Shown piece after piece: positions 1 through 64,000 of a stretch of DNA of 64,000 nucleotides. The notes beneath the pieces are model-generated. The model was given only the letters and a program-made list of their open reading frames with translations. It ran no database searches and was not told where the DNA came from. Positions within the stretch are counted from its first letter, which is position 1. Each line of letters opens with the position of its first letter. The stretch comes from a virus, in the IMG/VR virus record IMGVR_UViG_3300042406_000429, positions 48,277 through 112,276 of that record, one strand, 5' to 3'. The translations under genes were made by a program, and so were the position numbers.

Positions 1-3000
1 TTCAAACTGCGTCGTTCATCAGTCGCAGGCAAAAAGCCAACTACTTCAGATATTGCCATTGGCGAACAGGCTATTAATCTTACTGACAGAATATTATATT
101 CTTCTGATGGAACAAACGTTTGGGAAATTGGGGCCAATAATACTATAGTCAATGTTACCAATTCAATAACCGTTGCAACCAATTCTATTACCAATTCTTC
201 CGGTATTTTTACTAATTCTATTAATTCTGCTTCTTTTAAAGTAGGATCAGCGGCATTTATTGCAAACACTTCTGGCGTTTATACAAACAATAACATTAAT
301 ATATCATACAATGATAGGGGTATAACATTTACTCCTTTGTCTGGCGGCGCCAATGTTGGTTTTAGACAACAGAGCGACGATAACTTTGTATTTTATTCTA
401 CAAATACTACAAACGGTCAAAGAGCCATTTTTAATGTATATGCTAATACGATTTCTGGTCAAGGATCGGCTTTTAGAATTAATGTTCCACTTGACATAGG
501 ATCTAATCCCATATATTCAAATGGTAGTATTGGTACTAATGGTCAAATTTTGACTTCTAATGGATCTGCTACTTATTGGGCGACTATTACTGGTACGGGT
601 ACTGTTACTAGTGTTGGATCAGGAACTGGTTTGACTGGTGGGCCAATTACTTCGAGTGGAACTCTTTCTGTTAATACTGGGTATAATTTCACTTGGTCTA
701 ATATTCATACTTTCCAGTCAAACGTAGCGTTTACTGGTAATAATATTTCTGTCGTTTCTAATACGGGTTCAATATTATTTGGTGGAGCATCTGACCAAAA
801 TTGGAAAATTGGTCGTAATACAGGAGCCACTACAAAATATTACTATACAAACAATTCTCTTGATATTATTGCAGCAAATTCAAATTTAGAAGGTATTGTA
901 TTCGGTTGGACAGGAAATTCATATTTAGAAACTGGATATGCTGGCACGTTTACAAGATTACCAATATATGTCGGTAATAGCACTGTAAATGTTTCTATAA
1001 ACTCTACTTCTTTTACTGGAACGGCTAATAATTCTTCATATTTTGGTGGCAATTTGCCTTCTTATTATACTGATGCAACTAATATTACTACTGGAACTTT
1101 ACCATACGCTCAGTTAGGAAATAATGTTGTTAATACAACTGGATCGTTTACTTTATCTGGTGTGACCACTTTTAATGCTAATATCGTATTAGGTTCCTCT
1201 GGTATATCAGCAAACGGTTCTTACGGTTCTGCAGGACAGTCTTTACTTTCAAACGGTTCTGCTACTTATTGGGCTACTGCTGGCGCTACATTAAACGCTA
1301 ATAATACAGACACTCAGACTTTCTATATTGGTCTTTCAAATGCTTCTTCTGGCGCTTGGACAAACGCAGTTGTATCAACAACTAAGTTGTATTACGTTCC
1401 AAGCACTGGCAAGCTAGACGCATCAATTGTTAACGCTGCATCACACACAGTAGGGACTGCCTTTACCGCTAACTCTACTGTAGTTAATGCAGTATCATAC
1501 TATGCAGGAACGACCTTAATTGGTAATACTACCGGTCCTTATGGTAAAACCGAAAGCAATTTAAATGTTAATAATGCGTTAACGTCAAACACAGCAACTT
1601 ATCTTGGTAATTCTTCTGCTACTGTTGCGAATGTATCGTCATGGATCACAGGTAACGCAGCTACTGCTTATACCAATGCTGTTTCTTATGTTGATGGTCT
1701 CAAATTAGATTCTGTAACAAACACATCTATTACATATATTCCTGTAGCGAATACTGTTAAGAATGCTTATGATAGGGCAATAGATGCTAATACTAGAGCA
1801 GCGTCAGCGCAATCTGCCGCTGTTTCTGCGTATTCTAATGCTGTTTCGTATGTTGATGGTAAAATTGCCACTGCCAATTCGGCCATAACAGGTAATGCTG
1901 CTACTGCTTATTCGAACTCTGTATCATATACAGATGGCAAAATAGCAACAGCTAATTCTGCAATTACTGGTAATGCAGCTACTGCTTATTCTAATGCTAC
2001 AGTATTTGCTTCAAACGCATCTAATATTAATACTGGAACTTTAGCTGAGGCTAGACTTCCTTATCGTATGGATCAAAACGTTAGAACAACTGATAACGTT
2101 TCTTTTAGTAGTTTGACTCTTACTGGAAGTCTTTCTATTTCTGGTAATGTTAATGTTATTGGTTCGAACACATTATCTATTGTTGATAACTTTATCTATC
2201 TAAATTCAAATAATACAGTAGACAACGAAGATCTCGGTATAGTTGGTAACTATAATACTACTGGTAATTCTTTGGGTTACGCCCATTCTGGTATTTTCCG
2301 AGATGCTTCTGATGGTATCTGGAAAGTTTTTGATGGATATAAACCAGAACCAGATGCTAATGTTAACATTGATACTACAAATACTACTTTTCAACTAGCC
2401 AATTTCCAAGCTAATACTCTATATCTTGGTAATACTTCTACAAATTGGTTGGTTGCTAATATTGGTGGTATGTATCATACTGGAACCGTAAACGCTGCTA
2501 GTCATACAGTAGGAACTGCTTTTACTGCCAATGCTACAGTAGTTAACGCAGTAACATATTATGTTGGTTCTACTCTTATCGGTAACTCTACTGGTCCTTA
2601 TGGTAAAACAGAAGGTTCGTTAAATGTCAACAGCGCATTAACTTCCAATAACTCAACCAATCTTGGCGGAACTGCAGCAGCTTCTTATCAGCTCAATTCT
2701 ACGTTGAATGCGAATATCGCTGCTTATCTTCCGGTATATACTGGAGTTGTTAATGGATCATCTCATACAGTAGGTACATCTCTTATTGCTAATGCTACTG
2801 GTGTGTATCATACTGGAACTATGAACGCAGCCAGTCTTACTGTTGGAACTTCTACAATAGCCAACTCAACTGGTGTTTACACTGGTATTATTAATGCTGC
2901 TAGTCATACAGTAGGCACTGCATTTACCGCTAATTCAACATTAACAAACACTGTATCTTTAGTGGTTTCTACTAATACATCTACTTTTGGAACTGCAGCA

Positions 3001-3579
3001 TATATTGTTGCTAATGGTAATGTTGGTATTGCAACTTCTTCTCCACAATCAAAACTTTCTATTGGTGCAGGCTCGATAGCAGACTCAGCTCTACCAGTTC
3101 AAATTAGTACTTCATCAAATACTGGTTTGTCTTATTTTGCAGTCAATAGAAACGGCAGTTACGGCGCATTGTTTGGTTATGACAATGGTGGAACTTTTGC
3201 TGGTGTTACTATCAGAAATGTGGTTGCCTCCGGAACCTCTGGGGATGCTATTTGTTTTGCTGTTAATAATACATCGGAAGCAATGCGAATTCTTGGATCA
3301 GGAAACGTAGGTATCGGGAACACAACACCAGCAGATAAATTGGTCGTTGGTGGTAATGTGATGCCAGGTTCTGATAACGCTTATAATCTAGGTTCCGCAA
3401 CATTAAGATGGGCCAACGTATTTACGGGCGACTTACATCTTTCTAACGAAAGAACTAGAGGTAATGATATTGATGGAACTACTGGTAATTGGACTATCCA
3501 AGAAGGCGAAACTGAGCTTTTCATTATAAATAATAAAAATGGTAAAAAATTCAAATTTAAATTAGAAGAGGTTGAATAA
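1..3579 (+). CDS. Tail fibre protein, 5'-truncated by window edge
   Basis: The frame is open from base 1, so the start lies outside the window; about 1,192 residues are visible. The first residues contain LRRSSVAGKKPTTSDIAIGE, a segment typical of the N-terminal part of phage fibre and virion-attachment proteins. The rest is Asn/Thr/Ser/Ala/Gly-rich beta-type sequence with recurring blocks such as NAASHTVGTAFTAN. A trimeric fibre shaft is likely. It ends in a charged tail (about 40 residues) rather than the aromatic tip domain of the neighbouring fibre genes. The stop overlaps the next start by one base (TAATG), so the two are translationally coupled. The exact fibre role cannot be assigned. 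Confidence 0.8.
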   Translation, partial: FKLRRSSVAGKKPTTSDIAIGEQAINLTDRILYSSDGTNVWEIGANNTIVNVTNSITVATNSITNSSGIFTNSINSASFKVGSAAFIANTSGVYTNNNINISYNDRGITFTPLSGGANVGFRQQSDDNFVFYSTNTTNGQRAIFNVYANTISGQGSAFRINVPLDIGSNPIYSNGSIGTNGQILTSNGSATYWATITGTGTVTSVGSGTGLTGGPITSSGTLSVNTGYNFTWSNIHTFQSNVAFTGNNISVVSNTGSILFGGASDQNWKIGRNTGATTKYYYTNNSLDIIAANSNLEGIVFGWTGNSYLETGYAGTFTRLPIYVGNSTVNVSINSTSFTGTANNSSYFGGNLPSYYTDATNITTGTLPYAQLGNNVVNTTGSFTLSGVTTFNANIVLGSSGISANGSYGSAGQSLLSNGSATYWATAGATLNANNTDTQTFYIGLSNASSGAWTNAVVSTTKLYYVPSTGKLDASIVNAASHTVGTAFTANSTVVNAVSYYAGTTLIGNTTGPYGKTESNLNVNNALTSNTATYLGNSSATVANVSSWITGNAATAYTNAVSYVDGLKLDSVTNTSITYIPVANTVKNAYDRAIDANTRAASAQSAAVSAYSNAVSYVDGKIATANSAITGNAATAYSNSVSYTDGKIATANSAITGNAATAYSNATVFASNASNINTGTLAEARLPYRMDQNVRTTDNVSFSSLTLTGSLSISGNVNVIGSNTLSIVDNFIYLNSNNTVDNEDLGIVGNYNTTGNSLGYAHSGIFRDASDGIWKVFDGYKPEPDANVNIDTTNTTFQLANFQANTLYLGNTSTNWLVANIGGMYHTGTVNAASHTVGTAFTANATVVNAVTYYVGSTLIGNSTGPYGKTEGSLNVNSALTSNNSTNLGGTAAASYQLNSTLNANIAAYLPVYTGVVNGSSHTVGTSLIANATGVYHTGTMNAASLTVGTSTIANSTGVYTGIINAASHTVGTAFTANSTLTNTVSLVVSTNTSTFGTAAYIVANGNVGIATSSPQSKLSIGAGSIADSALPVQISTSSNTGLSYFAVNRNGSYGALFGYDNGGTFAGVTIRNVVASGTSGDAICFAVNNTSEAMRILGSGNVGIGNTTPADKLVVGGNVMPGSDNAYNLGSATLRWANVFTGDLHLSNERTRGNDIDGTTGNWTIQEGETELFIINNKNGKKFKFKLEEVE

Positions 3580-6500
3580 TGGGTGAGTTTATTGGTAACT
3601 CTACGGTAAATAGTAGTCTTACAACAACTCAATTAAGGGTCGGTGCAAATTCAACCTTTACTATGTTGACCGCCAATGCTACTGGCGTTTATGCCAATGC
3701 CACTTTGGTCGCCAATTCTATTGGCCCATATGGAAAAACTGAAGGCAATCTAAACGTCAATAGTGCTACCTATGCCACATCTGCTGGTAGCGCTACCAAT
3801 GCTTCTGCCGCTACTAATGCAACTTATGCTACTAACGCAGGAACAGCTAACAATTCAACCTATTTGAACGGTCAATTAGCTTCTTTTTATACCAACGCTA
3901 CCAATATTACTACTGGCACATTGCCTTACGCTCAAATACCAGCTAATGTTATAAACACTACTGCTGCATTTACAATATCCGGAGTGCACACTCATAACGC
4001 TAATGTTATTATGGGTAGTTCTGGTCTTTCTGCTAATGGTGGTTTTGGTACTGCTGGACATGTTCTACATTCGAATGGAACTGCAACTTACTGGGCAACA
4101 GACGATGCTGGAGTAACATCAGTTGCAACAGGCAATGGTCTTACCGGTGGAACTATCACTGCCACAGGAACAGTAAGCGTTCTTGCTAATAATGGCATAA
4201 CTGCTAATGCTACCGGTTTGTATGTCACTCAAGGAACTGGCACTGTAGTAAATGCTACTGGTGTTCATGTTAATTCGACGTATATTGGAACCCTTTCAGC
4301 AAATAATACGACTTACGTTAACGGCAAGACTGAAGGTAACTTAAACGTCAATAGTGCCACCTACGCAACGTCAGCTGGATCGGCCACTAACGCTTCCGCT
4401 GCCACTAATGCTACCTATGCTACTTCGGCTGGATCAGCTACCAACGCTACTTATGCTACCAGTGCCGGTAGTGCTACTACTTCTACAACCCAAGCATTAA
4501 CTGATAATTCTACAAACATTGTCACAACTAACTGGTTTAATGAAGCAATTTATTCAACCAGAGGCGCTCATAATATTTCTGGTGGAGGAACTATTAGTTA
4601 CGGCGCTGTTGCTGGGTTTGTTAAATGGACTGCACGTTTCATTATTATTGGTGATTCTAAAGGAACATCATCACCCGGAAACGCTAATTACTATGACATT
4701 AACTGCCCATCAACTGGATCAATTGATGTTGTTGGCACTACTGCAGTAACTGCAACGACTAATGGTATTCCTCTTGCTTCATGGCAAGCCCTTTATTATG
4801 ATCTTGGCGATGGTTCGGCAGCTGGCGCAACAGCATTCCATATTGTAGACTACAATGTAGGAACAGCAAATTATATGGTGCCTGCTGATTGGGTTCTACT
4901 TGCAGTAGTTAATGGTGATAATAGTTCTTGTAAATTTACTGCTGGTGTGGTTCTAGATTCTGGCGAATCTTTTGATACTACTGCATATTCTAGTTATAAG
5001 GTTCCTGTTGCTGCATCAGCCACTAACGCTACTTCGGCTGGATCAGCTACTAATGCAACTTATGCTACTAGTGCGGGAACTGCAAATACAACTCAATCCT
5101 TAACGTTTGCATCTGATGGAACTGGTGCAGCTGCTACTAGTACTTTTAATGGTGGTACTGCTAGAACAATTTCTTATAATTCTGTTGGCGCACCGTCAAC
5201 AACTGGCACTAATGCTTCTGGCACTTGGTCAATCAATATTAATGGTTCGGCTGCTTCTGCTACTAACGCTTCAGCAGCCACAAATGCGACCAATGCTTCT
5301 AATCTAGGCGGCGTTGCTGCTGCCAATTATGCTAGAACAGATACAGCTGACACATTTGATGGAGCTGTAACATTCTCGGCTGGTGCAAACTCTATTATAT
5401 TTTCTAACGCTACAAGTAATTTTATAGGTTGGAATACTTCTGGCGTTGCTGCTCCTGCAGTTACCACAAGATCGGCAGGAACAAAATTACTATTGTATCC
5501 AGCTATCGCAGCGACTTCGGTGGATTATGCTGCTGGTATTGAAAACAATCATCTATGGTTATCAACTGCTACTACTGCTGGCGGTATAAAATTATACGCA
5601 AATACTTCAACCATTTTATTATCTAATACTACTGGCACTTATATTAATGGCACACAGGCTGTTATTAACAGTGGAACTTGGTCTATCAATATCAATGGTT
5701 CAGCAGCTTCGGCCACAAACGCTTCTGCTGCCACTAACGCTACTTATGCTACAACCGCTGGATCAGCGCCTAACCCTAACGCCGTAACATTCAATAATGG
5801 TGGTGCTGGAGCAGCTTCTGGTAGCACTTATACTGGCGCTGCGACATTAACGGTTTCATACAATACTGTTGGCGCTCCATCAACTACTGGAACAAACGCT
5901 TCTGGAACTTGGTCTATCAATATCAATGGTTCAGCAGCTTCTGCAACTAATGCTTCTGCAGCTACTAATGCTACTTATGCTACTAGTGCTGGTACTTCCG
6001 GTGTAAACAACGCAGATAACTACGTTAATGTAAGAGTTATTCGTAATTCTAACCTGGCAACAAATAACGATGGTATGTTTATTGGGTACGGTAGCACTAA
6101 TTCTGGTGCTACTAGAATTTATGGAGCAGGTAGCACTGTTGGACACTCTTACATAGACGCTTCCGGAAATTGGTTCAGAAGCGATGCTGTTCAGTATGTA
6201 TTGAATACTGGAACTTGGTCGATCAACGTTAATGGGTCTGCTGGTTCTACTACCCAAGCAGTCACATTCAATAATGGTGGTGCTGGTGCAGCTTCTGGAA
6301 CAACATTCAATGGTGGCACTGCCAGAACAATTTCTTATAACTCCATTGGCGCTCCGTCAACTACTGGCACTAATGCTTCTGGAACTTGGTCGATCAACGT
6401 TAATGGGTCTGCTGGTTCTACTACCCAAGCAGTCACATTCAATAATGGTGGTGCTGGTGCAGCTTCTGGAACAACATTCAACGGCGGAACAGCCAGAACA

Positions 6501-7154
6501 ATTTCTTATAACTCAATTGGAGCTCCGTCAACTACTGGAACAAACGCTTCTGGAACTTGGTCTATCAACATCAATGGATCAGCAGCATCAGCAACTAATG
6601 CTTCAGCCGCCACCAACGCCACTTATGCAACCAATTCTGGATATCCAGGCGTTGGGTTAGACTATCAGAGCGTAACTAATGCTGCTGCGTTGCAATCAAC
6701 TGGTTGGGCTTCTTATCCTCATTATAAGGTTTATTTCTGGAACACTTTGCCAGTTACACAGTCTCAGTCTTTATATATGAGAATTTATATTGCCGGCGCT
6801 TTTGGAACAAGTAATTATTATCATGAATCATTAGCTGCGTACAATAATGGTAATGGTGCATATTATGGCGGCACTTATACTTTTTGTTATTTAACATATC
6901 CAGGTTACTTTATCACCGCAGCGACAGGTGGTAGCGGTATGGCAGGAACTATTGAATTATTAGGCGCTAACGTTGCGTCTGTATATAAATCATTTAGATG
7001 GGATGTATACGGAGCAGCATATACTACTGGATTTGGACACCGAGCATTTGGTGGTGGATGGTATACGGGATCTACAGGAGCTATTACTGGTATTCAGTTA
7101 TATTCTTCCTCTGGAAATATTACAGGTAACATGAGAGTTGTTGGATATAATTAA
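3579..7154 (+). CDS. Large repetitive tail fibre with aromatic C-terminal tip domain
   Basis: 1,191 residues. Most is a shaft of near-identical units containing GTNASGTWSININGSAAS and SATNASAATNATYATSAG, which also occur in the fibre gene starting at 7203. The last ~165 residues change character: Tyr/Trp/Gly-rich, ending GIQLYSSSGNITGNMRVVGYN-like sequence. That tip matches the whole length of the three small proteins at 8741, 9317 and 9942. I infer a host-binding fibre whose tip module has been copied. It starts on the TAATG overlap with the upstream fibre gene. Part of the gene is a tandem duplication of 171 bases (see repeat entry). Confidence 0.8.
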   Translation: MGEFIGNSTVNSSLTTTQLRVGANSTFTMLTANATGVYANATLVANSIGPYGKTEGNLNVNSATYATSAGSATNASAATNATYATNAGTANNSTYLNGQLASFYTNATNITTGTLPYAQIPANVINTTAAFTISGVHTHNANVIMGSSGLSANGGFGTAGHVLHSNGTATYWATDDAGVTSVATGNGLTGGTITATGTVSVLANNGITANATGLYVTQGTGTVVNATGVHVNSTYIGTLSANNTTYVNGKTEGNLNVNSATYATSAGSATNASAATNATYATSAGSATNATYATSAGSATTSTTQALTDNSTNIVTTNWFNEAIYSTRGAHNISGGGTISYGAVAGFVKWTARFIIIGDSKGTSSPGNANYYDINCPSTGSIDVVGTTAVTATTNGIPLASWQALYYDLGDGSAAGATAFHIVDYNVGTANYMVPADWVLLAVVNGDNSSCKFTAGVVLDSGESFDTTAYSSYKVPVAASATNATSAGSATNATYATSAGTANTTQSLTFASDGTGAAATSTFNGGTARTISYNSVGAPSTTGTNASGTWSININGSAASATNASAATNATNASNLGGVAAANYARTDTADTFDGAVTFSAGANSIIFSNATSNFIGWNTSGVAAPAVTTRSAGTKLLLYPAIAATSVDYAAGIENNHLWLSTATTAGGIKLYANTSTILLSNTTGTYINGTQAVINSGTWSININGSAASATNASAATNATYATTAGSAPNPNAVTFNNGGAGAASGSTYTGAATLTVSYNTVGAPSTTGTNASGTWSININGSAASATNASAATNATYATSAGTSGVNNADNYVNVRVIRNSNLATNNDGMFIGYGSTNSGATRIYGAGSTVGHSYIDASGNWFRSDAVQYVLNTGTWSINVNGSAGSTTQAVTFNNGGAGAASGTTFNGGTARTISYNSIGAPSTTGTNASGTWSINVNGSAGSTTQAVTFNNGGAGAASGTTFNGGTARTISYNSIGAPSTTGTNASGTWSININGSAASATNASAATNATYATNSGYPGVGLDYQSVTNAAALQSTGWASYPHYKVYFWNTLPVTQSQSLYMRIYIAGAFGTSNYYHESLAAYNNGNGAYYGGTYTFCYLTYPGYFITAATGGSGMAGTIELLGANVASVYKSFRWDVYGAAYTTGFGHRAFGGGWYTGSTGAITGIQLYSSSGNITGNMRVVGYN
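6208..6561 (+). repeat. Tandem 171-base duplication inside fibre gene
   Basis: Two copies of a 57-codon unit lie head to tail, with starts 171 bases apart (for example gatcaacgtt at 6221 and 6392). About the first 100 bases are essentially identical and the rest differs mostly at third positions. It encodes one GTWSINVNGSAGSTTQAVTF shaft unit. The copy looks recent, since older shaft units differ at many silent positions. Confidence 0.8.
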
Positions 7155-7202
7155 TTTTAATACTAAATATATTTAAAATAAAACCATAGGGGAAAGGGAA
7201 CC

Positions 7203-8738
7203 ATGGCTAATAAAGATTTCGTAGTTAAAAATGGCTTATCTACAGGAACTAACTCAGTTTCCATAGGAACAGCTTTGACTGTATCTTCAAATGGTAATGT
7301 TGGTATTGCTAATACTACTCCTGCAAATAAATTGTCAATTGCTGGCACAGTTGCTCTTGGTAACACTAGTGTTACCGGCTGGGTAAATGCTTCTTCTGGT
7401 TTTTATGGAACTGTTCAGACAGCAACTCAAGGCACGATAGATCACAACTCCCTTTCCAATTATTCAGCAGATCGCCACATAGCTCATAGCACAATTTCAA
7501 TAACTGCTGGTACAGGTTTGTCTGGCGGTGGAACGATCGACGCTAATAGAACTTTAAATGTTACCAATGTTCCAAATGCATTAACAATTAATAATGGTGG
7601 AGCAGGTTCGGCTTCCGGAACAACATTTAATGGTAGCTCTGCAGTTACCATTTCATACAATAGTATTGGAGCTCCATCAACTACTGGCACTAACGCCTCT
7701 GGTACTTGGTCTATAAGTATTAACGGTTCAGCTGCTTCGGCTACCAACGCTACTTATGCTACTAGTGCTGGTAGTGCTACTAATGCCACCTATGCAACAT
7801 CGGCTGGTTCCACTTCTCAATCTCTAACTTTTGCCTCAGATGGAACTGGTGCTATTTCTGGCACTACGTTTAATGGAGGAACTGCTAGAGTTATCTCATA
7901 TAACTCTATCGGAGCTCCAAAGACAGACGGAACTAATGCTTCCGGAACTTGGTCTATTAACATCAACGGTTCAGCTGCTTCGGCTACGAATGCTTCTGCC
8001 GCTACTAATGCTACTTATGCAACATCGGCCGGATCGACTTCTCAAGCAGTGACATTTAATAATGGCGGAGCAGGCGCTGCTTCTGGCACTACGTTCAACG
8101 GCGGAACAGCCAGAACAATTTCTTATAACTCAATTGGAGCTCCGTCAACTACTGGTACTAATGCTTCTGGCACTTGGTCTATTAACATCAACGGTTCAGC
8201 TGCTTCTGCCACTAACGCATCAGCTGCTACCAATGCCACCTATGCAACTTCTGCTGGTTCAGCTACTAATGCCACCTATGCAACTTCTGCTGGCACTTTC
8301 ACAAGCATATCGCAAGATTCAAGATTTAATTCTATAGGTGTTGGTATGGCCGCTCAAGGTAGCTCTACCATATATGCCATGGGTGATATTGTCGGTGGTT
8401 ATTCCGACGAAAGATTGAAAACTGACATTAAACCAATTGAAAATGCTCTAGAAAAAGTTATGAGTATTTCTGGAGTTAATTTTAGAAGTAATGATTTAGC
8501 ATCAACTTTTGGTTATAATGAAACAAATCAAGTCGGTGTACTGGCACAAGAACTAGAAAAAGTTCTGCCACAAGTAGTTAGATTGGCACCTTTTGACGTG
8601 GAAACTGTTGACGGTGTTCAAAGATCTATCTCTGGTGAAAACTATAAAACTGTTCAATATGAAAGAATAGTTCCATTATTGATCGAAGCTATCAAACAAC
8701 TAGCAAAAGAAGTTGAAGATCTAAAAAGTAAGGTCTAA
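7203..8738 (+). CDS. Tail fibre with C-terminal S74 self-cleaving chaperone domain
   Basis: 511 residues. It starts at ATG after a gggaaagggaacc leader. The N-terminus (MANKDFVVKNGLSTGTNS) is a typical phage fibre head. The middle is built from the same GTNASGTWSI and SATNATYATSAG units as the preceding fibre. The last ~110 residues begin with GGYSDERLKTDIKPI, the hallmark of the peptidase S74 intramolecular chaperone, in which the Ser of SDERLK is the self-cleavage nucleophile. The end is a coiled coil (IEAIKQLAKEVEDLKSKV). The domain drives trimer folding and then cuts itself off. Family recognition is firm; the position in the particle is inferred. Confidence 0.88.
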   Translation: MANKDFVVKNGLSTGTNSVSIGTALTVSSNGNVGIANTTPANKLSIAGTVALGNTSVTGWVNASSGFYGTVQTATQGTIDHNSLSNYSADRHIAHSTISITAGTGLSGGGTIDANRTLNVTNVPNALTINNGGAGSASGTTFNGSSAVTISYNSIGAPSTTGTNASGTWSISINGSAASATNATYATSAGSATNATYATSAGSTSQSLTFASDGTGAISGTTFNGGTARVISYNSIGAPKTDGTNASGTWSININGSAASATNASAATNATYATSAGSTSQAVTFNNGGAGAASGTTFNGGTARTISYNSIGAPSTTGTNASGTWSININGSAASATNASAATNATYATSAGSATNATYATSAGTFTSISQDSRFNSIGVGMAAQGSSTIYAMGDIVGGYSDERLKTDIKPIENALEKVMSISGVNFRSNDLASTFGYNETNQVGVLAQELEKVLPQVVRLAPFDVETVDGVQRSISGENYKTVQYERIVPLLIEAIKQLAKEVEDLKSKV

Positions 8739-8740
8739 TT

Positions 8741-9313
8741 ATGCCAGGAACAAAAATTAATAATTCTGGTGTTACGTTTCCAGATGGTTCTTTACAACCA
8801 ACTGCACGTGGTACCAGACAGTATTTGACAACGATAACAGCTTCTAATTCTGGTTCGATACAGTATACAGGCCATACAAATACATATAATCATTATGATT
8901 ATGTATTGAATAATGTAATGTGCACTAGTGGTTATTATTTGTGTTACAGATATTATGTAAGTGCAGTTTATCAATCTTCAGGATATTACACAGCAGGTTG
9001 GGTTAACAGTAATTCTAATGGGTGGGCCCCACAAGGCGGTTATACTGCATATGCAGTTATTGATAGTTATACGTATAATGTTGCTGGTGGTGGTGTTTCT
9101 GGATGTTTGACTTTGTATAATTGCCGCCAAACAACAAATGTAAAATTTTCTCTTTTTCATGCAGCTGGAAAATATTATACTGCTGGGTATTCAGCGCAGT
9201 TTGGAGGAGGAACTACTTGGTCAGGGTCTAATGCTGCAGTCGATGGAATACAATTTCTACCAACTGGAGGTTCTATAATTTCCGGATCTGTAGATATATA
9301 CGGATGGAATTAA
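8741..9313 (+). CDS. Small fibre-tip/adhesin-like protein, copy 1
   Basis: 190 residues, beginning two bases after the upstream stop. The N-terminus (NNSGVTFPDGSLQPTARG) is a short attachment motif shared with the next two genes. The body is rich in Tyr, Gly, Ser and Asn, ends in a GSVDIYGWN motif, and matches the tip of the 1,191-residue fibre. Three such genes lie in tandem. They are probably alternative or co-assembled receptor-binding tips; no biochemical function can be read directly. Confidence 0.65.
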   Translation: MPGTKINNSGVTFPDGSLQPTARGTRQYLTTITASNSGSIQYTGHTNTYNHYDYVLNNVMCTSGYYLCYRYYVSAVYQSSGYYTAGWVNSNSNGWAPQGGYTAYAVIDSYTYNVAGGGVSGCLTLYNCRQTTNVKFSLFHAAGKYYTAGYSAQFGGGTTWSGSNAAVDGIQFLPTGGSIISGSVDIYGWN

Positions 9314-9316
9314 TAA

Positions 9317-9928
9317 ATGCCAACAAGTTTAAAAAGCTCTAATGTAACATTTCCTGACGGAACAACTCAGACTACAGCAAGAGGCGCTAGAACTCTTCTT
9401 ACAACTTTAACCGCTTCTAGTAGTGCTTCATTGTCTTATACGGGTTTTAGTGATTCATATAACAATTATGAATTGCTTGTTTACAACATGATGTCAGCAA
9501 CGTTAAATGTTGGTTTTTATATGCGATATTATTTCGACGGTGGTTTTAATTCTGGCACATATTATTCTACAGGCGTTTGGATCAATCAATACGCAACCAC
9601 TGGTAGCCCACCATTTGTTCCTGCTAGTGGATATGCTGGTATTGGCGGTTCTGTTGGATATATACCATTAACTTATTCCAATTACGCTTTCAACGGTAGT
9701 AGTGCTGGTGTTAGTGGAATGATTAGATTCACAAATTGTCGTAATACTTCTTCTTCAAAGAATTATAATTTTGTTTTATCCGGAATGGATTATACGACAA
9801 ATTATGCTGCACTTACTTTTGGTGGTGGAACACATAGTTCTTCTACTTCTAAACTTGATGGTTTTCAAATATATTATAGTTCAGGAAATATACAAGCCGG
9901 AACTATAAGAGTCTATGGTTGGAACTAA
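9317..9928 (+). CDS. Small fibre-tip/adhesin-like protein, copy 2
   Basis: 203 residues, paralogous to its two neighbours. It shares NVTFPDGTTQTTARGAR at the start, a conserved YNNYEL segment near residue 50, a conserved NCRNT segment and the C-terminal GTIRVYGWN. The middle, where surface loops would sit, is much less conserved than the ends. This fits a stable scaffold with variable binding loops. Spacing of three bases to the upstream stop indicates one transcript. Confidence 0.65.
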   Translation: MPTSLKSSNVTFPDGTTQTTARGARTLLTTLTASSSASLSYTGFSDSYNNYELLVYNMMSATLNVGFYMRYYFDGGFNSGTYYSTGVWINQYATTGSPPFVPASGYAGIGGSVGYIPLTYSNYAFNGSSAGVSGMIRFTNCRNTSSSKNYNFVLSGMDYTTNYAALTFGGGTHSSSTSKLDGFQIYYSSGNIQAGTIRVYGWN

Positions 9929-9941
9929 AATAGGAAAATAA

Positions 9942-10541
9942 ATGGCAACTTCAGCAATCAGCAGTGGTGTAAGATATTCTGATTCAACCATACAAACAAC
10001 TCAATATGGTAATAAACAATTTATAGCAGAATACACTGCATCTAATAGTGCTGCTCTTTATCCAGCGTTCAATACTTCATATAATCACTATGAATTGGTG
10101 TTTAATAATCTATTGCCTGTCACACAAAGCACTGGACTATGGTGTTATTTTTATGTTGCGGGTGCCTACAGAGGTCTTAATTATTACAGACATGTTTTGT
10201 ATGGTATTTACAATAACAATAGTGGTTCTTTTGGTGGTGGTGATTATTCTTATATACCATTGTGTTATAATGGATATTTTGTGAATTATTCTAATGGTGG
10301 TGTTTCTGGTAAATTCATTATATATAATACAAGACAAACAACTCATATAAAAAATTATGAATTTTGGATTACAGGATATCTATATACCAGCGGTTATCTC
10401 GGTTATCACCATGGTGGTGGATTCTGGGATGGAACGCCTAGTGGTGTAAGCGGTATAACAAACACCATCGATGGTATGCAAATAAATGCACAGTCCGGTA
10501 ATCTATCTTCAGGTTCAGTAACACTTTACGGTTTTAATTAA
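9942..10541 (+). CDS. Small fibre-tip/adhesin-like protein, copy 3
   Basis: 199 residues, third member of the tandem set. It keeps the YNHYELVFNNLLP and IYNTRQTTHIKNYEF segments, which match KVYFWNTLPVTQS and related parts in the long fibre tip, and ends SGSVTLYGFN. A purine-rich leader (aaaataggaaaataa) precedes ATG. It is probably a virion surface protein. Its closest relative in the window is the C-terminus of the 3579-7154 fibre, judged from the shared LPVTQS segment. Confidence 0.65.
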   Translation: MATSAISSGVRYSDSTIQTTQYGNKQFIAEYTASNSAALYPAFNTSYNHYELVFNNLLPVTQSTGLWCYFYVAGAYRGLNYYRHVLYGIYNNNSGSFGGGDYSYIPLCYNGYFVNYSNGGVSGKFIIYNTRQTTHIKNYEFWITGYLYTSGYLGYHHGGGFWDGTPSGVSGITNTIDGMQINAQSGNLSSGSVTLYGFN

Positions 10542-10552
10542 AGGATTATAAA

Positions 10553-10999
10553 ATGTCAACAACAGGTTATAAAGCAAGATTTGACACTGACGCAGTAGTT
10601 CGTCTTTCTGATAATATGATTATTGGCCCAGAACATGTAGAAGAATGGGCAGATTATCAAGCTTGGCTTGCAGAAGGTAATGTAGTAGAGGACCCGGATC
10701 CTATACCATATATGCCGCCATTGACAGTTAGTATTGCATCAGCTTCTAACCCAGATTTAAATGGCGATTATCCTTATGGCACCGAGGTTCAACAGAAAAT
10801 TTCTTCTATTCTTTTATATATTCAAATGAACAATGCATTCCCAGGAAACTCTAACACATTAGATTGGCCAGATTTTGGTATGAATATTCATACATTTACT
10901 AGTGTTCAACAATTTAAAGATTTTGCTAATGCAATTGTTGAGTTTTCTATTAATGCAAGTAATAAAGTGCCAGTGCCTCTTCCTATAAATATACCATAA
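10553..10999 (+). CDS. Fibre-assembly-type protein of unknown function
   Basis: 148 residues. The N-terminal half has an EEWADYQAWLAEGNVVEDPDPIP pattern (Y..WL..GN, then acidic and proline-rich). This recurs in phage tail-fibre assembly proteins and DUF4376-type proteins, usually encoded right after fibre genes as here. The C-terminal half has no recognisable motif. RBS aggattataaa precedes ATG. A fibre-folding or capping role is inferred from place and pattern only. Confidence 0.5.
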   Translation: MSTTGYKARFDTDAVVRLSDNMIIGPEHVEEWADYQAWLAEGNVVEDPDPIPYMPPLTVSIASASNPDLNGDYPYGTEVQQKISSILLYIQMNNAFPGNSNTLDWPDFGMNIHTFTSVQQFKDFANAIVEFSINASNKVPVPLPINIP

Positions 11000-11018
11000 A
11001 ATAGATTAAGGGAATCAA

Positions 11019-11756
11019 ATGACTCCGACAACAAGAGCAGAATTTACTGAAAATTGTCTTCGAAGACTAGGTAAACCAGTAATTGAAATTAATGTTGATG
11101 AAGATCAAGTTTCCGATCGCATCGACGAAGCTCTGCGTTATTTTTGGGATTATCATTTTGATGGTTCAGAAAAAACATATTATAAAAGACAAATAGATGC
11201 AACAGATATATCTAACAAATATATTGCCCTTCCTGATAATATTATTGGCGCTGTAAACATTTTTCCTCTTGGTTCTGCTCTTGGTCTTAATAATCTATTC
11301 AATATTCGTTATCAGATTGCTCTTAACGACCTTTATACTCTAACATCTGTTTCAATGGTTCCATATTATATGGCTATGAATCATGTTCAGTTTCTTGAAC
11401 AAATGTTAGTAGGTCAGCAACCGCTACGATATAATCGTCATAATAATAGACTTTATATTGACATGTCTTGGGATCAGATTGCTGTTGGTAACTATTTGAT
11501 TGTCGAAGCGTATCAAGTTGTAGATCCAGATGTTTGGACTAAGGCTTGGAGCGATCGTTGGTTGCTTAGATATGCAGCTTGTTTGATTAAACAACAGTGG
11601 GGAACAAACCTTAAAAAGTTTGAAGGCATGAAAATGCCTGGAGGTCTAACCTTTAACGGTCAAAAGATTTATGATGAAGCGACAGCTGAAAGAGCAGATC
11701 TAGAAAAAGAAATGATTTATTCATACAGCTTACCAGCAACTGATATGATCGGGTAA
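11019..11756 (+). CDS. 13: Neck protein gp13
   Basis: 245 residues (T4 gp13 is about 309). It contains the family's N-terminal block (FTENCLRRLGKPVIEINVDE) and the YFWDYHFDG and YAACLIKQQWGTNLKKFEGM segments. It heads the classic 13-14-15-16-17 order. The protein forms part of the neck ring that closes the filled head and receives the tail. It starts after gggaatcaa, and its stop is followed three bases later by gp14. Confidence 0.85.
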   Translation: MTPTTRAEFTENCLRRLGKPVIEINVDEDQVSDRIDEALRYFWDYHFDGSEKTYYKRQIDATDISNKYIALPDNIIGAVNIFPLGSALGLNNLFNIRYQIALNDLYTLTSVSMVPYYMAMNHVQFLEQMLVGQQPLRYNRHNNRLYIDMSWDQIAVGNYLIVEAYQVVDPDVWTKAWSDRWLLRYAACLIKQQWGTNLKKFEGMKMPGGLTFNGQKIYDEATAERADLEKEMIYSYSLPATDMIG

Positions 11757-11758
11757 TT

Positions 11759-12481
11759 ATGGCCACTAATTTCTTTTTCAATAATTTTCAGGCTTCTCAG
11801 GAACAGCTGTTACTTGAAAATCTAATCATAGAATCTATTAAGATCTATGGCCAGGACATGTATTATCTTCCTAGAACTCTGAATAATTATGATGAAGTTT
11901 ATGGCGCAGACGATTCGTCAAGTTACGAAGCTGCGTATCCTGTAGAAATGTATATCAAATCAATTGATGGGTTCTCTGGCGACGGAGAATTCCTATCAAA
12001 ATTTGGTGTCGAAATACGCAATCAAGTTGTATTTTCTATTGCTCGTAGAATATTTAATGAAGAAATTGGTGAGTTTACTACTCAAGTAAGACCAAACGAA
12101 GGCGATGTTATTTGGTTTCCATTAAATCAAAGAGCGTTTGTTATTCGTTTCGTGAATAAGTATGAAATGTTTTATCAACTGGGCGCTTTACAAACATGGG
12201 AAATGACTTGTGAAGTGTTCGAATATTCTGGTGAAAGATTCAATACAGGTATACCTGAAATCGATGCTTTAGAAAAACAGAACAGTCAAAATATTCTTGA
12301 TTGGACAATTGATGATGATTCTGACAATGGCCCAATATTGACTGAAGATGGTGATTACCTTATTCTTGAAAATGCAGCTGCAGGCAATGTCACAGCGGAT
12401 GATAGTATGGAAATACAGGCAGAGTCCGATCAATTTATTGATTTCTCCTCTATAGACCCATTCAGTGAAGGAAATATCTAA
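11759..12481 (+). CDS. 14: Neck protein gp14
   Basis: 240 residues (T4 gp14 256). The N-terminal half is the conserved part, with the YGQDMYYLPRTLNNYDEVYG pattern typical of gp14, which joins gp13 at the head-tail junction. The C-terminal ~60 residues are acidic and poorly conserved. The stop overlaps the gp15 start (TAATG). Confidence 0.85.
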   Translation: MATNFFFNNFQASQEQLLLENLIIESIKIYGQDMYYLPRTLNNYDEVYGADDSSSYEAAYPVEMYIKSIDGFSGDGEFLSKFGVEIRNQVVFSIARRIFNEEIGEFTTQVRPNEGDVIWFPLNQRAFVIRFVNKYEMFYQLGALQTWEMTCEVFEYSGERFNTGIPEIDALEKQNSQNILDWTIDDDSDNGPILTEDGDYLILENAAAGNVTADDSMEIQAESDQFIDFSSIDPFSEGNI

Positions 12482-13338
12482 TGTTTGGCAAACCATTTTA
12501 TTTCAGCCTCATTAGAAAATACGTAATTCTTATGGGCACATTGTTGAACGATATTCGCATTACAAGAACAGATGCATCAGGTAACGTCACTGCTCTGTTA
12601 AAAGTGCCAATTACATACGCAGCAAAAGATAAAATGCTTGCTCGTGTTCTTCAAGATCCTACATTAGATAAAACTAATGCTGTTCCTGCTATGCCTATGA
12701 TTTCGTTTGAGATGGGTAAAATGGAATATGATGGATCTAGAAAGTTAAACACTATCGGAAGAATAGCTGTTAAAGACGCTGATGACATTAGTAAGTTTAA
12801 ATATCAATATAATCCAGTACCGTACAATATAAATTTTAAAGCATATATCTATGTAAAAAATGCTGAAGATGGAACTAAAATTATAGAACAAATTCTTCCG
12901 TATTTTACTCCAGACTGGACAACTACAGTTAATCTTATTCCTGAAGTAAATGTAACAATGGATATTCCTATTGTTCTGAACAACATCAATCAGATTGATA
13001 AATACGATGGCGCATATGTTGAAAGAAGAGCTATTATTTGGGAACTAGATTTCACCCTCAAGGGTTATATCTATGGTCCGATTAAATCTTCTGGTATTAT
13101 TAAGTTTATTAGAACTCAGTTTTATATACCTTCTACAAATACTGCTGCTGAAGGTAGAGGCGTAACCCCAATGATTGAAAAGGTTACTATTCAGCCAGGT
13201 TTGAACGCAAATGGTGATCCAATTACATACACCGGAAAACCAAATGCAAATACTGGCACTTTGCCATATACAGAAATTGACGCTGACGATGATTATGGGT
13301 TTATTACTCAAATTTACAACACTGATGAGATTGAATGA
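12481..13338 (+). CDS. 15: Tail completion/sheath stabiliser gp15
   Basis: 285 residues (T4 272). The start at the TAATG overlap includes FYFSLIRKYVILMGTLLNDI, which matches the usual gp15 N-terminus, so the upstream ATG is preferred over the internal one at 12532. PMISFEMGKMEYDGSRKLN and IWELDFTLKGYIYGP are further conserved blocks. The protein forms the hexamer that caps the tail tube and sheath and joins the neck. It overlaps the gp16 start by four bases (ATGA). Confidence 0.87.
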   Translation: MFGKPFYFSLIRKYVILMGTLLNDIRITRTDASGNVTALLKVPITYAAKDKMLARVLQDPTLDKTNAVPAMPMISFEMGKMEYDGSRKLNTIGRIAVKDADDISKFKYQYNPVPYNINFKAYIYVKNAEDGTKIIEQILPYFTPDWTTTVNLIPEVNVTMDIPIVLNNINQIDKYDGAYVERRAIIWELDFTLKGYIYGPIKSSGIIKFIRTQFYIPSTNTAAEGRGVTPMIEKVTIQPGLNANGDPITYTGKPNANTGTLPYTEIDADDDYGFITQIYNTDEIE

Positions 13339-13751
13339 CAGAAAAAGATGATGATCCTATTGGCAAGGCATTAGGTCTGCCGCCATTAGAATATGAAAAA
13401 CAAATAGACAATATAATTGCTAAAGCTCATGATGATTCTGCTAGGAATGATTTTGAAGCTGCAAGAGCTAATTTGTATGAAGTAATTCAAACAGGTCAAG
13501 AAGCCATTGGTAAATTAACTGAGATCGCAGCAGCTTCTCAGCATCCACGTGCATTCGAAGTCTTGGCCAAACTTATGGATACAGTGGTCAACACTAATAA
13601 AGAACTGTTAGATCTTCAAACTAAAATTAGAGATATTGACGCCAAAGATAGTCCTATAAACGAAAAAGCTCAGACTATTAATAACAACTTATTTGTGGGT
13701 TCAACTGCCGAGTTACAAAAAGTTCTCAAGGATATGAAGAACAATGAATGA
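13335..13751 (+). CDS. 16: Terminase small subunit gp16
   Basis: 138 residues (T4 164), placed directly before gp17. It starts MTEKDDDPIGKALGLPPLEY and continues with long helices (FEVLAKLMDTVVNTNKELLDL), the coiled-coil oligomerisation core of small terminases. It recognises DNA for packaging and regulates gp17. Its first ~20 codons occur again at 52230 at the start of another gene (see findings). Confidence 0.85.
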   Translation: MTEKDDDPIGKALGLPPLEYEKQIDNIIAKAHDDSARNDFEAARANLYEVIQTGQEAIGKLTEIAAASQHPRAFEVLAKLMDTVVNTNKELLDLQTKIRDIDAKDSPINEKAQTINNNLFVGSTAELQKVLKDMKNNE

Positions 13752-15384
13752 GTTGGTGGGTGGTTATAAGGGTAATGTTCTTCTAAAGAAAACTAATCAG
13801 AACATTGAATGGACTCCGGACCTTGTTCAGGAGTATGTAAAATGTCAGAACGATCCTGTTTATTTTACTGAAAATTATATGAAGATTATCTCGATTAACG
13901 AGGGTCTTACAAGTTTCAAGTTGTATGGTTACCAGAAAGAAATGGTGACTTCATTTAAAGACAACCGTTACACTATTGTTACTACTGCTCGACAGGCAGG
14001 TAAGTCAACAACTACCTGCGCCTTCATCCTTTGGTATATTATTTTTCACCCTGATAAGACCGTAGCCCTACTAGCCAACAAGGGCGATACGGCTCGAGAA
14101 ATTCTTGGTCGTGTTCAGTTGGCTTACCAGCACTTACCTAAATGGCTCCAGCAGGGCGTTGTTGAATGGAATAAAGGTTCATTCGTTCTTGAAAATAACA
14201 GTCGTGTTTTGGCTGCTGCCACTTCTGCCAGCGCCATCCGTGGTTATACCATCAACCTTCTATTCATCGACGAAGCGGCGTTCATTGATAACTGGGACGA
14301 ATTCTTCACCTCAGTTTATCCTACTATTTCATCAGGTTCAGAATCCAAGATCATTCTAGTTTCTACTCCGAACGGTTTGAACCACTTCCATGCTACTTGG
14401 GCGAACGCTGAAAAGGGGACTAACGGATATCATCCAATTCTAGTCAATTGGCAAGCAGTTCCTGGTAGAGATGAGAAGTGGAAAGCTGACACTTTAGCGG
14501 GTATGAACTTTGATCTTGAAAAGTTTGATCAGGAGTATAACTGCGAATTCCTAGGTTCATCCGGAACTCTAATTGCTGGTTGGAAGCTCAAGGAATTAGT
14601 TTCTCAGAATCCAATCTTACAAAAAGATGGTCTAACTCAGTTCAGAGCAGTAGAACCTAATCATGTTTATATGATGGTTTGTGACGTTTCTCGTGGTAAA
14701 GGATTGGACTATTCAGCCTTTCAGTTGATAGATGTTACTTCTATGCCTTATCAACAAGTGGGCGTTTATAGGAATAATGCTATCACCCCGCTAGATTATG
14801 CCGACATTATCCACCGAACCGCTAAGGCGTATAATAATGCTTCAGTTCTTGTTGAGGTTAATGACATAGGTGAACAAGTCTCAACTTCTCTCAACTATGA
14901 TTTTGGGTATGAGAATGTTCTGTTTACCGAAAACGCTGGTAGGTCCGGCAAAAGAATAACTACTGGGTTTGGAGGCGGCAGCGTTGACAAGGGCATTAGA
15001 ACTACCAAAATTGTAAAATCTATTGGGTGTTCTATCCTAAAACTACTGATTGAGCAAAACCAGTTGATAGTAAACGACGTAAACACCATCAGTGAATTAG
15101 GCACCTTTTCTAAAAAAGGAACTTCGTACGAAGCAGAGTCCGGTAAACACGATGACTTGGTTATGTGTCTGGTTCTGTTTGCTTGGCTCTCGGACCAGCA
15201 ATATTTTAAAGACTATACTAATATCAACACTCTTATGTCACTAAGGGACAAAACCGAAGAAGATATGGAGCAAGATTTGGCTCCTTTTGGGTTTGTGGAC
15301 TCTGGAAGGGACGATTTTATTGAAGAAGATTATGAAAGATTTGTCGGTGATTCTTGGATGTGGAACCAACCTCAGGACTTCTAA
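13744..15384 (+). CDS. 17: Terminase large subunit gp17
   Basis: 546 residues (T4 610). The ATPase domain has Walker A TARQAGKST near residues 81-89 and Walker B LLFIDEAAF near 172-180, with a following VSTPNG coupling motif. The nuclease domain follows, with acidic residues in MVCDVSRGKGLDYSAF and in GKHDDLVM. It powers DNA packaging and makes the headful cut. It overlaps the gp16 end by eight bases. The C-terminal tail is shorter than in T4. Confidence 0.95.
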   Translation: MNELVGGYKGNVLLKKTNQNIEWTPDLVQEYVKCQNDPVYFTENYMKIISINEGLTSFKLYGYQKEMVTSFKDNRYTIVTTARQAGKSTTTCAFILWYIIFHPDKTVALLANKGDTAREILGRVQLAYQHLPKWLQQGVVEWNKGSFVLENNSRVLAAATSASAIRGYTINLLFIDEAAFIDNWDEFFTSVYPTISSGSESKIILVSTPNGLNHFHATWANAEKGTNGYHPILVNWQAVPGRDEKWKADTLAGMNFDLEKFDQEYNCEFLGSSGTLIAGWKLKELVSQNPILQKDGLTQFRAVEPNHVYMMVCDVSRGKGLDYSAFQLIDVTSMPYQQVGVYRNNAITPLDYADIIHRTAKAYNNASVLVEVNDIGEQVSTSLNYDFGYENVLFTENAGRSGKRITTGFGGGSVDKGIRTTKIVKSIGCSILKLLIEQNQLIVNDVNTISELGTFSKKGTSYEAESGKHDDLVMCLVLFAWLSDQQYFKDYTNINTLMSLRDKTEEDMEQDLAPFGFVDSGRDDFIEEDYERFVGDSWMWNQPQDF

Positions 15385-15396
15385 AAAAGCCCATTT

Positions 15397-15404
15397 TATA
15401 AATA
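15397..15404 (+). promoter_or_regulatory. Late promoter upstream of gp18
   Basis: An exact TATAAATA octamer, the gp55/gp45-dependent late promoter of T4-like phages, lies 45 bases before the sheath gene. Confidence 0.75.
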
Positions 15405-15449
15405 TAAAAAATTCATAATTGCAAGTTCTCGCAAAAGGGAGAAAAATAA

Positions 15450-18047
15450 ATGGCTTTCCAACTATCACCTGGTGTAAATGTATCAGAAATCGATCTTACA
15501 ACCGTTGTTCCTTCAGTAGCCACATCTGACGGTGCCTTTGCTGGCGTATTCCGTTGGGGTCCAATAGGTGAACGTGTTCTCATCTCAACAGAAGACGATC
15601 TTGTAAGAAGATTCGCCAAGCCAACTAATTTCAACGCTGAAACTTGGTTTACAGCTGCAAACTTTTTGGCATATTCAAATCGTCTTTATGTTTCTAGAGC
15701 AGCAAAAGTAGATGGAGCTACTCCTGGCCCTCTAACCTTTGTTCTTGCAGCAAATTCATCAGTTTCAAATAACATCTTGACTAGTGGAACTGGAGCAAAT
15801 GTTGCTAATTTGGGTCTAACCGTTGGTATGTATATCAACCAGACAACTAATTCAAGCATAATTGCAGCCTCAAATGCATTTTCTATTGCTGCTATTAACA
15901 CAACAGCTATTGTTCTTAACCAGAATATATTCACTACAACTACTGGTTCAATAACTGGCACAGCTAATGCAGATATCTATTTTGGTCGTCCAGATACTGC
16001 TTATACAGCTGTCGGCTTTGATGATTCTACAGGAACTCCGTTCGTAGCTAATCTAGTAAATCAGATTGTAAAAAATCGTAATGTTTATACTGATATCGAT
16101 GGCAATTTTGATGCCGACGTTATTTACGTAGCAAAGTATCCAGGTTTGATGGGTAACTCTTTGAGAGTTGCTATCTGCGATAATGCAAACAGCTATCAAG
16201 CAAATATTGCATTGACTAATCGTATTGAATTTAGAATAGGTTCAAATACAGGTCTCGTTAAATTCGTTGGTAATACTTCTACTAATGCATCTATTACTAC
16301 AGTTCAGAGTCAGATAGCTGCTGGCGATAGAATTTTGGCTGGTAATAGCACTATTGGTTATCAGTACCTTCAAGTTAAGAGAACTTCTGTTACAACAAAT
16401 GTAACAGCCAACGTTTCAATTAGCGGAAATAATAACGTTAATACAAGTACTGATTTTATCACAGTTACTAAAAATCCGTTCTCTAATGGTGATGCCGTTG
16501 TTTATTCTAACAACGCTGGCGATGCTGTAATTGCTGGTCTTACTAATGGTACAACTTACTATGTAATTGAAGCCAATAACACATCATTCAGACTATCAAC
16601 AACACCATTTGGAAACAGAGTAAATCTTGTTCAGACTAATGGAGCAAACAGTAAGTTCCTTGCCAATACTTCTACATTGAATATTGGGTTTGAGGATCCT
16701 TATAGACTACGTTCAAACTATACTTTCAATAAAATTCAAAGATTTTGGGAATTCTTTGACGTAGTTGATGGAGCTCCTGGACAGTCAGAATGGCAGCTTT
16801 TTAACGGTAACACATCAGCAAACGATGAACTTCATGTCGTTGTAGTTGATAATAACGGTGCCTTTACTGGCGTTCCTGGTCAAATCCTAGAAGTTCATCA
16901 GAAACTTTCAAGAGCCACAGACGCTAAGAACGAAGATAACTCTGTAAATTATTACAAGACAGTTGTCAACGAAGGTTCTCAGTATATTTGGTGGGCAAAC
17001 GATAGAGCAACTGCTCGTTCTAATAATGCTATAAATCTAACTTCTTCAACTTCTTCAAGACCTGCAAGTGTTCAGTTCTCACTGGGCGCTGATGGTCTTT
17101 CTGAAGAAAACGCCACTATTGATATTCTTGGTGAAGCATACGATCTATTCGTTTCACCTGAAGATATCGATATTTCTCTTGTTCTTCAAGGTCGTCCAAC
17201 TGGTGGAATGACTATTTCTGAAGACGAAGATGGTAACGAAGTAACTGTTTATAATCATGAATTAGCAAATTATATTATCGATAATATTTGCGATATCAGA
17301 AGAGACTGTGTCGCTCTTATCTCGCCTGATAAGAGAACTGTAGTAAACAACACAGGTAATGAGGCTGCAGATCTTGTTGCTTGGAGAAATGTAATTCATG
17401 ATTCTTCATACGCAATTCTTGATTCCGGTTACAAGTATCAGTATGACCGTTATAACGACGTTTATCGTTGGATTCCTCTAAATGGTGATATTGCTGGATT
17501 GTGTGTAAGATCCGACGCTTCAAGAGAAGTTTGGTTCTCACCTGCAGGTTTCAACCGTGGTCAGATTAAGAACCTAGTTAAACTAGCATTTAATCCACGC
17601 AAGGCAGAAAGAGACACTCTTTATGTTAAGAACATAAATCCAGTTGTAACTTTCCCAGGCCAAGGAACTATCTTGTATGGCGATAAGACTCTACAGTCTA
17701 AGCCATCTGCGTTTGATCGTATCAATGTTCGTAGACTATTCATTGTTCTTGAAAAGGCAATTGCTATTTCAGCTAAATATTCACTATTCGAGTTCAATGA
17801 CGCATTTACTAGAGCGCAGTTCAAGAACCTAGTAACACCATACCTACGCAATATTCAGGGTAGACGTGGTATTACTGACTTCTACGTTGTTTGTGACGAT
17901 ACAAATAATACGCCACAAATTATCGACAGCAATCAGTTTGTCGGTGATATCTATATTAAACCTGCGAGAAGCATTAACTTCATCCAGCTTAACTTTATTG
18001 CTGTTCCAACTGGAGTGCAGTTTACTGAAGTTATCGGAAAGTTTTAA
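15450..18047 (+). CDS. 18: Tail sheath protein gp18
   Basis: 865 residues, about 200 more than T4 gp18 (659). The N-terminus (FQLSPGVNVSEIDLTTVVPS) and C-terminal half (LYVKNINPVVTFPGQGTILYGDKTL, RRLFIVLEKAIAISAKYSLFEFN) are the canonical contractile sheath parts. The extra length lies roughly between residues 90 and 400. It is Asn/Thr/Ser-rich with repeated small beta-type segments, probably surface domains on the tail. RBS gggagaaaa. Confidence 0.93.
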   Translation: MAFQLSPGVNVSEIDLTTVVPSVATSDGAFAGVFRWGPIGERVLISTEDDLVRRFAKPTNFNAETWFTAANFLAYSNRLYVSRAAKVDGATPGPLTFVLAANSSVSNNILTSGTGANVANLGLTVGMYINQTTNSSIIAASNAFSIAAINTTAIVLNQNIFTTTTGSITGTANADIYFGRPDTAYTAVGFDDSTGTPFVANLVNQIVKNRNVYTDIDGNFDADVIYVAKYPGLMGNSLRVAICDNANSYQANIALTNRIEFRIGSNTGLVKFVGNTSTNASITTVQSQIAAGDRILAGNSTIGYQYLQVKRTSVTTNVTANVSISGNNNVNTSTDFITVTKNPFSNGDAVVYSNNAGDAVIAGLTNGTTYYVIEANNTSFRLSTTPFGNRVNLVQTNGANSKFLANTSTLNIGFEDPYRLRSNYTFNKIQRFWEFFDVVDGAPGQSEWQLFNGNTSANDELHVVVVDNNGAFTGVPGQILEVHQKLSRATDAKNEDNSVNYYKTVVNEGSQYIWWANDRATARSNNAINLTSSTSSRPASVQFSLGADGLSEENATIDILGEAYDLFVSPEDIDISLVLQGRPTGGMTISEDEDGNEVTVYNHELANYIIDNICDIRRDCVALISPDKRTVVNNTGNEAADLVAWRNVIHDSSYAILDSGYKYQYDRYNDVYRWIPLNGDIAGLCVRSDASREVWFSPAGFNRGQIKNLVKLAFNPRKAERDTLYVKNINPVVTFPGQGTILYGDKTLQSKPSAFDRINVRRLFIVLEKAIAISAKYSLFEFNDAFTRAQFKNLVTPYLRNIQGRRGITDFYVVCDDTNNTPQIIDSNQFVGDIYIKPARSINFIQLNFIAVPTGVQFTEVIGKF

Positions 18048-18079
18048 TAAATAGATAAAATCTCAAAGGAGTAAAATAG

Positions 18080-18694
18080 ATGGCTTTCAATATTAATCAA
18101 TTTAAGGCACAGGGTCTAGTTTATGGTGGAGCTAGACCCTCCCTCTTCCAAATTAATGTTGCTCCTCCAGTTGGCATTCCGTTAAATCCGGAAGCCTTCA
18201 GAAAGTTCGTTTTCACATGTCGTGCAGCCGAACTACCTGAATCAACTGTTTCTAACATCGAAATTCCTTATTTCGGTCGTAAGATTAAAGTTGCTGGAGA
18301 AAGAACTTATGCTGATTGGTCAGTAACAGTCATGAACGATGAAGATTTCTCTGTTCGTTCAATGTTCGAAGCTTGGCTAAACGGTATTAATACTGTAATT
18401 TCAAACGTTCGTGTTCCAACTGCTTCTGCCGAACAGTATAAAACACTAATTGACGTAACACAATATAGTAAGGATGGCGATGTCCTTCGTGAATATCAGC
18501 TCTGGGGCGCTTTCCCAACACAGCTAAGTGGTATTGGTCTAGGTTGGGATTCTGGTAATAATATTGAAGAGTTTACTGTAAACTTTGCTTATGATTATTG
18601 GATTCCAACAGTTGAAGACGCTTCAGTTAAAACATCAGGTAAGGTTACTACTTATCTTGCTGAAACTGAAGTTGGGCCTCAATCGGTACTATAA
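18080..18694 (+). CDS. 19: Tail tube protein gp19
   Basis: 204 residues (T4 163), directly after the sheath gene as expected. It carries the tube fold segments FVFTCRAAELPESTVSNIEI, GERTYADWSVTVMNDEDFSV and EFTVNFAYDYW. RBS aaaggagtaaaat. A degenerate late promoter (aataaata) overlaps the upstream stop. Confidence 0.92.
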   Translation: MAFNINQFKAQGLVYGGARPSLFQINVAPPVGIPLNPEAFRKFVFTCRAAELPESTVSNIEIPYFGRKIKVAGERTYADWSVTVMNDEDFSVRSMFEAWLNGINTVISNVRVPTASAEQYKTLIDVTQYSKDGDVLREYQLWGAFPTQLSGIGLGWDSGNNIEEFTVNFAYDYWIPTVEDASVKTSGKVTTYLAETEVGPQSVL

Positions 18695-18715
18695 TAAATA
18701 CTTTATATTATTGAA

Positions 18716-18736
18716 GAGGGGAGTTAATCTCCCCTC
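18716..18736 (+). other. Strong hairpin between gp19 and gp20
   Basis: GAGGGGAG and CTCCCCTC form an 8-bp stem around five bases. No T-run follows, so a rho-independent terminator is unlikely. It ends 18 bases before the portal start codon and could modulate portal translation or mRNA processing. Confidence 0.6.
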
Positions 18737-18754
18737 AATACTTGGAGAAAAAAT

Positions 18755-20557
18755 TTGGCAGAATTATTCGGCTTCGAACTCAGAAAAAAACGTCCAGACA
18801 TAGAGTTACCATCATTTGCTCCTCCAAAGGACTCAGATGATGGTGCAGTAGTCGTATCAGCAGGTGGTGCTTTTGGCACTTATGTTGATCTCGATGGCAC
18901 TGTTAGATCTGAAGCAGAGTTAGTAACAAAATATCGTGAGATGTCATTACAACCAGAATGTGATGCCGCTGTTGACGAAATTGTTAATGAATCTATTTCA
19001 ATTGACGAAGAACATATTGTTCAAATTAATCTTGAGCAGTTAAATGTTAATGAAAATATTAAAAAGATTATTCGTGACGAATTTCAATATTGTCTAAACC
19101 TTTTAGGGTTTAACAAATATGCTTATGAAATTTATAGACGCTGGTATATTGATGGTCGTTTATATTATCATGTTATTATTGATGATAAAAATCCAGCAGC
19201 AGGTATCAAAGAAGTAAGATACGTTGATCCACGTAAGATTCGTAAAGTCCGTGAGGTCCAAAAGAAAAAGATTCAAGCCAATAATCCAGGCGATGCAGTT
19301 GTAACTAAGACAGTTAATGAATATTTCATTTTCAATGACAAAGGTTTCAACTTCGGAAATAAAGCAGTTGGTCCATCAACAACAGGACTAAAAATTGCTA
19401 AGGATTCTATTTTACACGTTGTGTCTGGTCTTACTGACAATCAAGGCACAATGGTTTTATCTTATCTACATAAAGCAATCAAGCCGCTTAATCAGTTAAG
19501 AACATTGGAAGACGCTCTAGTTATTTACCGTCTTGCTCGTGCACCAGAACGTCGTATTTGGTATATTGACGTTGGTAATCTTCCTAAGATGAAGGCAGAG
19601 CAGTATGTTCGTGACATTATGGTTAAGCATAAGAACCGTCTAATTTACGACGCACAGACTGGTGATATTCGTGACGATCGTAAGTTCATGACGATGCTTG
19701 AAGACTATTGGCTACCACGCCGTGAAGGTGGTAGAGGTACGGAGGTTACTACCCTACCAGGTGGCCAGACACTGGGACAGATGGACGACGTCCTATACTT
19801 CCAAAAGAAGTTTTTACAGGCGCTTAATGTTCCGGTGTCAAGACTTAATTCAGATGCTCTATTCTCAGTTGGTAGAGCAACAGAAATTACAAGAGACGAA
19901 CTAAAGTTTAATCGTTTCTGTATTCGTTTAAGAGGAAGGTTCTCAAATCTATTCCTTGAAATGTTAAAGAAGCAGCTAATCCTCAAGGGTGTTACAACTA
20001 TTGATGATTGGAATGCAATAGTTGACGACATTCGTTTTGACTTTGCTAAGGATAATTACTTTACAGAACTAAAAGATGCTGAAATTCTTGAAGGTAGAAT
20101 TACTCAAGCAAGAAATATTCAGGATATGCTTGGTAAGTATTACAGCCATGAATGGGTTCGTAAAAATGTCCTTCATCAATCAGATGATGATATCGAAAAG
20201 AATGATAAGCAAATTGTCAATGAAACCAAATTAGCAGATCAAGGCGAATATAGATGGGTTAATCCAGCTATATTACAAAACGAACAAATGCTTCAGCAAC
20301 AACAAATGGCAGATCAACAGCAACAAGATCAAATGTTGCAGCCGGGAGTTGAAGGTTCTATGGGTCAAGACCCAGAATTAACTCAAAAAATGCAAGAAGT
20401 CAGAAACGCTGAAGTTATAGTTGATCAAATGAAAAAGATGCCAAAGGCTAATAGAACTATGGCAGACGAAGCAAAATATAAAGCAGCTGTTCAAATTCTA
20501 GCAAAGAACCCAGATTTAGTTCAAAGAGGTTCTGTTAGAAACGCACAACAGCAATAG
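18755..20557 (+). CDS. 20: Portal vertex protein gp20
   Basis: 600 residues (T4 524). The start codon is TTG, chosen because ggagaaaaaat lies just upstream and the N-terminus AELFGFELRKKRPDIELPSF is typical. Conserved portal segments are VDEIVNESISIDEEHIVQINL, NKYAYEIYRRWYIDGRLYYHV and PERRIWYIDVGNLPKMKAEQYV. The C-terminus has a Gln-rich stretch (MLQQQQMADQQQQDQM). It is the dodecameric entrance for DNA. A rare start codon may limit its dose. Confidence 0.94.
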   Translation: MAELFGFELRKKRPDIELPSFAPPKDSDDGAVVVSAGGAFGTYVDLDGTVRSEAELVTKYREMSLQPECDAAVDEIVNESISIDEEHIVQINLEQLNVNENIKKIIRDEFQYCLNLLGFNKYAYEIYRRWYIDGRLYYHVIIDDKNPAAGIKEVRYVDPRKIRKVREVQKKKIQANNPGDAVVTKTVNEYFIFNDKGFNFGNKAVGPSTTGLKIAKDSILHVVSGLTDNQGTMVLSYLHKAIKPLNQLRTLEDALVIYRLARAPERRIWYIDVGNLPKMKAEQYVRDIMVKHKNRLIYDAQTGDIRDDRKFMTMLEDYWLPRREGGRGTEVTTLPGGQTLGQMDDVLYFQKKFLQALNVPVSRLNSDALFSVGRATEITRDELKFNRFCIRLRGRFSNLFLEMLKKQLILKGVTTIDDWNAIVDDIRFDFAKDNYFTELKDAEILEGRITQARNIQDMLGKYYSHEWVRKNVLHQSDDDIEKNDKQIVNETKLADQGEYRWVNPAILQNEQMLQQQQMADQQQQDQMLQPGVEGSMGQDPELTQKMQEVRNAEVIVDQMKKMPKANRTMADEAKYKAAVQILAKNPDLVQRGSVRNAQQQ

Positions 20558-20573
20558 TAGAGGATGAACACAA

Positions 20574-20819
20574 ATGACTGAAGCTAATAAATATGGTTTG
20601 GATGATTTAGTTATTTCTGCAATAGAGCAGAGACCAACAGATTTCGAAGCAGCATTTAATGATTTGATTGTTGATCGTATTTCTAATGCAATAGAAAATA
20701 AGAAAATTGAATTTGCTCAACAGATGTATGGATACGAACCAGAAGCAGATTATGAAGAAGATGCTGAAGATCAAGACATAGATAACTCAGAGGAAGAGGA
20801 TTATGGCGAAGAAACTTAG
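20574..20819 (+). CDS. 67: Prohead core protein gp67-like
   Basis: 81 residues, the same size as T4 gp67 (80), and in the same place after the portal gene. The N-terminal half is helical and the C-terminal ~30 residues are almost all acidic (DYEEDAEDQDIDNSEEEDYG), as in gp67. It would be an internal scaffold component cut up by gp21. The assignment rests on size, composition and synteny. Confidence 0.7.
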   Translation: MTEANKYGLDDLVISAIEQRPTDFEAAFNDLIVDRISNAIENKKIEFAQQMYGYEPEADYEEDAEDQDIDNSEEEDYGEET

Positions 20820-21663
20820 AGATATTACTGGCAAAGGTCAGTTCGCCGGAGTAAGCAAAACTTCAGTTGCTCCGCCAGACATTGATGATAAAAACCTATA
20901 TCAGTGGAACGCCAAAGACGGTGTTGCTTTTGTAAAGAAGCATGACGTTGAAACTCATGATTATCCATATGATGCAGAAGCTGCCTTCAAGGGTAAAAAG
21001 GGTGGCGGTAGCAAGACTACAAAGTATAAGTTTCAGAAAGACGATGTTTATGAAGCTGCATGTAATCGCACTAATGAAGGTGTGATGTGCGAAGTTCATG
21101 GTGAGTCTGCTTGTCCAACTGGTTCAGATCAAGAGCCAAGATATAAGGGCAAGAAAATGTTAACTGACAAAAAACATGTTTCAGAAGGACGTATTGAAGA
21201 CGATGCTCAGAGAAAAGCAGCAAAAAAGCTTTCTGATATTGCTAAGTCGTCAAACGTTCCAGTGACTAAATTAAAGCCAGGTAAGAAACAGTATAATCAG
21301 TTAAAGAGCACTGGTGCTATGTTTGGTGGTGCACGTAAATTTGCTGCTGGTTTATCAAAGCGTGAGATTGAAGGCGGCGAACATGGTTCATCAGTTGGCA
21401 GAGCAAAAGTTACTGGCAAGAAAATGGCAGAAGAAACTGAAGTAGTTAATGAAGTAGCTCCACCAAATCCAAAGATTGAAAAGTGGATTAAGTCAAACAA
21501 AGAACGTTTCGTAAAAGAATATGGTAAAGAAAAAGGCATGCAGGTTCTTTATGCTAAGGCATGGAAAATGCACGGACAGTCTGAGTCAGGCGCCGCTACT
21601 AATACTGAATATACTGGTGGCACTTTAGGTTCAACTGGTAGACTTGATGTGGGGACTCTATAA
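20803..21663 (+). CDS. Prohead-core-locus protein of unknown function
   Basis: 286 residues, Lys/Gly-rich. It overlaps the gp67-like gene by 17 bases and sits where T4 carries gp68, but is twice as long. I see a Cys-containing segment (YEAACNRTNEGVMCEVHGESACP, three Cys), basic linkers, and a C-terminal helix (IEKWIKSNKERFVKEYGKEKGMQVLYAKAWKM) of a kind seen near virion genes of many phages. A virion or core component is likely from position; function is unknown. Confidence 0.55.
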   Translation: MAKKLRDITGKGQFAGVSKTSVAPPDIDDKNLYQWNAKDGVAFVKKHDVETHDYPYDAEAAFKGKKGGGSKTTKYKFQKDDVYEAACNRTNEGVMCEVHGESACPTGSDQEPRYKGKKMLTDKKHVSEGRIEDDAQRKAAKKLSDIAKSSNVPVTKLKPGKKQYNQLKSTGAMFGGARKFAAGLSKREIEGGEHGSSVGRAKVTGKKMAEETEVVNEVAPPNPKIEKWIKSNKERFVKEYGKEKGMQVLYAKAWKMHGQSESGAATNTEYTGGTLGSTGRLDVGTL

Positions 21664-21905
21664 TGTTTATTAAATTAAAAGGCGCAGAAGTATCAATTGC
21701 ATCGGCCAATAATGTTGCAGGAGCTACAACTATTCGTATTGTTAATACTGGCGCTGCCGCTGTTCTTAATTTAGCTTATGCTAATGGTGTGGTTTATGCG
21801 AACACTACAGTATCAAATACTGAGTCAATTGTTATTCCAAAAGGACCAACAGATACAGTAACAGGAGCAAATATGAAAGCCGCTCCAGTAGAATACAGAG
21901 GATAA
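21663..21905 (+). CDS. Small conserved virion-locus protein
   Basis: 80 residues with a hydrophobic, beta-rich sequence (Ala/Val/Ile/Thr) and no catalytic motif. The start overlaps the previous stop (TAATG) and its stop is four bases before gp21. It is possibly a small capsid or head decoration component, inferred from location only. Confidence 0.55.
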   Translation: MFIKLKGAEVSIASANNVAGATTIRIVNTGAAAVLNLAYANGVVYANTTVSNTESIVIPKGPTDTVTGANMKAAPVEYRG

Positions 21906-21908
21906 CAG

Positions 21909-22580
21909 ATGAAACTCATCGCCGAATTAAACGAAGAAACTCAATATATTACCGAAAGAACTGAAGACGGTAAAAGGCAACATTATATCATTGGCCGTTT
22001 TATGACTGCTGAAGAAAAGAACAAAAACGGTAGAATGTATAAAAAAGACATTCTAGAAAATGAAGTAGCAAGATACATTCGTGAAGTAGTTAATGCTAAA
22101 AGAGCATTCGGCGAACTAAATCATCCATCAGGACCAACTATTAATCTTGACCGTGTATCACATATCATCACTGAATTAAAGTGGGATGGTAATTTTGTTA
22201 ACGGTAAAGCAAAGATTACTTCAACACCTATGGGCGAAATTGCTAGAGGTCTCCTAGAATCAGGCGGTCAGCTTGGTGTTTCTACACGTGGTATGGGTTC
22301 TTTGAAAGAATCAAATGGTGTTATGGTTGTTCAACCAGATTTCAAACTTTCAACAGTTGATATTGTTTCCGACCCAAGCGGACCTGGATGTTTCGTAAAC
22401 GGTATTATGGAAAACGTTGAGTGGATTTACGATCCAGTCAAGGGTTCATGGCATGAAGAAAGACTTCATGAAATAAAGAAAAATGTCCATTCTTTAAGTA
22501 AGTCAAAACTTGAAGAACAGAGATTAAACATATTTGAGAACTATCTAACTTCTCTAATAGTAAAAAACAAAAAATTATAA
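21909..22580 (+). CDS. 21: Prohead maturation protease gp21
   Basis: 223 residues (T4 212). It contains the herpesvirus-type assembly protease (S77) features: His in AFGELNHPSGP near residue 76 and Ser in GQLGVSTRGMGSL near residue 122. It cuts scaffold, core and capsid proteins during head maturation. It lies directly upstream of gp22 and gp23. Confidence 0.92.
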   Translation: MKLIAELNEETQYITERTEDGKRQHYIIGRFMTAEEKNKNGRMYKKDILENEVARYIREVVNAKRAFGELNHPSGPTINLDRVSHIITELKWDGNFVNGKAKITSTPMGEIARGLLESGGQLGVSTRGMGSLKESNGVMVVQPDFKLSTVDIVSDPSGPGCFVNGIMENVEWIYDPVKGSWHEERLHEIKKNVHSLSKSKLEEQRLNIFENYLTSLIVKNKKL

Positions 22581-22583
22581 ATA
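22576..22583 (+). promoter_or_regulatory. Late promoter upstream of gp22
   Basis: Exact TATAAATA overlapping the gp21 stop codon and 33 bases before the scaffold gene start. Confidence 0.75.
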
Positions 22584-22615
22584 ATTCTAAATTTCTTTAA
22601 TAGGAGACTATTTAA

Positions 22616-23776
22616 ATGGCTAATAACGAAGAATTCGATCTTGAAGCTCTAAATGCTCTTGAGGAAGCCAAGGTAAAGGGCAAGAAGAAGCATCACAAGG
22701 AAGAAGAGGAAGAGGAAGAAGATAAAGAATATGAATCTTCTTGCAAGAAGATGGAAGAGGAATCAGTTGATGAGGAAACTCTTGCTGCTTCATCACTTCA
22801 TCCAGCTGCACGTCCTTCAGACCCAATGCCAAAACTAAAGGCAATGACTTCAGTAATGAACGTTATGGCTGGTATGGGCAAGTCAGAACTTATCGACTTC
22901 TTCAATCAGGTCCAGGCTCAGTTCGGCCCAGGTAAGGATTGGGGTGTTGGTGACAAGTCAGCACATAATCAGTCAACTATTGATATGAAGCCTTCACATG
23001 CTACTGGTGGTAATGTTGGTCCAAAGACTGCATATCCAATGCCAAAGCTTAATGTAAAGGAAGACATTGAAGAAATGTTCAATGGTCAGGATCTCTCAGA
23101 AGAATTTAAAGACAACGTTGCTACACTATTTGAAGCAGCAGTTTCAGCAAGAGTTATTGCTGAGCAGACACGTCTAGAAGAAGAATATGAAACAAAGCTA
23201 CAGGAAGAAGTTTCTTCAATTGCCGAAGAAATGACATCAAAGCTTGACACATATCTTGATTATGTTGTTGAGAATTGGATGAAAGAAAACGAAGTAGCTA
23301 TCGAATCAACCCTACGCAATGAACTCGCTGAAGAGTTTATTGAAGGATTGAAGAACCTATTCGCTGAGCACTACATCAGTGTTCCAGAGGAGAAGGTTGA
23401 TGTTCTAGAAGCAATGGCTGAAAAGGTTGAAGCTCTAGAATCAAGACTTGACGAAACAATTTCAGAAAACGTTGAGCTAAAGAACTATTTTGTTGAAGGT
23501 CAGAGACTTGAAATCGTTTCTGAACTTGCTTCTGATCTTGCATTGACACAGCAGGATAAGTTCTCTGCTCTAGTTGAAGGAATTGAATTCGACGGTGATC
23601 TTGACGTTTATGCTAAGAAGCTAATGATCGTTAAAGAAAACTATTTCAGAAATGAAGCAACTTCGAGTTCTTCAATTGAAGAAGAAACATTTGAAGGAGA
23701 AATCAGTGAAACTAGAAACATCGACCCAAGTGTTGGTCGTTATCTAGCCGCTATCTCCAGAACAGTTAAAAAGTAA
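22616..23776 (+). CDS. 22: Prohead scaffold protein gp22
   Basis: 386 residues (T4 269). It is highly acidic with an Lys/Glu-rich N-terminal run around residues 20-50, then long coiled-coil helices (LEAMAEKVEALESRLDETISENVELKN). The main core scaffold around which gp23 assembles, later degraded by gp21. RBS aggagac. It is longer than T4 gp22 mainly in the N-terminal half. Confidence 0.85.
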   Translation: MANNEEFDLEALNALEEAKVKGKKKHHKEEEEEEEDKEYESSCKKMEEESVDEETLAASSLHPAARPSDPMPKLKAMTSVMNVMAGMGKSELIDFFNQVQAQFGPGKDWGVGDKSAHNQSTIDMKPSHATGGNVGPKTAYPMPKLNVKEDIEEMFNGQDLSEEFKDNVATLFEAAVSARVIAEQTRLEEEYETKLQEEVSSIAEEMTSKLDTYLDYVVENWMKENEVAIESTLRNELAEEFIEGLKNLFAEHYISVPEEKVDVLEAMAEKVEALESRLDETISENVELKNYFVEGQRLEIVSELASDLALTQQDKFSALVEGIEFDGDLDVYAKKLMIVKENYFRNEATSSSSIEEETFEGEISETRNIDPSVGRYLAAISRTVKK

Positions 23777-23781
23777 TATAT

Positions 23782-23789
23782 TATAAATA
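23782..23789 (+). promoter_or_regulatory. Late promoter upstream of gp23
   Basis: Exact TATAAATA 35 bases before the major capsid gene. Confidence 0.8.
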
Positions 23790-23824
23790 AAATAAAGTGT
23801 ATTTTCTAAGAAAGGAAAACCTAA

Positions 23825-25198
23825 ATGTATCTAGCTGAGGAAATTCAAAATAAGTGGGCACCAGTCCTAGACCATGACGCTCTTGGCGCCATTAAGGACC
23901 AGCACCGCCGTTCAGTAACAGCAGTTATGCTTGAGAACACTGAGAAGGCTCTAGCTGAGTCTGCTGCTCATGGTTCTTATCAGACTCTAACTGAGACTGA
24001 TTCACTAGTTCCAGCTAACCTAATGGGCGCTTCAAGCTCAACTCAGGGTACTGGTGGTATCGATACTTTCGATCCAGTTCTTATTTCTCTAGTTCGTCGT
24101 GCAATGCCAAATCTAATGGCATACGACATCTGCGGCGTTCAGCCAATGACTGGCCCAACTGGCCTCATCTTCGCAATGCGTTCACGTTATGCTAACACAA
24201 CTAGCTATAACAACGCTGGCGCAGAAACATTCTATAACGAAGTTAACACTCAGTTCTCTTCTGTTACTTCAGGTGCTAACACCTTCGGTCAGAAGCATGT
24301 TGGAACTATTCCAGGTGCAACTAACACTTCACCACTAACAGCAGTTAACACCTATAACACTGGTGCTGCTATGGGTACATTCCAGGCTGAAGCTCTTGGA
24401 ACCGACTCAAACACTGCTTTCCCACAGATGGCATTCTCAATTGAGAAGGTTACTGTTACAGCTAACACTCGTGCTCTAAAGGCAGAGTATACTATGGAAC
24501 TAGCCCAGGATCTTAAGGCTATCCATGGTCTAGACGCTGAAACAGAACTAGCTAACATTCTATCAGCTGAAATCCTAGCCGAAATCAACCGTGAAGTTGT
24601 TCGTACTATCAACATCACTGCTGAAGCTGGCGCTCAGGAAAACACAACTACAGCTGGTGTCTTCGATCTTGATACTGACTCAAACGGTCGTTGGTCAGTT
24701 GAAAAGTTCAAGGGTCTAATGTTCCAGCTAGAGCGTGAAGCTAACCAGATCGCCAAGCAGACTCGTCGTGGTAAGGGTAACATCGTTATCTGTTCTTCAG
24801 ACGTTGCTTCTGCACTACAGATGGCTGGTGTTCTTGACTACGCTCCTGCTCTTAACTCAAACAACCTACAGGTTGACGATACAGGCAATACCTTCGCTGG
24901 TATCCTAAATGGTCGTCTACGTGTTTATATCGATCCATACGCTCTAGGCGGTAACTATCTAACTGTTGGCTATAAGGGTTCATCAGCTTTCGACGCTGGT
25001 CTATTCTATTGCCCATACGTTCCACTACAGATGGTTCGTGCAGTTGATCAGTCAAGCTTCCAGCCAAAGATCGGCTTTAAGACTCGTTACGGCATGGTAG
25101 CAAACCCATTCGCTCAGGGTCTTACTCAGGGTCTTGGTGCTCTTACTATCAACACTAACAAGTACTATCGTAGAGTTATTGTTAATAACCTTATGTAA
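23825..25198 (+). CDS. 23: Major capsid protein gp23
   Basis: 457 residues (T4 521). Conserved HK97-fold blocks include FDPVLISLVRRAMPNLMAYDICGVQPM, EYTMELAQDLKAIHGLDAETELANIL and NKYYRRVIVNNLM at the C-terminus. A gp21-type cleavage site (Leu-x-Glu) is visible as LTE at residues 55-57, so maturation after Glu57 is plausible. Codons are strongly biased to a small set, as expected for the most abundant virion protein. A terminator follows 36 bases after the stop. Confidence 0.96.
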   Translation: MYLAEEIQNKWAPVLDHDALGAIKDQHRRSVTAVMLENTEKALAESAAHGSYQTLTETDSLVPANLMGASSSTQGTGGIDTFDPVLISLVRRAMPNLMAYDICGVQPMTGPTGLIFAMRSRYANTTSYNNAGAETFYNEVNTQFSSVTSGANTFGQKHVGTIPGATNTSPLTAVNTYNTGAAMGTFQAEALGTDSNTAFPQMAFSIEKVTVTANTRALKAEYTMELAQDLKAIHGLDAETELANILSAEILAEINREVVRTINITAEAGAQENTTTAGVFDLDTDSNGRWSVEKFKGLMFQLEREANQIAKQTRRGKGNIVICSSDVASALQMAGVLDYAPALNSNNLQVDDTGNTFAGILNGRLRVYIDPYALGGNYLTVGYKGSSAFDAGLFYCPYVPLQMVRAVDQSSFQPKIGFKTRYGMVANPFAQGLTQGLGALTINTNKYYRRVIVNNLM

Positions 25199-25233
25199 TT
25201 TGGTTTCGGACGAAGATCCGATATCTAGAAACT

Positions 25234-25259
25234 GGGGCGGCTTCGGTCGCCCCTTTTTT
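25234..25259 (+). terminator. Rho-independent terminator after gp23
   Basis: GGGGCGGC-TTCG-GTCGCCCC forms an 8-bp stem with a UUCG tetraloop, followed by six T. Confidence 0.93.
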
Positions 25260-25261
25260 CA

Positions 25262-25269
25262 TATAAATA
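25262..25269 (+). promoter_or_regulatory. Late promoter after the gp23 terminator
   Basis: Exact TATAAATA three bases after the T-run and 19 bases before the next start codon. It restarts late transcription for the tube-like gene. Confidence 0.75.
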
Positions 25270-25287
25270 GTATGAAAAGGAGTTGAT

Positions 25288-25809
25288 ATGACTGCTATAG
25301 ATAACACACCTATAAACAAAAACTTTCTTAGTCCTCTTAATTTCAAGTTCACAATTAAGAAGGCGCCACATGTCAACTTTTTTATACAGAAAATTAATGT
25401 TCCTCAAATATCTTTAGCAGCACCAAACGTCCCTACACCATTTGTAAAGTATCCAGTCCCTGGCGATCACATAGATTATTCTGAATTACAAATTACGTTC
25501 AAAGTTGATGAAGACCTTAAAAACTATCTAGAAATTCATAACTGGATTAAGGCTCTTGGTAAGCCAGATAACTTTGATCAGTATAGAGAAATAGAACAAA
25601 AGAAATCATGGACTGGCGATGGTATATATTCTGATATTTCTGTAATGATTCTTTCATCTACAAAAGCAGCAAACTACGAAGTAGTATATACAGATGCTCA
25701 TCCTATATCTCTGTCTGGTTTAACCTTTGGAACAACCGATGAAGATGTCAATTATGTTGAAGCTTCAGCAACTTTCAAATATACTTTGTATAATATAGAG
25801 AAGATTTAA
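25288..25809 (+). CDS. Tail-tube-fold virion protein in the gp3 position
   Basis: 173 residues. LSPLNFKFTIKKAPHVNFFI, a YPVPGDHIDYSELQITFKVDEDL block and YLEIHNWIKALGKP are typical of a protein family found next to gp23 in many T4-like phages. The pattern (beta strands, a helix, then beta strands) resembles the gp19 tube fold. A tail-tube-related or completion role is inferred, and I do not call it gp3 outright. A late promoter just upstream supports a virion role. Confidence 0.6.
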   Translation: MTAIDNTPINKNFLSPLNFKFTIKKAPHVNFFIQKINVPQISLAAPNVPTPFVKYPVPGDHIDYSELQITFKVDEDLKNYLEIHNWIKALGKPDNFDQYREIEQKKSWTGDGIYSDISVMILSSTKAANYEVVYTDAHPISLSGLTFGTTDEDVNYVEASATFKYTLYNIEKI

Positions 25810-25810
25810 C

Positions 25811-25839
25811 TTTACTTTTTTCGAAAAGTATTATATAAT
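25811..25839 (+). promoter_or_regulatory. Early-type promoter upstream of uvsY
   Basis: TTTACT and TATAAT with a 17-base spacer, 27 bases before uvsY. It overlaps the end of the gp23 transcription unit. Confidence 0.6.
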
Positions 25840-25865
25840 ATAATATTAATTGAAAAAGGTGATCT

Positions 25866-26300
25866 ATGACTATTGATGAAATTTTAGAAAATTGGAACGT
25901 CGATTCTCAGATTGACAAAACAGAGCTAGGCGAAGAAGCCCTTAAAATCCCTAAACTCCATCATAAATATTATCAAATTTATGTCAAGGAAAAAATGATT
26001 CTGCGTAAGCAAGAGTCAGAGATGAAACAACTCAAGCTTGATAAGTATGAATTTTTAACTCAGGGTCCAAACGAAGAAACTAAAGATAGAGGTTGGAAGC
26101 TTCCGCCTAAAGGTATGATCCTCAAAAGCGATATTCCTATGTATTTGGATTCTGATCAGGAAATAATAAATCAATCTCTTAAAATTGGTTATCAACAAGA
26201 AAAGATAGAACTGTTAGATTCAATCATTAAAACTGTTATGAATAGAAATTTTATTATTCGTAATGCTATTGATTGGCAGAAGTTCACCATGGGAGCATAA
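25866..26300 (+). CDS. uvsY: Recombination mediator UvsY
   Basis: 144 residues (T4 137). A helical, charged protein with LHHKYYQIYVKEKMILRKQES near residues 35-55 and a C-terminal IRNAIDWQKFTMG helix, matching UvsY in length and pattern. It loads the recombinase UvsX onto gp32-coated single-stranded DNA. It is followed directly by uvsW (TAATG overlap), as in T4 relatives. Confidence 0.85.
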   Translation: MTIDEILENWNVDSQIDKTELGEEALKIPKLHHKYYQIYVKEKMILRKQESEMKQLKLDKYEFLTQGPNEETKDRGWKLPPKGMILKSDIPMYLDSDQEIINQSLKIGYQQEKIELLDSIIKTVMNRNFIIRNAIDWQKFTMGA

Positions 26301-27745
26301 TGGATAAAGTTCAGATTGAAAAGTTCGACGAAATATATGTAAAGATCAAAGCCGAACCCAGCATCATGATGGAAATGAGTGAATTTTTTACATTCACTGT
26401 TCCTGGCGCCAGCTTCATGCCTGCTTATCGATCTAAGTTCTGGGATGGTAAAATAAGACTCCTTAATGTAATGACTGGGCTTTTATATGCTGGCCTTACG
26501 AAATACGTAGAAGAATTCTGTAAATCAAGAGAATACGAATTAGAGTATCTAACAGATTTCTCTGCAGAAAATTTTTCTGTAAAGGAAGCAAAAGATTTCA
26601 TTGCTAAATTAAAACCAACAATGGAACCTAGAGACTATCAAATTGATGCATTCGTTCATGCAGTTAGAGAACGTAGAGCTCTTTTGTTATCACCAACTGC
26701 ATCTGGTAAATCATTTATTATCTATCTACTTGTGAGGTATTATGCAAAACGCACTCTTATTATTGTACCAACTACTTCTCTTGTTAGCCAGCTTGCCAGT
26801 GATTTTGCTGACTATGGTTTTGACTCCGATACTTTTGTTCATCGTGTGTTCGCTGGACAGGATAAGGGATCAACAAAACCAATCACAATCACAACTTGGC
26901 AAAGCATATACAAACTACCTAGCAAATTCTTTGACAACTTTGATGTTGTCATCGGAGACGAAGCTCATCTCTTCAAAGCAAAATCTCTTACTTCTATACT
27001 TACTAAGATACCCGCTGCACGTTACCGTTTTGGATTTACCGGAACATTGGATGGTACTCAAACCCACAAGCTCGTTCTTGAAGGACTCTTTGGAGCCGTC
27101 AGAAAAGTAATATCAACAAAGGAGTTGATTGATCAAAAGCACCTTGCTGATTTTAGAATCAAAGCGATAGTATTAAATCATCCGGATGAAGCTAAAAAGA
27201 TGATTGCTCGAGCCAATGATTATCAAGCAGAAATGGATTATCTGGTCAAGTTAGAAGCAAGAAACAAATTCATTAAGAACCTTGCTCTTTCTCTTGAAGG
27301 TAATACTTTGATATTATACCAATTCGTTGAGAAGCATGGTATTCATCTAGCAAATATGCTACAGAATAACGATCGATCAGTATACTGGGTTTCCGGAGAA
27401 GTTTCTGGAGAACAAAGAGAAGAAATAAGAAAGGTTGTTGAGAATGAAAATAATTCGATTATTGTGGCTTCTTTTGGCACTTTTAGTACCGGAGTCAATA
27501 TTAAGAACCTTCATAATATTATATTTGCTTCTCCTTCCAAGTCAAGAATTAGAAACCTTCAGTCAATTGGTCGAGGGCTACGTAAATCGAACACTAAAAC
27601 TTCTTCGACACTTTATGACATCGCCGACGACTTGAGTTGGAAATCAAAGAAGAATTATACATTGTTACACTTCATGGAAAGAGTTAAGATATATAACGAA
27701 GAGAAGTTTGAATATAAAATCTATAAAGTGAATTTAGAATATTAA
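26300..27745 (+). CDS. uvsW: Recombination DNA helicase UvsW
   Basis: 481 residues from the TAATG start at 26300 (T4 503). N-terminal domain, then a superfamily 2 helicase: Walker A LLSPTASGKSF near 129-139, DEAH box VVIGDEAHLF near 222, SAT-equivalent FGFTGTLDG, and motif VI QSIGRGLRKS. It drives branch migration and fork regression and unwinds R-loops at origins, aiding the switch to recombination-dependent replication. An upstream in-frame start at 26273 is less likely. Confidence 0.93.
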   Translation: MDKVQIEKFDEIYVKIKAEPSIMMEMSEFFTFTVPGASFMPAYRSKFWDGKIRLLNVMTGLLYAGLTKYVEEFCKSREYELEYLTDFSAENFSVKEAKDFIAKLKPTMEPRDYQIDAFVHAVRERRALLLSPTASGKSFIIYLLVRYYAKRTLIIVPTTSLVSQLASDFADYGFDSDTFVHRVFAGQDKGSTKPITITTWQSIYKLPSKFFDNFDVVIGDEAHLFKAKSLTSILTKIPAARYRFGFTGTLDGTQTHKLVLEGLFGAVRKVISTKELIDQKHLADFRIKAIVLNHPDEAKKMIARANDYQAEMDYLVKLEARNKFIKNLALSLEGNTLILYQFVEKHGIHLANMLQNNDRSVYWVSGEVSGEQREEIRKVVENENNSIIVASFGTFSTGVNIKNLHNIIFASPSKSRIRNLQSIGRGLRKSNTKTSSTLYDIADDLSWKSKKNYTLLHFMERVKIYNEEKFEYKIYKVNLEY

Positions 27746-27803
27746 TTTCAACTGGGGCACTAGTGATTATACTCGTGCTGCGAAAAAAGTCAAGGGATAT
27801 ATT

Positions 27804-28370
27804 ATGGAAGAAAAGAAACCAAAAAGAAAAGTAAATTATATCAACAACAAAACTCTTTATGGAGCAATGATCCATTACAAAAACGATTTAAAAGATGCAT
27901 TGAGTAAAGGTCAAGAAAAACCTATCGTTCCAAAATATATTGGTGAGTCTATTCTTTTAATTTGTAATAACCTTGCTAAGAAACCAAACTTCTCAGGATA
28001 TACATATAAACAAGATATGATTAGCGACGGTATTATGGACTGCATTGCAGCAGTCGATAACTTTAACCCGGATAAAACGAATAATCCCTTCGCTTATTTT
28101 ACGCAGATTGCATGGAATGCTTTTTTAAGAAGAATACAAAAAGAAAAGAAACAGACTTATATCAAACATAAAAATTTCGAGAACTCTCATTTGTTCAGCG
28201 AAATAATAGAAGACTCTAATCACGCTACACATTTAAAATCTAATGATTACTCTTCCGACATTGTTCGCTCGTTTGAAGATAAGTTGACTAAAACTAAAAA
28301 ACAGAGTAAACTTACCGGAGTAGAGATTTTTTCTGAATTAGAAGAGGAGGTAGAAGAGAATGAAGAATGA
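27804..28370 (+). CDS. 55: Late transcription sigma factor gp55
   Basis: 188 residues (T4 185). A diverged sigma-70 region 2: YKQDMISDGIMDCIAAVDNFNP followed by NPFAYFTQIAWNAFLRRIQKEKKQ near residues 75-120. The C-terminus is acidic (FSELEEEVEENEE) and should hold the clamp-binding tip. It directs host RNA polymerase to TATAAATA promoters such as those listed here. Confidence 0.92.
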   Translation: MEEKKPKRKVNYINNKTLYGAMIHYKNDLKDALSKGQEKPIVPKYIGESILLICNNLAKKPNFSGYTYKQDMISDGIMDCIAAVDNFNPDKTNNPFAYFTQIAWNAFLRRIQKEKKQTYIKHKNFENSHLFSEIIEDSNHATHLKSNDYSSDIVRSFEDKLTKTKKQSKLTGVEIFSELEEEVEENEE

Positions 28371-28542
28371 TCATCTTGTACCTGTTAACATCCAAGATAT
28401 TGTTAATAGATTAAACGATAAGAATATTAAAGAAAACGAAAGAATGAATCTTTTGATGCGTCTAGATGCTATTCGAGATTATGTTACAGCTGCTGTTGTA
28501 AAGGCAAATTCAAAGAATGAAAATCGCACTTTTAACCGATAG
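28360..28542 (+). CDS. Small unknown protein between gp55 and gp47
   Basis: 60 residues, preceded by a strong gaggagg RBS inside the end of gp55. It overlaps gp55 by 11 bases and gp47 by 26. Helical and charged, with no motif. Small genes at this position are usual in T4 relatives. Confidence 0.65.
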   Translation: MKNDHLVPVNIQDIVNRLNDKNIKENERMNLLMRLDAIRDYVTAAVVKANSKNENRTFNR

Positions 28543-29575
28543 TCATGCAGGAGTTAGAAATGACTCCCTTGCATTTCATGATTATATGAAGAGATTTTAC
28601 GATGATGTGTTTTTTAAATACCTCGACGACAACAATATTCGTACTATCGTTCATTGTGGGGATATTGTTGATCGTCGTAAGTATATTAACATTAATACTG
28701 CTTATCGTTTACGGAAAGATCTAATTGAGCCTGCTATTTCTCGTGGTATAGAATGGCATCAGTGTCTAGGTAATCATGACACGTATCATAAGAATACCAA
28801 TGAAGTCTCTTCTTTCAACGAACTTTTTAGAAAGTATGAAATAAATATATATGATAAAACAACCGAAGTAATGTTCGGTGATACTAAGATTCTGTTAATT
28901 CCTTGGATTTGCGATGATAATCGAGAACATTCCTTCACCTTAATAAGGAATACAGATGCGCAAATTGCTTTCGGACATCTTGAACTTCAAGGGTTTGAAA
29001 TGTTTAAAGGATCAATTGTTTCACACGGAGACGATCCAAGTTTGTTTGGACGTTTTGATGTTGTCTGCTCTGGGCATTTTCATCATCGTTCAAACCGTGG
29101 TAATATTTATTATCTCGGTTCTCCTGCAGAGTATACTTGGTCTGATTATAATGATCCTCGAGGGTTTCATATCTTTGACACAGAAACGAGAGAAATAAAA
29201 TTTATCGAAAATCCTTATAAGATGTTTCATAAGTTTTGGTATAATGATGGTGATCCAAAGTTTGTTGATAGTAATATTGATTACACACAGTTTGCTAATA
29301 AGATAATTAAAATTATTATTACTGAAAAGAATAACCCTTATTGGTTCGAAAAATTTATTGAGAACATAGAAAAACAAAATCCTATCGATATCCAAATAGT
29401 AGAGGACCATCTTAATCTGAATCTCGAAGATGATGATGAGATTATTGATGAGGCTGAATCTACAATTGATATTTTCAAAAAGTATATTACTGGCGCTGAA
29501 GTTAAAGGCGTTGATAAGACTAAATTAGAAAATAAAATTGTTGAATTATATAATGAGGCATTGACAGTTGAATGA
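28517..29575 (+). CDS. 47: Recombination nuclease subunit gp47 (Mre11-like)
   Basis: 352 residues (T4 339). Calcineurin-like phosphoesterase motifs in order: LLTDSHAG (D8, H10), VHCGDIVDRR, CLGNHDTYH, FGHLELQG, CSGHFHHRS. With gp46 it forms the end-processing nuclease that makes 3' single strands for recombination. It overlaps gp46 by four bases (ATGA). Confidence 0.95.
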   Translation: MKIALLTDSHAGVRNDSLAFHDYMKRFYDDVFFKYLDDNNIRTIVHCGDIVDRRKYININTAYRLRKDLIEPAISRGIEWHQCLGNHDTYHKNTNEVSSFNELFRKYEINIYDKTTEVMFGDTKILLIPWICDDNREHSFTLIRNTDAQIAFGHLELQGFEMFKGSIVSHGDDPSLFGRFDVVCSGHFHHRSNRGNIYYLGSPAEYTWSDYNDPRGFHIFDTETREIKFIENPYKMFHKFWYNDGDPKFVDSNIDYTQFANKIIKIIITEKNNPYWFEKFIENIEKQNPIDIQIVEDHLNLNLEDDDEIIDEAESTIDIFKKYITGAEVKGVDKTKLENKIVELYNEALTVE

Positions 29576-31272
29576 TTTATTTTAAGAAACTACGATGGAA
29601 GAATTTTCTTTCGACCGGTAACGTATTCACAGAGATAGATCTAGCCAGTAAAGATACTACTCTTATTGTTGGGCAGAATGGGGCTGGTAAGTCAACCATT
29701 CTTGATGCGTTAACCTTTGGTCTTTTTGGTAAACCTTTCCGAAAAATAAACAAGCCTCAGCTTGTAAACTCTATCACGCAAAAAAACTGTGTGGTAGAGA
29801 TAGAGTTTTCTATAGGATCTAAGGAATACAAGATTGTTCGTGGCATAAAGCCATCGGTTTTCGAAGTATATCTGAATGGTAATCTTTTAAATCAGAACGC
29901 TGAAATGAAAGATTATCAAGAACTGCTCGAAAAGCAAATCATCAAAGTAAATCAAAAGTCGTTTAGTCAAGTAGTTGTATTAGGTTCGGCTACGTTCCAA
30001 CCGTTTATGCAGCTATCATCTGGTCAGCGCCGAGAGATTATTGAAGATCTTTTAGATCTGCAAATTTTTACTGTAATGAATTCTATTTTAAAAGATAAAG
30101 TTCTTACAAATAGCGAGAACATTTACGAAGTTACCAGCAATAAAAAATTAGTAAACTCCAAGATTGAACTTACTAAAAATCATTTGCAAGAATTGCAAAA
30201 CAATAATAATAAATTGGCTGTAGAAAAAGAAAAGATTATAAAAGAAACTGATAAAAAGATAAAAGAACTATCTGGTAAAATGAAAAAGATAGATGAGCAG
30301 ATAGAAAATTGTCGTAGTCAAATAGGTGATAACGAAAGCGTATCTAAGAAGCTAGAAAAGCTATCTAAACTAAGACATCAAATAGAAGCCAAGATGGCTA
30401 TCTTAAATCAAGATGTAGACTTTTTTAATAATCACGAAAATTGTCCTACATGTAAGCAACACATTGAACAAAGTTTTAGAGACAAAACGATTGAAGAAAA
30501 AACTTCTCAGATTAAAGAAACTGAAGAAGGTTTGAAGTTATTATCAGTTGAATATGACACTGCTAATAATCGTCTAAAACAAATTATGAATATGAATAGT
30601 GATATTCAAAAATATGAGATGGAAAGGGTTGAATATAGAACTACAACCACATCTCTATTAAAATACATTGAACAATTAAAAAATGAAATAGAAAACCTAA
30701 AAAACAAGAATGATGTTGTTGATGTTAAGATCATAGATTATGAAAAAGAATTAGAAGTTCTAGAAACTAAGTATAATCAATTAAGTGAAGAAAAAGATGT
30801 ATTGGCTGCTGCAACTATCTTATTGAAGGATACAGGTATCAAGTCTAAAATTATTAGACAATATATTCCTGTTATCAATAAACTAATCAATAAGTATCTT
30901 TCTTCAATGGACTTCTTTGTTTCTTTTGAGCTTGATGAAAATTTTAACGAAACAATCAAGTCTCGTTATAGAGATAATTTTACTTACGCTTCCTTCTCTG
31001 AAGGTGAGAAACAGAAGATCGATCTAGCATTACTGTTTACTTGGAGAGCCATAGCCAAGCTTCGTAATTCTGTAAGCACCAATCTGTTGATCATGGACGA
31101 AGTATTCGATTCTTCTCTTGATCAGAACGCTACAGATTATCTTATGAATATCATTAGAGATATAGCCAAAGACAATAACATTGTTATTATATCTCACAAA
31201 GAACATATGAATGAGAAATTTAATAACACAATTCGGTTTAAGAAAGTAAAAAATTTTTCTACTATAGAGTGA
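29572..31272 (+). CDS. 46: Recombination nuclease ATPase subunit gp46 (Rad50-like)
   Basis: 566 residues (T4 560). Walker A VGQNGAGKST at 33-42, Q-loop region SFSQVVVLGSATFQPFM, paired coiled coils around a CPTCK zinc hook, ABC signature ASFSEGEKQKIDLAL and Walker B LLIMDEVFDSSLD. It is the ATPase partner of gp47. Downstream, where most relatives reach gp45 quickly, a ~10-kb accessory block is inserted. Confidence 0.95.
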   Translation: MIYFKKLRWKNFLSTGNVFTEIDLASKDTTLIVGQNGAGKSTILDALTFGLFGKPFRKINKPQLVNSITQKNCVVEIEFSIGSKEYKIVRGIKPSVFEVYLNGNLLNQNAEMKDYQELLEKQIIKVNQKSFSQVVVLGSATFQPFMQLSSGQRREIIEDLLDLQIFTVMNSILKDKVLTNSENIYEVTSNKKLVNSKIELTKNHLQELQNNNNKLAVEKEKIIKETDKKIKELSGKMKKIDEQIENCRSQIGDNESVSKKLEKLSKLRHQIEAKMAILNQDVDFFNNHENCPTCKQHIEQSFRDKTIEEKTSQIKETEEGLKLLSVEYDTANNRLKQIMNMNSDIQKYEMERVEYRTTTTSLLKYIEQLKNEIENLKNKNDVVDVKIIDYEKELEVLETKYNQLSEEKDVLAAATILLKDTGIKSKIIRQYIPVINKLINKYLSSMDFFVSFELDENFNETIKSRYRDNFTYASFSEGEKQKIDLALLFTWRAIAKLRNSVSTNLLIMDEVFDSSLDQNATDYLMNIIRDIAKDNNIVIISHKEHMNEKFNNTIRFKKVKNFSTIE

Positions 31273-31323
31273 AAATTATTATTTTTCTACTAAATAAAAA
31301 ATATAAGAATTTTAGGAGAAAAT

Positions 31324-31767
31324 ATGTCATATAAACACCATGATTTACCAAAAAGATCAGATCCTAATTATGATAGGCTTTATAGAGAAAAACTTAAAGA
31401 AAGCGGAGAATATAAAAAGTATTATAAAAAATATAGAGAAAAGAAAAAAGAAGAAGATCCTGAATATTGGTCAAAAAGATACGATAAAGAAAAAGCCCGA
31501 AAATACAGAGAAGAAAATAAAGCCATACTTATGGAAAAACATTGGCTATCCAAAGGCATAGTAGATATGACTTACAACAAGTATTTACATGAACTTGAAA
31601 TCCAACAAAGAAGATGTAAAATTTGTGATAAAGAAATGCAACTACCTCATGTAGATCATGACCATAATACAGGAAAATATAGAGGATTATTATGCGTTGC
31701 TTGCAATAATGGTTTAGGGATATATGAGAAAATGAAAAGTAAATTTGAAAAATATTTACAGGAATAA
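31324..31767 (+). CDS. Endonuclease VII-family HNH nuclease
   Basis: 147 residues. The N-terminal ~75 residues are Lys/Glu/Tyr-rich repeats (KKYREKKKEEDPEYWSKR). The C-terminal half is a recombination endonuclease VII domain: CKICDKEM, VDHDHNTGKYRGLLCVACN, with four Cys for zinc and the DHDH catalytic core. It could be the Holliday-junction resolvase (T4 gp49 role) or a mobile HNH endonuclease; the repetitive basic N-terminus favours the latter slightly. It has a taggagaa RBS and a late-like actaaata upstream. Confidence 0.75.
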   Translation: MSYKHHDLPKRSDPNYDRLYREKLKESGEYKKYYKKYREKKKEEDPEYWSKRYDKEKARKYREENKAILMEKHWLSKGIVDMTYNKYLHELEIQQRRCKICDKEMQLPHVDHDHNTGKYRGLLCVACNNGLGIYEKMKSKFEKYLQE

Positions 31768-31771
31768 AATT

Positions 31772-32245
31772 ATGGAATTAGACGATAGATATATTACAAC
31801 CGAATGTGAAGAATTTGATTTTAAAGATCCTCCATTCGACCCAGTTGAATATGCACAGAACTTGGTTAAGTGTATGTATGAAAACAATGGGTTGGGTCTA
31901 GCAGCTAATCAGGTAGGAACGCCATATCGAATCTTCGCTATGAGAGCAGCGCCAGAAAACTTTGTTTGTTTCAATCCAAAGATTGTGCAGCAAAGCGAAC
32001 AGACTGTTACGCTCGAAGAAGGATGCTTGACTTATCCCGGATTAATAGTTAAAATAAAGCGTCCTGAATTTATTCGAGTAAGATTTCAGACTCCAAACGG
32101 AGACACTCTAACAAAACAATTCATAGGTATGTCAGCGAGAGTGTTTCAACATGAAATCGATCATTTAGATGGTATTCGCTTTTATGATAAAGCAAATAAG
32201 TTTCATCGAGATCAAGCCTTAAGGAAGTGGAAAAATAATGGATAA
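31772..32245 (+). CDS. def: Peptide deformylase
   Basis: 157 residues. All three deformylase motifs are present: GLGLAANQVG at 40-49, EEGCLTYPG (metal-binding Cys84) and HEIDHLDG (His127, Glu128, His131). It removes the formyl group from new proteins. Phage deformylases are known from T4-like cyanophages. Start chosen at ATG 31772, four bases after the upstream stop. Confidence 0.92.
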   Translation: MELDDRYITTECEEFDFKDPPFDPVEYAQNLVKCMYENNGLGLAANQVGTPYRIFAMRAAPENFVCFNPKIVQQSEQTVTLEEGCLTYPGLIVKIKRPEFIRVRFQTPNGDTLTKQFIGMSARVFQHEIDHLDGIRFYDKANKFHRDQALRKWKNNG

Positions 32246-32396
32246 TTTGGTTAAACTGTCAGGAATAGGAGAAAGATACTTTCATTTTTATATCCTTGCA
32301 GAAAAAATGCGTAAAATCGAAGATATTATTTTATTTGCTATTATTTGTTTTTTAGTTTATATTTGGGTTAAGTTGTTTCTATACTGGGATAAGTAA
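32238..32396 (+). CDS. Small membrane protein
   Basis: 52 residues, overlapping the deformylase end by eight bases and the next gene by one (TAATG). The C-terminal half is a single hydrophobic helix (IILFAIICFLVYIWVKLFLY), so it is probably an inner-membrane peptide. The tight overlaps on both sides support it being real. Function unknown. Confidence 0.65.
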   Translation: MDNLVKLSGIGERYFHFYILAEKMRKIEDIILFAIICFLVYIWVKLFLYWDK

Positions 32397-32959
32397 TGAA
32401 TATTTTTTATATTTCTGAGAACCCTGTTACTGCAGCCGAGTGGATGGTAGATCGTCATGTTGTTAAGATGATCCTCGAGTCTGCTCAGCTGCTTTCGACA
32501 GCGCATCGTTTGCTCGATGGTCGAGAGATTCAACTCGAAGTTCAAGTCGAGCAGGAAGATGGAACAACTAAAACCCGCAAAAAGAAATGGTGGTTGCTAA
32601 ATGATGCACGTGAAGATGTTATATACTCAGCTACACATATCAATCACCCATCTGCTGTATGGGCTCGCACGAGCGTCGAGAATTATAATTGGCTGGTAGA
32701 TCATTTCTTTGCTCTTATGCAGGAATATACTTATCGTTATGATAAGACGCATAAGTGTTATGGTGAGATCTCAGCTACATTAGCTTCTCCGCCTAAGAAT
32801 TTGCAAGAGTATGACATGACTACTATGCCTTCTTGCATGGCGCCAGAATACATTATTGGATCTAATCCAGTAGAAAATTATCGTAATTATTATAAGATGG
32901 GTAAGACTCATCTTCATAGTTGGAAAAACCGCAATCCTCCGGAGTGGATATATGAGTAA
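32396..32959 (+). CDS. Conserved phage protein, possible DNA-repair fold
   Basis: 187 residues. The opening MNIFYISENPVTAAEWMVDRHVVKMILESAQLLSTAHRLLDG-type block (first ~45 residues) is widespread in large phages, and later PSAVWARTSVENYNWL and HLHSWKNRNPPEW are also conserved. Such proteins are sometimes described as related to pyrimidine-dimer glycosylases. I can see conserved His and Trp residues but cannot confirm the activity. Overlaps the MazG start by eight bases. Confidence 0.6.
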   Translation: MNIFYISENPVTAAEWMVDRHVVKMILESAQLLSTAHRLLDGREIQLEVQVEQEDGTTKTRKKKWWLLNDAREDVIYSATHINHPSAVWARTSVENYNWLVDHFFALMQEYTYRYDKTHKCYGEISATLASPPKNLQEYDMTTMPSCMAPEYIIGSNPVENYRNYYKMGKTHLHSWKNRNPPEWIYE

Positions 32960-33329
32960 TATGTTTCAAGATGTAAAGAATTTTCAAACAGCTGTTGGTC
33001 AGAATATTGGTCAGGCTGCAGTGTTTCCTGATATGGCCGAGCGAAATCTTCGTATGAAGTTATTGAGCGAAGAATTTAATGAATATATGGAAGGCGAACA
33101 GAAGGACGATCTAGAGAATGTCGCCAAAGAGCTTGCTGATATTATTTACATTGTCTGTGGGACTGCTGCATCTTACGGGATTCCCTTGGACGTTGTCTTC
33201 GACGAAGTCCACAAATCTAACATGGCAAAACTAGGACCAGATGGTAAGCCAAAGCGCAGAGAAGATGGAAAGATTTTAAAGCCAGATGGGTGGACTCCAC
33301 CAGACATCAAAAAGATTTTGTGGCCTTAA
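32952..33329 (+). CDS. MazG-like nucleotide pyrophosphohydrolase
   Basis: 125 residues. All-helical NTP-PPase motifs: LLSEEFNEYMEG (EExxE metal site near residues 38-45) and KELADIIYIVCG (ExxD). The C-terminal HKSNMAKLGPDGKP is common in phage members. It hydrolyses nucleoside triphosphates, possibly clearing unwanted nucleotides. It precedes the modification genes by 47 bases, so a role in nucleotide-pool control for base modification is possible. Confidence 0.82.
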   Translation: MSNMFQDVKNFQTAVGQNIGQAAVFPDMAERNLRMKLLSEEFNEYMEGEQKDDLENVAKELADIIYIVCGTAASYGIPLDVVFDEVHKSNMAKLGPDGKPKRREDGKILKPDGWTPPDIKKILWP

Positions 33330-33376
33330 AAGTTTGCATATATACTACATGATGAAAGAAATTGTGGAGGCAAATT

Positions 33377-34747
33377 ATGGTTAGACGTATTGTAGCAAGA
33401 GAAAAACATGATTGTGAACACCTTCTTGGTCAATTTGTTGATGAATCAAATTATGACATTTTGATCGAAGAAGACACAGATTGTTATATGCCGCCGCTTT
33501 GCGATCCTCTTACTAAGGCGGATTGCGGCGCAAAAGATTGCGAAAATTGCGATAAAGGTAATGATGAATTACGTATTGCATTCAAATTCCGTAAGAATTA
33601 CTTTAGTCAAGAAGAACAAGATAGTGCTTATCTTGGTTTGAGAGAAGCTGCAACTGAATCACAGAATCGTGGTCTTGCAGCTGGCCCTCGTGGTGAAATG
33701 CTTGCCACGGAAGGTCGTGGTGGTCGTGATTGGGTTACACCATATCAACAGGAAGTACTTGACTTCTTAATGGACGATGGCGCTACTCTTTTTGACGATA
33801 CTTCAATTGAAAGTATTCGTGCGAAATATAATGATCCAAGATATAAGCCAGTTGACGAAGTTCGTGGGACTGTTTGGTTGCGTTCAGAAGTAACTAAGGT
33901 TTATCCAGAATATCATGGTTGGTTTGATAAGTGGGTAGATGGTCTTAATAACAAACCCAAGGAGATGGTTCGTGAAGAAGCAAGAATGGTCGCAGAAAAG
34001 TGGGCATCGACCACTAACTATGCAGCAACAGTATGGTCAGGTGTGGCTGGCTGGTACGATCGTTACCCTCGGATTCCTTATGGGCGTGCAACTTCATATA
34101 CTGAAAAGTACCCAGAACTATTTAAGTTGGCATACCCATTCCTCCAATCTCTGAATAGAGGTTTTAAGGAATTACTACCATGGCGTTGGAATAATCAGAA
34201 AGCGGCAGCAGACAAACTTGATCCACGTTTTCTTGTTCCTGAAACAGTGTTTACTACAATCACTGTTAATAAAACATTCCGTACTGCATGTCATCGAGAC
34301 GCAGGAGACTTGGACGCTGGCCTAAGTAATCTACTTGTGCTTGGCACAGGAGAGTACACAGGAGGATACCTTGTTTTTCCGGAGTATAGAATTGCTGTTA
34401 ATGTGCGTCCTGGTGACCTTTTGCTTGTCAATAACCATGAAGTTATCCATGGAAATACCCCTATTGTTCTTAACAATCCTGATAGCGCTACTTCTGAGCG
34501 TATTTCTGTAGTTTGTTACTTCCGTGAGAAGATGCTTGAATTACAATCATATGATTATGAAATGCTACGTAAGCAATATGTAGAAGAACGTCGTATGAAT
34601 AAGGCGCATCCTTTGCAGCGTCCATTGTGGAATGGTGTTTCCCCAGGTATGTGGGAAGATAAGGAATGGTATGATTATCTTCATGTTCATGGGTTGAAAG
34701 ATCCTTATGGTAAGGCAGAAGAAGCGAGTCTAGAGGCATTTTTCTAA
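33377..34747 (+). CDS. TET/JBP-family 2-oxoglutarate/Fe(II) dioxygenase
   Basis: 456 residues from ATG 33377 (RBS gtggagg). The C-terminal double-stranded beta-helix has the iron ligands HRD (His306, Asp308) and distal His358 in NNHEVIHGNTPI, and Arg375 (SERISVV) to bind 2-oxoglutarate. GGYLVFPEYRIAVNVRPGDL is the diagnostic strand pair of phage TET/JBP enzymes. These oxidise the methyl group of thymine or 5-methylcytosine in DNA. The N-terminus has a Cys cluster (Cys36, 42, 50, 55, 58) that may bind zinc. Stop overlaps the next start. Family call firm; the base oxidised is unknown. Confidence 0.85.
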   Translation: MVRRIVAREKHDCEHLLGQFVDESNYDILIEEDTDCYMPPLCDPLTKADCGAKDCENCDKGNDELRIAFKFRKNYFSQEEQDSAYLGLREAATESQNRGLAAGPRGEMLATEGRGGRDWVTPYQQEVLDFLMDDGATLFDDTSIESIRAKYNDPRYKPVDEVRGTVWLRSEVTKVYPEYHGWFDKWVDGLNNKPKEMVREEARMVAEKWASTTNYAATVWSGVAGWYDRYPRIPYGRATSYTEKYPELFKLAYPFLQSLNRGFKELLPWRWNNQKAAADKLDPRFLVPETVFTTITVNKTFRTACHRDAGDLDAGLSNLLVLGTGEYTGGYLVFPEYRIAVNVRPGDLLLVNNHEVIHGNTPIVLNNPDSATSERISVVCYFREKMLELQSYDYEMLRKQYVEERRMNKAHPLQRPLWNGVSPGMWEDKEWYDYLHVHGLKDPYGKAEEASLEAFF

Positions 34748-35430
34748 TGTGTGGAGTGTTAGGCATAGCTATCAAAAATCCCGGCGAAAAAGAATTTGAA
34801 CTGGTTCGTCGACTTTTTGTTGAATCAATGATTCGTGGCAAACATGCCACAGGTGTATCATATGTTAAAGATGGTAAGGTTCATACAATCAAAGAACCAG
34901 TTGATGCTTACACATTTATTAATAGTAAAGATATTTCTAGTTGGGCAAACGAAGATGGCAATTTATATTGCATTGGTCATGTTCGATACTCAACTAGCGA
35001 TCTTGCATACAATCAGCCAATGGCAACCGAAGAACTTTCTATTGTTCATAACGGTGTTATCTCTCAAGAGAACCCAGAACAGTGGAAAGGAACTTTTGGA
35101 TATGATGTAATCACAAAGAACGATAGCGAATTAATTTTACGTTGTTTAGAAGCTGGCGAAGTTCCTTTGCATAAGTTTCATCCTTCCAGTATGTCAGTTT
35201 GCACTCTAGATAAAGATAAAGTGATTACTGCTTTTCGTAACGAAGCCAGACCATTGCATTATTCATATGCTTCAAATGGTATTATCTTTGCATCAACTGC
35301 TGATATTCTAAAGAGGAGTGGTTTGAGTTTCCAAGTTACTGCTCCTATGTTCGAAGTTTTTATAGTTGAAAATTTCAAAGTAATAAGCTATAATAAGTAT
35401 GAATTTCCAACGATCGAGGATTTGCAATGA
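34747..35430 (+). CDS. Class II glutamine amidotransferase domain protein
   Basis: 227 residues. It starts MCGVLGIAI, so Cys2 becomes the N-terminal nucleophile. GHVRYSTSDLAYNQPM and SIVHNGVI are the usual glutaminase motifs, and NDSELILRCLEAG follows. It releases ammonia from glutamine. No synthetase domain is attached, so the ammonia acceptor must be another protein, probably the amidoligase encoded next (ATGA overlap). Known phage gene pairs of this type are proposed to build amide-linked modifications. Confidence 0.85.
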   Translation: MCGVLGIAIKNPGEKEFELVRRLFVESMIRGKHATGVSYVKDGKVHTIKEPVDAYTFINSKDISSWANEDGNLYCIGHVRYSTSDLAYNQPMATEELSIVHNGVISQENPEQWKGTFGYDVITKNDSELILRCLEAGEVPLHKFHPSSMSVCTLDKDKVITAFRNEARPLHYSYASNGIIFASTADILKRSGLSFQVTAPMFEVFIVENFKVISYNKYEFPTIEDLQ

Positions 35431-36299
35431 CATATGACCCAAAGAGTTTTACTTGGGGGTTTGAGATGGAAGTGGGAGATGTGGATCGCCGCCTTCCACT
35501 TCCAGAACATTTAGGTAAATGGGAGTTTTCAGAAACAGATGTTGTTAATTTAAATCCACCTTATCGTGGTATTGCTTGTGACCCACTTGGTATTGAACCA
35601 CCATTCGGAGGAGAAATAAATGTTAGACCAACGAAAACTTGGCCAGAACAGGTTGATCGTATTTTTGAAATCCTTGATTTTTATAAGCGAAATAATTGTT
35701 CTCCTACTAGCAACTGTATCTCTCATAATCACATTCATGTTTTCGTTCCCGGTCTTCGAGAAGATATTGCAGGGTTAAAAAGACTTGTAGCATATATCCG
35801 TGATAATCAACATGTTGTAGTTGATCGTATTCATGCGTTTAGATTGCATCCGGATATGGCCTCCACAAAAACAGCAAAGACTTATCTAAAGTTAGATTGT
35901 GGTCGATTAATGCCAGATTATATGTCTGCTAACATTATTAATTTAGCAACAGATTTTGAACACTTTATCAAGCTACATGCTGCTGGTAAAGATGGCGTAT
36001 CAATGGGTCGCCCATTCCGTTATGCTATTAATACATATTGTATGAAGCACACAGGAACTATTGAGTTCCGTTGTTTCCGTAATTCTTTTGATCGTAGAGA
36101 GTTAGAAGATTCTTTTAGATTTGTTGAAGCGTTTATAGATGCTGCGCTTAATAATGGCCCAGATGTTCTGCAAATTCTTCTTGAGGGCGATTATAAATTT
36201 CCTGAACTAAAATATGATCACGAGATTTATACGTCATGGGAGAAAACAAAATATGGAAAAGAGCGAGGAAAGAAAGCTCGAGAGTTTATCGCAGTTTAA
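35427..36299 (+). CDS. Amidoligase (glutamine synthetase/GCS-like fold)
   Basis: 290 residues. TWGFEMEVGDV at the start, GGEINVRPTKTW, SHNHIHVFVPG and HTGTIEFRCFRNS are the metal/ATP-binding acidic and basic motifs of the putative amidoligase family. It should join a carboxylate to an amine or ammonia using ATP. Together with the glutaminase before it and the acetyltransferase after it, it forms a recurrent phage trio whose natural substrate has not been defined. Overlaps both neighbours. Confidence 0.78.
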   Translation: MTYDPKSFTWGFEMEVGDVDRRLPLPEHLGKWEFSETDVVNLNPPYRGIACDPLGIEPPFGGEINVRPTKTWPEQVDRIFEILDFYKRNNCSPTSNCISHNHIHVFVPGLREDIAGLKRLVAYIRDNQHVVVDRIHAFRLHPDMASTKTAKTYLKLDCGRLMPDYMSANIINLATDFEHFIKLHAAGKDGVSMGRPFRYAINTYCMKHTGTIEFRCFRNSFDRRELEDSFRFVEAFIDAALNNGPDVLQILLEGDYKFPELKYDHEIYTSWEKTKYGKERGKKAREFIAV

Positions 36300-36825
36300 A
36301 AAGGTTACAAGAGAACAATTTGTAGCAAGCATTAGCGATCGTAAAGAAGATAAGTTTGCCAAGACATTTGTTGCTAAATGCGACATGTTGAATAAGTGGG
36401 ACGAAGTTGTTGGGCTCTGGGAAGGCGATGACCTTGCCGGAGCCATTCTCACAACTATTTCAAAACGTAAACCTTATACGGCTAACCTTCAATTGCTTCA
36501 CACTTTTTATGCGCACAGAAACAAAGGTGTTGCTAGAAAATTGTGCAATGAATCTTTGTATTATGCTTTCTATTCGAGTGCGGATTATTTTCGAGTTTCT
36601 TCGGAAATTCCTGCTATACCATTCTACAAAAAGCTAGGCATACAATTCGTAGGTAAACAAAAAAGTGGATGTCTATTGGCTATGTTTCGAGTAAACTCTT
36701 CGGAGTTTGAGAAAATTGATTACTCTCTGGATGATGTGATATATAAGGCTGCAACCAAAAAAGGAAAAGGAGGTTGCGTAGAACTCTTCCTCGAATATAA
36801 AGGGCTTGACATTTTCTCAGAGTAG
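36253..36825 (+). CDS. GNAT-family N-acetyltransferase
   Basis: 190 residues from ATG 36253, preceded by gggagaaaac; it overlaps the amidoligase end by 47 bases. The GNAT core is visible: a strand before LLHTFYAHRNKGVARKLCNESLYYAF (acetyl-CoA-binding turn RNKGVA) and the C-terminal IPFYKKLGIQFVG. It would acylate an amine. Its place after the amidoligase suggests it acts on the same product. Confidence 0.78.
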   Translation: MEKSEERKLESLSQFKKVTREQFVASISDRKEDKFAKTFVAKCDMLNKWDEVVGLWEGDDLAGAILTTISKRKPYTANLQLLHTFYAHRNKGVARKLCNESLYYAFYSSADYFRVSSEIPAIPFYKKLGIQFVGKQKSGCLLAMFRVNSSEFEKIDYSLDDVIYKAATKKGKGGCVELFLEYKGLDIFSE

Positions 36826-36834
36826 TGGTAATAT
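36806..36834 (+). promoter_or_regulatory. Early-type promoter for the ParB-like gene
   Basis: TTGACA, 17 bases, TAATAT, overlapping the end of the GNAT gene. Transcription should begin at about 36841, exactly at an 8-bp hairpin. Confidence 0.75.
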
Positions 36835-36840
36835 ATGTTT

Positions 36841-36859
36841 ATTGAGAATAGTTCTCAAT
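36841..36859 (+). other. 5'-terminal hairpin of the ParB-like gene transcript
   Basis: ATTGAGAA-TAG-TTCTCAAT gives an 8-bp stem with a three-base loop at the predicted transcript start. Hairpins at RNA 5' ends usually protect from decay. Confidence 0.6.
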
Positions 36860-36900
36860 CTAGTAATGAAGTACTATCCCGCACTAAGAGGAGTATTATC

Positions 36901-38205
36901 ATGCAAAATTCAGTTCAGGTTTATGGTCAGCGTTGCAAGAAGAGTGGTAAGATTAACATTGGGTATAAATCCCCAAACGGTAAAGATTATTATAATTATA
37001 TTACTTCGCTTAAGAACGAAGAATTTTGGAAAGACTATTCTAAGGGTCTAGTGGAAAAGACTCTTTTGTTCGAAGGCGCTGCTGATCAAGATAATGTGGC
37101 GCAAACTCTAGAATGGTTTGCTCTTGATTATGGTACTAAAGTTAACAAGGATATGTTTTACATTGAGCGTAATAACGCTCATTGCGTAGATCTTTCGTTG
37201 CTAACACCAAACATGAAAAAGATTGTCATAGATTATATTGAAGGTAGAGGAAACGGTATTGAAGGAAAGAAGACAACATCAACTGATGTTGAGTTGGTTG
37301 AACGTCTTTCACAGAATGTAAAGTATCTTACTGACCTTAAAGACTATGAGACTCTTTCTATCTTTGAGGTCGAACAGTTTGAACGTAATCAGGTAAGAAC
37401 TGTTATTGTTGACCCTCATTCTGTTCGTGAGATTGTTACTCGAATGGAAGAGAATCCTTCCTTAGCAAGACAGGTGTTTAAGCCGATTGTTTGTGTCGTT
37501 AAGGATTGCGGCACGAAAATGATTGTCGATGGTAACACAAGGTTTGCTGCTGCCAAAAAGGCAAAGGGGTGGGATAGCGTTCCTGTTATTTTCATCCATG
37601 AATCAGAATTTGGTTCTAATGAATTGGAAAAGCAGAACAACTATGATTTGTTTGGTCTTTATGAAAACAGAGAATCTTTCGAGATCAAGAAGACAAACAG
37701 CAAAGAAGATTTGAAGCGTAATGTTATCAACTATCTTCTTAGCTTCAAGCTTGATTTTAATAAGAATGAAGACATAGAGAAGGCTCGCAAACTTATTTAC
37801 GAGCGTTTTACTTCTGTTGCTGCAACAAAAAAGCAGCTATCTGGTGCTCTTCAGTCTATTTTGACAGACTTCAATAAAGATCAGGCAGAACTAAAATATC
37901 AGAAGAACTTGATCACATATGATGATGCTTATTTGACACGTTACACTGCAAATAAGTATGAAGTGAAGGGAATTGCTGCAATTTATACTCACGGCACCAA
38001 ACTGAAATTTGGTGAAGCTATTGGATACGCTCTGCGACATATGCGATCAGAGAAGTTGAAGAAGGGTGCAATTGTAGTATACTATAAGAGCAAAGAAGAA
38101 TACTCAGAATCTGTTGAAAAGGGCTGGGTGGAAAATCTCAAAGAAGTAATCAAATACTGCAATCTTCCATTGGAGCTAGATGTCTTACCCGTATTCGAAA
38201 AGTAA
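36901..38205 (+). CDS. ParB/sulfiredoxin-fold protein in the modification island
   Basis: 434 residues from ATG 36901, chosen because agaggag lies upstream and the promoter lies just before. Residues ~110-220 form a ParB-like N-domain: DLKDYETLSIFEVEQFERNQ, then MIVDGNTRFAAAKKAKGWDSVPVIFI, the DGNxR signature of this fold. The C-terminal half is helical and unassigned. ParB-type proteins are reported beside phage base-modification enzymes; here it may bind DNA or use a nucleotide. Overlaps the next gene by 26 bases. Confidence 0.7.
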   Translation: MQNSVQVYGQRCKKSGKINIGYKSPNGKDYYNYITSLKNEEFWKDYSKGLVEKTLLFEGAADQDNVAQTLEWFALDYGTKVNKDMFYIERNNAHCVDLSLLTPNMKKIVIDYIEGRGNGIEGKKTTSTDVELVERLSQNVKYLTDLKDYETLSIFEVEQFERNQVRTVIVDPHSVREIVTRMEENPSLARQVFKPIVCVVKDCGTKMIVDGNTRFAAAKKAKGWDSVPVIFIHESEFGSNELEKQNNYDLFGLYENRESFEIKKTNSKEDLKRNVINYLLSFKLDFNKNEDIEKARKLIYERFTSVAATKKQLSGALQSILTDFNKDQAELKYQKNLITYDDAYLTRYTANKYEVKGIAAIYTHGTKLKFGEAIGYALRHMRSEKLKKGAIVVYYKSKEEYSESVEKGWVENLKEVIKYCNLPLELDVLPVFEK

Positions 38206-39172
38206 GCAAGACTTTATAAACTGGTATCGGTGGTCGCTTTCCATTAAGGATTGCGACCCCGCTATCTTTATGACCAATTACTTGTTCCGTAGGTTCGAGC
38301 ATAACAGAGAACAAAAACTCTGGATTGCTTGGATCTACGGCACAACGTATTATTTTCCAACAACTTGGGTGATATGGAATGAGTTTCCAGACATGGAACT
38401 TGTTGGTCTTGATCGCCTGAAAGATTGGAACAATCATAATTATAAAAGACTACGTTATCAAACAGACACTAAGTGGAACAAGGGTCATTTGCCTGCACAG
38501 TTTGAATCTTACAAAAACTGGGTTGGTGATCGTTCTCAAATTGAAGCGTTTCGCCCGTTCCTTACTGGAACACCAAGAGAAAACTTTGATGCGCTATGGG
38601 ACGAAGTTAAGACCAAGTTTCATAAGTTTGGTCGTTACTCAACTTGGTTTTATTTACAAACTCTTAAACAATGTTGTGGATTACCCATTGAACCAAGTAA
38701 CCTAATGCTTGACGATTATTCAGGTTCACGTTCACATCGTAACGGTTTATGTCTTGCTCTTGGGTTAGATGAATGGTATGATCAAAAACTAAACGCAAAA
38801 CAAATAAATTATCTTGACGGCCAAGCGTATTATATTCTAAAAGAAGTTCAGGAGGAATTTCCTGATACTGATTACTTTGATATGGAAACATGTCTCTGTT
38901 CTTTTAAAAAGTTATTCAGAGTTAAACATGGTCGTTACCTAAGTTATTATCTTGATCGTCAGGCAGAAGAAATTGCTCAATGCGAAAAGGATGGTTGGGA
39001 TGGAATTGATTGGCAACCCATGTGGGATGCTCGTGTTGAGACCCTAAATAATAAACTATTGACTAATCAAATAAACAATAGTAAAATGGCTTTATATAGT
39101 GAGAATGGTATTCTAGATTGCACAGGTTTGTTTGTTGAACCTGAAGCTGTTGGTATTGAAAGGTTTACATAA
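38180..39172 (+). CDS. Probable aGPT-pyrophosphorylase/5-hmdU-DNA-kinase helical-domain relative
   Basis: 330 residues. Trp/Tyr-rich helical protein with FRRFEHNREQKLWIAWIYG, FHKFGRYSTWFYLQTLKQCCG and LDDYSGSRSHRNGLCLALG. This pattern resembles the helical domain proteins (alpha-glutamyl/putrescinyl-thymine pyrophosphorylase group) that act after 5-hydroxymethyluracil kinases in phage thymine hypermodification. The adjacent P-loop kinase (TAATG overlap) strengthens the reading. The match is from memory of the family, not a search, so it remains probable. Confidence 0.55.
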   Translation: MSYPYSKSKQDFINWYRWSLSIKDCDPAIFMTNYLFRRFEHNREQKLWIAWIYGTTYYFPTTWVIWNEFPDMELVGLDRLKDWNNHNYKRLRYQTDTKWNKGHLPAQFESYKNWVGDRSQIEAFRPFLTGTPRENFDALWDEVKTKFHKFGRYSTWFYLQTLKQCCGLPIEPSNLMLDDYSGSRSHRNGLCLALGLDEWYDQKLNAKQINYLDGQAYYILKEVQEEFPDTDYFDMETCLCSFKKLFRVKHGRYLSYYLDRQAEEIAQCEKDGWDGIDWQPMWDARVETLNNKLLTNQINNSKMALYSENGILDCTGLFVEPEAVGIERFT

Positions 39173-39705
39173 TGAAAGTGATTGCGATTGGTGGCGAACC
39201 AGGTGCTGGTAAGTCTACATTAATGAAAGAGATTATGAAGAAGTATCTGTTTCTAGAACAGTTTACTCAAGTCAAATTAGTTCCCTATCATCAGGCTGGT
39301 GGTCTTTATATTCTAGGTAAGTATGAAGAGGGTGAAACCTTTTCCGGTACAGACCGTATGTCTATGGCCGTTCAGCCAGAAGCAGTTAAATTCCTAGCAA
39401 GTTTAGATAAAGATGCGGTTGTTCTTTTCGAGGGCGACCGCCTTTTCACATCCTCCTTTCTTGAACATTGCGTAGAAAATTATGACACAGAGATCCTTTA
39501 TTTGGAAACGGATAAAACTGTCCGTGAAGAAAGATATAAAGAACGTGGCAGTAACCAAAACGAAACGTGGCTTCAGGGCAGAGAAACTAAGATTGCAAAT
39601 ATTCTGTCAAACATGACGTTGATGTTTAACACTACTAAGATGAAAAACAATAATAAAGAAGATCAGCAAAAGATTATTGACTATATTATGGAGGTTATGA
39701 CTTAA
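39172..39705 (+). CDS. P-loop kinase, candidate hydroxymethyl-base DNA kinase
   Basis: 177 residues. Walker A GGEPGAGKST at 7-16, a Walker B-like VVLFEGDRLF near 80, and a basic lid REERYKERGSNQNETWLQGRETK near 120-140. It has the size and layout of small nucleotide kinases. In known thymine hypermodification pathways such a kinase phosphorylates 5-hydroxymethyl bases in DNA. Coupled to genes on both sides. Substrate inferred from context. Confidence 0.72.
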   Translation: MKVIAIGGEPGAGKSTLMKEIMKKYLFLEQFTQVKLVPYHQAGGLYILGKYEEGETFSGTDRMSMAVQPEAVKFLASLDKDAVVLFEGDRLFTSSFLEHCVENYDTEILYLETDKTVREERYKERGSNQNETWLQGRETKIANILSNMTLMFNTTKMKNNNKEDQQKIIDYIMEVMT

Positions 39706-40076
39706 TGACAAGATTAGATGGTGAAGGATGTGATATTCGAGAAACATGGGTTCCACTCACTAAGATTATTAATGATACAAGAATGAAAAATTCCACTGAA
39801 CCTAAATATAAATACAAGGAAGACGAAATTATTCGTGACTTCCATGCCTATATTGATAAGACATATGGGCAGCATTATATGACTGAAGAGCAGAATATAG
39901 AATGTTTTGATGTGTGGCTCGCCCTCGGTGACTCAATGCCCACCTTCCGAAACACAGCTATCAAGTATCTTTGGCGCTATGGAAAAAAACATGGCAGCAA
40001 TAAAGATGACTTGCTAAAAGTTCTTCATTATGTTATAATGATGTTGTATGCAGATCACTACAAGGATAAGAAATGA
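39705..40076 (+). CDS. DUF3310-like protein
   Basis: 123 residues. The C-terminal part FRNTAIKYLWRYGKKHGSNKDDLLKVLHYVIMML matches the DUF3310 pattern (N-x-x-KYL-R-G-K, then DL-K---Y) of small phage proteins sometimes called nucleotide-kinase-like. No P-loop is visible, so I assign no activity. It overlaps the zinc-ribbon gene by ATGA. Confidence 0.65.
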   Translation: MTRLDGEGCDIRETWVPLTKIINDTRMKNSTEPKYKYKEDEIIRDFHAYIDKTYGQHYMTEEQNIECFDVWLALGDSMPTFRNTAIKYLWRYGKKHGSNKDDLLKVLHYVIMMLYADHYKDKK

Positions 40077-40261
40077 GAACTCTTGAAGAGTATGAAGAAG
40101 AAAAGAGAAATGTAAGAATGAATCATGGTACTGGTATTCAGTGTCCTGCGTGCGGCGATGAGTTGGTAGAATCACAGCCTAATATGATCTTGACTTCTCA
40201 TCCTCCTCGAAAAGAAGTTCATTGTCAATCATGTAATTATAAAAATACTATTACAGCATAG
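40073..40261 (+). CDS. Small zinc-ribbon protein
   Basis: 62 residues with two CxxC pairs (CPACGDEL and CQSCNYKN) 31 residues apart, so a single zinc ribbon. It may bind DNA or RNA or act as an accessory subunit. No further identification is possible. Confidence 0.65.
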   Translation: MRTLEEYEEEKRNVRMNHGTGIQCPACGDELVESQPNMILTSHPPRKEVHCQSCNYKNTITA

Positions 40262-40272
40262 AAAGGTATATT

Positions 40273-41145
40273 ATGGAAATTAAGATTCCTATTGAAAAGT
40301 TGAGAGAGCGTGGTTTGTTTGTTGCTGCGCCTATGTATGGTGGACAATGCGCTGGTATGTTTGCTAAGTCTGCTTCAGATCTAGCATCTATTTGTACGCA
40401 GTATAATATTCCATTACAGTTTTATTATTTGTTTAATGAATCTCTAATTACTCGTGCACGTAATTATTGCTGTGATGAGTTCATGCGTTCTAACATGCAG
40501 CATCTAATGTTTATTGATTCTGACATTGGATTCAATCCTCAAGACGTTATTGCTCTTATGGCTCTTCAGGCCAATGAAGAAGAGAAGTATGACATTATTG
40601 GAGGTCCATATCCTAAGAAGTGTATCTCTTGGGAAAAGATTAAGCACGCTGTGGATAAGGGCGTTGCTGACGATGATCCAAATGTTCTTGAAAGATATGT
40701 TGGCGATTATGTGTTTAATCCAAAGGGTGGACAGCAATCTATTCCTGTCAATGAGCCAGTAGAGGTTCTTGAGATTGGAACAGGCTTTATGATGGTCTCG
40801 AAGAATGCCATGCAAAAGTTTTACGATCACTATAAAGACAAGTATAGTTATAAGCCTGATCACGTGCGCACAGAACATTTCGATGGCACTCGCGAGATCC
40901 TTATGTATTTCCAGGCAGAAATCGATCCAGTTTCTAAGCGTTATCTTTCAGAAGATTATTGGTTCTGTCAGAAGGCGCAGGACATTGGTCTACGCACATG
41001 GTTCTGTCCATGGATGAAGTTGCAGCACGTCGGAACTTATATCTTTGGTGGTTCGCTTGCTGATCTTGCTTCAATTGGTGTTTCTGCAACAGCAGACCCA
41101 GGAGCAATCAAATCAAAGAAAATGATGAAGTCAAAAAATAAGTGA
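40273..41145 (+). CDS. GT-A-type glycosyltransferase, candidate DNA glycosyltransferase
   Basis: 290 residues. LFVAAPMYGGQC at the start, NYCCDEFMRS, then HLMFIDSDIGFNPQD carries a DxD metal/sugar-nucleotide motif. The acceptor-side SEDYWFCQKAQDIGLRTW and LQHVGTYIFGG are typical of family 2-like phage glycosyltransferases. It closes the modification island, directly before the clamp gene. Phage TET/JBP clusters commonly include such enzymes to glycosylate the hydroxymethyl base; protein glycosylation is the alternative. Confidence 0.72.
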   Translation: MEIKIPIEKLRERGLFVAAPMYGGQCAGMFAKSASDLASICTQYNIPLQFYYLFNESLITRARNYCCDEFMRSNMQHLMFIDSDIGFNPQDVIALMALQANEEEKYDIIGGPYPKKCISWEKIKHAVDKGVADDDPNVLERYVGDYVFNPKGGQQSIPVNEPVEVLEIGTGFMMVSKNAMQKFYDHYKDKYSYKPDHVRTEHFDGTREILMYFQAEIDPVSKRYLSEDYWFCQKAQDIGLRTWFCPWMKLQHVGTYIFGGSLADLASIGVSATADPGAIKSKKMMKSKNK

Positions 41146-41160
41146 TAGGAGAAATATATT

Positions 41161-41814
41161 ATGAAGATTGATACAGATACAGTTAATGTTTTGAAGAACT
41201 TTGCGAAGATCAATCCATCCATTGTTGTTCAGGAAGGCAATGTTCTTAAGACCATTTCGCCAACCAAGACAATCATGGCAAAGGCAAAGGTTAAGACCGA
41301 CTTTGATAGACGATTTGCAATCTATAATCTCGATCGTTTCATTTCGATCGTTAGCACTTTCACTGATCCAGATTTTAAGTTTGGAGATAAGTCTGTTGAC
41401 ATTTCTGACAATAATCGTAAGACTCATTATGTGTATGCTGACGAAAGCACGGTAACAAAGGCTCCGGAAAGAGAAATCAATCTTCCTTCGGTTGATGTTA
41501 CTTTTCGTTTGACTAATGATAATCTCAAGGATGTTGAGAAGGCAGCAGGCATTCTTGCTCTTCCTGAGATTGTTGTTATGGGTGATGGTAAGAACCTTTA
41601 TCTACAGGCTGCTGATTCTAAGAATCCTTCTGGCGACATCTATTCTGTTCAGATTGGTGATACTGATAAGGCATTCAAGGCAATCTTTAAGGCTGAGAAT
41701 ATTAAGATCATTCCGGGCGATTATGATGTTAATATTTCATCAAAGGGTATCTCCCATTTTGTTCATGATGATGTAGAATATTATATTGCCGTGGAATCAA
41801 GTTCTACCTTTTGA
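41161..41814 (+). CDS. 45: Sliding clamp gp45
   Basis: 217 residues (T4 228). TVNVLKNFAKINPSIVVQEGNVLKTISPTKTIMAKA and the C-terminal GISHFVHDDVEYYIAVESSSTF match T4-type clamps. It tethers the polymerase and, with gp55, activates late promoters. Its stop overlaps the end of the opposite-strand GIY-YIG gene by 11 bases. Confidence 0.93.
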   Translation: MKIDTDTVNVLKNFAKINPSIVVQEGNVLKTISPTKTIMAKAKVKTDFDRRFAIYNLDRFISIVSTFTDPDFKFGDKSVDISDNNRKTHYVYADESTVTKAPEREINLPSVDVTFRLTNDNLKDVEKAAGILALPEIVVMGDGKNLYLQAADSKNPSGDIYSVQIGDTDKAFKAIFKAENIKIIPGDYDVNISSKGISHFVHDDVEYYIAVESSSTF

Positions 41815-42355
41815 TAGTTTTTTCTCTTAGGCGATAGAAATTAGGATATTTTGGGTTGTCCAGTCTTTTGCGTATAGATATTCCAGGATATGCTTCTTGG
41901 GCTTTGCCTACTGAATCATATTCGATACCTTCGCAAATGACTGGACATTTATTTGCTTGAATCATTTTTTCTCTGGCAGCAACGAGATAGATTGCAGTAT
42001 CTGTTCTTTTCTTTCCAAACATTGGATTTTTTTGACCTGATATATCTCTTTGTTTTATTGCAGTAATATAATTTGGGGATTGAGAAGTATCTCCTCCATC
42101 TCCTCCGGAGGTCATATTATATTCGGGCGATAATTCTGATATCCAAAACGATTCTCTTTCGTTCAAGTTTTCAGTTTTTTCTATTATTTCTATGTTGAAA
42201 TTATCGAACCCATGTTTTCGCATAGATTTATAGAGGTAGGTGTTACCAGTTTTATGGTTGTAGAAATGGCGTTTAAATCTTTCTTTGGCGGTTTTTGTAG
42301 TTTTACCTACGTAAATTTTGCCATTGATAAGGTTGGTGATTTTATATATAATCAT
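41804..42355 (-). CDS. GIY-YIG homing endonuclease with NUMOD motifs
   Basis: 183 residues. The nuclease domain has YKITNLINGKIYVGKTTKT, then Arg in AKERFKRHFYNH and the metal Glu in LNERESFWISEL. A NUMOD3-like motif (SGQKNPMFGKKRTD) and a DNA-binding tail follow. It sits backwards between gp45 and gp44, splitting a very conserved gene pair without harming either. It has its own TATAAATA promoter and a structured leader shared with the gene at 52230. Confidence 0.9.
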   Translation of the reverse strand: MIIYKITNLINGKIYVGKTTKTAKERFKRHFYNHKTGNTYLYKSMRKHGFDNFNIEIIEKTENLNERESFWISELSPEYNMTSGGDGGDTSQSPNYITAIKQRDISGQKNPMFGKKRTDTAIYLVAAREKMIQANKCPVICEGIEYDSVGKAQEAYPGISIRKRLDNPKYPNFYRLREKTIKR

Positions 42356-42423
42356 ATGCTGGCGCTCCTAATTAGCGTTAGAGTAGGTAGGAGTGGGGAC
42401 TCCGTGACCTACGCTTATTTATA
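42356..42423 (-). promoter_or_regulatory. Late promoter and structured leader of the GIY-YIG gene
   Basis: On the minus strand TATAAATA (42416-42423) is followed by nested arms: AGCGT/ACGCT (42411-42415 with 42374-42378), GTAGG/CCTAC, and GGAGT/ACTCC (42399-42403 with 42390-42394). The aggag RBS follows. The same layout precedes the gene at 52230, with compensatory base changes. Confidence 0.75.
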
Positions 42424-42440
42424 TAATGGAGAATTTTGAC

Positions 42441-43379
42441 ATGGATGAACATTTTATCTGGACTGAAAAATACAGACCTAAGACTATTGAAGAAACTATT
42501 CTTCCTTGTGATTTGAAGGCAACATTCCAACAGTTTGTTGATCAAAAGAATATCCCTAATTTAATCCTAGCAGGAACAGCAGGTGTCGGTAAGACGACCG
42601 TAGCACGTGCTATGCTAGAACAGCTTGGTTGTGATTATATCGTCATTAATGGATCTATGAATGGAAATATCGACACACTTCGTAACGAAATACTCAACTT
42701 TGCGTCATCCGTATCACTTTCCGGTGGCAGGAAATATGTCATCCTTGACGAAGCGGATTATCTTAATGCCAATTCTACTCAACCCGCACTTCGCAATTTT
42801 ATGGAAGAGTTCTCAAGAAACTGCGGGTTCATTCTTACGTGCAACTTCAAGAACCGTATCATTGAACCTTTGCATTCAAGATGCTCGGTAATTGATTTTA
42901 AAATTAGCAAGAAGGCTATGGCCAAGCTTGCTACGCAGTTCTTCAAGAGAGTTACATTTATTCTTGAATCAGAAAGCATTGAGTTTGATAAGGCTGTTGT
43001 TGCTGAAGTAATCAATAAGCACTTCCCAGATTGGCGGCGAGTCCTTAACGAGCTTCAGCGTTATTCAGCGACTGGTAAGATTGACTCTGGCATTCTAGCA
43101 AATATGACAGAGACTTCTATCAAGGATCTTGTTAAGTTGATGAAGGAACAGAATTATACTGAAATCCGTAAGTGGGTAAAAAATAATCTAGATACGGATG
43201 TTAATTATCTTTATAATCAGTTCTATGAAATTTCGTCTGATATTTGCACTAAGCAAACAGCACCAGTGTTGGTTCTACAGCTAGCAAAATATCAATACCA
43301 GAATGCTTTTGCTGCAAATCCTGAAATTAATTTTATGGCATTTCTAGTTCAAGTTATGATTGAATGTGAGTTTGTGTGA
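42441..43379 (+). CDS. 44: Clamp loader large subunit gp44
   Basis: 312 residues from ATG 42441 (ggag nine bases upstream); an in-frame ATG at 42426 lacks an RBS. AAA+ motifs: Walker A LAGTAGVGKTT at 43-53, Walker B YVILDEADYL, sensor 1 FILTCNF, and the arginine-finger segment LHSRCSVIDF. Four copies with gp62 load gp45 onto DNA. Stop overlaps gp62 (TGATG). Confidence 0.94.
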   Translation: MDEHFIWTEKYRPKTIEETILPCDLKATFQQFVDQKNIPNLILAGTAGVGKTTVARAMLEQLGCDYIVINGSMNGNIDTLRNEILNFASSVSLSGGRKYVILDEADYLNANSTQPALRNFMEEFSRNCGFILTCNFKNRIIEPLHSRCSVIDFKISKKAMAKLATQFFKRVTFILESESIEFDKAVVAEVINKHFPDWRRVLNELQRYSATGKIDSGILANMTETSIKDLVKLMKEQNYTEIRKWVKNNLDTDVNYLYNQFYEISSDICTKQTAPVLVLQLAKYQYQNAFAANPEINFMAFLVQVMIECEFV

Positions 43380-43834
43380 TGGCTAAGTTTTTAGACGTTA
43401 CGTTACAGGAAAGAAAAGAGCCTGAACAAGAAATTAAAATACAGAAACCAAGGTATGACTGGAGATTTGAAAACTCAATAACTTCTGGTAAAGAGGTTGA
43501 CGTTGATTCAGAGTATAGCCAATGGAGAACTAATAGCGTTTTATCAAACTATAGAGAAACAATTCTTTATGCTAATGAAATGAATTGTCACTATGGTGTG
43601 ACAGATCAAATGCATTATGATTATCTTTATAATTCTATAAGAAAAAGAAAGATGAGAGGCGTTAAAGAAACTGATAAAGAAAAGGCTGACCGTAAGAAGA
43701 AAGAAGAACTCCAAACCTTGGTTTCTAATTATTATAAATACAATATTGTGCGCACTAAAGAAGCATTAAAGATTCTTACGCCACAACAAATTGAACTTAT
43801 AAAAAATAAAAATAATAAAGGTGGAGTCAAATGA
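43379..43834 (+). CDS. 62: Clamp loader small subunit gp62
   Basis: 151 residues (T4 187), placed between gp44 and regA. TILYANEMNCHYGVTDQMHYDYLYNSIRKRKM matches the conserved central part of gp62. The C-terminal arm is basic. Start at the overlap ATG rather than the preceding GTG. Confidence 0.82.
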   Translation: MAKFLDVTLQERKEPEQEIKIQKPRYDWRFENSITSGKEVDVDSEYSQWRTNSVLSNYRETILYANEMNCHYGVTDQMHYDYLYNSIRKRKMRGVKETDKEKADRKKKEELQTLVSNYYKYNIVRTKEALKILTPQQIELIKNKNNKGGVK

Positions 43835-44232
43835 ATGAACTTTTAGATTCTTTAATTGAGGTGAAGATTGCTGAAGAAGAAGATTTTCTCAAGATCAAAG
43901 AAACCCTAACTCGTATAGGTGTTGCTTCACGTAAAGAGAAAAAACTTTATCAGTCCTGCCATATTTTTCATAAGCAGGGTAAGTATTATATTGTCCATTT
44001 TAAAGAAATGTTTACTATAGACGGTAAGCCTTCTAATTTTTCTGACGAAGATAAAGGTCGTCGTAATAAGATTATTCAGCTACTTCAAGAATGGGGTTTG
44101 TTGAAAGTTGTAGACCCAGAGCGTATTAACGAGCCATTAGCTTCAATGAGTCAGATTAAGATTATCAACCATAAAGAAAAGCATGAATGGACTTTAGAAA
44201 CTAAATATAATATGGGTCGGAAGAAAAAGTAA
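43831..44232 (+). CDS. regA: Translational repressor RegA
   Basis: 133 residues (T4 122). DFLKIKETLTRIGVASRKEKKLYQSCHIFHKQGKYYIVHFKEMF (first half) is nearly the T4 RegA sequence. It blocks translation of early mRNAs by binding at their start regions. Overlaps the gp62 end by four bases. Confidence 0.95.
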   Translation: MNELLDSLIEVKIAEEEDFLKIKETLTRIGVASRKEKKLYQSCHIFHKQGKYYIVHFKEMFTIDGKPSNFSDEDKGRRNKIIQLLQEWGLLKVVDPERINEPLASMSQIKIINHKEKHEWTLETKYNMGRKKK

Positions 44233-44248
44233 TTGAAGGAATTATATT

Positions 44249-44587
44249 ATGTGGCCATTTAAAGTTGAGAAAAGAACTAATACACCCGCTGAAGAAAAGT
44301 TAGAACTTATTAAAAACATTCTATTTCCTCAACCTAAATTGATGGAAGACATGGACGAAGGCGGACAGTTTCATAAGTGGCAAGTTGACTATTCTGCAGA
44401 TATGAATTTGAACGCAGCATTGATTGATCTTCAAGAAGGTCATAATGATAAAGCTGTTCATAATACTATTATCGATATTGAAGATCGGCTTATCAAAGTT
44501 CGAGATATTCTTGAAGAACATATGCAGATAAGTAAAGAAGCTGAATATATAGTTGTTGAGAACTTGAAGGAAGAGGTCGATGAATGA
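44249..44587 (+). CDS. Unknown early protein
   Basis: 112 residues, acidic and mainly helical, starting after gaaggaatt. No motif recognised. It overlaps the next small gene by eight bases, so the two are co-translated downstream of regA. Confidence 0.6.
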   Translation: MWPFKVEKRTNTPAEEKLELIKNILFPQPKLMEDMDEGGQFHKWQVDYSADMNLNAALIDLQEGHNDKAVHNTIIDIEDRLIKVRDILEEHMQISKEAEYIVVENLKEEVDE

Positions 44588-44771
44588 CGATAAACTGTAT
44601 ATCAAGTATTCAGAAATATTGCCTATAGTTTTAGAGGCTGTTATTGACTCTAGATACAAGTATCTAAGACAATTAGACTATGAGAATCATAGATATGCTC
44701 GAGAAATACTTGAACAAGAGTATAAACCTTCAGTAGAGAAATTGAAACAAATCTTAGAAATTATCGCTTGA
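44580..44771 (+). CDS. Unknown small helical protein
   Basis: 63 residues, rich in Tyr, Leu and Glu, probably two long helices. RBS gaagagg lies in the preceding gene's end. Its last codons overlap the -35 box of the next promoter. Confidence 0.6.
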   Translation: MNDDKLYIKYSEILPIVLEAVIDSRYKYLRQLDYENHRYAREILEQEYKPSVEKLKQILEIIA

Positions 44772-44796
44772 CTTTTTTCTGAGTCAGGGGTATGAT
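44768..44796 (+). promoter_or_regulatory. Early-type promoter
   Basis: TTGACT, 17 bases, TATGAT. It lies 22 bases before the gene at 44818. Confidence 0.75.
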
Positions 44797-44817
44797 AGAC
44801 AAAGTTAGGAGATAACT

Positions 44818-45246
44818 ATGTCTATGCACATTCTTCCAGCCTATTATACGACGACTGTTAGCAAGCGTAAACAGAGCCGTAAGAATAAGGCTAAGTCCAA
44901 GCTAGTCTCGGACCACGATAGATGGTTGATATCAAAGGGTCTTCACCCGGATCAAATAAAATCTAAAAAAGACAAAAAATCGCTTGACTTATCGTTCAGA
45001 AAAGAGTATAATGAGTCTATGGTGGTTGATCGTTCTACTCGCCATTACGACGACAAGGCGCTAGTCGCCGGTGATTGTTCGAAGCGAGATATTATGACTA
45101 ACCTTCACAAAGAGCCAGAGCACGTTCAGAAGGAAATCCTGAAGAAAGCGAGTCTGGTTATGCCGCTATATAACAAAGGCGGATTGCAATATGCTGGTCC
45201 CGATGTCGATTTGACGACAGTAGGAACCAAATCTAGAAGAGGATGA
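44818..45246 (+). CDS. Conserved phage protein of unknown function
   Basis: 142 residues. The start MSMHILPAYYTTTVSKRKQSRKNKAK and the middle DHDRWLISKGLHPDQI are shared with many phage proteins of unknown function. Very basic N-terminus. RBS aggagata. A second promoter lies inside the gene (44984). Confidence 0.65.
   Translation: MSMHILPAYYTTTVSKRKQSRKNKAKSKLVSDHDRWLISKGLHPDQIKSKKDKKSLDLSFRKEYNESMVVDRSTRHYDDKALVAGDCSKRDIMTNLHKEPEHVQKEILKKASLVMPLYNKGGLQYAGPDVDLTTVGTKSRRG
44984..45012 (+). promoter_or_regulatory. Early-type promoter inside the preceding gene
   Basis: TTGACT, 17 bases, TATAAT: a perfect -10 and five of six -35 bases. It could feed the small genes at 45248-45917 separately. 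Confidence 0.7.
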
Positions 45247-45247
45247 T

Positions 45248-45445
45248 ATGGCTACGGTTAAGCTAAGTGACTCATTTATGAATGTTTCGGATAGTGTTAC
45301 TGTCAACCGTTACGAGAACGGTTGGATGGTAGAGGTTAGTGGTAACGATCAAGAAGATAGCTGGCAGAACAAAAAGTTTATCTTCGCTGATCTAAAAAAT
45401 GTCTTTACTTTCCTCGAAGAATATAGTAAGATTAAGTTAACCTAA
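45248..45445 (+). CDS. Small unknown protein
   Basis: 65 residues starting after agaggatgat. The pattern ENGWMVEVSGNDQEDSWQNKKFIFADLKNVFTFLEEYSKI suggests a small beta-hairpin plus helix. Widespread type among phage early genes; no function known. Confidence 0.6.
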   Translation: MATVKLSDSFMNVSDSVTVNRYENGWMVEVSGNDQEDSWQNKKFIFADLKNVFTFLEEYSKIKLT

Positions 45446-45462
45446 GAAAAGGAGTTACGGAT

Positions 45463-45636
45463 ATGGACATGATCGAAATTCAGCTTCAGGATCAGTCGGG
45501 TAACTGGCGTACGTATTCGTATACTCAGAATATTCCTCTCTTGTATCGAGATGGGATGCGTCAGCTGCAGTGGCAGTTTCCGGAAGCTCGGATCCGTGCA
45601 GTTGATTCTAACGGTCGAGTTGTCGACATCTTTTAA
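45463..45636 (+). CDS. Small unknown protein
   Basis: 57 residues, ATG 45463 after an aaggagttacgg RBS. Sequence begins MDMIEIQLQDQSGNWRTYS and has no known motif; a small beta fold is likely. Spacing to both neighbours is short (17 bases each), as in an operon. Confidence 0.6.
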   Translation: MDMIEIQLQDQSGNWRTYSYTQNIPLLYRDGMRQLQWQFPEARIRAVDSNGRVVDIF

Positions 45637-45653
45637 TAATGGAGAAGTATATA

Positions 45654-45917
45654 ATGGTTGCTAGCATTAGTAAGGTTGAGAAGGTTCTTGAGGCTCTAGT
45701 TGGTCGTGGTGAGCAGCTTACTGCTGCGCAGATTAAGACTCGCTACGGTGTTGCTAATCCGCACGACGCTGTTTATCAGATCCGTCAGATGGGTTATGCG
45801 ATCTATCTAAACGAGCGCAAGAATTCAAAGGGCGAAACTGTCGCTAAGTATCGTGCAGGTACTCCTAGTCGCAAGCTAATTGCTGCAGGTTATCGAGCAC
45901 TGGCCGCTGGTCTCTGA
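45654..45917 (+). CDS. Winged-helix DNA-binding protein
   Basis: 87 residues from ATG 45654 (RBS ggag). VEKVLEALVGRGEQLTAAQIKTRYGVANPHDAVYQIRQMGYAIYL is a helix-turn-helix of the small phage HTH type (helix 2 LTAAQIKTRYG, recognition helix PHDAVYQIRQMG). Possibly a transcription regulator of nearby early genes or the tRNA block. Confidence 0.7.
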   Translation: MVASISKVEKVLEALVGRGEQLTAAQIKTRYGVANPHDAVYQIRQMGYAIYLNERKNSKGETVAKYRAGTPSRKLIAAGYRALAAGL

Positions 45918-45927
45918 CTAAATAGAG

Positions 45928-45952
45928 GGCGGCTACTTTAGCCGCCTTTTTT
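45928..45952 (+). terminator. Rho-independent terminator before the tRNA block
   Basis: GGCGGCT/AGCCGCC stem, five-base loop, then six T. Confidence 0.92.
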
Positions 45953-45954
45953 AT

Positions 45955-46034
45955 GGGAGTGTGTGTCCGGAATTGGTTACGGCAAGGTCTGCAAAACCTA
46001 AAATATGTGGGTTCGAGTCCCATCACTCCCTCCA
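45955..46034 (+). tRNA. tRNA-Cys(GCA)
   Basis: Acceptor GGGAGTG/CACTCCC, anticodon loop CTGCAAA, T-loop TTCGAGT, encoded CCA. Confidence 0.85.
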
Positions 46035-46168
46035 ATTCTTAGATAGGTACAGGCTCGTGCGGGCGAGGATCCGTAAAAAAGCCCAAACCTTGTGTCGCAA
46101 ATAGGTTCTGCTCTGGATTGCAACCATCAGAATGAGTGACATAGTAAACCTGTATCTTTCTAAGAATT
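46034..46168 (+). ncRNA. Structured RNA 1 in the tRNA block, closed by a ~20-bp helix
   Basis: AATTCTTAGATAGGTACAGG (46034-46053) pairs with 46149-46168, whose reverse complement differs at only two positions. Inside lie CTCG/CGAG and AACCT/AGGTT hairpins. It is not a tRNA and has no open frame of note. T4 carries two stable RNAs of unknown function (C and D) in its tRNA cluster, a possible parallel. It starts at the last base of tRNA-Cys and ends two bases before tRNA-Ile. Confidence 0.65.
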
Positions 46169-46170
46169 GA

Positions 46171-46246
46171 TGTCCCTTAGCTCAGTTGGTAGAGCACAGT
46201 CCTGATAAGACTGGGGTCGCTGGGTCGGAGCCAGCAGGGACAACCA
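46171..46246 (+). tRNA. tRNA-Ile(GAT)
   Basis: Acceptor TGTCCCT/AGGGACA, loop CTGATAA, CCA encoded. The T-loop reads GTCGGAG, which departs from the usual TTCGAAT. Confidence 0.8.
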
Positions 46247-46247
46247 T

Positions 46248-46323
46248 GCTGTAGTAGCTCAGTTGGTAGAGCAACTGATTAGTAATCAGTAGGTCGGGAG
46301 TTCGAATCTCTCCTACAGCACCA
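46248..46323 (+). tRNA. tRNA-Thr(AGT)
   Basis: Acceptor GCTGTAG/CTACAGC, anticodon stem ACTGA/TCAGT, loop TTAGTAA, T-loop TTCGAAT, CCA. An A34 Thr anticodon is rare in bacteria. Confidence 0.85.
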
Positions 46324-46329
46324 GTTTAT

Positions 46330-46405
46330 GGACCGATAGCTCAGTTGGTAGAGCAGGGGACTCTTAATCCCTTTGTCGTGGGTTCGATCCCCTCTCGGTC
46401 TACCA
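46330..46405 (+). tRNA. tRNA-Lys(CTT)
   Basis: Acceptor GGACCGA/TCGGTCT, loop CTCTTAA, T-loop TTCGATC, CCA. Confidence 0.87.
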
Positions 46406-46417
46406 TTCAGAAAGAAG

Positions 46418-46446
46418 TTGACTTTGACTTTCTTTCAGGGTATATT
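46418..46446 (+). promoter_or_regulatory. Early-type promoter within the tRNA block
   Basis: TTGACT, 17 bases, TATATT, just before tRNA-Glu. Confidence 0.75.
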
Positions 46447-46461
46447 AAGTGTGTAAGTTAC

Positions 46462-46539
46462 GGGGCGGTCTTCTAATTGGCCTAGGAAAACAGACTTTCA
46501 ATCTGTGCAATGTGGGTTCGAGTCCCATCCGCCCTACCA
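46462..46539 (+). tRNA. tRNA-Glu(TTC)
   Basis: Acceptor GGGGCGG/CCGCCCT, anticodon stem ACAGA/TCTGT, loop CTTTCAA, CCA. Confidence 0.87.
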
Positions 46540-46546
46540 ATATAAT

Positions 46547-46622
46547 GGATCCTTAGCTCAATAGGTAGAGCAAGAGACTTTTAATCTCAAGGTTCAGGGT
46601 TCGAGTCCCTGAGGATCCTCCA
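46547..46622 (+). tRNA. tRNA-Lys(TTT)
   Basis: Acceptor GGATCCT/AGGATCC, loop CTTTTAA, T-loop TTCGAGT, CCA. Confidence 0.88.
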
Positions 46623-46624
46623 AG

Positions 46625-46762
46625 TTTCGGGTGCATACGTAGCCATATACCTATCGTTCTAAATGATAGGACCGGATATATGGTGCAAGTATATACGGCT
46701 AATTCACGGCGCTGTAACAAATGTGAGAGAAGAGACGAATGTGTGTCCTCGTCTGCCCGAAA
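46625..46762 (+). ncRNA. Structured RNA 2 in the tRNA block
   Basis: Closing stem TTTCGGG (46625-46631) with CCCGAAA (46756-46762). Inside, CCATATA/TATATGG (46643-46649 with 46677-46683) stacks directly on CCTATC/GATAGG (46650-46655 with 46665-46670). A further AGACGA/TCGTCT hairpin lies near the 3' end. No tRNA features and no coding sign. It lies between tRNA-Lys and tRNA-Asp and is similar in length to structured RNA 1. Confidence 0.65.
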
Positions 46763-46770
46763 GCTATAAT

Positions 46771-46847
46771 GGCTCGTAAGTCGAATTGGTTAAGACGCTG
46801 GCCTGTCACGCCAGAGATAACGGGTTCGATCCCCGTACGGGTCGCCA
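46771..46847 (+). tRNA. tRNA-Asp(GTC)
   Basis: Acceptor GGCTCGT/ACGGGTC, anticodon stem CTGGC/GCCAG, loop CTGTCAC, CCA. The opposite strand carries the 3' end of a GIY-YIG gene. Confidence 0.88.
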
Positions 46848-47422
46848 TTCGCCCTTTCCCAACCATACTTTCTGTATGCTGGGACTTGGTTTCTTTTTAC
46901 TGTTTTGGTCTTACCGTCTTTGACGATCAAGATTTCACTGTAAGTAGGTTTGTTTTTGGGTTTCTTGGTTCTGGTCTTAGCAGTTGCAAGACCGCCTTTT
47001 CTTCCTCTCTTAGATCTTTCTTCTTTAGAGAGTTTGTTGAATTTTTGTCTATTTCTGTAGTCTTCTGACTGCCACAGCAGTTTCATAGTTTCTGAAATAG
47101 ATTGTTTTCTTTTTTCTTCTGAATGTGAGTCTTTCTTGCACACTCTCGGAGAAGAAATGGCTTGGTTATAGAACCTAGGATTAGATACTGCTTTCACTCT
47201 CTGAAGAAACTTGGTTTCGTGTTTACGAGCATCTTCGTATGTATCGAACTTTCTTCTAACTTTAAATGAAAAGTTTTCAATACCATCCTCTTGTATGAGG
47301 CGATTGATAAGTTTAGAGGAAGAAAAGTAGTCCACTCCAATATCTTCGATGGACGATTTTCTTACTCCGTAATAAATATTACCAGTAGAAATGTGGGTAA
47401 TAGTGTAAGTATATGCTTTCAT
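46790..47422 (-). CDS. GIY-YIG (Seg-like) endonuclease within the tRNA block
   Basis: 210 residues from ATG 47422 (gaggataca RBS), with TATAAATA upstream. The nuclease domain has YTITHISTGNIYYGVRKSS, then Arg/Glu-containing KFDTYEDARKHETKFLQRV. Later EEKRKQSISETMKLLWQ and SKRGRKGGLATAKTR are DNA-binding motifs. The last ~18 residues are encoded antisense to tRNA-Asp. It parallels T4 SegB, a homing endonuclease in the T4 tRNA region. A longer frame upstream of 47422 runs antisense through a tRNA and is not used. Confidence 0.82.
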   Translation of the reverse strand: MKAYTYTITHISTGNIYYGVRKSSIEDIGVDYFSSSKLINRLIQEDGIENFSFKVRRKFDTYEDARKHETKFLQRVKAVSNPRFYNQAISSPRVCKKDSHSEEKRKQSISETMKLLWQSEDYRNRQKFNKLSKEERSKRGRKGGLATAKTRTKKPKNKPTYSEILIVKDGKTKTVKRNQVPAYRKYGWERANGDPYGDRTRYLWRDRPAS

Positions 47423-47448
47423 TGTATCCTCAATCATCTGCTGCTTAG

Positions 47449-47456
47449 TATTTATA
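47449..47456 (-). promoter_or_regulatory. Late promoter of the tRNA-block GIY-YIG gene
   Basis: TATAAATA on the minus strand, 26 bases before its start codon. Confidence 0.7.
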
Positions 47457-47470
47457 AGTTTACAAAGTTT

Positions 47471-47562
47471 GGGCGTGACGCTGGGTAGCGGGGAGGCTCT
47501 TATAAAGCCTTTAGCATCAGATGGGTGTTCTTCAGTGGGTTCGAGTCCCACCATGCCTACCA
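47471..47562 (+). tRNA. Class II tRNA with TAT anticodon, isotype unclear
   Basis: Acceptor GGGCGTG/CATGCCT (two G-T pairs), D-arm CGCTGGGTAGCG with only a four-base loop, anticodon stem AGGCT/AGCCT and loop CTTATAA. A ~24-base variable arm contains GCATC/GGTGT pairing, then T-arm GTGGG/CCCAC and CCA. The long variable arm is of the Leu/Ser/Tyr type while TAT would read the Ile codon ATA. Charging cannot be predicted. Confidence 0.6.
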
Positions 47563-47566
47563 AATT

Positions 47567-47657
47567 GGAGAGTTGGCCGAGTTGGTCTAAGGCACTTCAC
47601 TGCTAACGAAGCGTGGGCGAAAGTCTACCGAGAGTTCGAATCTCTCACTCTCCGCCA
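47567..47657 (+). tRNA. tRNA-Ser(GCT)
   Basis: Acceptor GGAGAGT/ACTCTCC, loop CTGCTAA, long variable arm, T-loop TTCGAAT, discriminator G, CCA. Confidence 0.88.
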
Positions 47658-47666
47658 AAAAAGTTG

Positions 47667-47695
47667 TTGACTTGTCTGTTAAAATGCGGTAATAT
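47667..47695 (+). promoter_or_regulatory. Early-type promoter within the tRNA block
   Basis: TTGACT, 17 bases, TAATAT, ten bases after tRNA-Ser and before tRNA-Ala. Confidence 0.75.
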
Positions 47696-47715
47696 TACTA
47701 AATAGAATACGTTTC

Positions 47716-47791
47716 GGGCCAGTAGCTCAGTTGGGAGAGCATCTGATTTGCATTCAGAGGGTCGGGGGTTCGATTCCTCTCTGGTCCACCA
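47716..47791 (+). tRNA. tRNA-Ala(TGC)
   Basis: Acceptor GGGCCAG/CTGGTCC, anticodon stem TCTGA/TCAGA, loop TTTGCAT, CCA. Confidence 0.88.
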
Positions 47792-47806
47792 AGTTTAAAT
47801 AAAAAT

Positions 47807-47896
47807 GGAGTGCGTATCTAGTCGGGGATACTAGTCTGGTCTTGAAAACCAGTAGAGCCGAAAGGCCAGGGGTTCGATTCCGCCACCACTCCGCCA
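47807..47896 (+). tRNA. tRNA-Ser(TGA)
   Basis: Acceptor GGAGTG/CACTCC, anticodon stem CTGGT/ACCAG, loop CTTGAAA, long variable arm, discriminator G, CCA. Confidence 0.86.
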
Positions 47897-47898
47897 TT

Positions 47899-47972
47899 AT
47901 CAGTGAAGTGTTACGGTAGCACGGCTGTCTCCAAAACAGCAGGCGAGGGTTCGACTCCTTCCACTGGTGCCA
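47899..47972 (+). tRNA. tRNA-Trp(CCA)
   Basis: Acceptor ATCAGTG/CACTGGT, anticodon stem GCTGT/ACAGC, loop CTCCAAA, discriminator G, CCA. Confidence 0.86.
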
Positions 47973-47976
47973 TTTC

Positions 47977-48051
47977 GCTGATAGGTCGGCAAGATGTCGA
48001 GGCGCTCTCATAAGGCGTTTCAGGTTGGTTTGATTCCAACTATCAGCACCA
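47977..48051 (+). tRNA. tRNA with CAT anticodon (Met, fMet or Ile2)
   Basis: Acceptor GCTGATA/TATCAGC, loop CTCATAA, T-stem GTTGG/CCAAC, CCA. The perfectly paired acceptor argues against initiator tRNA; an ATA-reading Ile2 is possible. Confidence 0.82.
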
Positions 48052-48058
48052 AGAGTTT

Positions 48059-48134
48059 TGCGGGCGGGAGGTATAGTATCTCGCTGGTCTCATAAACCAG
48101 TAGAAGTTGGTGCAATTCCAACGCTTCGCATCCA
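48059..48134 (+). tRNA. tRNA with CAT anticodon, second copy
   Basis: Anticodon stem CTGGT/ACCAG, loop CTCATAA, T-stem GTTGG/CCAAC, CCA. The acceptor TGCGGGC/CTTCGCA has one mismatch and two G-T pairs. Confidence 0.78.
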
Positions 48135-48141
48135 ATATATT

Positions 48142-48219
48142 CGGGGTGTAGCGCAGTCTGGTTAGCGTGGCTGGTTTGGAACCAGTAGGTCGCAGGTTCG
48201 AATCCTGCTACCCCGACCA
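48142..48219 (+). tRNA. tRNA-Pro(TGG)
   Basis: Acceptor CGGGGTG/TACCCCG, anticodon loop TTTGGAA, T-loop TTCGAAT, CCA. C1 is usual for Pro. Confidence 0.88.
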
Positions 48220-48232
48220 ATTAGGACAGAGT

Positions 48233-48307
48233 ATGTTAAAGTTACTCGTTGTGTTATGGATATCAATAGGAATCTTAGCATTCCTTTTGAATTTAGGTGA
48301 TAGATAA
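48233..48307 (+). CDS. Possible 24-residue membrane peptide
   Basis: MLKLLVVLWISIGILAFLLN followed by LGDR, a single hydrophobic helix, between tRNA-Pro and tRNA-Val. A weak RBS (aggacaga) precedes it. It could be a small inner-membrane peptide; chance is not excluded at this length. Confidence 0.4.
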   Translation: MLKLLVVLWISIGILAFLLNLGDR

Positions 48308-48310
48308 TAT

Positions 48311-48385
48311 GCGGGATTAGCTCAGTGGTAGAGCAACGCTTTTACACGGCGAAGGTCGGCAGTTCAACCCTGTCATCCCGTACCA
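48311..48385 (+). tRNA. tRNA-Val(TAC)
   Basis: Acceptor GCGGGAT/ATCCCGT, loop TTTACAC, CCA. T-loop TTCAACC. Confidence 0.82.
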
Positions 48386-48389
48386 ATAT

Positions 48390-48466
48390 GCCTCTGTAGT
48401 CCAACTGGAAGAGATGCCTGACTTAGAATCAGGAGGTTGTAAGTTCGAATCTTACCAGGGGCACCA
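48390..48466 (+). tRNA. tRNA-Leu(TAG) with a short variable loop
   Basis: Acceptor GCCTCTG/CAGGGGC, anticodon stem CCTGA/TCAGG, loop CTTAGAA, T-stem GTAAG/CTTAC, discriminator A, CCA. The variable loop is about five bases, whereas bacterial Leu tRNAs have long arms. Confidence 0.75.
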
Positions 48467-48470
48467 ATAT

Positions 48471-48566
48471 AGGTCAGTGACGGAATAGGAAGACGTGGCG
48501 AGACGCTGTTGTCCATGAATCCGGATGAAAGACAACGAGTAGGTTCGAATCCTACCTGGCCTACCA
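48471..48566 (+). tRNA. Class II, Leu-like tRNA gene with unresolved anticodon arm
   Basis: Acceptor AGGTCAG/CTGGCCT, D-arm ACGGAATAGGAAGACGT (a Leu-type D-arm), T-stem GTAGG/CCTAC with loop TTCGAAT, CCA. Between them the strongest pairing is GTTGTC/GACAAC around 17 bases. The only five-pair anticodon stem (GGCGA/TTGTC) leaves loop GACGCTG without T33. It may be decayed or unusually folded. Confidence 0.5.
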
Positions 48567-48572
48567 TATAAT

Positions 48573-48648
48573 GCTTCTCTGGTGTAGCTGATGCGCACGC
48601 TCGTCTGAAGAACGAGAGGATCTAGTTTAATTCTAGGGGGAAGCACCA
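48573..48648 (+). tRNA. tRNA-Phe(GAA)
   Basis: Acceptor GCTTCTC/GGGAAGC, anticodon stem CTCGT/ACGAG, loop CTGAAGA, CCA. Confidence 0.86.
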
Positions 48649-48815
48649 TGAAACATGTAGGTGGTATTATAGGATCCACAAAACGAGTTGATTTTTATTG
48701 CGAAATACCAGTAAGAATAAAAAACAACAATCCTATTAACTGGAAACCTGGCATTTATCTTGTTAAAAGAACATGCTATCCAGTTTTGATTATTGTTCAA
48801 GAAAAGCCCTTGTAG
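48648..48815 (+). CDS. Small unknown protein nested between tRNA genes
   Basis: 55 residues (MKHVGGIIGSTKRVDFYCEI...). ATG uses the last A of the tRNA-Phe CCA, and its apparent RBS aggggga is the tRNA acceptor strand itself. The stop lies inside tRNA-Leu. The sequence looks protein-like (WKPGIYLVKRTCYPVLIIVQ) but no relative is recognised. tRNA processing would destroy the message, so expression is uncertain. Confidence 0.45.
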   Translation: MKHVGGIIGSTKRVDFYCEIPVRIKNNNPINWKPGIYLVKRTCYPVLIIVQEKPL

Positions 48816-48882
48816 CCCAATCGGCAGAGGCAGTTGACTCAAAATCAACAAAGTGTCAGTTCGAATCTGACCAAGGGCACCA
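48806..48882 (+). tRNA. tRNA-Leu(CAA) with a short variable loop
   Basis: Acceptor GCCCTTG/CAAGGGC, anticodon stem GTTGA/TCAAC, loop CTCAAAA, variable aaagt, T-stem GTCAG/CTGAC, discriminator A, CCA. Again class I in shape. Confidence 0.78.
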
Positions 48883-48883
48883 T

Positions 48884-48960
48884 GTCTCAGTAGCTCAACT
48901 GAATAGAGCATCGGTCTACGGAACCGAAGGTTGAGGGTTTGAATCCTTCCTGGGACTCCA
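48884..48960 (+). tRNA. tRNA-Arg(ACG)
   Basis: Acceptor GTCTCAG/CTGGGAC, anticodon stem TCGGT/ACCGA, loop CTACGGA, CCA. Confidence 0.87.
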
Positions 48961-48965
48961 AACAT

Positions 48966-49057
48966 GCGTAGGCGGCAACGACGGTGGTGTTGCGACGGAC
49001 TGTAAATCCGTTCCCTTTGCGGTAACATTGGTGGTTCGAATCCATCCCTACGCACCA
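48966..49057 (+). tRNA. tRNA-Tyr(GTA)
   Basis: Acceptor GCGTAGG/CCTACGC, anticodon stem ACGGA/TCCGT, loop CTGTAAA, long variable arm, CCA. Confidence 0.88.
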
Positions 49058-49064
49058 AAATTGT

Positions 49065-49138
49065 TCGGGGTTAGTTTAATGGTAGAACCGCAGACTTTGA
49101 ATCTGCATGTCGGGGTTCGAGTCCCTGACCCCGATCCA
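49065..49138 (+). tRNA. tRNA-Gln(TTG)
   Basis: Acceptor TCGGGGT/ACCCCGA, anticodon stem GCAGA/TCTGC, loop CTTTGAA, CCA. Confidence 0.88.
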
Positions 49139-49141
49139 TAT

Positions 49142-49215
49142 GCTGGCATAGTGTAAAGGTAGCACACGAGATTGTGGATCTTGTAGACTAGGATCGATAC
49201 CTGGTGCCAGTACCA
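49142..49215 (+). tRNA. tRNA-His(GTG)
   Basis: Acceptor GCTGGCA/TGCCAGT, loop TTGTGGA, T-loop TCGATAC, CCA. Confidence 0.83.
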
Positions 49216-49231
49216 AAAGAAAGAATATATT

Positions 49232-49969
49232 ATGTTTTCATTCTTCAAAAGAAGTCCAGAGATAACAATAGATTGTTTCACAGCGCATCGTATGATTTTT
49301 GAGGTAACTCCTATTGTTCATGCTTATAAAGCGACACCAGAATGGTGGGACAATCTTAGGAAGCCAGAGGGAAATCCCTATAGGATTGTAAACAACAGAG
49401 CATTTAATAATGCAAATATGAAGACATGTTCTGGTTTCCTTGAACTTTATAAACGAGGAATTGTTCTAGAAAACTGGTCTGATAGAATTATTAAAATTGC
49501 TAACAACAGAATGGATACTTGGGCTTCGTTTGACACTGGTTGTGATATTCATGATAAGCAATTATATGGTGAAGGGTTTAAAAATTATTTTCATTTGAAA
49601 TTAACTAGCCCATGGTTTTTTAAAGAAAAGACAGGTGTTAAGTTTGTTTTTCTTGGCGCTGAATGGAATTTAGAAGATTTCTATTTTAGAGTTCTTCCTG
49701 GAGTCGTTGATTATAAGTTAAACTCTTCGACTCACATAAATATGATGATTCCGAATTACACATCAGAATTTATCATTCCGATTGGTCTTCCTTTGGCTAT
49801 TATGGTGCCTTTGTCAGAAAAGAAGGTAAAGATTAGACAACATTTGGTTTCGGAATACGAGTGGAAGAAAATGTCTTTCCATTCTCAAACAAGTTTTTAT
49901 GGGTGGAGAAAATTCGTCCAGCTTGATAAGAGAAATCAAAAAAGAGAATCGAAATGTCCCTTCAGTTAA
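49232..49969 (+). CDS. Conserved phage protein of unknown function in the tRNA block
   Basis: 245 residues. ITIDCFTAHRMIFEVTPIVHAYKATPEWWDNL near the start and IPNYTSEFIIPIGLPLAIMVPLSEKKVKIRQH near the end look conserved-phage in type (Trp/Pro-rich, mixed alpha/beta). No catalytic motif can be named. It follows tRNA-His by 16 bases, with gaaagaa as a weak RBS. It is the largest plus-strand gene within the tRNA block. Confidence 0.65.
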   Translation: MFSFFKRSPEITIDCFTAHRMIFEVTPIVHAYKATPEWWDNLRKPEGNPYRIVNNRAFNNANMKTCSGFLELYKRGIVLENWSDRIIKIANNRMDTWASFDTGCDIHDKQLYGEGFKNYFHLKLTSPWFFKEKTGVKFVFLGAEWNLEDFYFRVLPGVVDYKLNSSTHINMMIPNYTSEFIIPIGLPLAIMVPLSEKKVKIRQHLVSEYEWKKMSFHSQTSFYGWRKFVQLDKRNQKRESKCPFS

Positions 49970-49992
49970 TTCTCTCTCAGTCAAAAAAGAAT

Positions 49993-50020
49993 TTGACTTT
50001 CTGACTAAATAAGGTATACT
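49993..50020 (+). promoter_or_regulatory. Early-type promoter before tRNA-Asn
   Basis: TTGACT, 16 bases, TATACT. Confidence 0.72.
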
Positions 50021-50037
50021 AAGAATATAAGAATTAT

Positions 50038-50113
50038 TCCCGTGTAACTCAGTTGGTAGAGTAGGTCGCTGTTAACGACTTTGTCGGAGGTTCGAGCCCT
50101 TCCTCGGGAGCCA
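50038..50113 (+). tRNA. tRNA-Asn(GTT)
   Basis: Acceptor TCCCGTG/CTCGGGA (one mismatch), anticodon stem GGTCG/CGACT, loop CTGTTAA, discriminator G, CCA. Confidence 0.85.
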
Positions 50114-50178
50114 TTATAGGTTGGTCGCTAAATAGACTCGTGCGGACCCACGGTCAGTTCGCTTTATGGAGAAAAGCT

Positions 50179-50463
50179 ATGAAGAAGATTGTTGCTGCTT
50201 TAGTTATCCTCGGTAGCGTTATTACGACTCCGGCTAATGCTTGGTATCGTGGTGGATACTACGGTGGATATGGTTACGGTGGTTATGGCGCAGCTTATGG
50301 TGCCATGGCTGGTGCTGCTATTCTCGGAGGAGTAATCGGCGGCGCAATTGCTTCGCAGGGTTATGGATATAATCCTTATCCATATTACTATGGTCCTCGT
50401 TATCCATACGCTAATTCGCCATATTACTATTATCCTGGGAATGGTTATTACTACGGGTGGTAA
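50179..50463 (+). CDS. Exported Gly/Tyr-rich protein with glycine zipper
   Basis: 94 residues from ATG 50179 (ggagaaaagct RBS). A signal peptide (KKIVAALVILGSVITTPANA) is followed by Gly/Tyr repeats, a glycine-zipper segment (AMAGAAILGGVIGGAIASQ) and a Pro/Tyr-rich end. It is probably sent to the periplasm or outer membrane, where glycine zippers insert or oligomerise. It could alter the envelope or block superinfection; no direct evidence. Confidence 0.7.
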   Translation: MKKIVAALVILGSVITTPANAWYRGGYYGGYGYGGYGAAYGAMAGAAILGGVIGGAIASQGYGYNPYPYYYGPRYPYANSPYYYYPGNGYYYGW

Positions 50464-50465
50464 CA

Positions 50466-50879
50466 ATGAGAAAGTTTCTAGTTGCTCTAGGGATTGTATT
50501 GGCTGTTCCTGCTTATGCGCAGGATAATATTAGTGTATGTAATAACTGTAAGATTACATACCAGCAGCCAGTAAAGAAAGTTGTAAAGACTGTTCAGGTT
50601 CCTGTTGCAGTTGAGTATGTTCCTGCTGGTCCTGGTCCTATTAGCTCTACAGTTATGGTTCCAGTAGTAGTTCCTGTTCAACCTGCACCGTTGGTTCCTG
50701 TTTATAATTCAGTACCAACACCAGAAGCTTCTAACATCTATTCGCCTCCGGGATATCCAACTAATGTTCCTGTGGCAACTTCTGGAAACTGTGCAATGTA
50801 TGTTGATCCTTATGATTTGTTTGGCCAGCTATTCGGTGGAGCAGATCTGGTTCAGAGTTGTATGGTTCCTGCTTACTAA
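50466..50879 (+). CDS. Exported Val/Pro-rich protein
   Basis: 137 residues from ATG 50466, three bases after the previous stop. Signal peptide MRKFLVALGIVLAVPAYAQ, then a CNNC pair, Val/Pro-rich repeats (VPVVVPVQPAPLVPVY) and two Cys in the C-terminal third. A periplasmic, perhaps disulphide-bonded, extended protein is likely. It forms a pair with the preceding exported protein and is followed by tRNA-Thr. Confidence 0.68.
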   Translation: MRKFLVALGIVLAVPAYAQDNISVCNNCKITYQQPVKKVVKTVQVPVAVEYVPAGPGPISSTVMVPVVVPVQPAPLVPVYNSVPTPEASNIYSPPGYPTNVPVATSGNCAMYVDPYDLFGQLFGGADLVQSCMVPAY

Positions 50880-50880
50880 T

Positions 50881-50956
50881 GCTGGCATAGCTCAGACGGT
50901 AGAGCAACTCACTTGTAATGAGAAGGTCGTGGGTTCGACTCCTGCTGCCAGCACCA
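50881..50956 (+). tRNA. tRNA-Thr(TGT)
   Basis: Acceptor GCTGGCA/TGCCAGC, loop CTTGTAA, T-loop TTCGACT, CCA. Confidence 0.85.
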
Positions 50957-50957
50957 T

Positions 50958-51032
50958 TCGGGATTAGTTTAATTGGTAAAACTTCGGATTCTGACTCCGA
51001 CATTCGTGGTTCGAGTCCATGATCCCGAGCCA
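50958..51032 (+). tRNA. tRNA-Gln(CTG)
   Basis: Acceptor TCGGGAT/ATCCCGA, anticodon stem TCGGA/TCCGA, loop TTCTGAC, discriminator G, CCA. Confidence 0.87.
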
Positions 51033-51045
51033 AAAAGGATGTATT

Positions 51046-51153
51046 ATGACTGAAGAACAACATAAAATTTCGGCAATTATCAAGATCGTTTGTTTCTTTT
51101 TATTGATGATTGTCGCTGGTTTTGTATTACAAGACCTATATACATTTGGTTAA
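51046..51153 (+). CDS. 35-residue membrane peptide
   Basis: A short charged head (MTEEQHK) and one hydrophobic helix (IVCFFLLMIVAGFVLQDLY). An aaaaagga RBS sits eight bases before ATG. It lies between tRNA-Gln and tRNA-Gly. The RBS and composition support a real small membrane protein. Confidence 0.5.
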   Translation: MTEEQHKISAIIKIVCFFLLMIVAGFVLQDLYTFG

Positions 51154-51154
51154 T

Positions 51155-51229
51155 GCGGGTGTAACTCAGGGGTAGAGTCACAGTCTTCCAAACTGTTGGT
51201 CGCCAGTTCGAATCTGGTCGCCCGCTCCA
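51155..51229 (+). tRNA. tRNA-Gly(TCC)
   Basis: Acceptor GCGGGTG/CGCCCGC, anticodon stem ACAGT/ACTGT, loop CTTCCAA, CCA. Confidence 0.87.
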
Positions 51230-51236
51230 AAATCCG

Positions 51237-51334
51237 ACGGAAAGAGATGGATACTTTCCGTTCACTGTATAAGGTAGGCATATCGCTTTATACAGACATA
51301 GGTAGAGGCAACCTGGAACGTCCTCTGATATGCC
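51237..51334 (+). ncRNA. Pseudoknotted structured RNA before the deaminase gene
   Basis: Four helices, three of them perfect 8-bp: P1 ACGGAAAG/CTTTCCGT (51237-51244 with 51254-51261); P2 CTGTATAA/TTATACAG (51265-51272 with 51288-51295); P3 GGCATATC/GATATGCC (51277-51284 with 51327-51334); P4 AGAGG/CCTCT (51304-51308 with 51322-51326). P3's first strand lies in the P2 loop, so P2 and P3 form an H-type pseudoknot. It may be a stable RNA like those in the tRNA block, or a regulatory leader of the deaminase gene. Confidence 0.7.
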
Positions 51335-51818
51335 GTCTTATCCACTAAACCTGTCTCAACGAAATAGTGACTGGGAGAAGGTAGTAACTCCCGAGGATTA
51401 TATTATGACTCGCGACAAGAAATATATGGACTTTGTCCGTAGACTCGCCACTTCCAACAACATGAAAATGAAACTCGCTGCTTGTCTCGTTATCCGTAAC
51501 GAGATTATTTCAGTTGGACTAAACTCCGACAAATCTCACCCTCTGCAGAAAAGATTCGCAAAGAATAACGATGCGATCTTTAAACATGCAGAGGTAGATT
51601 GCATTATCAAAGCATTGAAGATTGTCGACGAAGAAGATCTTAAGAATGCCACTCTATATGTCTATCGTGTAAAGCGCAAGCACAAAGGAGACATGAACTG
51701 GGTAAGTGGTAGGGCGGAACCTTGTCCGGGATGTCAGAAAGCCATCGAACATTTCGGCATCAAGAAAACTGTATTCTCTCTAGATGAAGAGGACTCTTAC
51801 GGAACCTTGTGGTGCTAA
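51330..51818 (+). CDS. dCMP/cytidine deaminase-family protein
   Basis: 162 residues from 51330, or 137 from ATG 51405, which has gagga upstream and begins at the usual deaminase core (MTRDKKYMDFVRRLATSNN). I favour 51405 because 51330 lies in a pseudoknot stem. Zinc-site motifs: FKHAEVDC (His, catalytic Glu) and EPCPGCQKAI (two Cys). dCMP deaminase makes dUMP for thymidylate synthesis; action on another deoxynucleotide or modified base is possible. Confidence 0.8.
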   Translation: MPSYPLNLSQRNSDWEKVVTPEDYIMTRDKKYMDFVRRLATSNNMKMKLAACLVIRNEIISVGLNSDKSHPLQKRFAKNNDAIFKHAEVDCIIKALKIVDEEDLKNATLYVYRVKRKHKGDMNWVSGRAEPCPGCQKAIEHFGIKKTVFSLDEEDSYGTLWC

Positions 51819-51833
51819 CGCCTAAATAGGTGT

Positions 51834-52151
51834 ATGGGAAATGTAAGAACTAGAATCACAAGGAAGGTTGGGCCTGTTAGAACTACTACCTCATGGGGTG
51901 GTAAAAGAGGCGTAACTACTTCTACATCTTTTGGTCTTAAAGGTAATATGAGAACTACCTATTCGACCAATCAAAAAACTGGAAGATCCAGAACGACCCA
52001 ATCTATGAAGGTTGGGCCGAATTCATGGTATGTAACGAGTAAAACTACAGGTGGGTTTAGTAGAAAAAGAGGAAGAAAGGCTAAAGGTAGCCTCTCCGAT
52101 TTATTCTGGACTTTAGTTATACTAGGAATTATTATTCTGGTTGTTTTATGA
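51834..52151 (+). CDS. Basic protein with C-terminal membrane helix
   Basis: 105 residues. Arg/Lys/Thr/Ser/Gly-rich for ~85 residues with repeated TTTSWGGKRGVTTSTSFG-type blocks, then one hydrophobic helix (LFWTLVILGIIILVVL). Topology suggests a tail-anchored inner-membrane protein with a basic, perhaps nucleic-acid-binding, cytoplasmic part. Function unknown. No strong RBS is seen (tatgggaa overlaps the start). Confidence 0.55.
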   Translation: MGNVRTRITRKVGPVRTTTSWGGKRGVTTSTSFGLKGNMRTTYSTNQKTGRSRTTQSMKVGPNSWYVTSKTTGGFSRKRGRKAKGSLSDLFWTLVILGIIILVVL

Positions 52152-52163
52152 AGACTTTTGTTG

Positions 52164-52229
52164 TATAAATAAGTGTAGGTCACGGGAAGGCAATCCCTAC
52201 CTACTCTAAACCTTACACGGAGGTCCAGC
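52164..52229 (+). promoter_or_regulatory. Late promoter and structured leader of the NUMOD gene
   Basis: TATAAATA (52164-52171), then GTGTA/TACAC (52173-52177 with 52214-52218), GTAGG/CCTAC and GGGA/TCCC arms, and an RBS ggagg abutting the last arm. It closely resembles the leader of the GIY-YIG gene on the other strand at 42.4 kb. A late transcript should begin near 52177, just past the first arm of the outer stem. Confidence 0.75.
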
Positions 52230-52688
52230 ATGGATATTTATGACCCTATAGGGAAGGCACTAGGTCTTCCGCCATTAGAATATGAAATACCTCCATTAGA
52301 ACCTTGGCAAACTATTCAAATATCTTCTGGATGGAATAGCGGTATTCCTCACACAGAAGAAACCAAGAAACTAATTTCTGAATCAAATAAAGGCAAAATA
52401 AAAACAAAACAACACAGAAAAAATATTTCTGATGGAATAAAAAATGGCAAACAAAAAAGTTTCGAAAACATAATTGCCGCAAATAAAAAAAGAAAAGGCG
52501 TTCCTAGAAAAGAAGCAGTTAAAGAAAAGATATCTAAAACTCTTTCAGGAAGAAAGAGACCTAAAGAAGTTGGAGAAAAAGTTTCTATAGCTTTAAAAGG
52601 AAGACCTTGTACGGAAGAACGTAAAGCTAAGATAAAAGAAACTTGTAGATTAAAAAGAGAACAAAAATTAAGTTCTGAAAATTCTTAG
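52230..52688 (+). CDS. NUMOD-repeat protein with a gp16-like N-terminus
   Basis: 152 residues. Residues 5-18 (DPIGKALGLPPLEY) repeat the gp16 N-terminus; 41 of 46 bases match with silent changes only. The rest is a string of NUMOD3-type basic DNA-binding motifs (GIPHTEETKKLISESNKGK, GRKRPKEVGEKVSIALKGR, then CTEERKAKIKE). No GIY-YIG or HNH nuclease core is visible, so it may be a nuclease remnant or a DNA-binding partner. Its end overlaps the opposite-strand exonuclease gene by 21 bases. Confidence 0.7.
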   Translation: MDIYDPIGKALGLPPLEYEIPPLEPWQTIQISSGWNSGIPHTEETKKLISESNKGKIKTKQHRKNISDGIKNGKQKSFENIIAANKKRKGVPRKEAVKEKISKTLSGRKRPKEVGEKVSIALKGRPCTEERKAKIKETCRLKREQKLSSENS

Positions 52689-53324
52689 AACTTCTTCTAC
52701 ATAATCCTTTGTATCTTTAACAAAAAGCTGTGGGCTTTCATGGTCTACTGCTATCATCACAACTATTTGAGGAATTGTTATTTTATACATCCAAGAAAAC
52801 ATCATAGCGTAACAAGCTGTCTGTAAAAAATAACTGGTGATCCACTCTTCTTTTTTAAGTTTACGGCTTGTTTTAAAATCAACTATAGAAGGGACGCCAT
52901 CAAACTCTGCGATCAAGTCGCATCTACCTGCTGTTTTTAAAACAGTAGAATAGAGAGGGAGTTCGATACCTAGGATATTATCTACGTATTTGTCTAAGAG
53001 CGTTTGAATACCTTTAAAAGCATCAATTCCAGAAGGCATAGCACCCCGAAGATGGTCCTCTTCATTGAGGACATAACGCTCGGCGATTGAGTGTACGGCG
53101 GTTCCACGACGAGCAGCCTGTGTAGAAATCTTCTGAGCCTCTTCTTCTCCGACACGTTTCTTCCACTCCATTAATGCTGTTTTGTCTAGTGCTCCATCTA
53201 ATACGGTTGTTACCGAGCGAAATTTCTCTCCACTCGGTAACACATAATATCTTTTGCCATCAATGTTCTTCGTATCTATTTCCACTTCTGGAACTAGATT
53301 GTGTTTAAATAATTTACGTGACAA
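52668..53324 (-). CDS. PD-(D/E)XK exonuclease (Cas4/RecB-like)
   Basis: 218 residues with a TTG start at 53324, overlapping the PhoH end by 11 bases. Motifs: RRGTAVHSIAERYV (His), TAGRCDLIAEFDGVPSIVDFKTSRK (Asp then D-x-K) and the QTACYAMMFSW helix. This is the standard phage exonuclease layout. A role in DNA degradation or recombination is likely. Confidence 0.85.
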   Translation of the reverse strand: MSRKLFKHNLVPEVEIDTKNIDGKRYYVLPSGEKFRSVTTVLDGALDKTALMEWKKRVGEEEAQKISTQAARRGTAVHSIAERYVLNEEDHLRGAMPSGIDAFKGIQTLLDKYVDNILGIELPLYSTVLKTAGRCDLIAEFDGVPSIVDFKTSRKLKKEEWITSYFLQTACYAMMFSWMYKITIPQIVVMIAVDHESPQLFVKDTKDYVEEVLRIFRT

Positions 53325-54075
53325 TTCTCATTTTATCCTTCAGTATTATATATTCTTTAACAAGAGCAGATCTTACGATATCCTCTGCATTAAATTCAAT
53401 CAAATCAAAAGATCTCATGTTCTTTACGACACGCATGAAATCAGTCAACCCGTTCTTCTCGTGCTCTCTTGTGAAGTCAGACTGTCTAAAGTCTCCACAG
53501 AATACAACTTTACAATTATGACCAATACGAGTAATAACAGAATCTAGCTCGTGAAGAGTAGCATTCTGCATTTCATCAACAACAACGATACAATCGTTAA
53601 GCGTAATACCTCTAATAAAAGAGGTAGAGATAAACTCAATAACATTTCTTCTTTTTAGGTATTCATACGCATCACCACGACCAAATAATTCTGTGCAAAT
53701 GGCGTAGTAAGGCGCTTCATATACTTTAGTTTTTTCTCTGTCACTACCAGGAAGGAATCCCATATCTCTGGTAGGAACAACCGATCTTACAATAACAACT
53801 TTCTTGTAAATACATTCAGGATCGCTGAGGATCTGTTTTAAAGAAAGATATAATGCCATAAAAGATTTGCCTGTTCCGGCAATACCATGGAGCATTAAAT
53901 TTTTATCATCATCAAATGAATCAAATGCTAACTTCTGATTCTGTGTAAGAGGATGAAAATGTTTTAAATTAAAATTTAATTTTTCTTGATAATTTTCTTT
54001 CGGTTGTTTTCCTTGTTGGCGAAGAAGTCTTTTTTCTTTACGAGTTAATCGACGTGTTGTTGTTTCTTCTTCCAT
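53314..54075 (-). CDS. phoH: PhoH-like ATPase
   Basis: 253 residues. Walker A MLHGIAGTGKSFM near residues 61-73, IVRSVVPTRDMGFLPGS, Walker B CIVVVDEMQNAT, and VVFCGDFRQSD. PhoH is frequent in phages; it is an SF1-like ATPase probably acting on RNA. Basic N-terminal tail (RRLTRKEKRLLRQQGKQ). Confidence 0.9.
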   Translation of the reverse strand: MEEETTTRRLTRKEKRLLRQQGKQPKENYQEKLNFNLKHFHPLTQNQKLAFDSFDDDKNLMLHGIAGTGKSFMALYLSLKQILSDPECIYKKVVIVRSVVPTRDMGFLPGSDREKTKVYEAPYYAICTELFGRGDAYEYLKRRNVIEFISTSFIRGITLNDCIVVVDEMQNATLHELDSVITRIGHNCKVVFCGDFRQSDFTREHEKNGLTDFMRVVKNMRSFDLIEFNAEDIVRSALVKEYIILKDKMRIVT

Positions 54076-54083
54076 TTTACCCC

Positions 54084-54326
54084 TTAGAATGTGTTGATGG
54101 TACTCCTGGTTATACCTTTTTGATTTCTCTTCTTAATATCTTTGAGCAGATCACGGAAACCATCTTCAGGTTTCCCCATTCCTCTGCCAGAAGCGATCAT
54201 AGGAGCGCCATTTACGAGTTGAGTGATATGCGGATTTTCTTGCAAGTATGCATCAAGTTCCGATATCGACATGAAGTTTTCATACTCTTCGCCAGTATCA
54301 TTATTTAAAAACTTATATGTGGGCAT
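54084..54326 (-). CDS. Small conserved phage protein, paralog A
   Basis: 80 residues from the TAATG overlap at 54326. PTYKFLNNDTGEEYENFMSISELDAYLQENPHITQLVNGAPMI is closely similar to the gene at 54567 (paralog B). Small alpha/beta protein of unknown function. Its Gly-rich, basic C-terminus is typical of this phage family. Confidence 0.65.
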   Translation of the reverse strand: MPTYKFLNNDTGEEYENFMSISELDAYLQENPHITQLVNGAPMIASGRGMGKPEDGFRDLLKDIKKRNQKGITRSTINTF

Positions 54327-54565
54327 TAGCAAATAGCCATTGTTTGTGTGTTAGCATTAGTTTCGCATGTAATTGTCCATGGTGGACTAGAAGGCATAGG
54401 AAAAACTTCAGGATATACGCCACCTGGATAGGTTGGAGTAACTTTATTAAAGACTGTTGATAAGTGGTCTTGGATGATCTTCCACTGTAACTCGCCAGGA
54501 GGTTTTCCTGATGTGTTAAGTTCGTTAAATCCTTGTAGCCAATAACAAAATTGCAAAGGGTCCAT
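54326..54565 (-). CDS. Conserved phage protein of unknown function
   Basis: 79 residues. MDPLQFCYWLQGFNELNTSG and LQWKIIQDHLSTVFNKVTP are a recurrent phage pattern with no known role. Lies between two paralogous genes, which suggests a local duplication followed by insertion or rearrangement. Confidence 0.65.
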   Translation of the reverse strand: MDPLQFCYWLQGFNELNTSGKPPGELQWKIIQDHLSTVFNKVTPTYPGGVYPEVFPMPSSPPWTITCETNANTQTMAIC

Positions 54566-54566
54566 T

Positions 54567-54791
54567 TTATTTTCCTGTAGAATCTAAGAATGGGCGCTTG
54601 ACTGAAGTAGCATCCTTATACTTAGTCTTCATTGGAGTATTCTTGCCCATGGTTCCTGTGACCATGGGCGCACCGTTAATAAGAAGTTCGACATGAGGAT
54701 GCGCAGCAATCTTCTCTTCCATCTCAGAGATAGACATAAGCTCTTCCCACTCTTCACCAGTCTGATTATTGCGTAGCTTGTAAATAGGCAT
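54567..54791 (-). CDS. Small conserved phage protein, paralog B
   Basis: 74 residues from ATG 54791. PIYKLRNNQTGEEWEELMSISEMEEKIAAHPHVELLINGAPMVTG aligns with paralog A over its first ~45 residues. Unknown function. Start overlaps the upstream stop. Confidence 0.65.
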   Translation of the reverse strand: MPIYKLRNNQTGEEWEELMSISEMEEKIAAHPHVELLINGAPMVTGTMGKNTPMKTKYKDATSVKRPFLDSTGK

Positions 54792-55012
54792 CAATCATCT
54801 TCCCATGCATGACCACGAGTTGTGCCTGAACAGATATCTCCAATATCAAAGTCTTCATCGTCTTCAACCAAAGCAGAGATATCCTTAGTGCGAAGAGCAC
54901 GTTCTACACGCTTCTCTTTGCGCTTGTTTACACGATCACGTGGATCGTCATGATACTCTTCGTGATCTGAATAATCGTTCTTCTTGAACTTCTTTAACGC
55001 TGACTTGCTCAT
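54791..55012 (-). CDS. Highly charged small protein
   Basis: 73 residues. Basic first half (KKFKKNDYSDHEEYHDDPRDRVNKRKEKRVERALR) and acidic second half (LVEDDEDFDIGD). Probably disordered or helical. Overlaps the preceding gene by four bases. Function unknown. Confidence 0.6.
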   Translation of the reverse strand: MSKSALKKFKKNDYSDHEEYHDDPRDRVNKRKEKRVERALRTKDISALVEDDEDFDIGDICSGTTRGHAWEDD

Positions 55013-55428
55013 TCTGCGATTAACCCTGGTAGTGCTTCTTTTACGTGTTGAATGGTAATGCCAGGAAATGGCATCTTCTTATCCTTCATAGCTAGGACAA
55101 GCTTTGCATCGTCGGGATCTAGTCTCTCAAGAAACTCAACAAACATCATTTCACGCTTTGATTGATTGAGAGTTGGATGGAAACCTTCGACGAAATATCT
55201 AATCTTATCAGCTTCTCTGTGGAATACATGCTGCTGATCTACAATATCATTTGGCTTATATGGCGGTACTCCTTCTGGGAGAAGGAACTTGACATTAGGG
55301 TCAAAGACTGCTTGTAGCACAATACGTAGAGCCATAGTGTCATTAGCTTTTATATTATCAACCTTTTCTTGCGTCTTTTTTAATTTAGAAACCTTGTGTA
55401 AAAATTCATACATTCCAAGGACAGCCAT
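55009..55428 (-). CDS. Conserved T4-like phage protein (possibly DUF6433)
   Basis: 139 residues. ALRIVLQAVFDPNVKFLLPEGVPPYKPND and FVEFLERLDPDDAKLVLAMKDKKMPFPGIT recur in T4-like phages as a protein of unknown function. It sits next to RNase H, as its relatives often do. The DUF number is from memory. Confidence 0.65.
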   Translation of the reverse strand: MAVLGMYEFLHKVSKLKKTQEKVDNIKANDTMALRIVLQAVFDPNVKFLLPEGVPPYKPNDIVDQQHVFHREADKIRYFVEGFHPTLNQSKREMMFVEFLERLDPDDAKLVLAMKDKKMPFPGITIQHVKEALPGLIAE

Positions 55429-55437
55429 TATTATCTC

Positions 55438-56295
55438 CTAAAATTCACTCAAATGTTCAGTAAGGTTTTTGAGTTTGTTTGCTATAAAGTAATTTAGTAG
55501 TTTGCTACGATCACGATTTGCCTGAGCTTCATATTGCTCCATAACTTTCTCACGAATAGAGTCAGGAGTAAAGCTAAGATCAATCAATCGTGCGTTACGA
55601 GAATAGTTACGGGCAGTGATTGTATCCATTTCTTCTAGATCAGTGCCCATAATCTTTTCCATCTTCTTCGCTGTTAGCGGTCTTTGCCGATCGCCGACAA
55701 CAAAGCAATTATCAGGAGACAACACGTTAGGAATCCCATCCCCTGCATCCCCCTTAAGAATATGTTCATGTAGAAATCGTTCAGGATCATCGTGCGTTAC
55801 CCATTTCTTACGAGTAGGATCGTATTGTTTTACGTTAGGGTAAACGTGCAACTGAATAAAATCTTTATCGCCAGACAGAATAAGAATTTTCTCACCAGTA
55901 TTTAGTTCTGAGCCGAATTTAGAGACAAGTGTGGAAATAATATCATCAGCCTCTGCAGACTCAACATCAATAACTCGATAAGGAAAATACTCCTTGAGTT
56001 CTGCACGAATCTTATTAAGACATTCGAACAGAGCCTTCCAGTCAAGTTCTGACTTCTCGATATTCTTTTTACGATTGGCCTTGTAATAAGGAAAGATCTG
56101 CTTGCGCCAGTAGTTTGTATTATCGCAAGCAATAATCATTTCGCCATATTCATCAGAGAACTTCTGACGATAAGAACGAATAGAATTAAGAATCATATGG
56201 CGAACCATATTTTCTTCTAGTTGAGCATTAGTATGATTGCCAAGCTGCATCAACAGATTAGACAACATAACCTGATTCAAGTCAACAATAATCAC
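55438..56295 (-). CDS. rnh: RNase H / 5'-3' exonuclease (T4 Rnh-like)
   Basis: 285 residues (T4 305). FEN-1-family acidic motifs: MIIVDLNQVMLS, MIIACDNTNYWRKQIFPYYKANRK, DVESAEADDIISTLV, ILILSGDKDFIQL and GDAGDGIPNVLSPDNCF. It removes RNA primers from Okazaki fragments. Confidence 0.93.
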   Translation of the reverse strand: MIIVDLNQVMLSNLLMQLGNHTNAQLEENMVRHMILNSIRSYRQKFSDEYGEMIIACDNTNYWRKQIFPYYKANRKKNIEKSELDWKALFECLNKIRAELKEYFPYRVIDVESAEADDIISTLVSKFGSELNTGEKILILSGDKDFIQLHVYPNVKQYDPTRKKWVTHDDPERFLHEHILKGDAGDGIPNVLSPDNCFVVGDRQRPLTAKKMEKIMGTDLEEMDTITARNYSRNARLIDLSFTPDSIREKVMEQYEAQANRDRSKLLNYFIANKLKNLTEHLSEF

Positions 56296-56302
56296 AAATC
56301 AC

Positions 56303-56698
56303 CTATTCAGTTTCTTCAGGTTCATCCAGAGGTTTTAGATCTAGTTCCAACTTATCAGCAATCTTAAATGCACCTTCTTCCTTGGGATGAGGAACGAAGA
56401 TAGCTTCGGACACCTGCTGAAAAGGATGGTGCATATCATAGTGCTTTAGCATCAAAGAACGCAAAGCTTCCACTATGAGTGCGCCATCCTTAACATCGAC
56501 ATCTACATCATCTTCGATGAGACCGAAACCAGCAATGTCTAATTGATTGAAAATCATTGGAACCAGATTTTGGATAGTTTCTTGGATATGATAATGTCTC
56601 ATCATTTCCATATTATGTTGGATATCCTCGAGAGTAATATCTTTGTTAGCGTTCTTACCCTTGGGGAAACTCACGACATTATTCGAATTATTAGACAT
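56303..56698 (-). CDS. Unknown acidic protein upstream of RNase H
   Basis: 131 residues. FPKGKNANKDITLEDIQHNMEMMRHYHIQETIQNLVP is conserved in type among T4-like phages, often beside rnh. Acidic C-terminus. No function known. ATG lies two bases after a -10-like box, so a longer transcript must supply its RBS. Confidence 0.6.
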   Translation of the reverse strand: MSNNSNNVVSFPKGKNANKDITLEDIQHNMEMMRHYHIQETIQNLVPMIFNQLDIAGFGLIEDDVDVDVKDGALIVEALRSLMLKHYDMHHPFQQVSEAIFVPHPKEEGAFKIADKLELDLKPLDEPEETE

Positions 56699-56727
56699 AT
56701 AATACCTTATATTTTATAAGAAGTCAA
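56699..56727 (-). promoter_or_regulatory. Early-type promoter, minus strand
   Basis: Read on the minus strand: TTGACT, 17 bases, TATTAT. A TATAAATA late promoter lies just upstream (56731-56738 on the same strand), making a compact early/late pair. Confidence 0.65.
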
Positions 56728-56730
56728 TAG

Positions 56731-56738
56731 TATTTATA
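56731..56738 (-). promoter_or_regulatory. Late promoter, minus strand
   Basis: Exact TATAAATA overlapping the stop of the glycosyltransferase gene. It could express the 56303 gene and rnh late. Confidence 0.6.
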
Positions 56739-57738
56739 CCTTGTAGACAAACATTTCTTTGGGAAATTTACGAGACTCTTCGTCGGGATATTCAGCTTTG
56801 AGATCGTTTAACATTACTTCCCATTTGTTCTTGATAAATTCTACATTGTTCTTGTTATCTACATAAACTTTATTAAAGGCGATCATGTTGTCTTGCTTTT
56901 TGTCACGAACGAGACGAATAGCTGCTTGTAGATTACCAGCGAATACACCAGCGTGTTTCTGAACATCTTCCATATTAACATTATACATTACATTTAAACC
57001 ACCCGAAGTTTCTGGTAGAGCTCCGAGATTCGAATGAACACAAACCAATCCTGCAGACATAGCCTCTAGCATAGCAATACAAGAAGTCTCTGTCCAAATA
57101 GAAGGATAAGCAAAAATATGATACTTATTGAGTTCTTCTCTTAGTTGTTCGTTTGGAGTGAAACCATGATAAGTCATCTGAGGATGATTACGAATTGTTT
57201 CGTATAATTCTTCAAACTGTTTATCTGCTTCTTCCCATCCATAGATTTTAAAAGAAGAGTAAACGTGTAGATGAATATCTGGATTTGTTTCAGCCAAATG
57301 TTCGAACACTGGAACAAGAATAGCCAATCCACGTTGTGGCGTTGAGGTATATACCAAATGAATCTTACCATCATCTGGCTTTTCTAAACAAGAAGCAGGA
57401 GCAGGAGTAATACCATGATCTAGAACAATAGACTTATCATCCATTGGTAAACCATGAATCAAATTATAACGGCTATACTGCCAATTAGAAACGAAAACAA
57501 ATTTATGAAACTTATTTCGCCATTCAGTGTCTCTGAAATTTTTAGATTCAGGGTCTTCGGGTAGATCATGACACCAAAGAATACGAATTTTGTTTTCGTC
57601 CAAATCACGTGTTCTAGAACAAATAATTTGAAAGTCTTCAAGCAAGCTTTCTGGAAGCATAGAAGCAAGCTTACGTTTAACTAATTCAGTTCCACCATTT
57701 GCCTTTATAGAAATTTCATTCTCTTCAAAACCACTCAT
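56734..57738 (-). CDS. GT4-family glycosyltransferase
   Basis: 334 residues. A GT-B enzyme: N-terminal half includes NGGTELVKRKLASMLP and FVFVSNWQYSRY, C-terminal half includes LVYTSTPQRGLAILVPVFEHL and the donor-binding HIFAYPSIWTETSCIAMLEAMSAGLVCV with the ETS/E motif. It transfers a sugar from a nucleotide donor. Coupled to a HAD phosphatase gene (one-base overlap). The acceptor could be a modified base or a protein. Confidence 0.83.
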   Translation of the reverse strand: MSGFEENEISIKANGGTELVKRKLASMLPESLLEDFQIICSRTRDLDENKIRILWCHDLPEDPESKNFRDTEWRNKFHKFVFVSNWQYSRYNLIHGLPMDDKSIVLDHGITPAPASCLEKPDDGKIHLVYTSTPQRGLAILVPVFEHLAETNPDIHLHVYSSFKIYGWEEADKQFEELYETIRNHPQMTYHGFTPNEQLREELNKYHIFAYPSIWTETSCIAMLEAMSAGLVCVHSNLGALPETSGGLNVMYNVNMEDVQKHAGVFAGNLQAAIRLVRDKKQDNMIAFNKVYVDNKNNVEFIKNKWEVMLNDLKAEYPDEESRKFPKEMFVYKV

Positions 57739-58280
57739 TAATTTCCACCCACATTCTGTTGAATAATTGTTACTGCTTCAAGAAGGTTCTTAGCATAAAA
57801 GTCTGGTTTAATATGTAACCATTCTGAAGGAGCACTATAAATGTCACCAAGGTATATAGTCTTGACTCCGGCACGGTTGCCAGCAACAACGTCACGCCAT
57901 GTATCACCAATCATCCAGCTACGTTCTTTAGTAACCATCCATTCTTTAATGATCTTATTTAACATACCAGGATTAGGTTTATACTCTTCAGTTCCACGTG
58001 TTCTTGCGGCCTGAATTGTATCTACATTCAAATCATTTTTGAGACATTGATGAATAACATTCATAGTATCTTCTGTTGTATATCCATCATCAACATCTGG
58101 TTGATTTGTTACAACATGCAAAGAAAAACCAAGAGCTCTTAATCCTTTAATTGCCTCTTCAACACCATCAATATAATTGAATTCTGCAAAATACCAAGGA
58201 CAAACATGCTTTGGGTTTTCTCTTCCATGCACGAGCTCATTAATAGTTCCATCACGGTCAAGGAATACTGCTTTTACCAT
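57738..58280 (-). CDS. HAD-family phosphatase (HisB-N/GmhB-like)
   Basis: 180 residues. VFLDRDGTIN carries the catalytic Asp pair, then VVTNQPDVDDGY and the KPNPGMLNKIIKE and MIGDTWRDVVAGNRAG motifs. Members dephosphorylate sugar bisphosphates or histidinol phosphate. Coupling to a glycosyltransferase suggests making a sugar precursor. Confidence 0.85.
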   Translation of the reverse strand: MVKAVFLDRDGTINELVHGRENPKHVCPWYFAEFNYIDGVEEAIKGLRALGFSLHVVTNQPDVDDGYTTEDTMNVIHQCLKNDLNVDTIQAARTRGTEEYKPNPGMLNKIIKEWMVTKERSWMIGDTWRDVVAGNRAGVKTIYLGDIYSAPSEWLHIKPDFYAKNLLEAVTIIQQNVGGN

Positions 58281-58300
58281 TTCTCACCCCAATAATAAAT

Positions 58301-58320
58301 GGTGGCGATTAATCGCCACC
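58301..58320. terminator. Perfect 20-base inverted repeat, terminator-like
   Basis: GGTGGCGATTAATCGCCACC is a perfect palindrome between speD and the HAD gene. On the minus strand it is followed by ATTTATTATT, a weak T-tract. It may be a partial terminator or a protein-binding site. Confidence 0.5.
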
Positions 58321-58329
58321 TGTTATATA

Positions 58330-58692
58330 TTACGCTTGTCTGTCAAGGAATACAGTTTCAATCTTCTTTGCTTCAAAGAAGACCTTAACGAGATTGACTA
58401 CAGCTTTTTCATTAAATGGCTTGCAAGAAAAGACATCTAAGTAGACATCATTTGTCTCGTCAACAAAGTGAGCACAAATATTACTTGTCTCAATTAATTG
58501 AACTAGAGTATAACCAGCCTTATTACCTGTACCAAACTTTACAATCTGTGGTTCACCATAAGCAACCATGTCAATATCCTTGACTAACTGCTTAGTAAAT
58601 TCATGGATTGTATTATAATCTGTAATAGTGTTGTGGTTACACTCACCTGCATTAATAATAAGATGATGTCCCCAATAGGTCTTTTCGCTCAT
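58330..58692 (-). CDS. speD: S-adenosylmethionine decarboxylase proenzyme
   Basis: 120 residues, the length of bacterial SpeD. GHHLIINAGECN, QLIETSNICAHFVDETNDVYLDVFSCKPF: the Ser at ~70 is the self-cleavage site giving the pyruvoyl group, and His75 and the Cys near residue 89 complete the active region. It makes decarboxylated SAM for spermidine synthesis. Phage speD is known from T4-like cyanophages. Confidence 0.88.
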   Translation of the reverse strand: MSEKTYWGHHLIINAGECNHNTITDYNTIHEFTKQLVKDIDMVAYGEPQIVKFGTGNKAGYTLVQLIETSNICAHFVDETNDVYLDVFSCKPFNEKAVVNLVKVFFEAKKIETVFLDRQA

Positions 58693-58701
58693 GTATCTCT
58701 C

Positions 58702-58983
58702 CTATGAGTATTGATAAGGATCTAAAATTTCAACATACTCAATAGAGTCGATGCGAAAAGAACGCCATCCACCCTTCATCACATCCCATACAGCAAGAAC
58801 ATCTTGGTTCTTGTCATGGAAATCTTTTTCTTGTGTCTCTTCGTTTACATAATTGGGTGGTAGAAGTTGTGGCATAAGAGTGCAACGCATCTCACGCTTT
58901 TCACCATTTACCTTTGTGAAATGAACTGCCATTACATTCTTGCGCAGATCTTGAAGCAACACGTTGCGTTCATACATAGCCAT
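58702..58983 (-). CDS. DUF2693-like conserved T4-type protein
   Basis: 93 residues. LLQDLRKNVMAVHFTKVNGEKREMRCTLMPQLLP and LAVWDVMKGGWRSFRIDSIEYVE match the DUF2693 pattern, an SH3-like small protein common in T4-like phages. Function unknown. Confidence 0.75.
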   Translation of the reverse strand: MAMYERNVLLQDLRKNVMAVHFTKVNGEKREMRCTLMPQLLPPNYVNEETQEKDFHDKNQDVLAVWDVMKGGWRSFRIDSIEYVEILDPYQYS

Positions 58984-58986
58984 AAT

Positions 58987-59262
58987 TTATGCTCCGTGAT
59001 AATTATCTTCCAACAGAATCTTACGAGAGTCTGATGTTTCCTCAGTAAGATGTCGCTTCAACTGCTCAAAGCCACCGATGTTAAATCCATCGAGGACAAT
59101 TACAGGAAACGTCTTAGCTTCAGGAAACTTTGTTAGCAGAACTTCTCGTGTGAAGTCTTCGTCTAACTTATACTCAATGAAATCCTTTCCGTGCATACGA
59201 AGCATTTGTTTTGCTTGATCACAGAAAGAACAATTATTTTTTGAATAAATCTCAATAGCCAT
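58987..59262 (-). CDS. Glutaredoxin
   Basis: 91 residues. IEIYSKNNCSFCDQAKQML has the CSFC active site (Cys11, Cys14), then TFPVIVLDGFNIGGFEQL (cis-Pro and Gly-Gly). It reduces ribonucleotide reductase or other thiols, the role of T4 NrdC. Start is two genes upstream of speD and in the same operon. Confidence 0.9.
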   Translation of the reverse strand: MAIEIYSKNNCSFCDQAKQMLRMHGKDFIEYKLDEDFTREVLLTKFPEAKTFPVIVLDGFNIGGFEQLKRHLTEETSDSRKILLEDNYHGA

Positions 59263-59371
59263 TAAAATAAATCTCCCAATATATATTTACTTCATCAGGG
59301 TTATATGGATTGTAACCCTGTAAGATCATATCTGTCTCAACCATAAATTCTAGATCGCTACTCATTTCCAT
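59252..59371 (-). CDS. Small acidic protein upstream of glutaredoxin
   Basis: 39 residues from ATG 59371, preceded by gtggagg, overlapping the glutaredoxin start by 11 bases. Sequence MEMSSDLEFMVETDMILQGY then NPYNPDEVNIYWEIYFNGY. Strong RBS and coupling support it. Function unknown. Confidence 0.6.
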   Translation of the reverse strand: MEMSSDLEFMVETDMILQGYNPYNPDEVNIYWEIYFNGY

Positions 59372-59427
59372 TACATCCTCCACACTAGACATTATATTAT
59401 AAACTGTATTTTAGGAAAAGAAAAGTT

Positions 59428-60153
59428 CTATTTTAAAGACAACTCTTTGTCTTTAAGCGATGTTTCGTATTTATTCATTTTGTCAATGTAACCACGATTA
59501 CGTAGTTCCTTGAATACAAGATTCTCTCTACCGAACTCGCCATACTGTTGAAGAGAAGCTGTGCGCATATTCTTAAAACGAGCTTTCATATTTTCAAAAG
59601 CATCGACTCCCATTTTAGAATTGATCATGTGATCTATTGCATGCATGTAATGAGAGACTTTTTGTTTTAGAAGATGATCGTTCTTAAAATCATAATCAAT
59701 CTTACGAGGCTTCTGTAGCCATTCATCTTTTGTCAGGCAGTAAATGCCTTGATTCTTTGGATACTTTAAAGTCTTATCCTGTGCGTATGGTTCAAGGGGA
59801 TAACCATAAACATCTACGTTATGAGTAAGAGTCCATAAAGATTTCTTGTCTTGTAGATATTCTTCTACAAACTTAGGATCGGAAAATAGTTTAGAACGGT
59901 CAACCATAACATGAACGTCAATGTCTGATTTGCTAGTGTAGTTATAATTAGCATTACCACCTGTCATAATAACATGATCGATCATTGACTTTGGAATTTT
60001 GGCAAAATCTGCCCAAGTATAAGCAAACTTCAGAAGAGCCTTACGGACTTCTGGTTTTAGTTTATCTTCGGTTCTCCAAATCTTTGGATTTAACTCGTCA
60101 TGATATTGAAGAGTTAATTTTAATTCAGACAGATATTCGCCAAAATTTAGCAT
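59428..60153 (-). CDS. Nucleotidyltransferase-fold phage protein
   Basis: 241 residues. IMTGGNANYNYTSKSDIDVHVMVD resembles the G-[GS]...D-x-D motif of polymerase-beta-like nucleotidyltransferases, though the glycine pair is displaced. The rest is helical, with DHMINSKMGVDAFENMKARFKNMR and FGRENLVFKELRNRGYI conserved among phages. It might add a nucleotide to RNA, protein or an antibiotic; not decided. A late promoter lies upstream. Confidence 0.65.
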   Translation of the reverse strand: MLNFGEYLSELKLTLQYHDELNPKIWRTEDKLKPEVRKALLKFAYTWADFAKIPKSMIDHVIMTGGNANYNYTSKSDIDVHVMVDRSKLFSDPKFVEEYLQDKKSLWTLTHNVDVYGYPLEPYAQDKTLKYPKNQGIYCLTKDEWLQKPRKIDYDFKNDHLLKQKVSHYMHAIDHMINSKMGVDAFENMKARFKNMRTASLQQYGEFGRENLVFKELRNRGYIDKMNKYETSLKDKELSLK

Positions 60154-60176
60154 GTTTCCTCCAGAATGTTATGTAT

Positions 60177-60184
60177 TATTTATA
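60177..60184 (-). promoter_or_regulatory. Late promoter, minus strand
   Basis: Exact TATAAATA, 23 bases before the 60153 start, in a short intergenic gap. Confidence 0.7.
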
Positions 60185-60203
60185 ATCTGGAGATTTGCAT
60201 ATC

Positions 60204-60908
60204 TTACTTACGCTTGACGTAAGAAGCTTTTGTATTTCCCTTTTCTAGGACTTCAAATCCATTATTGAATAGATGACTTTCTTCTACGACCTTATCATGA
60301 TCATACATACCAATATCATCAAAGACAAATACTGCGCCGACTGGAGCTCTCTGAACAAAGAATTCGCACTCTACATTAAGAGAAGCATTGTCATGAGGAC
60401 CATCAAAGAACACAAAGGCGTATTCTGTTTCTAGAGTCTTGCGCTGATCGTATACTGGAACACCATCAGCATAACGCTTGAAGAACTCTGTATCTTCTAG
60501 ACAAAAGAAAGTGAAGTTTAGGCCAGCGTTATAACCATAATAATACAGAGAAGGGATTGTGCGATTACGCATTTCATTATCATAATCTAACTTAATTGGT
60601 GTTGTCTTCTCTGCGTCATCAACATCACCATCCTTAACAGCATCAGGCCCATAATGTAATGCCAATCCCTTATTTGTATAAGGATAATCAATATTACCAT
60701 AAGGATCAATACAAAACATTGAACGGTTATTATTACCAGTTGCAACAAGAGTATCAATAATCATCTTGGCCGAGCCGCCACGTCGAGAACCGATCTCAAC
60801 AATAGCACCAGGAGTTTCTCCTACATTTGCTACTGCGTTAACTAGAATTTCATACTCTGTAGAATCAACACCAAATACTTCTTCGTCACTAAATCTAATA
60901 ATTGCCAT
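60204..60908 (-). CDS. Class I SAM-dependent methyltransferase-like protein
   Basis: 234 residues. AIVEIGSRRGGSAKMI near residues 36-50 is a motif I of the Methyltransf_24 type, MFCIDPYGN a motif II acid, and AFVFFDGPHDNASL a motif IV-like strand. It resembles phage and bacterial methyltransferases acting on sugars or small molecules, not DNA cytosine methyltransferases. Substrate unknown. Confidence 0.72.
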   Translation of the reverse strand: MAIIRFSDEEVFGVDSTEYEILVNAVANVGETPGAIVEIGSRRGGSAKMIIDTLVATGNNNRSMFCIDPYGNIDYPYTNKGLALHYGPDAVKDGDVDDAEKTTPIKLDYDNEMRNRTIPSLYYYGYNAGLNFTFFCLEDTEFFKRYADGVPVYDQRKTLETEYAFVFFDGPHDNASLNVECEFFVQRAPVGAVFVFDDIGMYDHDKVVEESHLFNNGFEVLEKGNTKASYVKRK

Positions 60909-60909
60909 T

Positions 60910-61182
60910 TTATACTCCCATCATTACCTTAACAGTTCCGGCTACATATAAACCAAGAACAACAACTTGAATAACTAACAAAGAAAGCTTTCTCCAATGT
61001 AATGCCAGCATAAACCAGAAAAAATTTCCCAATACATTTATATATAGATTCAAAGGATATATGTTCCAAGAATTAAAAGCAACTCCAACAATTAAAGTTG
61101 CTGTTGCTAAAACTTCTACTATAATCCAAAATCTAGTGCTGAAATAATCAGTAGAAATCCACAATTTCGTCTGCGATGCCAT
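60910..61182 (-). CDS. Three-helix membrane protein
   Basis: 90 residues. Hydrophobic helices at about 18-35, 44-62 and 67-86 (WIIVEVLATATLIVGVAF, LYINVLGNFFWFMLALHW, LLVIQVVVLGLYVAGTVKV). Resembles short phage membrane proteins distantly like transporter fragments. Overlaps the ClpP end by 35 bases. Function unknown. Confidence 0.65.
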   Translation of the reverse strand: MASQTKLWISTDYFSTRFWIIVEVLATATLIVGVAFNSWNIYPLNLYINVLGNFFWFMLALHWRKLSLLVIQVVVLGLYVAGTVKVMMGV

Positions 61183-61726
61183 ATTTCACTGCCTCCTTGG
61201 GCGTTAACCAAACATCTTCTGGCGGTAACAAATACTTTTTAATTGTTGCCTCTGTTTGTCCAGTGCACTTTTTATAATGATCTATAATGCGCTGGCTTGT
61301 ATTATTAAATTCTTTTACTGATGCATGTAATTCATGCTCTTTGCCAATTGTTCCCCATGAAAACTGATGAGAAAGAATTGCTGTATTTCGTGTAACGTAA
61401 CGATGTCCTTTCGCTCCAGCCATAAACGTAAGTAGACCACAAGAAGCAATTTCACCAAGTCCATACATATACACCGGGATCTTAGAGCCTTTGATTGTAT
61501 CAATAAGAGCAAACGCAGAAGGAACTTCGCCACCAGGAGAGTTGATGATAAACTTCATAAACTTCGGGCGATCTTTTTTCATTAGATTACGGGCGAGAAT
61601 AAACCTTAATGCATCGCCGGTAGAATTAGCGTCGAAAGTTGAATTGAAAAGATAATAGTGATGATCTTCTATACTAGGGATATCTATGTTCTTATCCTCT
61701 TTTTCTATGTTCAAAGTTGCCTCCAT
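61148..61726 (-). CDS. ClpP-like serine protease
   Basis: 192 residues. Catalytic triad recognisable: Ser95 in GEIASCGLLTFMAG, His120 in AILSHQFSWG, Asp171 in LLPPEDVWLTPKEAVKYGIADEI. INSPGGEVPSAFALIDTI is the oxyanion strand. Phage ClpP homologues occur in several large phages, as head proteases or to redirect host Clp proteolysis. Since gp21 is already the prohead protease, a regulatory role is more likely. Confidence 0.88.
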   Translation of the reverse strand: MEATLNIEKEDKNIDIPSIEDHHYYLFNSTFDANSTGDALRFILARNLMKKDRPKFMKFIINSPGGEVPSAFALIDTIKGSKIPVYMYGLGEIASCGLLTFMAGAKGHRYVTRNTAILSHQFSWGTIGKEHELHASVKEFNNTSQRIIDHYKKCTGQTEATIKKYLLPPEDVWLTPKEAVKYGIADEIVDFY

Positions 61727-61729
61727 GAT

Positions 61730-61757
61730 AAAAAGGGAGGCACGGACATTGCCTCCC
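61730..61757 (-). terminator. Rho-independent terminator, minus strand
   Basis: On the minus strand GGGAGGC-aatgtccgt-GCCTCCC followed by five T, between the M15-type peptidase stop and the ClpP start. Confidence 0.88.
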
Positions 61758-61768
61758 TTATACTTATA

Positions 61769-62296
61769 TTACTTCTGGATATGCATATGGTCAAAATGAC
61801 CAGCAACACGCCACAGAACTGTATAGCCAGCTGCTCGTGCTCGTGCAGCAATTGCATCGAACTTACGACTATAGCCGGAATGTGCTTCATATACGCCACG
61901 GCCAACATTAACGTCGATCGCACGCCCAGAATAATGCGCCCAACCATGATGAACATGATGAACGCCGCCGAATGCTGGGTGTTCGGATACTCTTAGACCC
62001 ATATGCTGCAACATATGTCCATAAGAAACAATTGATGCAGAAATTGGTCCAGAGTAATGATGTGAGTATGTAGAATATCTCTTACTGTGATAAGCAGAAT
62101 GCTTAACACGACGATTAATTGGAGTCATAACTGACCAACCCTTTTCAGGTCCGCCAAGTAAATCACCAATTGGATCAAAAGATACTTCTTCGTGTTGTGA
62201 ATACTGAGTATTCTGGCTAGTGCGACTTGCTTCGGCTGTGCTGCTGAACGCAAACATAGCCACTGCTGTCGCAGTAGCAAAAATAATCTTATTCAT
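61769..62296 (-). CDS. Exported M15-like peptidoglycan peptidase
   Basis: 175 residues from the internal ATG. Signal peptide MNKIIFATATAVAMFAFSS to about residue 23. The C-terminal ~100 residues carry HYSGRAIDVNVG (His and Asp ligands) and WRVAGHFDHMHIQ (Glu/His-type zinc end), the layout of M15/D-Ala-D-Ala carboxypeptidase-like proteins. It probably trims peptidoglycan in the periplasm. Paired with an RlpA-like gene upstream. Active residues look complete but the catalytic acid is uncertain. Confidence 0.72.
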   Translation of the reverse strand: MNKIIFATATAVAMFAFSSTAEASRTSQNTQYSQHEEVSFDPIGDLLGGPEKGWSVMTPINRRVKHSAYHSKRYSTYSHHYSGPISASIVSYGHMLQHMGLRVSEHPAFGGVHHVHHGWAHYSGRAIDVNVGRGVYEAHSGYSRKFDAIAARARAAGYTVLWRVAGHFDHMHIQK

Positions 62297-62331
62297 TTTG
62301 GATTTACCTTTCTGTTGTGTGCAACCGACTC

Positions 62332-62748
62332 TTAACACGGATGGTAATTTAAATGTGCGGTTCCTGAGAAACCTAGAGCACGAGCCACGTTTTGATTAAC
62401 GTCAATTGTTCTTCCTCTGACGAATGGCCCTCTATCGGTTACAACGGCTTCTACTTGCCTACCATTTGACGGGTTGTGGATACAAACCGTTGTTCCAAAT
62501 GGTAAGGTTCTATGCGCTACACCAAAGTGATGACGCATACCGGATGCTGTCCGTCCGCTCCGGTCATTATACCACGAGGCGTTATGTCCGCCACCAGTGG
62601 AATAATTATTTATATGCTTAGAATGCTTAGTATTTTTTGTTTGACGTGGATGATTAGCTTCTCGTTGGAAGTTAAAAATATCATCCAAGAAACCAGCATT
62701 TGCATTAGTAGCAATCAAAGCAAATGCTATTGCAATAATATATCTCAT
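62332..62748 (-). CDS. Exported RlpA-like double-psi beta-barrel protein
   Basis: 138 residues from ATG 62748 (aaaggatat RBS). Signal peptide MRYIIAIAFALIATNANA. The C-terminal RlpA domain shows ASWYNDRSGRTASG, HRTLPFGTTVCIHNPSNGR and VVTDRGPFVRGRTIDVNQNVARALGF, with the TDRGPF Asp and the H-R-TLPFGT strand typical of RlpA transglycosylases. Likely acts on denuded glycan strands. Unusual for a phage of this type. Confidence 0.82.
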   Translation of the reverse strand: MRYIIAIAFALIATNANAGFLDDIFNFQREANHPRQTKNTKHSKHINNYSTGGGHNASWYNDRSGRTASGMRHHFGVAHRTLPFGTTVCIHNPSNGRQVEAVVTDRGPFVRGRTIDVNQNVARALGFSGTAHLNYHPC

Positions 62749-62766
62749 AATATATCCTTTATAAAA

Positions 62767-62842
62767 TGGTGGGGATGGCAGGACTCGAACCTGCAACCAA
62801 GCCGTTATGAGCGACCGGCTCTGACCATTGAGCTACATCCCC
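62767..62842 (-). tRNA. tRNA with CAT anticodon on the minus strand
   Basis: Acceptor GGGGATG/CATCCCC, anticodon stem GGTCG/CGGCT, loop CTCATAA, T-loop TTCGAGT, discriminator A, CCA. It lies outside the main block, in the leftward operon. Confidence 0.87.
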
Positions 62843-62844
62843 AA

Positions 62845-62868
62845 GATAGGCTACGCAAGCAGCCTATC
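62845..62868 (-). other. Hairpin at the end of the RNase H-like gene
   Basis: GATAGGCT/AGCCTATC stem (8 bp, eight-base loop) spanning the stop codon and ending two bases before the tRNA. No T-run. It may mark a processing site that frees the tRNA 5' end or protects the mRNA 3' end. Confidence 0.55.
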
Positions 62869-63309
62869 AGCAGCAATAGAAGCTGCGAACGCATTTGGTT
62901 TAACGAAAGGAACAACATTACACATTCCTTTGATATAACCAACAGCTTCTGAGATTACGCATGAAGAACCATGCTTCTCGTCAGGGTTGATGTCCAGATG
63001 GATTTGAACGTCTCTTTGACCAATGGCCCCTTCAAGATCCAAATACATCTGTGCGGTACGCATTACTTCATTCATTAGACGCATACGTGGCTTGTCCTTT
63101 TTTTGGTCATAGTCACGTTCTGATTCTAACTGTCCAAACACCTTACAACCACGATTACCATTATAGTGAACCACTACTACGGTACAGTATTCAGCGTGCC
63201 AGACATCACCCTTACGATAACGTGCTGAATCTGAACCGATATAGATTTTGGTTGACAATGATGTATTGACAATGAACTCTCTTACTTCGTCCAGATTCAA
63301 CTTTTTCAT
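62851..63309 (-). CDS. YkuK/DUF458-like RNase H-fold protein
   Basis: 152 residues. KIYIGSDSARYRKG (strand 1 Asp), a strand with VVVVHYNGNRGCKVFGQ, QIHLDINPDEKHGSSCVISEAVGYIKGM and FVKPNAFAASIAADRLL match the DUF458 family of predicted RNase H-like nucleases. Activity has not been established for the family as far as I know. Confidence 0.75.
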   Translation of the reverse strand: MKKLNLDEVREFIVNTSLSTKIYIGSDSARYRKGDVWHAEYCTVVVVHYNGNRGCKVFGQLESERDYDQKKDKPRMRLMNEVMRTAQMYLDLEGAIGQRDVQIHLDINPDEKHGSSCVISEAVGYIKGMCNVVPFVKPNAFAASIAADRLLA

Positions 63310-63311
63310 TG

Positions 63312-63602
63312 TTACATTCCTAAAAACCCTAGACCTAGAAGACCACGCTTCTTGCCTGTTGGAACAATATCAATCTGCATATCGCCTTCATCATTATCAA
63401 CAACGACGTCAGCACCTGGAGGAGCAGTTACAACCATACCATGTGGTGTTACCTGAACAGCAGGAGCAAATACTCCATTACTCTTCTGAGCTCCAGGAAC
63501 AGCAACAGTCTTACCGTTGTGTGTCTCGTCATGAGTTGTTAGAGCAAATGCCGAACCTGATAGACCGAGAACAAATGCTGCTGCTAGAAAAAACTTATTC
63601 AT
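63312..63602 (-). CDS. Exported protein of unknown function
   Basis: 96 residues. Signal peptide MNKFFLAAAFVLGLSGSAFA, then a Val/Pro/Thr-rich mature part and a Gly/Leu-rich end (KKRGLLGLGFLGM). RBS gaaaggtgaataagt. Periplasmic or envelope protein by signal; function unknown. Confidence 0.65.
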   Translation of the reverse strand: MNKFFLAAAFVLGLSGSAFALTTHDETHNGKTVAVPGAQKSNGVFAPAVQVTPHGMVVTAPPGADVVVDNDEGDMQIDIVPTGKKRGLLGLGFLGM

Positions 63603-63626
63603 ACTTATTCACCTTTCTTGATTAAA

Positions 63627-63725
63627 TTACTTACGCTTACGACCCTTTAAGCGACGAGCCTTACGCTTCTGACTGCCGACTTTACGGCGACCCTTGCGGG
63701 GACGATTCTTATGTGGCCACGCCAT
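63627..63725 (-). CDS. 32-residue highly basic peptide
   Basis: MAWPHKNRPRKGRRKVGSQK followed by RKARRLKGRKRK: 17 of 32 residues are Lys or Arg. RBS ggagag. Resembles arginine-rich RNA- or DNA-binding peptides. It overlaps the end of the 63709 gene by 17 bases in another frame. Confidence 0.65.
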   Translation of the reverse strand: MAWPHKNRPRKGRRKVGSQKRKARRLKGRKRK

Positions 63726-63831
63726 TCATACTCTCCTTTTTCATCTGCAACCAAAGATTCTTACCTTCGATCTTACCAAGCTGATTCTGTAGCTTGATTA
63801 GTTGCTTACGAAACTTTTTTCCACCTTTCAT
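63709..63831 (-). CDS. 40-residue basic peptide
   Basis: MKGGKKFRKQLIKLQNQLGK then IEGKNLWLQMKKESMNGVAT. Basic amphipathic helix. RBS aggag lies eight bases upstream, but inside the -10/-35 spacer of a promoter, so it needs a longer transcript. Confidence 0.55.
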   Translation of the reverse strand: MKGGKKFRKQLIKLQNQLGKIEGKNLWLQMKKESMNGVAT

Positions 63832-63859
63832 ATTATACTCCTTTTTTTAAGAAAGTCAA
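63832..63859 (-). promoter_or_regulatory. Early-type promoter, minus strand
   Basis: TTGACT, 16 bases, TATAAT. It lies within the end of the upstream frame and would drive the basic-peptide genes. Confidence 0.7.
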
Positions 63860-64000
63860 ATGTTTCTTATGAATCTTACAAGAGATCCAAGAATTATACC
63901 ACTGATCTGATTCTAAAACATCATAATGAAATTGATATTTGGCTTCGTAATAAGACATTTCTCCTTTAGATGTGCAAAATCTAAGGATCTCTCTTCTGAA
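63833..64000 (-). CDS. Seg-like/GIY-YIG-associated protein, C-terminal part
   Basis: The frame is open to the window edge; 55 residues are visible. REILRFCTSKGEMSYYEAKYQ and NSWISCKIHKKHLTFLKKG match the C-terminus found after the nuclease domain in many T4-like GIY-YIG-type proteins. The N-terminal part, with any nuclease motif, lies outside. An internal ATG at 63958 with aaaggagaa could alternatively start a 41-residue protein. Confidence 0.55.
   Translation of the reverse strand, partial: FRREILRFCTSKGEMSYYEAKYQFHYDVLESDQWYNSWISCKIHKKHLTFLKKGV

Follow-up and report, generated by a model that had tools for sequence, protein, structure and literature searches.

The tRNA arrays of phages are commonly treated as lists of tRNAs, with the spacers left blank. 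The locus described here raises the question of what lies between the last tRNA gene of such an array and the protein-coding gene downstream. We refer to the whole stretch of 64,000 nucleotides that was analyzed as the window; it belongs to a virus record of 112,276 bases from a freshwater phage (IMG/VR record IMGVR_UViG_3300042406_000429). Its tRNA array spans positions 45957 to 51229, with 24 tRNAs called by ARAGORN and several more that ARAGORN missed, and a dCMP/cytidine deaminase-like gene follows (Table 1). An original prediction, made from the letters of the window, had placed a compact pseudoknotted RNA between the two and offered a nucleotide-sensing leader, an autoregulatory site, or a stable RNA as its possible nature.

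Architecture of the RNA

The three 8-bp helices that had been predicted (A, B, and C) are all present where they were placed, each with 8 Watson-Crick pairs, and the connecting loops of 4 and 3 nt are as described if helix B is counted as 8 bp; it becomes 10 pairs (one G-U) once 51273-51274/51286-51287 are included. The small hairpin assigned to the last loop was partly right: its pairing (AGAGG/CCTCT) holds, but the hairpin does not stand alone and contributes one of the two helices of a second H-type pseudoknot (D1/D2), which sits in the long loop of the first (B/C). Because two conserved hairpins (E and F, the latter with the loop core GTAGTAA) follow, the predicted extent of 98 nt (51237-51334) proved too short, and the element measures ~163 nt. 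The whole RNA would fold as hairpin A, pseudoknot B/C enclosing pseudoknot D1/D2, and the 3' hairpins E and F.

Table 1. Features at the 3' end of the tRNA array in window coordinates, with the swap-test fraction of each helix in the last column
Feature	Position	Strand	Sequence	Remarks	Swap test
tRNA-Gly(tcc)	51155-51229	+		Last of array; encoded 3' CCA adjoins the RNA, gap 0; ARAGORN, Rfam	
Double-pseudoknot noncoding RNA, whole element	about 51230-51392	+		~163 nt; covariance model R1, 160.6 bits in the window	
Hairpin A	51236-51262	+	GACGGAAAG / CTTTCCGTT, loop AGATGGATA	51237-51244/51254-51261, 8 Watson-Crick pairs; 9 with a G-U	1e-4
Helix B of pseudoknot 1	51265-51272/51288-51295	+	CTGTATAAGG / CTTTATACAG	8 Watson-Crick pairs	1.5e-4
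Helix C, 5' strand	51277-51284	+	GGCATATC	Inside loop of B; pairs with 51327-51334, 8 Watson-Crick	
Helix C, 3' strand	51327-51334	+	GATATGCC	Closes pseudoknot 1	~1e-4
Helix D1 of pseudoknot 2	51300-51303/51311-51314	+	AGGT / ACCT		0.006
Helix D2, 5' strand	51304-51308	+	AGAGG	Inside loop of D1; pairs with 51322-51326	2.5e-4
Helix D2, 3' strand	51322-51326	+	CCTCT	Partner of 51304-51308	
Hairpin E	51353-51371	+	GTCTC / GTGAC, loop AACGAAATA	Conserved loop; one T-T mismatch in the window	
Hairpin F	51373-51392	+	GGGAG / CTCCC, loop AAGGTAGTAA in the window	Conserved loop	
GAGGA	51393-51397	+	GAGGA	Likely ribosome-binding site of the deaminase gene, from sequence reading; adjoins hairpin F	
Deaminase gene (dCMP/cytidine deaminase-like)	51405-51818	+		Pfam PF00383, PHROG dCMP deaminase; start from homolog alignment	

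An H-type pseudoknot of two 8-bp Watson-Crick helices occurs once on the plus strand of the 64 kb, compared with 0.1 expected per strand from Markov shuffles. The best pseudoknot stacking energy of the 175-nt stretch with the element was matched by 5 of 1500 shuffles, and that of 111 nt by 2 of 1500, whereas the pseudoknot-free folding energy is only mildly unusual (z of -2.2). Because the shuffle odds were low yet the folding z-score was modest, the structure was likely but unsettled from one sequence. Copies of the element in the window record and in five IMG/VR contigs are identical over 175 nt and hold no covariation information.

Divergent members in other phages

More distant relatives were reached through the 3' tail. 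When related phage records were searched with blastn, contig G004 (locus L143) matched window bases 51347-51401 (82%, E value of 3e-11); the sequence upstream of this match, which blastn left unaligned, shows a hairpin, the B/C pseudoknot, and the D element, all with replaced stems. A search pattern taken from the tail loops, AACGAAATAG-N(10-16)-GTAGTAAC, which put no constraint on the stems, then recovered L156, L158, L159/L162/L164, L165, L168, L169, and the more distant L160/L171 from IMG/VR, together with chance matches in coding sequence. Applied to prokaryote genome contigs, the E/F loop pattern gave 14 matches, all judged to be chance, with no flanking similarity. Eight distinct sequences, some of which are close to each other, make up the member set together with a distant variant and a remnant, all on uncultured IMG/VR contigs.

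The homology search with a structure model that had been recommended as a check was run with covariance model R1, in which full members, including divergent ones, score 130 to 174 bits and L160/L171 about 25 bits. In the distant L160, the stem of hairpin E is GTAGC/GCTAC and a B/C pseudoknot was tentatively matched by eye, and a weak R1 match in L029 is a remnant of hairpin E directly behind tRNA-Gly. The loops of E and F are near-invariant among members, an invariance that is partly selected among the pattern matches because these loops were the search pattern; G004 is the exception, as its blastn match predates the pattern.

Other routes to homologs were less productive. Exact patterns from the 5' part returned the same phage and one chance match (L058), and relatives of the deaminase led to sister phages without the RNA. 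The insert at the same place in L040 is unrelated to the RNA, and L028 has there, by eye, a terminator-like hairpin and promoter-like boxes instead. No similar element was recognized in a pseudoknot scan of other loci. Blastn against 50,697 phage records found no relative of the RNA; only the tRNA-like element that follows it in some loci was matched, in one search.

Covariation of the helices

Eight distinct sequences retain every helix with its letters replaced. For example, helix C changes from its window letters (Table 1) to GGTTATC/GATAACC in L159, GAGTTGTC/GACAACTC in L165, and GTGTGCTA/TAGCACAT in L158. Pseudoknot 2 consists of D1 GAGTA/TACTC and D2 TCTGG/CCAGA in L165 and of D1 AGGT/ACCT and D2 GGCGA/TCGTC in L158; the GAGTA/TACTC form of D1 is found in two relatives. 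In an alignment-free swap test, the 5' strand of each of the eight sequences was paired with the 3' strand of a randomly reassigned sequence, using segments hand-cut around the helices. Fractions of reassignments that paired as well as the own strands ranged from 1e-4 (A and C) to 0.006 (D1, the least supported helix), values to be read with the eight sequences being not fully independent, since L168 and L169 are close and the window and L156 share helix B.

A MAFFT alignment made without structure had 80% of its cells paired, compared with 38 to 54% when partners were slid by 1 to 3 columns; 22 of 44 pairs were changed on both sides, and the covariation score was 0.371, compared with 0.202 in shuffles (reached in 0/500). 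In alignments fitted to models, helix B had 96% of its cells paired, with both sides changed in 6 of 10 pairs, and helix C had 91%, with both sides changed in 7 of 8. Stems broken in relatives without compensation had been named as grounds for rejecting the structure; the opposite was found, as stems are replaced across the eight sequences in a compensated manner. Because distantly related phages share the fold despite different letters, this is a real noncoding RNA. The double pseudoknot and hairpins E and F form an RNA family, in which helices A, B, C, D1, and D2 covary and the E/F loops are conserved between separate sequences.

A fixed place behind a tRNA

The RNA had been predicted to lie directly 3' of tRNA-Gly, and this is borne out down to a zero gap after the encoded CCA. 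Genomic context was tabulated for ten other member loci, among which L159, L162, and L164 are one lineage. The RNA follows tRNA-Gly with a gap of 0 in 7 of the 10 and tRNA-Thr, also with a gap of 0, in L160; the gap to the CCA is thus zero in 8 of the 10. In L143 the RNA begins about 10 nt behind tRNA-Trp. In these nine loci the preceding tRNA is on the same strand as the RNA; in L165 a Gly-like tRNA that ARAGORN missed ends directly before it. The 3' side is more varied, with a tRNA-like element, tRNA-Met, another structured RNA, or (L168, by eye) a homing-endonuclease-like open reading frame (ORF); the next called tRNA is tRNA-Met in 6/10. Of the options first proposed, a stable RNA is supported by the compensated helices and this fixed place behind a tRNA CCA.

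On balance, we favor a noncoding RNA gene of the phage tRNA operon that is cotranscribed and coprocessed with the tRNAs, acts in trans, and belongs to a family without an Rfam counterpart. Transcription together with the tRNA array is suggested by the plus strand between tRNA-Gly and the deaminase start, where no promoter-like or terminator-like site was found. The RNA is probably trimmed out of the tRNA transcript, and the zero gap is consistent with a 5' end that would be set by 3' maturation of the adjoining tRNA. The variable pseudoknot body could make the RNA compact and nuclease resistant, and the near-invariant loops of E and F may bind a partner in trans, for which conserved loops are by themselves not decisive. 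Its molecular function we can only infer. More speculatively, the RNA might represent a new functional class, either as a new small ribozyme responsible for phage tRNA maturation or as a protector or mimic of tRNA in the face of host defenses that target tRNAs, delivered together with the tRNAs it serves.

The strongest rival, kept because of the tRNA junction, is a ribozyme acting there, which we consider unlikely. The zero gap to the CCA in the 8 tabulated loci would suit it, and small ribozymes include nested double pseudoknots. Theta ribozymes, which are hepatitis delta virus (HDV)-like, cleave at phage tRNA 3' ends and resemble the phage RNA in adjoining such an end and in their nested pseudoknots (PMC10879173). 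However, the 6 to 16 nt from the CCA to helix A vary in sequence and length, leaving no conserved cleavage site there and no conserved base at the junction, and many of the remaining tRNAs in the array directly adjoin each other without such an element. The topology also differs: the HDV-like/theta order P1-P2-P3-P3'-P1'-(P4)-P2' calls for a P3 hairpin that follows the 5' strand of P2 and precedes the 3' strand of P1, whereas the aligned members have only a few unpaired nucleotides, and no hairpin, between the helix C 5' strand and the helix B 3' strand. The second pseudoknot in loop 3 and the leading hairpin A further set the phage RNA apart from theta ribozymes.

The deaminase gene as a neighbor

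A role as a leader of the deaminase mRNA in cis, whether as a switch that senses a metabolite or protein or as a stabilizer of the 5' end, is improbable. It would fit the window lineage, where the RNA adjoins GAGGA and is separated by 12 nt from the ATG at 51405. It would also fit the resemblance of the phage RNA to the preQ1-II riboswitch, which likewise has a leading hairpin and an H-type pseudoknot whose loop 3 is structured. The two differ in that the phage RNA has a pseudoknot rather than a hairpin in loop 3, two extra 3' hairpins, and no tie to the downstream gene, and the preQ1-II model of Rfam, like every other Rfam riboswitch, gave no match to the window copy at an E value of ≤10, nor did preQ1-II match L156.

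The RNA had been thought to overlap the start of the deaminase gene, with an ATG at 51330 as its first possible start, but homologs align from 51405, which lies past the RNA end at 51392, and 51330 is outside the conserved protein. Conserved linkage between the RNA and the gene was tested for and not found. In the nearest sister phages, whose deaminase is 85 to 87% identical, tRNA-Gly is followed by 15 nt and the deaminase ATG, and the RNA is absent; it can therefore be gained or lost and is nonessential. Four phages (G020, G021, G022, and G029) have both the RNA and a deaminase homolog, 7 to 10 kb apart. Because the tRNA is fixed in the tabulated loci and the deaminase is distant in these four phages, the constant neighbor of the RNA is the tRNA and not the deaminase. 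The deaminase-tied options of a nucleotide-sensing leader or an autoregulatory site are accordingly unsupported. The deaminase is a neighbor that we judge to be outside the RNA system, and it would lie downstream only in the window phage lineage, through local gene arrangement.

Relation to tRNAs and known RNA classes

Equally improbable is that the RNA is a tRNA altered by decay or permutation, or one segment of a larger tRNA-like RNA that is completed by the tRNA-like element found behind it in several loci. Hairpin F (GGGAG ATGGTAGTAA CTCCC in relatives) resembles a tRNA D arm, and an element without a D arm follows the RNA in L143, L156, L159/L162/L164, and L169. However, the window, L158, L165, and L168 have the RNA without that element, the tRNA model does not match over the RNA, and the pseudoknots have no counterpart in tRNA. 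A chance fold in a neutral insertion, which could appeal to the identical window copies and the modest single-sequence folding energy, is refuted by the covariation, in which stems A, B, C, and D2 are replaced with compensation across eight sequences, and deserves practically no credence.

The noncoding RNA that we favor belongs to no class that we could match, in agreement with the original prediction. Searching Rfam 15 around the window copy at an E value of ≤10 returned tRNA only, and a search with L156 returned only tRNA and low-scoring chance matches. No such RNA is named in the literature searched, whose coverage mostly excludes subscription journals, and the family is apparently undescribed.

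The RNA shares its location right after a tRNA within a phage tRNA cluster with T4 species 1 and 2 (rnaC and rnaD), small, stable non-tRNA RNAs that stand in the order tRNA-Arg, rnaD, rnaC. Homology with them is not apparent: R1 matched nowhere in the complete T4 genome, a T arm is present in rnaC, and the conserved E/F loops are absent from rnaC and rnaD. To our knowledge, species 1 and 2 have gone for decades without an assigned function, and a covarying family with near-invariant loops, fixed in this position across diverged phages, offers a concrete, testable object for that question; the covariance model is available for finding more members. GOLLD and ROOL are also phage-encoded structured RNAs near tRNA islands; their function is unknown, many GOLLD members are longer than 800 nt, and both RNAs assemble into nanocages (PMC12286853). 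They differ from the phage RNA in their larger size and nanocage formation, and their Rfam covariance models did not match it.

Other elements in the tRNA arrays

Further structured RNAs occupy other spacers of the same array. A second non-tRNA RNA with a long end-to-end closing stem lies in the tRNA-Cys/tRNA-Ile spacer (window 46036-46169). Divergent copies in L052/L056, L138, and L143 carry compensatory changes (43 pairs, 12 changed on both sides); the RNA has a very conserved core, GGTACAGGCTCGTGCG and GCTCTGGATTGCAA, and no Rfam match. A third structured RNA, in the tRNA-Lys/tRNA-Asp spacer (46623-46770), has an 86% identical copy in phage record G018 and no match among annotated phages. 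Kinship of the double-pseudoknot RNA with either spacer RNA was considered and rejected, as the similarity was not significant.

The tRNA-like element without a D arm (L143 6830-6922, L156 14381-14474, and equivalents) has an acceptor stem, a 7-nt loop CTACGAA (as for anticodon ACG), a T arm, and a CCA, and its stems covary. Similar unannotated copies are present in cultured phages, namely, Rhizobium phage RHph_I1_18, Xanthomonas phages XacN1 and X1, Stenotrophomonas phages CM1 and RAS14, and Microbacterium phage Zooman. On the reverse strand of L158, a structured segment directly behind the RNA has, by eye, a closing stem of ~22 bp and a T-arm-like hairpin (CCGGGTTCGATTCCTGG).

Three tRNA-like genes that ARAGORN missed, at window positions 47807-47896, 47977-48051, and 48064-48134, were read by eye, one as Ser(tga) and the other two as having the anticodon cat; of the three, only 48064-48134 passes the Rfam tRNA cutoff. 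The tRNA-Leu/tRNA-Phe spacer holds a probable unusual tRNA not called by ARAGORN (48469-48566), with a long variable region, acceptor TAGGTCA/TGGCCTA, a T arm, and a CCA. Between tRNA-Gln and tRNA-Gly, a small ORF (51046-51153) encodes a 35-residue membrane-like peptide, MTEEQHKISAIIKIVCFFLLMIVAGFVLQDLYTFG, and similar ORFs stand at the same place in many relatives. A short hairpin with a GGTTAG-type loop (e.g., TGTGGGCCAGAGGTTAGCCCACA) appears by eye to recur in tRNA arrays (L039 318, L040 3828, L050 near 1600, L029 20-45, and the window near 50135), unconfirmed by a regular-expression search, which returned nothing. Whole blocks are replaced in the tRNA arrays of otherwise near-identical contigs, at window positions 45930-46242 (L052, L056) and 47793-47967 (L002, L054), as if tRNA cassettes recombined between strains.
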